A DNA stretch of 33,593 nt, taken from the NCBI GenBank assembly GCA_016234735.1, contig JACRAN010000127.1:1-33593 (forward strand), written 5' to 3'. Within the stretch, counting starts at the first letter, position 1, and every line of letters starts with the position of its first letter. Of this stretch, positions 1-33,593 are shown one piece after another. The DNA is from Bacteroidota bacterium (GTDB lineage: Bacteria; Bacteroidota; Bacteroidia; Chitinophagales; Saprospiraceae). The notes under the pieces are model-generated. The model made no database searches and was not told where the DNA came from. It saw nothing but the letters and a program-made list of their open reading frames with translations. A program made the position numbers and the translations under genes.

Positions 1-439
1 AAAGAGAGTCGCTCTCGAGCAAGGGCACGCACAACAATTTCAGGTGGGGGTAAATGCAGTAATAATCCTTGGAAAGACAAACCACAGTTGGCGGTTGCAG
101 GGGGTAGTTAATTTCCTTGCATATTTGTTGTATGAGCTTGCAAACGCCTATGTCGTCATAGTGGCATCGTGTCAAAGCGGCGAAACCAACGTTTTCCAAC
201 TCATCGAAAACCTTTACCACCAATTTGAACTCCTTCAGCCTGACTTCCTGTTTGTCATCTTGCTGATAATCAGAGTCGGTGAGCAAGAAATATAGCTGCT
301 CGATGTTCCTGTCCAACTCCTCGGAGCAGCCTCGTTCCAGGACTTGGAAATGAATGTCGGGGACATTGGGGGTTTTAGCTTTCAGCCGTTTTGCCCGCTC
401 GATAGTTTCTGTCAAGACCCCTTCAATAAATGGCAGCAT
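1..439 (-). CDS. Unknown protein, last visible gene of the Argonaute operon (3' end cut by window edge)
   Basis: The minus-strand frame is open for 146 codons from an ATG at 439-437 to the window edge, so the C-terminus is missing. The start lies 2 nt after the stop of the 125-residue gene, which indicates translational coupling within the same operon. The visible part begins MLPFIEGVLTETIERAKRLK and is soluble and mostly helical, with several cysteines (for example around ICKEINYPL and VVCLSKDYYC). No membrane segment or signal peptide is visible. I do not recognise the family. The cysteine/aromatic-rich stretch near the edge could precede a catalytic or metal-binding core lying outside the window, but that is a guess. 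Its position makes it a likely component or accessory of the Argonaute system. Confidence 0.7.
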   Translation of the reverse strand, partial: MLPFIEGVLTETIERAKRLKAKTPNVPDIHFQVLERGCSEELDRNIEQLYFLLTDSDYQQDDKQEVRLKEFKLVVKVFDELENVGFAALTRCHYDDIGVCKLIQQICKEINYPLQPPTVVCLSKDYYCIYPHLKLLCVPLLESDSL

Positions 440-441
440 GT

Positions 442-819
442 TCAACGTTTTTGAATTCTGGAAAAGGCGTAGTCACACTCCTGGTCGAGCGCATTGGTAA
501 TGAGCCGGAGGCTGTTGCTCGCTCGTTTATAGGAATTGTCCCTTCCTTCTAAGTACAGCAACAAGTTCTTCAAAACCGACTCGCTTTTGTCGCCTTCCCG
601 GTTCTCCAGGTACTCGTCAATAATCATAAAGACCATCTGTATTTGGTAGTCTTCCGATTTATTGTCCATAAGTTGCGCTACAAGCTGCTTCAATTCTTCC
701 CGCTGCTTGGGAGTTGAACCGTCTCTTTCCTGATTCAATTTGACAAGGTAATCGTTGAATTTTCTAAGGAATTTGCTCGACACCTTGTAGATGTTTGAAT
801 TTAAACCGATTTGACTCAT
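442..819 (-). CDS. Small helical hypothetical protein in the Argonaute operon
   Basis: This gene encodes 125 residues with no recognised domain. The sequence is highly charged and reads as alpha-helical throughout: SSKFLRKFNDYLVKLNQ near the N-terminus, then QREELKQLVAQLMD, QIQMVFMIIDEYLENRE and VLKNLLLYLEGRD. No signal peptide, membrane helix or cysteine cluster is present. It starts 15 nt after the stop of the Argonaute gene and ends 2 nt before the next start, so it is almost certainly co-transcribed. A small helical protein at this place could be a structural partner or adaptor of the Argonaute or of the downstream protein. This is inferred from position only; nothing in the sequence gives a function. 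Confidence 0.75.
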   Translation of the reverse strand: MSQIGLNSNIYKVSSKFLRKFNDYLVKLNQERDGSTPKQREELKQLVAQLMDNKSEDYQIQMVFMIIDEYLENREGDKSESVLKNLLLYLEGRDNSYKRASNSLRLITNALDQECDYAFSRIQKR

Positions 820-834
820 GATTCTAAGTTTTTT

Positions 835-3231
835 TCAGTTGTAGTATTCATCTTCGTCCGTTTCGAGTTGGTTAGCGTACTCTTTCTTGTCGTACTTGCT
901 AACCCTGTCTTTCAGATAAATGTCCAATAGTTTAATGGTCATGGGAATTCGTGAACACTCATTTGGCTTTGTGTACGCCAGAGAGGAAAGGTAAAAGATG
1001 TCTTGCAAACCATCGTTGAAAGACAAACTGCCTTTCACCATCCTCACACAAAGAGGGTTGGTTGTGCCGTCGTGCCTGAACTCTTTACCAGTTGTACAGA
1101 TAAAAGCAAGTCCTTGATTTGCAATCCAATAAGCACCTACTTCAGGGTTTTCGGTGAATCTTTTACCAGACCTTCTATCAATGAAATTGTCGAAAAGCCG
1201 GAGACTTACTTGAACCTTTTTCGGAAGCTCCAAAAGGGAAAACTGAGCATATAGCGGTAGGATGTCTTTGTTCTTCAATAATTGAAATGCTTCTTCAATT
1301 CCTTCAATTTCGGTATCAAAGAAGCGCCCATCTCGATGGAAAATAATGTTTTCTGGCAATTTATCCATCATCTTGACTTCAGCTTCAATCACTTCATACA
1401 GGATTTTGACCATCAACTCTTTGTCAATCCTCTCTTTTTTACTCGACCCTTTGAATTCCCTTCTAACGTTTTTCGCAAATTTGTCGAAGAAGGCAAAGCC
1501 TGCCACATATTCTTTGACATCAATTCCAATTGTCAAATCGGCGTACAATGGAGTCTTCAACACGTATGGACGCTTGTTATTGGAGAGAAGGACTTGTTTT
1601 AGTGAAACATGGGTCAAGTACCCATTCATCTTACCCTTCTTCTCTGGCTTCTGCAGATAAACAACCTTTCCGAGTTCGTCAACTCCCTCATAATAGCACT
1701 CCATTATAGTGTTTGTGTGAATAAAAGAGCAGCGTATTTTCTTGTTTTCTTCTAACTCTTGGATAATCAAGGCAGCCAATTCGTCGTGTTCTCTATTCCC
1801 TTTTCTGAAGTCAGGTATCATAACCAGGGCGTGAGGAGAAATGCCTTTGGAGCTCACACTACAAACGGCTTCCACAATGCGTTTTCCAAGTTTCACGTAG
1901 TTATTACTACCTGAGAATTTATCTTCATAAAAACACACTTCTGGGCTAAATTTGTCCCAAGGGTACATTGAGTTTACTTTCGCTTTGAGCCTCTCGCAGA
2001 ACTCTGAACCCATCGTGTCATGTACTGAGCGAGGCAGAAAAATATACTGAGGGCTAAATAGAGGCTCATCCGATTTGTAAAAGCCGCAGTTTCGGCTCGT
2101 CAGCATATCCATCCTTGCTTTTGCATACTGAAATGGGCAATCAAAATTTGAAGCGTAGAAGTCCATATCATTCCCAATAGTTAGGTCAGGAAAAGAGAGA
2201 GACCCACATTCAACCTTATGAAGATTGGGTTGTAGGACAATTTTTTGAGCGCCAAACATCAAGTACCTCAAAAATTCTTCTCTAAACCAATTTATCTCTC
2301 CTTCTCTGTTGTAGGGTGGAAGTATTGACTCTTTGTGCGTTTGACCGCCCTCTTCATCTTCGTTGCCAATTACTTCATAGCATAGCCCTGCTACAACCGC
2401 TCTCGTCTCATCGCTGGCGGTGTAGTAGCGCAAAACACTTCCATCCTCTGGCAAGTTTGCCAAATCTTTTGAGTGGGGGGCAAACGTTGCTTTTCGAACC
2501 TCATCAATCAGGACAACTTCATCCCCGGCATCATTTAAATAGCTATACTGGTTTGCTTTAAGGTCTTCAAATTCAGTCAATTTGACAACGTACCAATTAT
2601 CACCAAATCTATACAGGAAGTGCTTGCCTTTGTAGTAAGCGTAAAACTCCTCTGCTGTAATTCGAGGAGGTAAAGGTGTGGAATTGACAATTTTTTTGGT
2701 AACGTCCACCATAATTCCCCATTTAACTCCCAAGTCAACAGCCCTCACCCGGTAGCCGGTAAAGATATCTACTCCATTTATTCGTTTAGTTCGTTTTAGA
2801 AAAAAAGGTTGACCTGGTGTTGGTTGCCAGAGTCTATTGTTTTTGTACAGCGTTCCCTGTGTTTCAAAATTCAAAAACCTTTCACAAATAGCTCTTTCTG
2901 AAGGCTTAGTGCTATTGAAACTCAAAGGAAAAACTTCTTTTGTGTCATCAAAAAAGACTTTTCTGCCTCTGACAATAGGATATTCGACAGGGAGTTTAGC
3001 CCTGATTTCAGGGTCATTTTTTGTAACCAAAAACTGCTTTTCGTCCTTTTCGATAATCGTTATTGGGTGTTTAAGTTTCCTGCTCAACTTGTTAATCAAG
3101 TTTTGGCGGTTTTTCTGAAAATCACGGTTCCTGTTTGAAAGTCCTTGTATTTCATAAAGCCTATACTCACAGGACAGGTCTTGTAGATTTGAAACCAGAA
3201 AAATGTTGGATTGATAATTTTTAGTTGTCAT
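835..3231 (-). CDS. Long prokaryotic Argonaute (PIWI domain, DEDD tetrad apparently complete)
   Basis: Guide-directed nucleic-acid endonuclease of the prokaryotic Argonaute family. I chose the ATG at 3231, giving 798 residues and an 11-nt overlap with the upstream nuclease gene; the frame also allows a start at 3300. In the 798-residue numbering the C-terminal PIWI domain shows IGID (D571), a glutamate-finger candidate in KKERIDKE (E600), HRDGR (D634), and the terminal block CSRIPMTIKLLDIYL (D770). Together these match the DEDX catalytic tetrad in the DEDD version. A MID-like segment lies around residues 465-510 (HALVMIPDFRKGNREHDELA), preceded by N-terminal and PAZ-like regions, so the length and layout are those of a long pAgo. 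The gene is AT-rich compared with the housekeeping genes. It lies between a Cas4-like nuclease and two unknown genes, which points to defence against plasmids or phage. Cleavage activity and guide type cannot be read from sequence. Confidence 0.88.
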   Translation of the reverse strand: MTTKNYQSNIFLVSNLQDLSCEYRLYEIQGLSNRNRDFQKNRQNLINKLSRKLKHPITIIEKDEKQFLVTKNDPEIRAKLPVEYPIVRGRKVFFDDTKEVFPLSFNSTKPSERAICERFLNFETQGTLYKNNRLWQPTPGQPFFLKRTKRINGVDIFTGYRVRAVDLGVKWGIMVDVTKKIVNSTPLPPRITAEEFYAYYKGKHFLYRFGDNWYVVKLTEFEDLKANQYSYLNDAGDEVVLIDEVRKATFAPHSKDLANLPEDGSVLRYYTASDETRAVVAGLCYEVIGNEDEEGGQTHKESILPPYNREGEINWFREEFLRYLMFGAQKIVLQPNLHKVECGSLSFPDLTIGNDMDFYASNFDCPFQYAKARMDMLTSRNCGFYKSDEPLFSPQYIFLPRSVHDTMGSEFCERLKAKVNSMYPWDKFSPEVCFYEDKFSGSNNYVKLGKRIVEAVCSVSSKGISPHALVMIPDFRKGNREHDELAALIIQELEENKKIRCSFIHTNTIMECYYEGVDELGKVVYLQKPEKKGKMNGYLTHVSLKQVLLSNNKRPYVLKTPLYADLTIGIDVKEYVAGFAFFDKFAKNVRREFKGSSKKERIDKELMVKILYEVIEAEVKMMDKLPENIIFHRDGRFFDTEIEGIEEAFQLLKNKDILPLYAQFSLLELPKKVQVSLRLFDNFIDRRSGKRFTENPEVGAYWIANQGLAFICTTGKEFRHDGTTNPLCVRMVKGSLSFNDGLQDIFYLSSLAYTKPNECSRIPMTIKLLDIYLKDRVSKYDKKEYANQLETDEDEYYN

Positions 3232-4153
3232 TGCTACAAAGTTTTTGAAATGGGCAGTTAAGGCAGTCTTCTTCGTTGAACGTCGTATCAAAATTTTCAA
3301 TCTTTAAACTGTCGTAGTCTTGGTCTGCACCAGCTTTTTTCAGCTTGAAGATTTCGTCAGAAAGCCGCACTTTAGTATTTTCCAATAGAAGTGGGCTTAT
3401 CTCGTAATGCCGTGGTACGTTTTTAAGCAGTTGGTACTCCAATAACCTGAAATTGAGGATGTCATGGCTAACCAAATATTGGTTAAAAGTATCAAGATGC
3501 TTACATTCCTTCAAAGCATAGGCATAAAGAAGTAATTGGTCAATGTAGCTTCTATGCCCGGCAAAGTGAACTTTCCAGTCAATTATCAAAGGCGGTTCTT
3601 TCCTGAAAAATGCAACCAAATCAGGAACACATCTAACCGATGTATCATCATGTTTAAAATTGAGCGTGAGTTGGGATTTGATGAAGTTTGCAGATTTCAA
3701 AACACTCATTACTTCATGATTTTCAATCAAATTGGTGAGAGAAGTCTCAACATCACACCATGCCTTTTCCCAATCCGATTCGGACAAACCGCCTCCAAAT
3801 TCCAGTTCAATCAATGCTGCATAACGTTCTTCGTTTGCCGTTTTCTTGATAGAAAAATCTTTATACATCTTGGCTTCGGCAAACTTGCGTCGCTTATCAA
3901 AAATGTCTTTGGCAAATGCTAAAGCCTCTTTCAAATCAGCAGATTTCCTTTTGTTTAAGGACTCGACAACGTGTTTGCTTATTGTGTAATCAACCACTTG
4001 ACCACGAAAAGCATTTATCGTTTCAAGGTTTGACAGCATAATTACTTTCTGACGAAATGGGTCTTTGGTGTTCGTACACCAAACCTTCGACTCGTAGAAC
4101 CATTTCCGCTGGCAATGCCTGAAAATCTTAAAATTTGAGAATGAGTGTATCAT
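3221..4153 (-). CDS. Cas4/RecB-like PD-(D/E)XK nuclease with four-Cys iron-sulfur signature
   Basis: This 310-residue protein has the Cas4/AddB-like nuclease layout. An N-terminal FSNFKIFRHCQRKW block carries C14. The nuclease core has a PD pair (P177-D178), IIDWK (D192-x-K194) and YIDQLLLYAYAL (Q206, Y210). The C-terminus has CLNCPFQKLC with C297, C300 and C306. C14 plus these three would bind a 4Fe-4S cluster, as in Cas4. The motif FRGQVVD has Asp (D55) where the family often has a metal-binding His. The start codon overlaps the stop of the XRE gene by 4 nt (ATGA), and its own end overlaps the Argonaute start. RecB/Cas4-like nucleases are known from comparative genomics to accompany some pAgo genes. 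Its likely role is processing or degrading DNA ends or guides for the Argonaute, but that role is inferred. Confidence 0.85.
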   Translation of the reverse strand: MIHSFSNFKIFRHCQRKWFYESKVWCTNTKDPFRQKVIMLSNLETINAFRGQVVDYTISKHVVESLNKRKSADLKEALAFAKDIFDKRRKFAEAKMYKDFSIKKTANEERYAALIELEFGGGLSESDWEKAWCDVETSLTNLIENHEVMSVLKSANFIKSQLTLNFKHDDTSVRCVPDLVAFFRKEPPLIIDWKVHFAGHRSYIDQLLLYAYALKECKHLDTFNQYLVSHDILNFRLLEYQLLKNVPRHYEISPLLLENTKVRLSDEIFKLKKAGADQDYDSLKIENFDTTFNEEDCLNCPFQKLCSNDN

Positions 4154-4494
4154 TTCCTTCTTCTGTTTCTGATAAAATCAAGGTAATCCGATAGTTCGGT
4201 TTCTTCTTCCTCCGTCAGTTTGCCAAGCCTGTTCAATGGACTTGGGTGTTCTTTTTTTTGAACCGTCGCTACCGGTTTTTGAACAGGGTAGCCCACTTTT
4301 TCCATGAGGCTTTCATAAGGGATGCCGTACAGTTCTGCCAACTTGAACAAATTAGATGGAGATGGCTGCTTTATTTTCCCCGACTCTAACTGGCTCAGGT
4401 AAGCATTCGAGATGCCCGTAGTGGCTTCTGCTTCTCGCAAAGTAAGCCCTTTTTCTTGCCTGAGTGATTTGATATAAGCTCCGTAATCAAGCAT
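4150..4494 (-). CDS. XRE-family helix-turn-helix regulator, first gene of the Argonaute operon
   Basis: This 114-residue DNA-binding protein has a Cro/C1-type HTH at about residues 7-60. The pattern KSLRQEKGLTLREAEATTGI followed by NAYLSQLESGK is typical. The tail is charged (LGKLTEEEETELSDYLDFIR) and could mediate oligomerisation. It is the promoter-proximal gene and overlaps the nuclease gene by 4 nt. It probably autoregulates the operon: two similar sites 32 nt apart lie across its promoter (see 4503-4557). A regulator of this type in front of a nuclease pair suggests that expression is kept low until derepressed. Confidence 0.9.
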   Translation of the reverse strand: MLDYGAYIKSLRQEKGLTLREAEATTGISNAYLSQLESGKIKQPSPSNLFKLAELYGIPYESLMEKVGYPVQKPVATVQKKEHPSPLNRLGKLTEEEETELSDYLDFIRNRRRK

Positions 4495-4502
4495 TTTTTA
4501 AA

Positions 4503-4557
4503 CGGTGTTGCTAAAAATTTTGAGCAAAGGTAAATCGGTTTGCTAAATTTGTCAAGC
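4503..4557. promoter_or_regulatory. Two candidate XRE operator sites over the operon promoter
   Basis: Two related sequences share the plus-strand pattern CGGT(g)TTGCTAAA-N6-(A/G)AGC, at 4503-4525 and 4536-4557. Their GCTAAA cores start 32 nt apart, about three helical turns. The first abuts the -7 box and leader; the second covers the -33/-7 spacer. The core of the first (4510-4525) is a near palindrome. The arrangement fits autorepression by the adjacent XRE protein; no binding data are available. Confidence 0.5.
4525..4555 (-). promoter_or_regulatory. Promoter of the Argonaute operon (TTG-N20-TACCTTTG)
   Basis: Read on the minus strand, TTG (4555-4553) is followed by 20 nt and then TACCTTTG (4532-4525). 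This matches the Bacteroidota -33/-7 consensus TTG-N19/20-TAnnTTTG. It lies about 30 nt upstream of the XRE start at 4494, which gives a short leader. Confidence 0.75.
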
Positions 4558-4698
4558 ATATTTAGTATTTTTTTTCACCTCTGTTTGATTTTCGTAACCT
4601 CTCGTTTCTTTTCCGTAATTTCACCTCAAAATAAAGTCCTTTCTTTGCGCCAAAGCCTTCATCGAAGCCAACCACATCACCAATCAAACATTTCAACA

Positions 4699-6963
4699 AT
4701 GACAACAATAAAATCCACCGTCAATCGCCGCTCCTTCCTCAAAAACACCGTCCTCGCCAGCGGCGGCATCGTCCTCGGCATCAACTGGCTGACGGGCTGC
4801 AAAAATGCCTCCGGCGAAACGGCGCTCGCCATGCCAAAGGAGTGGTTCAACTTCAACGCCTACCTGAAAATCGGGGAGAACGGCGTCGTCACCATCTTTT
4901 CGCCCAACCCGGAATTCGGGCAAAACGTGATGACCTCCATGCCCATGATAGTGGCAGAGGAACTCGACGTGGACTGGAAAAAAGTCCTTGTGGAGCAGGC
5001 CCCGCACGACCCCGTCAGTTACCCGCCCGCAGCGTTCGGGCAGTTCACCGGGGGCAGCCGGGGCATCATGTCCAAGTGGGAGCCGCTGCGCAATGCGGGC
5101 GCTGCAGCCCGGCACATGCTGCGGCAAGCTGCGGCGGATGCGTGGAAAGTGCCCGTTGACGAAGTCACCACTGCCGAAGGCGTTTTGAAGCATGAAAAAA
5201 GCGGCAAGTCAGCGGGCTACGGCGAGATGGCGGCGGCTGCCGCCAAACTGCCCGTGCCGGAGAAGCCGGCCTTGAAGGAAATCAAGGATTTCAAGCTGAT
5301 TGGCAAGTCGCAGAAAAACGTGAAAGGGCTGAAAATCGTGACCGGTGAGCCGCTGTTCGGCGTGGACTTCAAGGTGGACGGGATGCTCATCGCCATGATT
5401 GCCCAGCCGCCCGCATTCGGCATGAAGCTGAAATCGGTGGACGACTCCGCTGCCCGTGCTATGCCGGGCATCAAGGACGTTTTCACCATAAAAGCTTACA
5501 ACGACGGCTTTGAAAAAAACATGTTCGACACCAACGCCTTCCCAGAACTCGTCGCCGTCGTCGGCAACTCCACTTGGGAGGTGATGCAGGCGAAAAAGGC
5601 GTTGAAAATCGAGTGGGAACCATTTGCCGCCTTCTCGGAGACGGTCGCCGGGTTTGGCGGCAAGCAGGTCGTGAACGTTCCCGCCGGACTGGAAAACAGC
5701 ACCGACCACCACGCCAAAATGGAGGCTTTGGCAGCCAAGCCCGGCAAGGTCGTCCGCCGGAACGGCGACCCGGAGGCGGCGTTCAAGCGGGCGGCGAAGG
5801 TCATCGAGCGGAGCTACGCCTGCCCGCACCTCGCCCACAACTGCATGGAGCCGATGAACTTCTTCGCCGACGTGAAGGGCGACAAGGTGAAGGTGGCGGG
5901 TCCGCTGCAGGCCCCCGGCATCATCGAAACGACGCTGGCAGCCCGCATGGGCATCCCCATCGAGAACATCGAAATCGAGTTCACCCGCATGGGCGGCGGA
6001 TTTGGGCGGCGTGCCTACTCGCACTATATGGTCGAGGCGGCGCTCATTTCCCAAAAAGTAAATGCCCCCGTCAAACTCATGTACAGCCGGGAGGACGACA
6101 TGAGCAACGGCATTTACCGCCCCGCCTACCACGCCACCTATCGGGCGGCTTTGGATGAAAACAACCAACTGCTCGCCTTCCATGTGAAAGCTGGCGGCAT
6201 CCCGGAAAGCCCGCTCCACGCCGACCGTTTCCCCGCAGGGGCGATTGACAACTACCTCGCCGAGGATTGGCAGCTTGACTCGAACATCACCATCGGGGCC
6301 TTCCGTGCACCGAGGTCGAACTTCATCGCTGGGGCGGAGCAGTCCTTCCTCGACGAACTGGCGGAGGCGATGGGCAAAGACCCCATCGAGTTTCGTTTGG
6401 AATTATTGAAACGGGCGAAGGAAAAACCCGTCGGCGAAAAGAACGACTACGACCCTGCCCGCTACGCCGGGGTTTTGGAACTGGTTCGTGAAAAATCGAA
6501 CTGGGCAAACCCGCCTGCTGGCGTCAGCCGTGGCGTCGCCGCCTATTTCTGCCACGCCAGCTATGCGGCGCACGTGCTGGATTTGACGATGGAAAACGGC
6601 AAGCCCGTCGTGCAAAAAGTGACGAGCGCCATTGACTGCGGCATCGTCGTGAACCCCGACGCCGCCGCCAACATGACCGAGGGCGCCGTGACGGACGGCA
6701 TCGGCAATGCGCTCTACGGCGAGATGACCTTCAAGGCGGGCGCAGCGGAAAAGACCAATTTCGACAAGTACCGCATGATTCGCATGAGCGAGGCGCCGAA
6801 GGCGATTGACGTGCATTTTGTGAAAAACGAGATTGCCCCGACGGGCATGGGCGAGCCGCCCTTCCCGCCCATCTTCGGGGCGCTGGCGAATGCGCTGTAC
6901 AAGGCGACGGGGAGGAGGGTTTATCGGCAGCCGTTTTTGGGGGAGAAGCAGATGCTGGGGTGA
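4699..6963 (+). CDS. iorB: Molybdenum hydroxylase large subunit, isoquinoline 1-oxidoreductase beta type (Tat-exported)
   Basis: This 754-residue protein belongs to the xanthine dehydrogenase/aldehyde oxidase molybdopterin-binding family, IorB subgroup. I chose the ATG at 4699 because the N-terminus then begins with a Tat signal: RRSFLK at residues 10-15 and a hydrophobic stretch ending in WLTGC (C34), a possible lipobox. The frame stays open upstream to 4540, but that extension has no family character. Family motifs include TRMGGGFGRRAYSHY near residue 432, for cofactor contact, and C-terminal GEPPFPP near residue 719 carrying the expected catalytic Glu. The enzyme would oxidise an N-heterocycle or aldehyde in the periplasm using Mo-cytosine dinucleotide and pass electrons to a 2Fe-2S partner (IorA), which is not in this window. 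It is GC-rich, unlike the preceding operon, and divergent from it. A truncated copy of its 3' end lies at 8302-8427. Confidence 0.88.
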   Translation: MTTIKSTVNRRSFLKNTVLASGGIVLGINWLTGCKNASGETALAMPKEWFNFNAYLKIGENGVVTIFSPNPEFGQNVMTSMPMIVAEELDVDWKKVLVEQAPHDPVSYPPAAFGQFTGGSRGIMSKWEPLRNAGAAARHMLRQAAADAWKVPVDEVTTAEGVLKHEKSGKSAGYGEMAAAAAKLPVPEKPALKEIKDFKLIGKSQKNVKGLKIVTGEPLFGVDFKVDGMLIAMIAQPPAFGMKLKSVDDSAARAMPGIKDVFTIKAYNDGFEKNMFDTNAFPELVAVVGNSTWEVMQAKKALKIEWEPFAAFSETVAGFGGKQVVNVPAGLENSTDHHAKMEALAAKPGKVVRRNGDPEAAFKRAAKVIERSYACPHLAHNCMEPMNFFADVKGDKVKVAGPLQAPGIIETTLAARMGIPIENIEIEFTRMGGGFGRRAYSHYMVEAALISQKVNAPVKLMYSREDDMSNGIYRPAYHATYRAALDENNQLLAFHVKAGGIPESPLHADRFPAGAIDNYLAEDWQLDSNITIGAFRAPRSNFIAGAEQSFLDELAEAMGKDPIEFRLELLKRAKEKPVGEKNDYDPARYAGVLELVREKSNWANPPAGVSRGVAAYFCHASYAAHVLDLTMENGKPVVQKVTSAIDCGIVVNPDAAANMTEGAVTDGIGNALYGEMTFKAGAAEKTNFDKYRMIRMSEAPKAIDVHFVKNEIAPTGMGEPPFPPIFGALANALYKATGRRVYRQPFLGEKQMLG

Positions 6964-6991
6964 TTGGCATTTGAGAAATTCGAGGTGGATG

Positions 6992-7025
6992 AAATTGCTT
7001 GCAATCGTTGGGTTGCAGGCAATTT
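6992..7025 (+). terminator. Hairpin downstream of iorB
   Basis: Arms at 6992-7004 and 7013-7025 (13 nt, one mismatch) with an 8-nt loop are followed by a short T-rich tail (tcgttttat). The position 28 nt after the iorB stop fits a Rho-independent terminator, although the T tract is interrupted. Confidence 0.5.
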
Positions 7026-7186
7026 TCGTTTTATCTGGTAAAAATCTTCCAGCTAACTTTCCTACCTTTCATGCATCAATCTCCCTGTGCAGGCCCACAC
7101 AGGGTGGTTGCGACAAAAAGCCAAAACCATTGCGGAAATTGCCGCCATTTTTGCTTCGGTATTCGCTTTTCAAAAAATGAATCAAC

Positions 7187-8194
7187 ATGAATAACACCTC
7201 GCAAATAATCATTTACCAAACCGAAACCGGAGAAACCAAATTAGAGGTGCGGCTGGAGAACGAAACCGTTTGGCTCACCCAAAAATTGATGGCGGAGCTG
7301 TTTCAAACAAGCGTACCGAACATCAACATGCACCTCAAAAACATTTTTGAGGAGGGGGAATTGGACCCCAAGGCAACTATTCAGGATTTCTTAATAGTTC
7401 GATTGGAAGGCAACCGGGAGGTGGGGCGCAGTATCGAATACTACAACTTGGACGCCATCATCTCCGTCGGCTACCGCATCAAATCTGCCGTCGCCACCCG
7501 CTTCCGCCAATGGGCCACCCAGCATATCAAGGAATACATCATCAAAGGTTTTGTGATGGACGATGAGCGCCTGAAAAACCCGGACCTCCCTTTCGATTAT
7601 TTTGAAGAACTGCTCAGGCGCATTCAGGACATCCGAACCTCTGAAAGGCGTTTTTACCAAAAAATCACCGACATCTACGCCACCAGCACCGATTACGACC
7701 CGACGTTGGAAACCAGCATCCTGTTTTTCCAGACTGTACAGAACAAAATGCATTGGGCGATTACCGGCAAAACTGCCGCCGAAATCGTGGCAGAGCGGGC
7801 CGACAGCAACCAACCAAACATGGGACTGACCAATTGGCGGGGCGCAAAACCCAGAAAACAGGATGTCGGAATCGCCAAAAATTACCTCTCCGAACCCGAG
7901 CTCGCCGCCCTCAACAACCTCGTGGAGCAGTACCTCGTTTTTGCCGAAGGCCAAGCCATGCGCCGCATTCCCATGTACATGAAGGACTGGATTGAAAAAC
8001 TCAACGGGTTCCTGACTTTGAACGACCGCAATATCCTGGACCATGCCGGAAAAATTTCGCACCTGTTTGCCCTCGAACATGCAGGAAAGGAGTACGAAAA
8101 ATTTCAGGTCATGCAGGACAAACTGCTGGAATCCGACTTCGACAATGCCGTGAAAAAAGCCATCGCTGCCAAAAAGCCAAAATCAAAATCATGA
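7187..8194 (+). CDS. RhuM family protein
   Basis: This 335-residue protein matches the RhuM family (named for a Salmonella pathogenicity-island gene and common near type I restriction loci and mobile regions). Recognisable blocks are VWLTQKLMAELFQTSVPNIN near residue 28, the SIEYYNLDAIISVGYRIKS block near residue 85, FRQWATQHIKEYIIKGF, and the C-terminal DRNILDHAGKISHLFALEHA. The length is normal for the family. The biochemical role is not established; the N-terminal block looks like a DNA-binding helix pair. A -7-like TACCTTTC at 7063-7070 lies upstream. Its stop overlaps an ATG by 4 nt (8191-8194) that opens a decayed reading frame. The gene sits between iorB and a truncated duplicate of iorB, so it is an insertion. 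Confidence 0.88.
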   Translation: MNNTSQIIIYQTETGETKLEVRLENETVWLTQKLMAELFQTSVPNINMHLKNIFEEGELDPKATIQDFLIVRLEGNREVGRSIEYYNLDAIISVGYRIKSAVATRFRQWATQHIKEYIIKGFVMDDERLKNPDLPFDYFEELLRRIQDIRTSERRFYQKITDIYATSTDYDPTLETSILFFQTVQNKMHWAITGKTAAEIVAERADSNQPNMGLTNWRGAKPRKQDVGIAKNYLSEPELAALNNLVEQYLVFAEGQAMRRIPMYMKDWIEKLNGFLTLNDRNILDHAGKISHLFALEHAGKEYEKFQVMQDKLLESDFDNAVKKAIAAKKPKSKS

Positions 8195-8271
8195 CTGAAA
8201 AAGCCAAATAATCCATCCTGGAACTCATCTAATCCGAGCAAAAACTGCCCAAGGAACTCACCTAAACTTGA
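8191..8271 (+). pseudogene. Decayed start of a gene once coupled to rhuM
   Basis: The ATG at 8191 overlaps the rhuM stop (ATGA), as in a translationally coupled pair. The frame reads MTEKAK, stop, SILELI, stop, SEQKLPKELT, stop. The three in-frame TAA codons are at 8209, 8230 and 8263, with TGA at 8269. The intervening residues look like real protein sequence, as if CAA, GAA or AAA codons had mutated to TAA. The identity of the lost gene is unknown. Confidence 0.35.
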
Positions 8272-8301
8272 TGTGTATTTGGTGCAAAATGCAATTGATT
8301 C

Positions 8302-8427
8302 GAGCTGCCCTTCCCGCCCATCTTCGGGGCACTGGCCAATGCGCTGTACAAGGCGACGGGGAAGCGGGTGTATCGGCAGCCGTTTTTGGGGGAGAAGGCG
8401 GGGGTGGGGAGGTTTTGGTCCCATTAA
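8302..8427 (+). pseudogene. Truncated duplicate of the iorB 3' end
   Basis: Bases 8302-8397 match 6853-6948 inside iorB, with about six differences over 96 nt by eye. They encode the same C-terminal block (LPFPPIFGALANALYKATGK), then diverge into a different tail ending at TAA 8425-8427. No iorB upstream sequence precedes it, so it is a fragment. It marks the far side of the DNA segment that carries rhuM. Confidence 0.8.
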
Positions 8428-8543
8428 ACCACATGCGCTGTACAAACCATCTTGATTCGATTTTGAAAAAAAGCAGTTCAAAATATCCAACCCAGAATTC
8501 AATCCATGTCACAAAGAAGCAATATGCAACTGCTCAAATTCCC

Positions 8544-8551
8544 TATCTTTG
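8544..8551 (+). promoter_or_regulatory. -7 element of the E1 gene
   Basis: TATCTTTG is a perfect TAnnTTTG box, 19 nt before the ATG at 8570. No convincing TTG is found at the expected -33 distance. Confidence 0.5.
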
Positions 8552-8569
8552 CCCCACTTTTTTTAAAAC

Positions 8570-10594
8570 ATGTCCAAAGATATGCCCGCAGCCACCGCCC
8601 AACCCATCCAGTTCAAACGAGGAAAACTGAGCGACGACACGCTGCTCATGCTCTACCGCCGATTGCTCATGCCCCGCATGATTGAGGAGAAAATGCTCAT
8701 CCTGCTGCGGCAGGGACAGATTTCCAAATGGTTCAGCGGCATTGGGCAGGAGGCCATCGCCGTGGGCGTCACCAGCGCCCTGCTGCCCGACGAGCTGGTG
8801 TTCACCCTGCACCGCAACCTCGGCGTTTTCACCGTCCGGGACGTGCCGCTGGCCACGCTTTTTTCACAATGGCAGGGCAAAAAAAGCGGCTTCTCGAAGG
8901 GGCGGGAGCGCTCCTTCCACTTCGGCACTTTGGAGTACGGCATCGTGGGCATGATCAGCCACCTTGGCCCGCAGCTCGCACTCGCCGATGGGGTTGCGCT
9001 CGCCCACAAACTCAAGGGCGAAGGCCGGGTCGCACTGGCGTTCAGCGGCGAGGGCGGCACGAGCGAGGGCGATTTCCATGAGGCGCTCAACGTGGCCGCC
9101 GTGTGGGACCTGCCCGTGATTTTTATCGTTGAAAACAACGGCTACGGCCTTTCCACCACGACGAAGGAGCAGTTTCGCTGCGCAAACATCGCCGACAAGG
9201 GCATCGGCTACGGCATGAAATCCGTCATCCTCGACGGCAACAACATCCTTGAAGTTTACAACACGCTCGACAAATTGGCTGTCGAAATGCGCAAGAACCC
9301 GCACCCCGTGCTGGTCGAGTGCAAGACGTTCCGAATGCGGGGCCACGAGGAGGCCAGCGGCGTCAAGTACGTTCCGAAGGAACTCCTTGAGGAATGGGCG
9401 CTGAAAGACCCCCTCGACAACTACGAGCGATACCTGATAGAAGAGGGCGTTTTGGACGAGAAAACGGTGGCCAAATTCCGCAAGGAAATCAAGGACGAAA
9501 TAGAAGCAGCTTGGAAAATCACAGTCTCTGAACCAGAAATTTTGCCGGATACCGAAGAAGAACTGGCTGATGTTTACGCTCCGTTTTTGCCAACCGAGGC
9601 ACCTAATCCGAAATCCGAAATCCGAAATCCGAAATCGGAACGCCGCTACATTGACGCCATTTCCGACGGCCTCCGCCTTGCCATGCAGCGCCACGGCAAC
9701 CTCGTACTGATGGGGCAGGACATTGCCGACTACGGCGGGGTTTTCAAGATTACGCAGGGCTTCGTGGAGGAGTTCGGGCGGGAGCGGGTGCGCAACACGC
9801 CCATTTGCGAGAGCGCCATCATTGGCACGGCGCTGGGCCTGAGCCTCAAGGGCTTCAAGAGCATGGTGGAGATGCAGTTCGCCGACTTCGTGACCTGCGC
9901 CTTCAACCAAATCACAAACAACCTCGCCAAAATCCACTACCGCTGGGGCGTGAACGCCGATGTGGTGGTGCGGATGCCAAGCGGCGGCGGGGTGGGCGCA
10001 GGGCCGTTCCATTCGCAGAGCAACGAGGCGTGGTTCGTACATACGCCCGGTCTGAAAGTGGTCATTCCGAGCACGCCCTACGATGCCAAGGGGCTGCTGC
10101 TGGCGGCTTTTGAAGACCCGAACCCGGTGATGTATTTCGAGCACAAGGCGCTCTACCGGGCCATTTCGGAAGAAATACCGGACGGCTACTACACCGTCGA
10201 AATCGGCAAAGCGAGGGTGGCACGGGAAGGCTCGGCGGTGAGCGTCATCACTTACGGCATGGGCGTCCACTGGGCGCTGAAGGTTTGCGAGGAGGAGGAC
10301 ATTGATGCCGACATCATTGACCTGCGAACGCTGCTACCGCTTGATTATGAGGCGATTAGCGCTTCTGTGAAAAAGACCAACAAGGTCATCATCCTCCACG
10401 AGGACACGCTCACGGGTGGCGTGGGTGGTGAGCTTTCCGCCTGGATTTCGGAGTACCTGTTCGAGCACCTGGATGCCCCGGTGAAGCGGGTGGCGGGGCT
10501 TGACACGCCGATTCCGTTCGCCATTCCGCTGGAGCAAAATTTTATGCCGGTGGGGAGGTTTAGAGAGCAGTTGAGGAAGCTGGCGGCGTACTAA
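8570..10594 (+). CDS. 2-oxo-acid dehydrogenase E1, fused alpha and beta subunits
   Basis: This 674-residue thiamine-diphosphate enzyme is the E1 component of a 2-oxo-acid dehydrogenase complex, probably branched-chain type. It would decarboxylate the 2-oxo acid and transfer the acyl group to E2. Residues 1 to about 335 are the alpha subunit, with the TPP motif GEGGTSEGDFHEALN through VENN at 160-190. Residues from about 359 on are the beta subunit (RRYIDAISDGLRLAMQ, MGQDIADYGGVFK, FADFVTCAFNQI, and C-terminal IILHEDTLTGGVGGELSAWI). The two halves are joined by a linker PNPKSEIRNPKSERR (345-359) encoded by a 7-nt tandem repeat. The ATG at 8570 follows a -7 box; ATG 8582 is an alternative. No E2 or E3 gene is in the window. 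Alpha-beta fusion is common in Bacteroidota. Confidence 0.88.
   Translation: MSKDMPAATAQPIQFKRGKLSDDTLLMLYRRLLMPRMIEEKMLILLRQGQISKWFSGIGQEAIAVGVTSALLPDELVFTLHRNLGVFTVRDVPLATLFSQWQGKKSGFSKGRERSFHFGTLEYGIVGMISHLGPQLALADGVALAHKLKGEGRVALAFSGEGGTSEGDFHEALNVAAVWDLPVIFIVENNGYGLSTTTKEQFRCANIADKGIGYGMKSVILDGNNILEVYNTLDKLAVEMRKNPHPVLVECKTFRMRGHEEASGVKYVPKELLEEWALKDPLDNYERYLIEEGVLDEKTVAKFRKEIKDEIEAAWKITVSEPEILPDTEEELADVYAPFLPTEAPNPKSEIRNPKSERRYIDAISDGLRLAMQRHGNLVLMGQDIADYGGVFKITQGFVEEFGRERVRNTPICESAIIGTALGLSLKGFKSMVEMQFADFVTCAFNQITNNLAKIHYRWGVNADVVVRMPSGGGVGAGPFHSQSNEAWFVHTPGLKVVIPSTPYDAKGLLLAAFEDPNPVMYFEHKALYRAISEEIPDGYYTVEIGKARVAREGSAVSVITYGMGVHWALKVCEEEDIDADIIDLRTLLPLDYEAISASVKKTNKVIILHEDTLTGGVGGELSAWISEYLFEHLDAPVKRVAGLDTPIPFAIPLEQNFMPVGRFREQLRKLAAY
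9605..9639 (+). repeat. 7-nt tandem repeat (AATCCGA x5) inside the E1 gene
   Basis: Four perfect AATCCGA units and a fifth with one mismatch lie exactly at the alpha/beta junction. Because the unit is 7 nt, three units make seven codons, giving the peptide NPKSEIR repeated. The run keeps the frame open. Confidence 0.9.
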
Positions 10595-10638
10595 ATTTTA
10601 TCACCACACTGAAACACTCACGTACTCAAACACCGAAA

Positions 10639-11022
10639 ATGGACATCCTACTCTGCACCGCCGAAGAACTGATGCTGACGACGCTGGAATTCCGCTTCCG
10701 CAAAAACAGTTGGAAGCTGACCATCGCCGAAAACAGCAAGATGGCACTGGACAAAGCACAAAAATTCTCCCCGGACCTCGTCGTTGTTGACCTCAACCTC
10801 CCTGAATTTGCGGGCCTCGACATCGTGCAGTCCCTGCGCCGTGAATTCGGCCCCGACCTGCCCATCCTAGCGCTCGGCCCGGTGGAAAACGACAAATTGC
10901 TGCTGGATTCCCTGCGCCTCGGTGCCAACGATTTCATCGTTTCCCCGTACAAACCCGATGAATTGATACTCCGCATCCGCCGCCAGTTGCTCCGGCAGAA
11001 AGTGGCGGGCAGTGTGCAGTAA
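10639..11022 (+). CDS. Stand-alone receiver-domain protein with degenerate switch residues
   Basis: This 127-residue protein has the CheY-like fold order. D51 in VVVDLNLPE sits at the phospho-acceptor place, and E9-E10 (TAEE) stand where the acidic pair normally lies. Two conserved switch positions look replaced: the Thr/Ser after beta-4 reads Gly (LALGP, G80), and the Lys before the last proline reads Ser (IVSPYKP, S102). It may therefore be a weak or phosphorylation-independent receiver. There is no output domain. It lies 44 nt after the E1 gene and 14 nt before rfbA, all on the same strand, so co-transcription is possible but no functional link is evident. Confidence 0.8.
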
Positions 11023-11036
11023 ACCACCATCTCAAC

Positions 11037-11897
<861 letters not shown>

Positions 11898-11900
11898 AAA

Positions 11901-11956
11901 ACTGTACCGGCGACTTCAGTCGCCGAAAGGACTGCGACTCAAATCGCCGGTACAGT
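11901..11956. repeat. Nested inverted repeat between convergent genes
   Basis: The outer arms at 11901-11913 and 11944-11956 are a perfect 13-nt inverted repeat (actgtaccggcga and its complement). A second hairpin, ggcgact-tc-agtcgcc, lies at 11909-11924. It sits between the stops of rfbA and the convergent PorP gene, so a bidirectional terminator role is plausible. The form resembles a dispersed palindromic element. Confidence 0.7.
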
Positions 11957-11962
11957 CAACCC

Positions 11963-12883
11963 TCAAAAATACCTCGGATACCGCACCTTCACGTTCCTCG
12001 GCCAGAAGCAATATTCCAGCACCAGTTCAAACGTCTCCTGATTTTGCTGGCGCAAACCGTTCAGCGCCACGTCGTAGGCCAGGCCCGCCCGCAGCCGCTC
12101 GCCGAGGTGGTACTGCGCCATGGCCACCAGCGCATCGCCGCCGATTCCCTGCTCCGCCCGGCCCAGCCGCAAGGTGCCGCCCAGCCACAGTTTCGTTTCT
12201 TCCAGAAAGCCAAAACTGACGTGGGCATCCACGCTCGGCGGCGCATTTTTCACCAACCGCACGGCGGTGGCCGCCCGCATGTCTAAGCTGCCGAAAATAT
12301 GCAGCACCGTCCCGGCGGTCACGAACAGGTGCGGCGTCGAGCCAGGCAGCGCTGACCGTTCCAGCAGGTGCGGCACCGCCACCCCTGCGAAAAACTGCTC
12401 GTTTTCAAAATGCGCCCCCGCCCCCACGTTGAAAACGGTGGTGGTGCCGTCCAACTCCCCGTCGGTGCCCGGCCTACCCGAAATCGTCCGAATTTGTTCG
12501 AGGTCCGCCTGCTGTTGGAGGTAGCTGGCGTGCATCCCGATGCCCAATTTCCCGCCGCCGAGGCTCACCCGGTAGGCGTAGGCCGCCTGTGCAAATGTCG
12601 AGTTGAAAAAACCGATGCGCTCGTTCGCCACCGTCAGCCCCAGGCCCACCCGCCCGGCGAACACCGGCGAGTGGAAACTCAGCGCTTGCGTGACCGGCGC
12701 ACCTTCCAGCCCCGCCCACTGCTGCCGGTACACCGCCGTCAGGCAGGGCGTTCCGCTGCTCCCCGCAGCGCCGGGGTTCATCAGCGTTTTGTTGTAAAAA
12801 AAATGCGAAAAAATGGCCTCCTGCTGCGCGCTGACGGCAACGGCGAGGAGAAGGAAAATGAAAATGTGCAGCGTTTTTCTCAT
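11963..12883 (-). CDS. PorP/SprF family outer-membrane protein (type IX secretion partner)
   Basis: PorP/SprF proteins are outer-membrane beta barrels that pair with secreted proteins carrying a gliding-motility C-terminal domain and help them reach or attach to the surface. I chose the ATG at 12883, giving 306 residues with a signal peptide (MRKTLHIFIFLLLAVAVSAQ). The open frame up to 12964 is only the repeat at 12907-12973. Family features include QEAIFSHFFYNKTLMNPGAA near residue 22, AVYRQQWAGLEGAP, alternating-polarity strands, and an aromatic end PRYF. The partner is the giant protein immediately upstream on the same strand. Confidence 0.9.
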   Translation of the reverse strand: MRKTLHIFIFLLLAVAVSAQQEAIFSHFFYNKTLMNPGAAGSSGTPCLTAVYRQQWAGLEGAPVTQALSFHSPVFAGRVGLGLTVANERIGFFNSTFAQAAYAYRVSLGGGKLGIGMHASYLQQQADLEQIRTISGRPGTDGELDGTTTVFNVGAGAHFENEQFFAGVAVPHLLERSALPGSTPHLFVTAGTVLHIFGSLDMRAATAVRLVKNAPPSVDAHVSFGFLEETKLWLGGTLRLGRAEQGIGGDALVAMAQYHLGERLRAGLAYDVALNGLRQQNQETFELVLEYCFWPRNVKVRYPRYF

Positions 12884-12906
12884 GGTTGAATTGTTATCGG
12901 TGGCGG

Positions 12907-12973
12907 GGTTGTTGATTGGTAATTGTTGATTGTTGTCGTGGTGAAAACAATCAACAATTACCAATCAACAACC
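12907..12973. repeat. Perfect 28-nt inverted repeat overlapping the adhesin stop
   Basis: The arms 12907-12934 and 12946-12973 are exact reverse complements with an 11-nt loop. The right arm contains the last codons (VVDW) and the TAA of the adhesin gene. It lies between two co-oriented partner genes. RNA from either strand would form a very stable stem. Confidence 0.9.
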
Positions 12974-15900
12974 ACAAACCCTTGCAGCAGCGTCCGTTTC
13001 CCGTCGTTCAGCGTGAGGTGATAAAAATAAGTGCCGGTCGGCAACGGCTCCCCGTGGTACGTGCCGCCCCAGTCGTTTTCGTAATTTTTCGATTCAAAAA
13101 CCACGGCTCCCCAGCGGTTGAAAACCGTCAGGCGGCTGCCGGGCCAAGTGGCGGCGCAGGGCACGGTGAACGTCTCGTCCAGCCCGTCGCCGTCGGGGGT
13201 GATGAGGTTGGGCAGGAAGCAGTCCGCCGGGTCGGTCGAGCCGCTGAGGTCGATGCGGACGCTGGCCTCGGCGCACACGTCGGGGCAGGTCATCGAGCAA
13301 ATCCGGTAGCTGAAACCGTCCTCCCCGAAGGCGTTGGGGTAGGGGATGTACGTCACCGTGCCCGAGCCGCTGTCGTCGAGCAGTTGGCCGTTGCGAGGCC
13401 GCTTCAAAATGGCGAAATCCCACGCTGGTGCGAATTGCGTGGAGTCGTTGTCCAACAGATTGATATTCAGCAAAGTATCATTGGGTGAAACGGAAAAATA
13501 GTCGCCTGCCGCTCCGATTTTTTCCAGAAAAACCACCGCCGTGTCGCTGCCTGCGCCGGGGCAGATGCCGTTCGTGAGTGTCCAGACGAAGCGGTTGGGG
13601 CCGGGCAGCAAACCGAGCGACGTCGAGTGGGCGAGGTCGGGCTGCACCACCGTCGCCCCGTCGAGGGAAGTCCAGAGGCCGCTGCCGACGGCGGGCGGCG
13701 TGGCCTGGAGCGGGACGATTTCGTTCTCTTCGCAAACCGTCCGGTCGTCCCCGGCGAAGGCGATGCCCGTCTGCACTGGGATGATTTCGAGTAAAAAACT
13801 GCTGGAAACCGCTGATTCACAGCCATTTAGCGAAGCGGAAGCAAAATAACCGCCCGAATTGGCGGAGCCGACATTCTCCAAAATGACCGATGCCCCGCCA
13901 CCCGAACTGAACGGCTGGATATTTTGTCCGAAGTAAAAATCGTACGCAGCACCGGCCTCCGCATTGGTCACCGAAATCGTCACGTCCGTGCCCTCGCAAG
14001 CCTCGGAAGTGCCCGTCAGCACGGGCGTTGCGGGGGCAGGTTGCACAAAAACATCGGTCGAAGCGACCCAGGTCACGGAGCACTGCGGCAGGCCGATCAC
14101 CACGAGGTAGCTGCCTGCCTGCAACACTTCCACGCCGTCGAGCAGCGGGTTGGGCAGGTCGGAGAAGAACCCGGCGGGGCCGTACCAGTGGTAGTCGGCG
14201 CCGGGCAGGAGCGTGGCTTCGAGCGGCACAACGGAGCCTTCGCAGGCAGGGGTCAGCGAGGTGGTCGGGTTGGTGGCGAGCAGGTTCTGGGGAGCGCCAA
14301 GCACCGTCACGGGCACGAGGTTGGAGGCGGGAGGCTCGCAGCCGTCGGTCACGGTTTTTACGAAGTAACTCCCTGAATTCGAGGAAGTTACAGAGGGCAG
14401 GAAATACGTTGGGTAGCTCGTCACCGCCAGCGGGAAGTCCGTGGTGCCGTCGTTGAAAAACCAGTGGTAGGCCACGCTGCTGCCGGTCGTCGGGGTGGCG
14501 TCGAGTTGCAAAGTTTCACCGGGGCAAAGCACAGCATCGGCGACAGCCAGCACGGGTGGCTGCGGCATTTCACCGACCTCCACCGCCACCGATTGCGGAG
14601 CGGATGTGCAGCCCTCCGCCGATTGCAGTGTCAGCGTGTACGCACCTTCGTTTTGGGGCGAAACGGCGCTGAAACCGAGCGGGAACGGCCCGGTCGGGAC
14701 AGCCGTACCCGAGAACGTGAAGCCGCCCGGCCCCGTCCAGGTGAATTGCACCGGGTTGGCCAGCGGCACGGCGTTCGAGGCGCTCAGGCTGACGGAACTC
14801 CCCTCGCAAAATGCACCGCCGCCTGCGATGTCAGCGATGACCGGAGCGGGGTTGACGGGTACACTGACGCTGGCAGTAGCCTCCGTTGCGCAGCCGTTAG
14901 ATTGTACAACCAATTGAAAATCAGTGGAATCGGAGAGCGGCAGCAGCGGATTTTGCTCGATGGAAACCACCTGCGACTGCCCGGCGATGCGCCATTGGTA
15001 GCTGCCGTTCGGCACAGTGGCGGCGAAAAGTTGCGCCGTTTCCCCTTCGCAAACCGGCCCGCCGCTCCACGCCAGCGCCACTGGCGGCGGCAGTGTTTCG
15101 ACCGTCACGGGGTTGGAGAGGTCGGAGGGGCAGGTGTTCACGATGGTTTGCACCAAAAAAGGCGGCACGGCCTGCGGGTCGCCCACCGCCAGGGTGAGGG
15201 TGGCCTGGCCCGTGCCGATGTACTCGCTGGCGCCGTTCATCCACACGTACTGCACCGAGCCGAGGAGGGCGGGGTTCTGCACCGTCAGCACGATGCTGTC
15301 CTCCGGGCAGACGGGGCTGTTGGAGGTCACGAGCGGCGCATCCGGCACGGGCAGGATGCCATCGACGATGAGGCTGGCGGTGGCCGAGCAGCCGTTCGAG
15401 CCGGTGACGGTGAGCGTGTAGGCTCCGATTTCGTCGAATTTTACGTTGTAAATCAATGGGTTAGGAGAATCGGAAGCGAAGCCGCCCGGCCCCGACCAGT
15501 GCCAACTGGTGATGCCGCTGAGGTTGGCAAAAAACTGCAACGTGCCGCCTTCGCAGGGTTGGCTGAGTGAAAAATCGGGCACGGCCTGCGGGTTGTCCAG
15601 CACGTCGAGCGGCAGGCTCACCGACTCGACGGTGCAACCGTCCACTTGCACCCGCACCCGGTAGTTGCCTTCGTTGGAAGTTTGTATTGCGCTGAAATTC
15701 AACAGGTTAGACACTTGCCCGCCCATAGGCAAGTTGTTTTTGAACCACTGGTAACTCACCTGCGAGCCGGTGTACGCCTGTACCGAAAGTTGCACCGCCT
15801 CGCCAGGGCAGGCCGGGCCGGTGCTCTGCACCTGTGGCACCGGCAGAGGGTCCACCACCTCCGTGACCACCTCCACCTGAGAGGTTGTGCAGCCGAAGGG

Positions 15901-18171
15901 GTTGGTCGCTTCAACGACGTAGCTGCCGTTGGCAGCGGCAGTCGCAGCAGGGATGAGCGGGCTGGCCGCCTGCGAGGCGAAACCGCCCGGCCCCGACCAC
16001 GAATAGCTGAGGCCAACGCCGTCGGAAATGGCCATGAGTTGCAGGTTTTGCGGGGAACAATCGGTGGCCTGGTCGTAGTCATGGTCGGCGGAAATCGCAG
16101 GTTGTGGGTTGAGCGAGATGGTCGTGAAGGCCGGAAGGAGCGACGTGCAACCGTCCTGCGTGACCATCAGTTGGAAGGTTTGCGGAGCGAGGACGTTGCT
16201 CACCGCCGGGTTGGGCTGCATAGAAAAAACGGTGGTATCGCCTTGTTTTTTCCACTCGTACACGGCACCGGGGAGTGGGTTGCCGAGCAGTTGCGCCTGC
16301 CCGCCGGGGCACACGGCACCGGTGTTTTCGGCGAACGCCTGAGGGCGGGGCTTGATGCTGACGGCCAGCGGTGCGCTCGTGGCCGTGCAGCCGTTCGGGT
16401 CGGTGATTTGCACCTGCCAGTTGCCGGAGAGGTAGGCCGGATGTGCCGGTTCGATGAACGTTTCGCCCCCCGTCGTCGTGAGGCCGGGCAGTGCGAGCGT
16501 GGCGGCGCTGAAACCCAGCGGGCTGTGCCACTCGAATTTTTGCCCGGTGGCTGCCGTGTAAATCCGCAGTTTTTCCCCAAAACAAACCGGCCCGTTGCTC
16601 AAAATATCGGGCACGGCAGGCAGGGCGTGTACTTCTAAATTGGCTGAGGCCGTTGCCGGGTCGCAACCGGCAGCGTTGACCGTGAGTGTGTAATTGCCTG
16701 ATTGATAATTGTTTACGTTGAAAATAACGGGGTCTGGGATGGTGGCATTGAAGCCCTGCGGCCCCGACCAGGCAAAACTGGCGTTGGCGGGCAGCGGGTT
16801 GGGCGACATGATTTTGAACGGAACCTCGCTGCCCTCGCAGGCCGCTGTCGGCACCTCGATTTGGAGGTCGATGGCGGTGGCGGGCGTGAGTTCGAGAGGC
16901 TGGTCGGCAGCTTCGGTCACGGGGCAGCCGTACTTCGTGCCCCGCACCACCGGCCCGAAAATGCCTGCGGGCAAGCCGCCGAAGTAGCTGTCGGGCGACC
17001 AGTTTTGCCCGCCGTCGATGCTGTATTCGAGCGAATTGGCTCCGTGTGCGAAGATGCGCAACATGCCGTTCGCCCCGCCGAGGCAGGCGACGGGGTTGGC
17101 CGATTGGATGCTGTCGATTTTCAAAATCCCGTCGGTGAACAGGCAATTCATGCACGGGGCTGCGGCGCTGCTGCCTGCGCAGACCGGCACTGCCGCCGGG
17201 TTTCCGGTAAATTTCACTACCGAACCGATGCCCGCACCCTGCGCGTTGGGCGGCAGGAACGGGTCGTCGTTTTTCACCAAAAAAATGGAGTCGCCCTGGC
17301 AACTGCCGCCGTTGGCAAATTGGAGCAGCGGGATTTTTGCGCCGGGCTGGAGGGTGAGGCCCTGCCCGCTGGCGTTCATGCGGAACTGGATGTAGTCAGC
17401 GTTTTCATCCTCCGGCGGACCGTCGTTTCGGGAGACATTGCCGAAGGAAAACGTGCCGGGCAGCAGGTTGGTCAGGTCGTGGATTTGGAAAAATCCGGTC
17501 GGGACTTTGACGGCCACCTGCAACATTTCAACGGTGGAGGTCGGCTGAAATGCGCCGTCGGGGTGCAGGGATATTTGGTAAAAATTATCGGGCAGCAATT
17601 CCAACTCAAAGGTTATCAGGCAGTTAGAAAGCCGGAAGCAGTCGGCGGAACCGGCGTCGTAGTTGCCGAGGTAGGCATCGATGGGTGCTGTGCCGATGGA
17701 AAATTCGTTGCCAGCGGGGATGTTCAGCGAGTTGGGCGGCAGGAACGGGTCGGTGACGGGGTGCATGATTTCGAGCGCTCCCGTGCAGCCGTTTTTGTTC
17801 TCCAACGAAAAAAGCGGCACCTCCTGTCCGGCCAAAAACGTGATGGCATCCGTGGGAGCGGTGAGGTTGAAAATGGCGTAGTCCACGCCGGGATTTTCGA
17901 TGGGGTGCTGGACGAGTTGGGTGAGTTGCCACTGCCCGGCGTGATTTTGCAGGCTGTCCACCTCGAAGCTGCCTGTCGGCACCACGACCGTGACCTGTGC
18001 GCTGTGGGCGAAGTTGTCGAACGGCGGCAAAACATCGGCCTGCGAGCGGGCAAAAACGGTGTAGGTGCCTGTGCCCGGCTGGAGTTGGATTTTCAACTCG
18101 ATTTGGGCGGACAGGTGGTTGGCCGCCGCGCTGAGGAGGAAAAGTGTCAGTAAGTTTAGGAGGTTTTTCAT
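12958..18171 (-). CDS. Giant multi-Ig/PKD-like secreted protein with gliding-motility C-terminal domain
   Basis: This is a 1737-residue surface or secreted protein. A signal peptide occupies residues 1-22 (MKNLLNLLTLFLLSAAANHL then SAQ). Two related N-terminal modules follow, each with VPTGxF and an N-G-xC block. Then come many Ig-like repeats of roughly 80-90 residues with recurring CxG, a YxWxGPxGF pattern, a GxY(T/R)L strand and GC ends. Near the C-terminus there is a cadherin-like segment (NDTLLNINLLDNDS, VTYIPYPNAFGEDGFSYRIC). The C-terminus (NLITPDGDGLDETFTVPC ... LTVFNRWGAVVFES ... GTYFYHLTLNDG) is the CHU_C/type B sorting domain for type IX secretion. The PorP/SprF gene follows directly. 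It is likely an adhesin or matrix protein; the ligand is unknown. Confidence 0.9.
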   Translation of the reverse strand: MKNLLNLLTLFLLSAAANHLSAQIELKIQLQPGTGTYTVFARSQADVLPPFDNFAHSAQVTVVVPTGSFEVDSLQNHAGQWQLTQLVQHPIENPGVDYAIFNLTAPTDAITFLAGQEVPLFSLENKNGCTGALEIMHPVTDPFLPPNSLNIPAGNEFSIGTAPIDAYLGNYDAGSADCFRLSNCLITFELELLPDNFYQISLHPDGAFQPTSTVEMLQVAVKVPTGFFQIHDLTNLLPGTFSFGNVSRNDGPPEDENADYIQFRMNASGQGLTLQPGAKIPLLQFANGGSCQGDSIFLVKNDDPFLPPNAQGAGIGSVVKFTGNPAAVPVCAGSSAAAPCMNCLFTDGILKIDSIQSANPVACLGGANGMLRIFAHGANSLEYSIDGGQNWSPDSYFGGLPAGIFGPVVRGTKYGCPVTEAADQPLELTPATAIDLQIEVPTAACEGSEVPFKIMSPNPLPANASFAWSGPQGFNATIPDPVIFNVNNYQSGNYTLTVNAAGCDPATASANLEVHALPAVPDILSNGPVCFGEKLRIYTAATGQKFEWHSPLGFSAATLALPGLTTTGGETFIEPAHPAYLSGNWQVQITDPNGCTATSAPLAVSIKPRPQAFAENTGAVCPGGQAQLLGNPLPGAVYEWKKQGDTTVFSMQPNPAVSNVLAPQTFQLMVTQDGCTSLLPAFTTISLNPQPAISADHDYDQATDCSPQNLQLMAISDGVGLSYSWSGPGGFASQAASPLIPAATAAANGSYVVEATNPFGCTTSQVEVVTEVVDPLPVPQVQSTGPACPGEAVQLSVQAYTGSQVSYQWFKNNLPMGGQVSNLLNFSAIQTSNEGNYRVRVQVDGCTVESVSLPLDVLDNPQAVPDFSLSQPCEGGTLQFFANLSGITSWHWSGPGGFASDSPNPLIYNVKFDEIGAYTLTVTGSNGCSATASLIVDGILPVPDAPLVTSNSPVCPEDSIVLTVQNPALLGSVQYVWMNGASEYIGTGQATLTLAVGDPQAVPPFLVQTIVNTCPSDLSNPVTVETLPPPVALAWSGGPVCEGETAQLFAATVPNGSYQWRIAGQSQVVSIEQNPLLPLSDSTDFQLVVQSNGCATEATASVSVPVNPAPVIADIAGGGAFCEGSSVSLSASNAVPLANPVQFTWTGPGGFTFSGTAVPTGPFPLGFSAVSPQNEGAYTLTLQSAEGCTSAPQSVAVEVGEMPQPPVLAVADAVLCPGETLQLDATPTTGSSVAYHWFFNDGTTDFPLAVTSYPTYFLPSVTSSNSGSYFVKTVTDGCEPPASNLVPVTVLGAPQNLLATNPTTSLTPACEGSVVPLEATLLPGADYHWYGPAGFFSDLPNPLLDGVEVLQAGSYLVVIGLPQCSVTWVASTDVFVQPAPATPVLTGTSEACEGTDVTISVTNAEAGAAYDFYFGQNIQPFSSGGGASVILENVGSANSGGYFASASLNGCESAVSSSFLLEIIPVQTGIAFAGDDRTVCEENEIVPLQATPPAVGSGLWTSLDGATVVQPDLAHSTSLGLLPGPNRFVWTLTNGICPGAGSDTAVVFLEKIGAAGDYFSVSPNDTLLNINLLDNDSTQFAPAWDFAILKRPRNGQLLDDSGSGTVTYIPYPNAFGEDGFSYRICSMTCPDVCAEASVRIDLSGSTDPADCFLPNLITPDGDGLDETFTVPCAATWPGSRLTVFNRWGAVVFESKNYENDWGGTYHGEPLPTGTYFYHLTLNDGKRTLLQGFVVVDW

Positions 18172-18643
18172 CGAAAACAGTGTGCCGTTGAATAGCTGTG
18201 CGTTCCGACATGGCCAATGAAACTGCCTGCCAATGGAAAACGGTCAGCTATGAAGTGTGAGTTGTTTTGAGAAAGTGATTTGAATTTAAAATGCTGAAAA
18301 TCATCCCGAATGCTATCGGGGCAGAATCTCACTTTCTCACCGTCTCACTTCTAAAAAGGGTGGGCTTGTCCGACAAAGTTTTGCTGAAGTTGTTGCGTAT
18401 CGGTTTTTGGGGCTGTTCGGGTACGGAAAGCAAACCTTCCGCAAACGAGTCAGTTTGGCTTTTACTAACTCTTTAAGTAGTTGACTATGTTGTAATTGGA
18501 AGGATATGGGGCATGTGCCCACGGGATGATTCTACTTGCCGGAACTGCAACAAACATGCCGGGCAGGGTGGGGGTTGAATTTTTTTTTTAATTTGTTGAA
18601 GAGAATGCATTGTGGTCGGGGCACGTTGAAGTCAGCGGCATTC
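18172..18643. other. Intergenic stretch between the amidase 3' end and the adhesin 5' end
   Basis: This 472-nt stretch has no convincing gene; the short open frames on both strands lack family character. It holds a small inverted repeat (cccga/tcggg) at 18305-18320 and three copies of an 8-nt unit (TCTCACTT, TCTCACCG, TCTCACTT) at 18327-18350. I found no clear TAnnTTTG box for the adhesin. Confidence 0.6.
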
Positions 18644-20224
<1,581 letters not shown>

Positions 20225-20253
20225 GATGGGAAGATTTGTTGTATTTTCCAACG

Positions 20254-20261
20254 GAAAGGTA
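20254..20261 (-). promoter_or_regulatory. -7-like element before the amidase gene
   Basis: The minus strand reads TACCTTTC, about 30 nt upstream of the amidase start and just past the stop of the preceding gene. No TTG stands at exactly 20 nt, so the promoter call is tentative. Confidence 0.4.
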
Positions 20262-20272
20262 AGCATTGCCGA

Positions 20273-20932
20273 TTAACGAAGACCAGCAATTTTTGCCTTT
20301 CTCTCTTCATCATCCAATTTTCTCAGTTCGGACATGTACCATAAAACATAACCAATGTCCCAATCAGGTAGAACTTCCAAGTAGGTTTTGTTCCCAAATA
20401 ACTTAGATTGAAAATGATTAAAAAGCTCTGATGAAAGAAGCACAAGCTCTTTCAATACTTCAAGCTTGATAAGTCCAACATTTGCGTTGGGGTCTATGTG
20501 AGCGTAAATTTGATTTCGAGCGGAAACAACCTTATCAATCAAATCCTTGTGTTTAAATAATTTCTCCCTGACAACCAACACCTCAGCTTTGATGTCGGTT
20601 CTCGTTTTAAAAGTATCCTTGTAATTCTTAGAGTTCTCCGAAAGTAGGTTTCTTAGCTCCAAATCGTACTTCTCTCGTTCCAAAATGTTGCACAATTTGT
20701 GGAAGCTTCTTTTATCGTTTTGACTACTGCCGAGTAGTTTACACAGTTGAATAACCATAATGAATTTCAACTGATACCAATGGTGTTGAAAAAACCCGTG
20801 CTTCTTGATTTGTTTTTCAAAATCGTACTTGTCTTCGGTCAACCTTTGAGCATTCTTGATAGAAATGTTAAGGTCAATGACAATATTGCTAATGTCTTCA
20901 ATCCACTTCTTGAGTTCTTCAAGTGTAATCAT
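20273..20932 (-). CDS. AbiU2/HEPN-like protein
   Basis: This 219-residue, all-helical, AT-rich protein contains RNQIYAHIDP (R139, H145). This fits the R-N-x(4)-H signature of HEPN domains and most resembles the AbiU2-type HEPN family. HEPN proteins are often RNases in abortive-infection or toxin-antitoxin systems. I chose the ATG at 20932 (MITLEELKKWIED) because a terminator-like hairpin with eight Ts lies at 20947-20982, inside the longer alternative beginning at 20998. No antitoxin-like partner gene is adjacent: upstream is fdhF, downstream the amidase. Its own promoter is not obvious. Function is inferred from the motif only. Confidence 0.65.
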   Translation of the reverse strand: MITLEELKKWIEDISNIVIDLNISIKNAQRLTEDKYDFEKQIKKHGFFQHHWYQLKFIMVIQLCKLLGSSQNDKRSFHKLCNILEREKYDLELRNLLSENSKNYKDTFKTRTDIKAEVLVVREKLFKHKDLIDKVVSARNQIYAHIDPNANVGLIKLEVLKELVLLSSELFNHFQSKLFGNKTYLEVLPDWDIGYVLWYMSELRKLDDEERKAKIAGLR

Positions 20933-20946
20933 GGTCGGGAGTTTTG

Positions 20947-20982
20947 AAAAAAAATGGGCAAATGCATCTGATACATTTGCCC
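20947..20982 (-). terminator. Rho-independent terminator of fdhF
   Basis: The minus strand forms a 9-bp perfect stem (20982-20974 with 20964-20956, GGGCAAATG arms) and a 9-nt loop, followed by A and then eight Ts (20954-20947). It is 32 nt after the fdhF stop. Confidence 0.8.
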
Positions 20983-21013
20983 TATCGGAAGAGTTCATTA
21001 TTCAAACTGCGCC

Positions 21014-23761
21014 TCATACCTTGTTTATCCTTACACTCACCACCTTGTACTCCGGGCAATGCGCAATCGAATCGCTCACGCTCGACGTAACGTTGTTCAC
21101 CTCCAACTCAGGGAAGTGGAAGGTCGTGCTGAGCACGCCCGGCTTCACCTCGTCGCTCACACGGGCCTTCACCCTGCACTCGCCACGGGGGCTTTCGATG
21201 CGAACAAAATCACCTTCGGAAATGCCGTTCGTGGCAGCGTCAATTGGGTTGATGATGAGCACGTCCTCTGTGAAAATCTTGACGTTGGGTGTCCGGCGGG
21301 TCATCGTGCCGACGTTGTACTGCTCCAAAACCCGGTTGGTCGTCAGGATGTACGGGTAGGCTGCCCCGTGGTCGAGGATTTCGCTGGTCTCCACAAAATC
21401 CCGGAAAACGAACTTGCCCTTGCCCCGTTTGAACTCACCAACGTGCAGCAGCGGCGTATCCGTGCCATCGGGTTTGACGGGCCATTGCTTGCCCTGTTTG
21501 CCGAGTTCGTCCCATTTCACCCCGGCGAAAAAGGGCACGATTTGGCTGATTTCTTCGAGCATCCCCTTCGCCGTGTAGGGCGCTTGCGGGTAGCCCATGC
21601 GGTTCATCATTTCCACCAAAATCACACCGTCGGGCTTTGACTCGCCGACCGGCTCGACCACTTGCCGCACCGCCTGGATGCGGCGCTCGCCGTTGGTGAA
21701 GGTGCCTTCTTTTTCCAAAAACGAAGCGCCCGGTAGTACGACGTGGGCGTATTTCGCCGTCTCCGTCATGAAAATTTCCTGCACGACCAGCAGTTCCAGC
21801 GACGAGAGCGCCTTCACGACGTGGTGCGTGTTCGGGTCGCTCTGCGCCATGTCCTCGCCCATCACCCACAAGGCTTTCAGCTTGCCTTCGAGGGCGGCGT
21901 CGTACATTTCGGGGATGGTCAAACCGACCTTGTCGCTCATTTTTGCTCCATAAAATTGTTCGTATTTGGCGTGGATTTGCGGGTCGGTCACGTCCAAGTA
22001 GCCAGCGCCCTGGTAGGGTTGCGTGCCCATGTCCGCCATGCCCTGCACGTTGTTTTGCCCCCGCAGCGGGTTGACGCCGCAGCCGGGCTTGCCGACGTTG
22101 CCGGTTATCATGGCCAAATCGGCAATCAGCATGACGGCATACGGTCCCTGGTAATGTTCGGTGACGCCCAAGCCGTGGAACGCCATCGCCAATTTCGCCG
22201 AGGCATAGGTGATGGCGGCGGCTCTCGCTTCCTCTTTCGGCACGCCTGACACCGCTTCTAACTCGCTGATGTTCAGGTTCAAAATGCCCTGGCAGAATTC
22301 ATCGAAACCCTCCGTGCGGTTGGCGATGAAATCCTTGTCCATCAAATTTTCTTTGATGATAAAATAGAGCATCATGTTCAGCACGGCCACGTTGGTGCCG
22401 GGGCGCAGTTGGAGGTGGTGCGTGGCATACTCCGCAATCTCCGTGCGGCGGGGGTCAATGACGATGAGCGGCGTACCCTTCATCGCCTTCTGCCGCAGCT
22501 TGGCGCCGGTGACGGGGTGGCCTGCCGTCGGGTTGGCACCGATAATCATAATGCACTCGGTGAGCTTCAGGTCAACGATGGAGTTGGTCGCCGCCCCCGT
22601 GCCAAAGGTGCGCTGCAAGCCCAGCGCCGTCGGCGAGTGGCAGACCCTGGCGCAGCCGTCAATATTGTTCGTGCCGAAACAGGCCCGGATGAACTTTTGC
22701 ATCAAATAATTCTCCTCGTTGGTGCAGCGGCTGCTGCTGATGCCCGCCACGGCATCGCCGCTGTGCTTCGTTTTTATTTCGGTCAAACGGGTGGCGAGGT
22801 AGTCGTACACCTCGTCCCAAGTCACCCGTTCCAGCACTCCATTTTTGCGAATCATCGGGTAGCGCAGGCGTTCGGGGTGCTTGTAAAATGCGAAGGCGTA
22901 GCGCCCCTTGAGGCAGGTATGCCCCTGGTTCACCTCGGCATCGAAGGGCGCCTGGATGGACAGCACCTTGTCGTCCTTCACGCTCACTTCGAGGTTGCAG
23001 CCGACGCCGCAGTAGGTACAGACGGTGCGCACTTTGTCCTGCCCGACGACGGCTTTGCTTTGGTAAATATCGTGGATGGCGCTCGTCGGGCAAGCCTGCG
23101 AGCAAGCCCCGCACGACACGCAGTCGGAGGAGAAAAAGTCCTGGTCAAGCCCCTTGATGATTTTGGCGTCGTAGCCCCGCCCGGCGACGCTGAGCACGAG
23201 TTGCCCCTGCACCTCGTCGCAAGCCCGCACGCAGCGGTAGCACATGATGCACTTCGACAGGTCGGAGGTCATGTACGGGTGGCTGAGGTCTTTCGGGCGG
23301 TCGGTGTGGACCTTGCCCGCCGGGTAGCGCACCTTGCGGATGCCGACCCTCGCCGCCACGTCCTGCAGTTCGCAGTTGCCGTTGACCTCGCAGGTGAGGC
23401 AGTCGAGCGGGTGGTCGGTGAGCACCAGCTCGATGATGTTGCGGCGCAGCTTCTGGATGCTTTCGGTTTCGGTGAAAACCATCATGCCCTCGTCCACGGG
23501 CGTATGGCAACTGGCGACCGTGCGGAGGTTCGTGCCATTGCCGACACGGCCAACTTCCACGGAGCAGACTCGGCACGAACCAAATGGCTCCAAATTGGGC
23601 GCATCGCAGAGGGTGGGAATGGCGTCCTTGCCCTTGAAGCGCCGCACGAACGAGAGGATGGTCTCGCCCGGCACGATGGCGAAGGGCTGCCCGTTGATGA
23701 GGGCGGTCTTGGTGAGGATGATGGTTGGATTGGGGGCGGTGGTTGTGGCTTCAGATACCAT
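21014..23761 (-). CDS. fdhF: Formate dehydrogenase alpha subunit, molybdenum/tungsten, cysteine type
   Basis: This 915-residue enzyme oxidises formate to CO2. The N-terminal part is a NuoG-like electron wire. A 2Fe-2S set uses C52, C63, C66 and C85. A His-Cys 4Fe-4S site uses H117, C121, C124 and C130. Two ferredoxin clusters use C171/174/177/181 and C214/217/220/224. The catalytic domain has its own 4Fe-4S ligands (C248, C251, C255, C283) and the metal ligand C374 in CARVCHSP, where some relatives have selenocysteine; here it is a TGC-type Cys. The C-terminal molydopterin-dinucleotide domain is complete (VLEQYNVGTMTRRTPNV). No diaphorase (FdsB-like) gene or fdhD is in the window, so the electron acceptor is unknown. 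A promoter and a terminator are visible. Confidence 0.95.
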   Translation of the reverse strand: MVSEATTTAPNPTIILTKTALINGQPFAIVPGETILSFVRRFKGKDAIPTLCDAPNLEPFGSCRVCSVEVGRVGNGTNLRTVASCHTPVDEGMMVFTETESIQKLRRNIIELVLTDHPLDCLTCEVNGNCELQDVAARVGIRKVRYPAGKVHTDRPKDLSHPYMTSDLSKCIMCYRCVRACDEVQGQLVLSVAGRGYDAKIIKGLDQDFFSSDCVSCGACSQACPTSAIHDIYQSKAVVGQDKVRTVCTYCGVGCNLEVSVKDDKVLSIQAPFDAEVNQGHTCLKGRYAFAFYKHPERLRYPMIRKNGVLERVTWDEVYDYLATRLTEIKTKHSGDAVAGISSSRCTNEENYLMQKFIRACFGTNNIDGCARVCHSPTALGLQRTFGTGAATNSIVDLKLTECIMIIGANPTAGHPVTGAKLRQKAMKGTPLIVIDPRRTEIAEYATHHLQLRPGTNVAVLNMMLYFIIKENLMDKDFIANRTEGFDEFCQGILNLNISELEAVSGVPKEEARAAAITYASAKLAMAFHGLGVTEHYQGPYAVMLIADLAMITGNVGKPGCGVNPLRGQNNVQGMADMGTQPYQGAGYLDVTDPQIHAKYEQFYGAKMSDKVGLTIPEMYDAALEGKLKALWVMGEDMAQSDPNTHHVVKALSSLELLVVQEIFMTETAKYAHVVLPGASFLEKEGTFTNGERRIQAVRQVVEPVGESKPDGVILVEMMNRMGYPQAPYTAKGMLEEISQIVPFFAGVKWDELGKQGKQWPVKPDGTDTPLLHVGEFKRGKGKFVFRDFVETSEILDHGAAYPYILTTNRVLEQYNVGTMTRRTPNVKIFTEDVLIINPIDAATNGISEGDFVRIESPRGECRVKARVSDEVKPGVLSTTFHFPELEVNNVTSSVSDSIAHCPEYKVVSVRINKV

Positions 23762-23812
23762 TGGTTAGGCTGATTTTATTGTTCGTTGGGCTTTGAGGGG
23801 TTTTGGACGGCG

Positions 23813-23843
23813 GAAAGATAGGGGATTTGGGGGAGGTGTGCAA
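23813..23843 (-). promoter_or_regulatory. fdhF promoter (TTG-N20-TATCTTTC)
   Basis: On the minus strand TTG (23843-23841), 20 nt, then TATCTTTC (23820-23813) lies about 50 nt before the fdhF start. The same arrangement is preserved in the duplicate at 24935-24965. Confidence 0.7.
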
Positions 23844-23938
23844 GGGGGGAATTGCGGTGGGCGAGGATTCAAATTCGAGGTAAATCTGGGAAATTCAGAA
23901 AGGACTGCTCTTGGAAACTTGGGCAATTTGTTGCTGCT

Positions 23939-24229
23939 TCATGCAGCCAATGGCCGCAAATCCAACTGCCAGTCTTCGGGCAGTGGCTTGGCGAATTTGG
24001 CAGCGTCCTTTTCGAGCAGTTTCACAGAATTGCGGATGGCCTCGAAAAGCCGGGGCGAATAGCCGTCCAATTTCAACAGTTCGGAAATCAGTTGCTTCAG
24101 GAAAACATTCCGGCGATAGACGTACTGCCCCTGCATAAAGTCATCGCCTTGGTGCAGTTCCACCATTTTGTTGACCTCCTGAATTTGTTCGATGAGATCC
24201 TCTATGCGATAGCCGTTTTTTACTTTCAT
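23939..24229 (-). CDS. Small helical protein paired with a nucleotidyltransferase-fold gene
   Basis: This 96-residue helical protein begins MKVKNGYRIEDLIEQIQEVN and is rich in Leu, Glu and Lys. I do not recognise a family. It starts 1 nt after the stop of the 159-residue nucleotidyltransferase-fold gene, so the two form a tight pair. The arrangement resembles two-gene conflict modules in which a nucleotidyltransferase acts with a small helical partner (as in MntA-HepT), but the HEPN RxxxxH motif is not present here. It could be an antitoxin or a cofactor. Confidence 0.7.
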   Translation of the reverse strand: MKVKNGYRIEDLIEQIQEVNKMVELHQGDDFMQGQYVYRRNVFLKQLISELLKLDGYSPRLFEAIRNSVKLLEKDAAKFAKPLPEDWQLDLRPLAA

Positions 24230-24230
24230 G

Positions 24231-24710
24231 TCAAAAGGTGATTTTGATGAATCCTTTTTGAAAACGCTTTCTGCTCCTGTTTTTGGGCGTGTAGCCGAAT
24301 TGGTGTGCCCAGTACAGCTTGTCAGATTTCGTAAGCACCGCTTTTGGATGCCCTTCCGGGTAAACTTTCACAATATTAGCATCTACCTGGAACATTTCAA
24401 AGGCTGGCGTTCTTGACAGCAGCCGTAGCGATTGCTCCTTTTGCTCAACTACCTGATAATCAATAAAGTTCACAACGTCAATATCGCCCGGCTTGTGCTT
24501 TTTGGTGGCAAAGCTGCCGTCCACCCACTGCACAAAAGGTTGGTTGACTACCGCCTTCAAAGCCTCCAAATACCGCAGGTAATTTTCAAAAAGCCGCCGC
24601 CTATGCGCCCGGTCGTCCAAGCCTTCCACGAAGAACGACCGGAACACATCCAGCGTAATTTCTGTGATTTCGTAGGGTACAAGGTGGCCTTTTTCGTCGA
24701 ATTGAAGCAT
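24231..24710 (-). CDS. Nucleotidyltransferase-fold protein (DUF6932-like)
   Basis: This gene encodes 159 residues from the ATG at 24710, chosen because a promoter lies just upstream; the open frame extends to 24965 only through duplicated fdhF sequence. The block WVDGSFATKKHKPGDIDVV contains G65-S66 and D76-x-D78, the GS...DxD signature of the polymerase-beta nucleotidyltransferase fold. It resembles the DUF6932 family. FRSFFVEGLDDRAHRRRLFE near residue 23 and a basic C-terminus are also notable. It may modify a nucleic acid or protein target and pairs with the next gene. The pair is bounded by duplicated fdhF sequence, so it was probably acquired. Confidence 0.7.
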   Translation of the reverse strand: MLQFDEKGHLVPYEITEITLDVFRSFFVEGLDDRAHRRRLFENYLRYLEALKAVVNQPFVQWVDGSFATKKHKPGDIDVVNFIDYQVVEQKEQSLRLLSRTPAFEMFQVDANIVKVYPEGHPKAVLTKSDKLYWAHQFGYTPKNRSRKRFQKGFIKITF

Positions 24711-24733
24711 GGTGTGGGTTTTCTCAGTTGGCG

Positions 24734-24764
24734 GAAAGGTAGGGGATTTTAGAAAAGATGCCAA
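24734..24764 (-). promoter_or_regulatory. Promoter of the nucleotidyltransferase pair (TTG-N20-TACCTTTC)
   Basis: TTG (24764-24762), 20 nt, then TACCTTTC (24741-24734) on the minus strand, 24 nt before the start at 24710. Confidence 0.7.
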
Positions 24765-24781
24765 TTTGGGGTTTTCGGCTT

Positions 24782-24980
24782 TCACGTTTCGCCGGGGACG
24801 ATGGCGAAGGGCTGCCCGTTGATGAGAGCGGTTTTGGTAAGAACAATTGGTTTTTGGGGAGCGGTGGTGAAGGCTTCGGATACCATGGTTAGGCGGTTTT
24901 ATTGATTTTGGGCTTTGTGGGGTTTTTGGCGGCGGAAAGATAAGGGGTTTGGGGGAGGTGTGCAAGGGGGGAATTTGGTG
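24782..24980 (-). pseudogene. Duplicated 5' end and promoter of fdhF
   Basis: Bases 24785-24980 match 23661-23860 over about 197 nt, at roughly 80-85% by eye. The copy contains the first 34 codons of an fdhF-like gene (MVSEAFTTAPQKPIVLTKTA, then LINGQPFAIVPGET) starting at 24887. It stops at a TGA (24784-24782) exactly where similarity ends. The promoter elements at 24935-24942 and 24963-24965 keep the 20-nt spacing. It marks the outer edge of the inserted nucleotidyltransferase pair. Confidence 0.88.
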
Positions 24981-25019
24981 GCCTACTCCACTTGTGCAAG
25001 CAGGTCAAGGTCTCAGGTA

Positions 25020-25754
25020 TTATGATTTTAACATTTGGTCTTTTAGGTCTAAAATTGCTTTTCTAAGTTTGTTCCTATCAGTTTCAATTTCATTAGAATG
25101 GGCAATGCCTAACCTCTCTTTTTTCTCTAAATCTTTCAATTTTGCTTTTAGGAGAACTGCTTCTTGCGCCAATGAGGAGTGGTTAAAGGCAGCTTTTTCA
25201 AGATTGTCAAGGGCTTCTTCTAATTGCCCTTCAATTACAAAAGAATTAATGCTACCAAGTAATACTTTTTTTTTCTCCAAAATGCTTGGGTCAAGCACCT
25301 CCTTATGACCAAGTGGTAGTTGGACAAACTCAGAATCTGCTTTTTCAATTGAGCATCTCAACAAGTCAACTTTTTCTTCAAGGTTTTCAAGATGCCTAAG
25401 CCTAATTCCAAGAGTCTCTTTGAGATTGTCATAGCGTTCTAAGTCAGGGTCTATGTAAGATCTTTTTCCATCAATCATTGCACGGAGACCTAATCCTAAA
25501 GTGATATCATCATACCTTTTTTTGTACTCATTGAAGGGTGGATTGAATGACGATTTCAGCAATTCAGATTTGTAGTCATTCCATTTGCCGCAACTTTTTG
25601 AAAATTCATCCAACTCCTCAATCGTTTTTATCTCTTTTTCAAGCAGCGACTTTCCTTGGGCAATCCTATCTTGCAATTCTTTTCTAAACTGTTCTATCGG
25701 CTTTATTAATTCTGTGATTATAGGAACAGCTTGTCTTGCATTTTGCTTTGCCAT
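25020..25754 (-). CDS. Hypothetical protein with an EAD11-like C-terminal domain
   Basis: This 244-residue, AT-rich, helical protein has no signal peptide. The C-terminal 75 residues (about 168-242) follow the pattern of effector-associated domain 11: FVIEGQLEEALDNLEKAA, then AVLLKAKLKDLEKKERLGI, then RNKLRKAILDLKDQML. EADs are small adaptor domains that recruit partners in bacterial conflict and apoptosis-like systems. The N-terminal 140 residues are coiled-coil-like, with an unrecognised block ERYDNLKETLGIRLRHLENL. It is 19 nt downstream of the lipoprotein gene and so probably co-transcribed with it. No second EAD11 protein is visible in the window, so the partner must be elsewhere if the assignment is right. 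Confidence 0.6.
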   Translation of the reverse strand: MAKQNARQAVPIITELIKPIEQFRKELQDRIAQGKSLLEKEIKTIEELDEFSKSCGKWNDYKSELLKSSFNPPFNEYKKRYDDITLGLGLRAMIDGKRSYIDPDLERYDNLKETLGIRLRHLENLEEKVDLLRCSIEKADSEFVQLPLGHKEVLDPSILEKKKVLLGSINSFVIEGQLEEALDNLEKAAFNHSSLAQEAVLLKAKLKDLEKKERLGIAHSNEIETDRNKLRKAILDLKDQMLKS

Positions 25755-25773
25755 GTGTTTCTTTCTTGGATAG

Positions 25774-26898
25774 TTAGCTTTTTATTTCAGACAATTTTAC
25801 TTTCACAAGGTTCTTGAGCACTGCTGAGAATTTGAAATTCTCGTTCTTCCCAAAATAAACTTTCCTTGAACTATTATTTTCAATGGCGATTCCATAAATG
25901 CTTACCGGAGTGACCTTTTTGTCCTCACTAACAAAAACTCGGGTACTTGCCGCAGCATAAGAAATACCCTGCGAGTAATTTATTGCAAAAAAGTAATCGT
26001 ATCGAGAAGGGTCATGGAAAGTTTCGCTACGAATATCAAAGCTTTCGACTTGGTAGGACTTGTTCATAACTTTTGCAGAAACTGCAAAATCAAAATTCAA
26101 GACACTTTTATCTTTGATGTACTGAACTTGTAATTCTTTGTTTGAAGGATTAATTGCGGGTACTGCAATGTACTTTGTTACTTTTTGGTTTGGTGTCAGG
26201 GTAAGTTCCATTGGCATATTCATCCTGTACGCGTTCTTCACCTTCTCTGGCTCATTCTTCAAATTCTCTTCAAAATACTCAGTCGCAAGTGGATACAATT
26301 GTTCTTCGCCACTGGTAATTTGAAAGTCCTTTACATTGAATTTTTCTATTTCCGAACCCTTGTTCTCAAAGGTTATTTTGAAGACACTCAAAAACTTATC
26401 ATTGATTTTGAATGGATTAAAATTGTCAGGGAAATTGTCAATCTCCGAAAGACTTGACACTTCCGTTCCGTCTCTACCGTATTCGTCACCGTACCAAATG
26501 CGGTATTGAAGGTCGTAGCCTATTGCTGTGGGTATTTCACCTCGTTTAACTAAATCAGAAACCGCGTTTACAGCTTTTATCCTTCCCTGCACGAAAGCTT
26601 TTTCTTCCTTTGACATTTCATCCAAGTCACGCTTACTTTTTTCAATGGAAAGAGATAATTCCTTTTCATAATTACCGTCCCGCTTGGCTGCATCGGAAGT
26701 CTCTTGATTTAGGACTTTTGCGTCAATTGGAGTAATCGTCATCTCGACTTTCCCAATTGATTGCTTCTTTACCTGTTCAGGTGTGAAAGTTAAGTTTTGG
26801 TAATTGTGATTAATCGTTTTGTTTACAATTTTTCTGGTTGGGACACAAGCTGTAACCAAGACAGCGACCCAAAAAATAAATGAAATCTGGATCTTCAT
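25774..26898 (-). CDS. Putative lipoprotein of unknown function
   Basis: This 374-residue protein has a type II signal peptide: MKIQISFIFWVAVLVTACVP, with the lipobox VTAC (C18). The mature part begins with a charged helical segment (about residues 60-110). It is followed by a beta-rich region reading FKITFENKGSEIEKFNVKDF and FKFSAVLKNLVKVKLSEIKS, like an immunoglobulin-type accessory fold. I do not recognise the family. It is AT-rich, like its downstream neighbour 19 nt away. No clear promoter box was found immediately upstream; a TACCTTTG on the minus strand at 27058-27051 is a distant possibility. Confidence 0.75.
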   Translation of the reverse strand: MKIQISFIFWVAVLVTACVPTRKIVNKTINHNYQNLTFTPEQVKKQSIGKVEMTITPIDAKVLNQETSDAAKRDGNYEKELSLSIEKSKRDLDEMSKEEKAFVQGRIKAVNAVSDLVKRGEIPTAIGYDLQYRIWYGDEYGRDGTEVSSLSEIDNFPDNFNPFKINDKFLSVFKITFENKGSEIEKFNVKDFQITSGEEQLYPLATEYFEENLKNEPEKVKNAYRMNMPMELTLTPNQKVTKYIAVPAINPSNKELQVQYIKDKSVLNFDFAVSAKVMNKSYQVESFDIRSETFHDPSRYDYFFAINYSQGISYAAASTRVFVSEDKKVTPVSIYGIAIENNSSRKVYFGKNENFKFSAVLKNLVKVKLSEIKS

Positions 26899-26936
26899 GA
26901 TTTAGCTTTTATTCTTTGATTTAGATGTATTTCCCA

Positions 26937-26982
26937 TTGTCGCAAGGCGTTCCAAAAATAATCCCCTGTCCGCTGGTTTTTC
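26937..26982 (+). repeat. Intergenic repeat family, copy A (partial)
   Basis: This copy shares gttccaaaaataa and cgctggtttttc with copies B, C and D but stops before the gatggtgg...ggggttagcggg part. Confidence 0.75.
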
Positions 26983-26985
26983 TAT

Positions 26986-27027
26986 TTGAACCAGGCTTTT
27001 CAGGATTTCAAAGGATGTTTGGGATTT
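26986..27027 (+). repeat. Second intergenic repeat, copy 1
   Basis: It starts TTGAACCAGG and contains TTTCAGGATTTCAAAGGATG. It matches 27116-27155 in the same orientation, each copy directly following a copy of the first repeat. It resembles a 'gaaccaggatt...aggattaaaggatt' dispersed element seen in many Bacteroidota. Confidence 0.65.
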
Positions 27028-27041
27028 CCTGCTCCGCCTTT

Positions 27042-27115
27042 CCGTCGTGGCAAAGGTATTCCATAAATAAATCTCCGTCTGCTGGCTTTTCGAGGGTGGA
27101 GATGGGGTTAGCGGG
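27042..27115 (+). repeat. Intergenic repeat family, copy B
   Basis: This is a full-length copy of about 74 nt (gtcgtggcaaaggtattcc ... gctggcttttcgagggtgg ... ggggttagcggg). On the minus strand it contains TACCTTTG (27058-27051), a perfect -7 box by sequence, though no TTG stands 20 nt away. Confidence 0.75.
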
Positions 27116-27155
27116 TTGAACCAGGACTTTCAGGGATTCAAAGGATATTTGGATT
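27116..27155 (+). repeat. Second intergenic repeat, copy 2
   Basis: It reads TTGAACCAGGACTTTCAGGG followed by ATTCAAAGGATATTTGGATT and corresponds to 26986-27027. Confidence 0.65.
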
Positions 27156-27159
27156 GGTT

Positions 27160-27501
27160 TCACCTGATTTTCAAAACCTTAGCCAGCGCATCCTCAAACT
27201 CGCTCATCGTAGCAGCCCCAACCTCACCAATTTTCCTGACCATCCTCAACTGCGAAACCGACCTGACTTGAAAGCAATCTGCGGCGGAAACTTTTGAAAG
27301 GTTGTTCGTAGCATCCGGTTCAATCTTGACCATCCAATCAGCAACTCCGTAGTTGGGTTTCCAATTGGTTATTGGCACGATGACTTTGAGTGGCAATATC
27401 CCCAAAGCATCATCGCTGACGATGACCACCGGACGTGTTTTTCGGATTTCTGCACCGATGGTCGGGTCGAGGTTGATGAGCCAAATTTCACTTCGTTTCA
27501 T
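27160..27501 (-). CDS. MazF/PemK-type endoribonuclease toxin
   Basis: This 113-residue toxin is of the PemK/MazF family, sequence-specific mRNA interferases. The N-terminal KRSEIWLINLDPTIGAEIRK is followed by TRPVVIVSDD, the conserved substrate-binding block of the family. The strand IVPIT comes next, and KVSAADCFQVRSVSQLRMV carries the later conserved polar segment. The length is typical. Its start overlaps the 3' end of the antitoxin gene by 14 nt, the usual order of antitoxin then toxin. It would cleave cellular mRNA when the labile antitoxin is lost. Confidence 0.9.
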   Translation of the reverse strand: MKRSEIWLINLDPTIGAEIRKTRPVVIVSDDALGILPLKVIVPITNWKPNYGVADWMVKIEPDATNNLSKVSAADCFQVRSVSQLRMVRKIGEVGAATMSEFEDALAKVLKIR

Positions 27502-27721
27502 AGATTTCTTCGCCGTCCAAAACCGTGAAAGCCGTGAGTTCGCTGTCGTTCAGGTAGTCAGTCAAGAGAAGTTCCGCCGCTTTGCGGCGTTTTTCCTCCC
27601 CGCTTTCTTTTTTCAACGCCTCTTCTTTGACGTTCCGGAAAAACAATTCAATAACCTGCAACTTTTCCGCTAATGAAAGTTGCTTGAATATTTCGGTTAA
27701 CTGTATGGCTTGCTTTGACAT
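27488..27721 (-). CDS. Antitoxin partner of the MazF-type toxin
   Basis: This 77-residue acidic/basic helical protein (MSKQAIQLTEIFKQLSLAEK ... TAFTVLDGEEIYETK) lies directly upstream of, and overlaps, a MazF-type toxin gene, which identifies it as the antitoxin. It is not an AbrB-type MazE. Antitoxins of this kind usually have an N-terminal helical DNA-binding or dimer region and a C-terminal toxin-binding tail; here DGEEIYETK would be the tail. Copy C of the intergenic repeat lies 40 nt upstream and may overlap its promoter. Confidence 0.8.
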   Translation of the reverse strand: MSKQAIQLTEIFKQLSLAEKLQVIELFFRNVKEEALKKESGEEKRRKAAELLLTDYLNDSELTAFTVLDGEEIYETK

Positions 27722-27760
27722 TTTTCTTTTGAATTTTTCTGCAATTTAAATCTTTTCTGG

Positions 27761-27827
27761 CCGTCGTAAAGCGTTCCAAAAATAACCTACCTGCTGGTTT
27801 TTCGATGGTGGGAATGGGGTTAGCGGG
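27761..27827 (+). repeat. Intergenic repeat family, copy C
   Basis: A 67-nt copy (ccgtcgtaaagcgttcc ... ctgctggtttttcgatgg ... ggggttagcggg) between the two toxin-antitoxin pairs. On the minus strand it contains TATTTTTG, a TAnnTTTG match. Confidence 0.75.
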
Positions 27828-27839
27828 ATTTTCGATGCA

Positions 27840-28163
27840 CTAATCCACAAAAGTCTGCTTTATCACGTCCTTAACTTCAAGTATTTCATCAGGTTGCAGG
27901 GTTGCGACTACTTTTGTAATCCGTGCTTTGTCTATCGTCCTGATTTGGTCAATCACCACCCAGCTTTCATTGTTTTGCAAATTAATTTTGACCCTCGTCG
28001 GGTAAGGCTTGGAAGTGCTTGTGACGGGAGCAATGACCACTGTTTTCAAATGCCGGTTCATTTCATCCGGCGAAACGACCACGCAGGGCCGTGTTTTTTT
28101 GATTTCGCTTCCGATGGTAGGGTCTAAGTTGACAATTGCAACCTGGTATTGGGCTATGTCCAT
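27840..28163 (-). CDS. mazF: MazF-type endoribonuclease toxin (second pair)
   Basis: This 107-residue MazF/PemK toxin has AQYQVAIVNLDPTIGSEIKK, then TRPCVVVSPDEMNRHLKTVV, IAPVTST and SWVVIDQIRTIDKARI. These are the conserved strands and the RPCVVVSPDEMN block of chromosomal MazF. It shares the NLDPTIG(A/S)EI(R/K)KTRP block with the other toxin but is clearly diverged from it. Its start lies within the end of the mazE gene (10-nt overlap), which indicates translational coupling. Confidence 0.93.
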   Translation of the reverse strand: MDIAQYQVAIVNLDPTIGSEIKKTRPCVVVSPDEMNRHLKTVVIAPVTSTSKPYPTRVKINLQNNESWVVIDQIRTIDKARITKVVATLQPDEILEVKDVIKQTFVD

Positions 28164-28399
28164 TCCTCGAATTTTTCGTCAGCAAAAACATCAGGTATCA
28201 ACAATTCGTCATCGCCGTCAGCGTGCATTGCTTTAAATGCTTCGTCCCAGCCTTGTCGAGGGTTTTGGACAGGTTTGATAAGAATGAAATCTTCCTCCAA
28301 AACCAGTTCAACCAAATTCTGGATATTGTATTTTGAAAGAATGGCTTTCGGCAGCCGTATTCCTTTGGAGTTTCCTATTTGAACGATTGAAATTTGCAT
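28154..28399 (-). CDS. mazE: AbrB/MazE-type antitoxin
   Basis: This 81-residue antitoxin has an N-terminal AbrB/SpoVT swapped-hairpin DNA-binding domain (VQIGNSKGIRLPKAILSKY, residues 6-24) and an acidic C-terminal tail (DELLIPDVFADEKFEEW) that would bind the toxin. It overlaps the mazF start by 10 nt. As in other MazEF modules it should repress its own promoter. Copy D of the intergenic repeat lies about 100 nt upstream. Confidence 0.92.
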   Translation of the reverse strand: MQISIVQIGNSKGIRLPKAILSKYNIQNLVELVLEEDFILIKPVQNPRQGWDEAFKAMHADGDDELLIPDVFADEKFEEWT

Positions 28400-28495
28400 C
28401 GTGTAATCATTTTGTAATTACAAAACTAACTCCTTTTTTCTTTTCCTCAAACTTTCCACTCAAATCGAACGGCTTTTTTTCTATTGCCACATTTC

Positions 28496-28568
28496 CGGTT
28501 GTTTGCAAGGAGTTCCAAAAATAAACCCCCTCCTGCTGGTTTTTCGATGATGGAAATGGGGTTTCCTG
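28496..28568 (+). repeat. Intergenic repeat family, copy D
   Basis: A 73-nt copy (ttgcaaggagttccaaaa ... ctgctggtttttcgatgatgg ... atggggttt) upstream of mazE, in the same orientation as A-C. The end lacks the gcggg of B and C. Confidence 0.7.
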
Positions 28569-28635
28569 AATATCACTTTCAAGAAGCAATTTAGGATTTT
28601 AACTTTCTTCCACTCAGCCTGGGCACAGCGCACAA

Positions 28636-28671
28636 AAAAAGCCTTTGGAAACAACGCTCCAAAGGCTTTTT
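28636..28671. terminator. Bidirectional Rho-independent terminator
   Basis: Perfect 14-nt arms at 28636-28649 and 28658-28671 (aaaaagcctttgga and its complement) with an 8-nt loop, flanked by A and T runs on both sides. It would end the zinc-ribbon transcript on the minus strand. Confidence 0.85.
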
Positions 28672-28692
28672 CAATCAGGGTTTCAAGTACGG

Positions 28693-28968
28693 TCAGCCGA
28701 CCGTTTCCGAAACCCGTATCCTGATTTTTCGGATTTCTTCTTTCAGCCAACTGTCCAGGTTGCGGTACCATTCGAGGTGCGGCGACCAGCGTCCGCAGCC
28801 ACTGGCTTCGGGGCCGTGGCAGCAAGTTTCTTCCCACTGCTTTTTGCAGGCGGGGCAGCGCCCTGCCGTGTCGAACGTGTGCCAGACGTGGCCGCAGTCG
28901 CACTGCCAAACATCGGCAGGGGTGGGTTCCCAATTGCATTTCGGGCAAGCGATTTTTACTTCGGCCAT
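28693..28968 (-). CDS. Small zinc-ribbon protein
   Basis: The ATG at 28968 gives 91 residues (MAEVKIACPKCNWEP). Nine cysteines are arranged as CPKC (C8, C11), CDC (C23, C25), CPAC (C38, C41), C49-C50 and C58, with HVW and HTF histidines between. This suggests two zinc ribbons like those of RanBP2/rubredoxin-type small proteins. The C-terminus is a basic helix (LDSWLKEEIRKIRIRV). The open frame continues upstream to 29103 without family character. Function is unknown; protein or nucleic-acid binding is likely. Its terminator is at 28636-28671. Confidence 0.75.
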   Translation of the reverse strand: MAEVKIACPKCNWEPTPADVWQCDCGHVWHTFDTAGRCPACKKQWEETCCHGPEASGCGRWSPHLEWYRNLDSWLKEEIRKIRIRVSETVG

Positions 28969-29130
28969 GTTGCTATCAATAGAAAAACCGGGCTTCGGCG
29001 GCTGGCACATGGTAGGAGGTGCAACTGACGACAAAGCCCGGTCGTTTGTTTTGTACGCTTGGTGGGGTAGGCGAATAACCACGAAATACGGCGGCCTTCG
29101 CACCTCACCTTATCTGAAACGACAGGAAAA

Positions 29131-29325
29131 TCAGATTTCCTCTGCCCGCTTCTTCTGCTCTTTGTAAACGGCTTTCAGGAATCCAGCCCTTTTTTGCACG
29201 GATGGCTTGGTGAATTCTTTCCGGGTACGCAGTTGCTTCAGCGTTTGCGTCTGCTGGAATTTGCGCTTGAAACGCTTGAGCGCCTGGTCGATGGATTCGC
29301 CGTTTTTGATTTCTACAATCAACAT
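29131..29325 (-). CDS. rpsU: 30S ribosomal protein S21
   Basis: This 64-residue protein starts MLIVEIKNGESIDQALKRFK, followed by RKFQQTQTLKQLRTRKEF, the conserved S21 pattern. The basic tail (SVQKRAGFLKAVYKEQKKRA) matches Bacteroidota S21 and its length is normal. In this phylum S21 lies near the anti-Shine-Dalgarno end of 16S rRNA, in keeping with the scarcity of Shine-Dalgarno sites here. A -7 box is present at 29413-29420, giving a leader of about 80 nt. Confidence 0.95.
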   Translation of the reverse strand: MLIVEIKNGESIDQALKRFKRKFQQTQTLKQLRTRKEFTKPSVQKRAGFLKAVYKEQKKRAEEI

Positions 29326-29412
29326 AAGCTACAATTGAACTTTTGTGGCCGGAAGTGCTGCATTTGTTGATTTGGCACCGTCAGCCGGATTTCTAATTTT
29401 TACAATGGGGCG

Positions 29413-29420
29413 CAAATTTA
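29413..29420 (-). promoter_or_regulatory. -7 element of rpsU
   Basis: The minus strand reads TAAATTTG, a perfect TAnnTTTG, followed by CGCC as at other starts in the window. The -33 element is not clear. The leader to the start at 29325 is long enough to hold regulatory structure, but none is evident. Confidence 0.55.
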
Positions 29421-29599
29421 GGGAAGTTTGCGGATAAAATGGGAGTCCGGCGCAGTTTGAGATGGATTTTTTTTTCGGAAGAATAAAACCTGTCAAATTT
29501 CCGTGCATCACCTCACTGTTTCTTTTCTTTGCTGTTGCCGTCCGGGGATGCCGGAGGCTCAGTCATTTTCAACAAAAAATCAGGCAAAACTCACCGACG

Positions 29600-30891
29600 A
29601 TGAAAAACTTACTCCTCCTCCTGCTTTTCCTCCTCCCGTTCGCCGCAGGCGCACAGACCAAATCCGCCAGAACATCTCTGCCCCTCGCCGATGCCACGCC
29701 CGAAAGTGTGGGCATGAGCGCCGAACGGCTGGCCCGGCTGGACGGTATGCTCGAACAGGCCGTTGCCGTAAGCGACATCCCCGGTGCTGTGGTGCTGCTG
29801 GCCCGAGACGGCAAAATCTTCTACCACAAATCCTTCGGCATGGCCGACAACCAGACGAAGCGGGCCATGAAGCGGGACGACATTTTCCGCATCGCTTCCA
29901 TGAGCAAAGCCATCACCTCCACTGCCGTGATGATGCTCTGGGAGGAAGGCAAATTCCAACTCGACGACCCCGTTTCAAAGTACATCCCGGAGTTCAAAGG
30001 CCAGCAGGTGCTCAAGGATTTCAAGTACGCCGACACCAGTTGGACCGGCGAGGCGGTCAAATCCGAAGTCACCATCCGCCACCTGCTGACGCACACTTCG
30101 GGCATCGGTTACGGCGTCATTGACGGCGACGAGCGCTTCAAAATGCTGTACCAAAAGGCGGGCATCACCGACCTTTTCACCACCGAAAACATCACCATCG
30201 GCGAGAGTGTGAAGAAACTGGCCAGCCTGCCGCTCCACCACCAGCCCGGCGAAAAATTCACGTACAGCGAGGGCCTGGACGTGCTCGGCTACTTCATCGA
30301 GGTGGTGTCGGGGATGCCGTTCGATGTTTTTTGAAAAAACGCATCTTCGACCCGCTCGGCATGAGCGACACGGGGTTTTACCTTCCTTCGGAAAAAGCCA
30401 ACCGCCTCGTGCCCGTGCAGCAACCCGAAAACGGCACCTGGGCACGCTACCCGGTCACGTTCTACGACCCCGATTACCCCATCAAGGGCGCAAAAAAATT
30501 CTTCTCCGGCGGGGCGGGCTTGTCGAGCACGGCGAAGGACTACGCCACCTTCCTCCAGATGTACCTCAACGGCGGCGAACTGAACGGCAAGCGCCTCCTC
30601 AGCCGCACGACGGTCGGGGCCATCCTCTCCAATCAGGTCGGCGACCTGTTCGCCTGGGATGATGGCAAAGGTTTCGGCCTGGCGTTCGGGGTGCTGAACG
30701 AGAAGGGCGAGGCCAAGGGCGGCAGCGGCAGCGCAGGTACTTTCGATTGGGGCGGCTATTTCAACACCACCTACTTCGCCGACCCGCAAGAGAAAATCAT
30801 CGGGGTGATGATGAAGCAGACGCGGGGCACCGTGTCCGACGATACGAGCAACTACTTCCGGCAGTTGATTTACCAGGCGCTGGATGATTGA
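29600..30891 (+). pseudogene. Beta-lactamase-type serine hydrolase, broken by a single frameshift
   Basis: This is a periplasmic penicillin-binding/beta-lactamase class C-like hydrolase. The ATG at 29600 begins a signal peptide (MKNLLLLLLFLLPFAAGAQ). The catalytic SxxK is S100-M-S-K103; the second motif is YSE (Y222) rather than the usual YxN. The first frame stops at TGA 30332-30334 after residue 244 (GMPFDVF). The second frame takes over at 30331 with LKKRIFDPLGMSDTGFYLPS and runs to 30891 as the family's C-terminal part, including FSGGAGLSSTAKDYATFLQM. The break is in a run of six T followed by GAAAAAA, so a homopolymer indel or sequencing error is likely. Joined, it would be about 430 residues, a normal length. 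It may be functional if the break is an error. Confidence 0.85.
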
Positions 30892-30953
30892 GGGGGAAAA
30901 CCTTTTTGAGGAAAAGGAGTAGTTTTGAAGGAAAACGAGTTTTAAAACCTTTC

Positions 30954-31013
30954 GGGAGGAGATAATTGAGAGGAAAATTTTTGCAAAAATTTTCCTCTCA
31001 ATTATCTCCTCCC
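30954..31013. repeat. 60-nt near-perfect palindrome upstream of the RND gene
   Basis: The arms 30954-30982 and 30985-31013 (29 nt each) are exact reverse complements separated only by GC. The left arm starts GGGAGGAGATAATTGAGAGG; the centre is TTTTTGCAAAAA. It ends 12 nt before the ATG at 31026. It would form a cruciform in DNA or a strong stem in RNA covering the leader. Confidence 0.95.
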
Positions 31014-31025
31014 ACAATTCTTCTT

Positions 31026-33593
31026 ATGACCATCTCCGAACTTTCCCTTCGCCGCCCCGTCCTCGCCATCGTGATGAACATCCTCATCGTGTTGTTTGGC
31101 GTCATCGGCTTCCAGTTTTTGGGGGTCAGGGACTATCCCGCCATTGACCCGCCCATCGTCAACGCGCGCACCTCGTACCCTGGCGCAAACGCCGACATCA
31201 TCGAGACGCAAATCACCGAGCCGCTCGAAAAGGCGGTGAACAGTATCCAGGGGGTGAAAAACATCACCTCGTCCAGTACGCAGGGCACGAGCAACATCTC
31301 GGTCGAGTTCGAGTTGAGCGTTGACCTGGAGGCGGCGACCAACGATGTGCGGGACAAGGTTTCGCAAGCCGTCCGCTCCCTGCCCAACGACCTCGATGCA
31401 CCGCCCGTCGTCTCCAAATCGGACGCTTCGTCGGGGCCTATTCTCTCGATGACGGTGGAGAGCGATATCCGCAACCAGTTGCAGCTCACCGAACTTGCCA
31501 CGAACACCCTCGTCGAGCGGCTCGAAACCATCCCCGGCGTGAGCGGCGTACAGATTTGGGGCGAAAAACGGTACTCGATGCGCATCTGGCTCGACCCCGG
31601 CAAGATGAGCGCCTACGGGCTGACACCCGTGGACGTGCGCAACGCCCTCGCCCGTGAAAGCGTCGAGCTGCCCGCAGGAAAAATTGCAGGCAATACTACT
31701 GAACTGACGGTCCGCACTTTCGGCAGGTTGAACACGGAGGAGGAGTTTGAAAACCTGACCATTTCCACGGTAGGCGGCGCCGACATTCGCCTGAAAGACA
31801 TTGGCACAGCAGTTTTAGGCCCCGAAAACGAGGAGTCCGTGCTGAAAGCAAGCATGGTGCCGATGATTGCCCTCGCCGTCATCCCACAGCCGGGCAGCAA
31901 CTACGTGGCGATTTCCGACGAGTTTTACCGCCGGTTGGAGCATCTTAAAAAAGAAGTGCCGGAAGACATTCAACTTAACATCGCTTTCGACTCGCCCAAG
32001 TTTATCAAGCAATCTATCGTTGAGGTGGAGGACACACTGCTCATCGCCATCAGCCTCGTGGTGCTCATCATTTTCCTGTTTTTCCGGGACTGGATTATCG
32101 CCATCCGCCCGCTCATTGACATTCCCGTTTCGCTCATCGGCTCGTTTTTCATCATGTACCTCGCTGGTTTTACCATCAATGTTTTGAGCCTGCTGGCCAT
32201 CGTGCTGGCGACGGGCTTAGTGGTGGACGACGGCATCGTGGTCACGGAGAACATTTTCAAAAAAATGGAAGGCGGCATGAACAAGTGGAAGGCGGCGAAG
32301 GAAGGCTCGAAGGAAATTTACTTTGTCGTCATCGCAACCTCCATCACGCTGGCGGTCATCTTTCTGCCCATCATTTTTCTGGAAGGTTTCGTCGGCAGGC
32401 TGTTCCGGGAGTTCGGCATCGTGGTGGCCGGGGCGGTTTTGATTTCCGCCTTCGTCTCGCTGACTTTGACGCCCGTGCTCAACGTGTTCCTGACTCGCAA
32501 AGGCGGCCACCATCACGGCTGGTTTTACCGGGTCACCGAGCCGTTTTTCAGCGGCTTGGAGAGCGGCTACTACCGCCTGCTCAAAGGTTTTATGCGGGTG
32601 CGGGCGCTGGCGCTGGTCATCATCCTTGCCTGCTTCGGCATCATCTGGTTTTTCGGCAAAGATTTGAAATCGGAGCTTGCGCCAATGGAAGACCGCAGCC
32701 AATTCCGCCTGCAAGTCCTCGCCCCGGAAGGCACTTCTTTCGATGCGATGGACAAATATAATGACCGCCTCTCTGAATTCATGCTCGACAGTGTGCCGGA
32801 AAACGAGATGGTGATGTCGGTGACGGCGCCGGGCTTCACCGGTTCCGGCTCGGTGAACACAGGTTTCGTTCGGGTAACGCTCCTCCCGCCCACTGAGCGG
32901 GAGCGTTCCCAAAGCGGCATCGTTCAAATGGTAAACCGCAACCTCGGCAAGTTCAGCGAGGTGCGGGCGTTCGCCATCGAGGATCCGACCATCTCGACCA
33001 ACCGGCGGGGCGGCTTGCCCGTGCAGTTTGTCATCCAAAACAGCAATTTTGAAAAAATACGGCAGGTGCTTCCGCAATTCCTCGAAGAAGCGAACAAAAG
33101 CGCCGTTTTCCAGGGCGTGGACAGCGACGTGAAATTCAACAAGCCGGAACTGCGCATCGAAATTGACCGCCTGAAAGCCAACCAGATGGGCGTCAGCGTC
33201 AGTGACATTTCGGAGACCCTCCAACTGTCGCTTTCCAACCGTCGCCTCGGTTATTTTTTGAAAGATGGCAGGCAGTACCAGGTCATCGGGCAGGTCGCCC
33301 GCAGCGACCGCGACGACCCGACCGACCTGAAAAACATCTACGTCCGCAACAACCAGGGCGGCATCATCTCCCTCGACAACCTGACGAGGATTTCCGAAGA
33401 AACCGCCTCGCCCGTCATCTACCATTTCAACCGCTACAAAAGCGCCACCATCAGCGCCGGTCTCGCCCCCGGCAATAGCATCAGTGCTGGCAAGCGCCGT
33501 CGCATCGGCATGCCGAAGGGGAATCGCTACCTCAAACGCATCTGCGTTCAGATCGCATGGGCTGCTTCCCGCAAAACCGACAGCTTCCTGCGA
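31026..33593 (+). CDS. RND-family efflux permease (AcrB-like), 3' end replaced by transposase sequence
   Basis: This is the inner-membrane proton-driven pump of a tripartite efflux system. The frame is open for 856 codons to the window edge. It starts MTISELSLRRPVLAIVMNIL with the first membrane helix, then the periplasmic porter block (DYPAIDPPIVNARTSYPGAN). Helices of the central cluster follow (LIAISLVVLIIFLFF, LLAIVLATGLVVDDGIVVTE) with the proton-relay pair D401-D402, and then the second porter domain. Normal members have over 1000 residues. From codon 811-816 on (after ISAGLAPG) the reading changes to SAGKRRRIGMPKGNRYLKR, which is IS110/IS116-type transposase, not RND. The adaptor and outer-membrane genes are not in the window. 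Confidence 0.88.
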   Translation, partial: MTISELSLRRPVLAIVMNILIVLFGVIGFQFLGVRDYPAIDPPIVNARTSYPGANADIIETQITEPLEKAVNSIQGVKNITSSSTQGTSNISVEFELSVDLEAATNDVRDKVSQAVRSLPNDLDAPPVVSKSDASSGPILSMTVESDIRNQLQLTELATNTLVERLETIPGVSGVQIWGEKRYSMRIWLDPGKMSAYGLTPVDVRNALARESVELPAGKIAGNTTELTVRTFGRLNTEEEFENLTISTVGGADIRLKDIGTAVLGPENEESVLKASMVPMIALAVIPQPGSNYVAISDEFYRRLEHLKKEVPEDIQLNIAFDSPKFIKQSIVEVEDTLLIAISLVVLIIFLFFRDWIIAIRPLIDIPVSLIGSFFIMYLAGFTINVLSLLAIVLATGLVVDDGIVVTENIFKKMEGGMNKWKAAKEGSKEIYFVVIATSITLAVIFLPIIFLEGFVGRLFREFGIVVAGAVLISAFVSLTLTPVLNVFLTRKGGHHHGWFYRVTEPFFSGLESGYYRLLKGFMRVRALALVIILACFGIIWFFGKDLKSELAPMEDRSQFRLQVLAPEGTSFDAMDKYNDRLSEFMLDSVPENEMVMSVTAPGFTGSGSVNTGFVRVTLLPPTERERSQSGIVQMVNRNLGKFSEVRAFAIEDPTISTNRRGGLPVQFVIQNSNFEKIRQVLPQFLEEANKSAVFQGVDSDVKFNKPELRIEIDRLKANQMGVSVSDISETLQLSLSNRRLGYFLKDGRQYQVIGQVARSDRDDPTDLKNIYVRNNQGGIISLDNLTRISEETASPVIYHFNRYKSATISAGLAPGNSISAGKRRRIGMPKGNRYLKRICVQIAWAASRKTDSFLR
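33475..33593 (+). mobile_element. IS110/IS116-family transposase fragment fused in frame to the RND gene
   Basis: The translation NSISAGKRRRIGMPKGNRYL followed by KRICVQIAWAASRKTDSFLR matches the C-terminal transposase block of IS110/IS116 proteins (pattern AGLxPGNxxSAGKRxS, then KGNxxLRxxLxQxAWAASR). The join lies within 33456-33474, a GC-rich stretch (encoding AGLAPG) that both gene families share. The element continues past the window edge. Confidence 0.75.

Follow-up and report, generated by a model that had tools for sequence, protein, structure and literature searches.

Five genes at the start of the window, which is the whole 33,593-nucleotide stretch analyzed here and a complete contig (C36) in a 359-contig genome, almost certainly form a fixed system. 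They encode an XRE-type HTH regulator, a Cas4-like nuclease, a long prokaryotic Argonaute (pAgo), a small helical protein (gene 4) and an HExxH protein (gene 5). The first three are already known as the operon of a group of DNA-guided, RNA-cleaving (D-R) pAgos, so just the downstream genes 4 and 5, a pair of predicted operators, and variants of the locus lacking Argonaute are new. The explanation that best accounts for the whole is a horizontally transferred, autoregulated, inducible immune operon with a peptidase-released repressor, a reading that we place at about an even chance. Genes 4 and 5 and the operator pair offer concrete, testable parts of the D-R pAgo system, and in vivo tests with the pAgo alone, or with the pAgo and the nuclease, would have missed part of it.

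The operon, its second contig and its insertion site

All five genes lie on the minus strand, as listed here from the regulator onward.

4150..4494, minus strand: XRE-type HTH regulator, 114 aa (PF01381, E=2.3e-15; PADLOC capH, E=6e-10, residues 5-110)
3221..4153, minus strand: Cas4-like PD-(D/E)XK nuclease with four Cys, 310 aa (PADLOC Aga_Cas4-like_Nuc, E=7.9e-93; conserved D178, D192, K194, C14, C297, C300, C306)
835..3231, minus strand: long pAgo of the PliAgo (D-R) group, 798 aa, D571/E600/D634/D770 (PADLOC pAgo_II, E=7e-241; PDB 7r8k, E=1.6e-106; tree support 99/100)
442..819, minus strand: gene 4, predicted 125-aa all-helical protein with the N terminus MSxxGL (same position in nearly all loci; AlphaFold2 pLDDT 91.3; M1/S2 in 39/40)
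1..439, minus strand: 5' part of gene 5, HExxH zinc-peptidase-like (profile E=2.9e-43; 3' part on contig C239)

The tight packing described in a sequence-only reading of this DNA is exact. The HTH and Cas4-like genes overlap by 4 nt (4150-4153), the Cas4-like stop at 3221 and the pAgo ATG at 3231 give an overlap of 11 nt, 15 nt separate the pAgo from gene 4, and a gap of 2 nt lies between the end of the gene 4 stop (442) and the gene 5 ATG (439). The fifth gene is real, and its start and junction had been read correctly, but it is incomplete in the window, where the contig begins at base 1. Its remainder was found with the gene 5 profile in the same genome, at C239:23322-22607 on the minus strand (E=8.4e-54). 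The final 18 bases of C239 are identical to window positions 1-18 (AAAGAGAGTCGCTCTCGA), and the reading frame carries through to ...LLESDSLLHLPDLYHELGHPLL...WSIEFFCDIYAT..., with HELGH ... EFFCD in the window's own gene. The inferred join of the two contigs rests on overlap, frame and homology rather than on reads. The shared 18-nt end includes an inverted repeat, which is a plausible cause of the assembly break at gene 5.

The AT-rich composition of these genes beside GC-rich ones had been taken as the mark of a transferred cassette, and both the composition and the transfer are borne out. Most of the cassette has a GC content of 38-44%, and the adjoining genes stand at about 57-62%. It is flanked by two oxidoreductase genes, one for a 2Fe-2S subunit on C239 and one for a large subunit from about window position 4699. 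Three genomes of the same genus (sister species) have the empty site: there the two genes are adjacent, with matching ends about 100-190 bp apart. On the joined contigs of the window genome, about 6.7 kb separates these ends, which is the length of the insertion, and the interval contains a Fic-family gene together with the pAgo operon. With empty sites in three genomes and the lower GC, insertion of the cassette is confirmed on the joined contigs, and by this sequence comparison the pAgo operon was horizontally acquired.

The co-inserted Fic/DUF4172 gene (L059 11305-12549, on C239) sits with the operon between the oxidoreductase subunits, and the three same-genus genomes have just weak Fic matches. 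Further along the window, at 7187-8194, a 335-aa ORF resembles, by eye, a RhuM-family protein.

A D-R Argonaute operon and its two downstream genes

The tetrad D571, E600, D634 and D770 picked out from the letters of the window is exact in the 798-aa pAgo counted from position 3231, and the D/E/D/D set is conserved 42/42. The label of long pAgo stands and can be narrowed to a PliAgo-group D-R pAgo: in a 41-row tree, the window protein falls inside the PliAgo/RslAgo group with the support given above. The closest solved structure is PDB 7r8k, a record titled just "Argonaute." On sequence grounds we identify it as PliAgo; its residues and numbering (the tetrad, K565, K759, H498 and Y530) fit those in the PliAgo report (PMC9360449). 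K573 and K767 of the window pAgo correspond to PliAgo K565 and K759. The MID residues H498 and Y530 are described there as invariant in the PliAgo group (PMC9360449), and the window pAgo has H and Y at these positions by alignment to 7r8k. It has Asp at the R467 position and Thr at the S501 position. PliAgo and RslAgo are reported to cleave RNA with DNA guides at a shifted cut site (Lisitskaya et al. 2022, PMC9360449), and by its sequence the window pAgo is very probably a DNA-guided RNA-cutting enzyme as well.

Genes for a Cas4-like PD-(D/E)XK nuclease and an HTH regulator are described as accompanying the PliAgo group (PMC9360449). The window matches these operons in its clade, DEDD tetrad and group-specific lysines, and in having the Cas4-like and HTH genes in front. 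The nuclease, described from the sequence as a PD-(D/E)XK protein with four Cys, does have D178, D192-W193-K194, C14, C297, C300 and C306, and 38-39 of 39 relatives keep its active-site residues and four Cys. What the nuclease does in D-R pAgo operons is only guessed at in the original report (PMC9360449).

The suggestion that the complete set had not been characterized holds in part. The HTH, Cas4-like and pAgo trio has been published with biochemistry and structures (PMC9360449). The text and figure legend of that paper name the regulator, nuclease and pAgo only, and say nothing of genes 4 and 5, of the operator pair or of variants lacking Argonaute. The RslAgo locus (L009, Runella slithyformis) has all five genes. 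A search of the open-licence literature turned up no report that ties a protease or HExxH protein to prokaryotic Argonautes, and two pAgo surveys mention neither proteases nor peptidases. A 2018 survey, which has neither term, could define operon composition for no pAgo group other than MID-OH (PMC6299218).

Relatives were gathered via the pAgo alone, and their neighbors were then tested with a profile of each gene. A genome scan with the single window pAgo sequence gave no matches, and a scan with an alignment succeeded. The doubt raised at the outset, that the two unassigned genes and the Cas4-like gene might not co-occur with this pAgo branch, came out for co-occurrence: gene 5 lies downstream and adjacent in 31/31 distinct pAgo-ascertained clade loci, a count made with gene 4 and gene 5 profiles first built from some of the same loci and with genomes mostly sampled from one phylum. 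Four distant pAgo loci without genes 4 and 5 (L040-L043) were left out of the clade, and weak gene 5-like matches in L057, L058 and L068 were excluded from the gene 5 counts. Gene 4 is recognized between the pAgo and gene 5 in nearly all of the pAgo-ascertained loci. In the most diverged ones, an ORF of similar length that is not recognized as gene 4 occupies its position. The Cas4-like gene is found wherever the contig extends far enough.

Searching by gene 5 added 10 further loci with the Cas4-like gene, pAgo and gene 5, plus three without Argonaute, and the gene order is identical in 40 other loci. The pAgo is present in 20 of the 23 genomes with a strong gene 5 match. As a reciprocal test, the gene 5 matches among 72,556 plasmids are exactly the five records of this pAgo clade; the viral contigs and phage records searched hold no gene 5 relatives. 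The hosts span six phyla (Bacteroidota, Balneolota, Pseudomonadota, Gemmatimonadota, Cyanobacteriota and Chloroflexota). The gene 5 and pAgo trees agree in their main groups, namely an HTH group, a sigma-factor group and a deep third group. The co-occurrence, the plasmid test and the agreeing trees indicate that the set is a system and not a chance neighborhood.

It is very improbable that genes 4 and 5 are mere fellow travelers in a defense island and stand outside the system. Other defense genes do cluster at some loci, such as the E1-like and multiubiquitin genes by L009, L013 and L069, but these island neighbors vary while genes 4 and 5 stay. The 31/31 adjacency with constant strand and order, the touching genes, the congruent trees and the active-site residues invariant across several phyla all argue against such a casual association.

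The deep third branch includes L056 (3805-9000) and L099 (3640-8771), which have an HTH gene, a Cas4-like gene, a divergent pAgo, an ORF of about 149 aa and gene 5. One of these two genomes belongs to the window's own genus.

The H, E and H of the HExxH motif in gene 5 and a downstream Glu are invariant in 34/34 rows. The Glu lies about 60-70 residues past HExxH, mostly as E-x-x-C-D, and three Trp are also invariant across the 34 rows. In the AlphaFold2 model of a gene 5 relative (pLDDT 94.5), a three-strand stretch precedes the helix that carries HExxH, and the Glu sits in a helix further on. A helix-borne HExxH followed by a Glu in a later helix is the order expected of gluzincins. Searches of Pfam, NCBIfam, PADLOC and PDB gave no family match to gene 5 above threshold. 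Pfam M48 (PF01435) has weak matches in two divergent relatives (L056 and L068; E=0.011 and 0.025), and its gathering score is not reached by gene 5 or its relatives. Foldseek with the model found no significant structure match, and the peptidases listed were selecase 4qhi (E about 5) and M1 peptidase 6koz (E about 1). Minigluzincins and M48 peptidases have HExxH and a helix-borne downstream Glu in common with gene 5, and selecase is among the weak fold matches. However, gene 5 stays under every family threshold, has about 150 mostly helical residues before the active site and, unlike them, carries C-terminal helices unmatched in the PDB search. The motif makes it highly likely that gene 5 is a metallopeptidase, a label to be taken as a strong motif-based call and not as a family assignment.

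Gene 4 is predicted to consist of five helices (AlphaFold2), and its best-conserved part is the MSxxGL start. A Foldseek search with it gave nothing beyond generic helical bundles. A weak match of gene 4 to Csm2 (E=0.004) was rejected as chance helical similarity not common to other members, and an isolated DndD match, likewise unshared, was set aside as a chance likeness of helical proteins. The Pfam matches of window genes 4 and 5 (NRN1, YtzH, DegQ and others) are all under cut-off and unshared.

Operators, regulators and the predicted action of gene 5

Two predicted operators lie upstream of the HTH gene.

4542..4557, no strand: operator 1, GCTAAATTTGTCAAGC, minus strand GCTTGACAAATTTAGC (GCTW-N8-WAGC motif; contains a TTGACA -35-like box)
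4510..4525, no strand: operator 2, an imperfect copy reading GCTCAAAATTTTTAGC on the minus strand (spaced 32 bp from operator 1; differs from the motif at one position)

Upstream of HTH genes, the GCTW-N8-WAGC palindrome has 30 sites spread over 23 loci, where first-order Markov reshuffles predict 0.7. Loci with two matching copies space them by 32 bp, except for two rhizobial loci with 18 bp. The TTGACA-containing element is near-identical in Bacteroidota and Rhizobiales, and so the predicted operator appears to travel with the cassette. The number and placement of these sites make it likely that the HTH protein, which matches capH across its length, autoregulates at them.

Ahead of the nuclease, the sister group carries a sigma-70 gene and another, HTH-like protein (SIG2) in place of the HTH gene. 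The PnyAgo group, which is of this sigma-70 type, has the Cas4-like, pAgo, gene 4 and gene 5 core in common with the window. It differs in using the sigma-70 and HTH-like proteins as regulators and in its lack of the palindrome, with 0 GCTW-N8-WAGC sites before 15 sigma-type operons. The hhalign probability between the HTH protein and SIG2 is 14% in direct comparison and 82% once two Anaerolineae intermediates are added, and SIG2 may contain an XRE-like domain.

In the preferred explanation, the HTH protein would bind the two predicted operators and hold the operon nearly off. On an invasion cue, probably single-stranded DNA or another DNA-damage signal, the gene 5 peptidase would cut or remove the repressor, by analogy with CapP/CapH and PprI/IrrE-DdrO. 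Gene 4 might be a partner, adaptor or brake of gene 5, and the model assigns it no specific role. With the repressor removed, the operon would be expressed. The Cas4-like nuclease could then help make short DNA guides or attack invader DNA, and the pAgo with DNA guides would cut invader transcripts.

Release of the repressor by gene 5 is argued by analogy and seems to us a little short of an even bet. CapP/CapH in CBASS and PprI/DdrO in Deinococcus are repressor-cutting metallopeptidase pairs (PMC10904395). The CapH/CapP, PprI(IrrE)/DdrO and ImmR/ImmA systems likewise have an XRE-type repressor and a zinc peptidase in one operon with inducible logic. Gene 5 differs from CapP and IrrE in its own mostly helical architecture and its small partner protein, and it has no CapP/ImmA (M78)-family match in Pfam, PADLOC or NCBIfam. 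With no detectable sequence relation to CapP or IrrE, the CapP analogy is functional only. An M48-like peptidase sits in another repressor-controlled defense island, RptR-RM-DarTG-M48 (PMC12255303). There the repressor comes first and the M48-like metallopeptidase last, as here, but the effectors are others and no pAgo is included.

At L011 and L039, two cyanobacterial loci whose upstream sequence is visible, genes 4 and 5 are kept with no adjacent HTH or sigma gene. This suggests a further target of gene 5 apart from the HTH protein and favors a direct role of gene 5 with gene 4 or the pAgo over repressor release. Also counting against the preferred explanation are the three loci that have genes 4 and 5 but no pAgo or Cas4-like gene, and the lack of a significant Foldseek match for gene 5. 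Genes 4 and 5 might, for example, be a second effector, in which target-bound pAgo would activate gene 5, otherwise held by gene 4, so that cellular proteins are cut and growth stops in a Craspase-like manner. Such a role would suit genes that always directly follow the pAgo, vary less than the regulator and have a tree in common with the pAgo, and the MSxxGL start of gene 4 could serve as an inhibitory peptide or as a substrate. On the other side, this pAgo has its full catalytic set, unlike pAgos that depend on separate effectors, and gene 4-5 modules also occur without pAgo. We consider a second effector unlikely.

Genes 4 and 5 at loci without Argonaute

Three loci (L069, L091 and L092) have sigma-70, SIG2, gene 4 and gene 5 without a pAgo or Cas4-like nuclease. 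The L069 locus (G392, 16577-19834) runs sigma, SIG2, a 136-aa ORF, gene 4 and gene 5; the ORF shows a GIY...YVG pattern by eye (GIY-YIG-like) and has no Pfam match. At L091 (5964-8919) and L092 (5925-8822), caspase-domain and hydrolase-like genes are convergent behind gene 5, and the caspase-domain protein of L091 matches PF00656 (E=1.2e-7).

These arrangements suggest that genes 4 and 5 together are a module separable from the rest. They also bear on a reading in which gene 5 would be a protease serving the maturation or turnover of the complex, and would switch it on or off by processing the pAgo, the Cas4-like nuclease or the gene 4 protein. Gene 4 adjoins gene 5 even where the pAgo and Cas4-like genes are missing, so gene 4 would most likely be the constant substrate or partner. 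RslAgo and PliAgo, purified from E. coli as single proteins, are described as active in vitro (PMC9360449), which indicates that pAgo cleavage requires no processing. A maturation protease is accordingly given a low probability.

Two different Bacteroidota genomes hold remote gene 5-like HExxH peptidases (L058 4324-6733 and L068 5270-7392), which come after a small protein and precede a dCTP deaminase-like gene. Neither the deaminases nor the peptidases of these loci matched PADLOC.

A broader proposal, tentative and on balance doubtful, is that genes 4 and 5 would be an effector-independent sensing or control module coupled to varied effectors. The effectors would mostly be a pAgo and Cas4-like nuclease, with a GIY-YIG-like protein at one locus, possibly caspase-domain proteins at two, and dCTP deaminases at two loci of remote relatives. 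If true, bacterial immunity would have in this pair a new and widespread switch based on a protease, and gene 5 would be, within the literature searched, the first protease linked with a prokaryotic Argonaute.

A trio of multiubiquitin-domain, ThiF E1-like and DUF6527 genes adjoins three gene 4-5 operons (L009 12235-14414, L013 3134-5547 and L069 14430-16432). Its sides and strands vary from locus to locus, and it may represent defense-island clustering.
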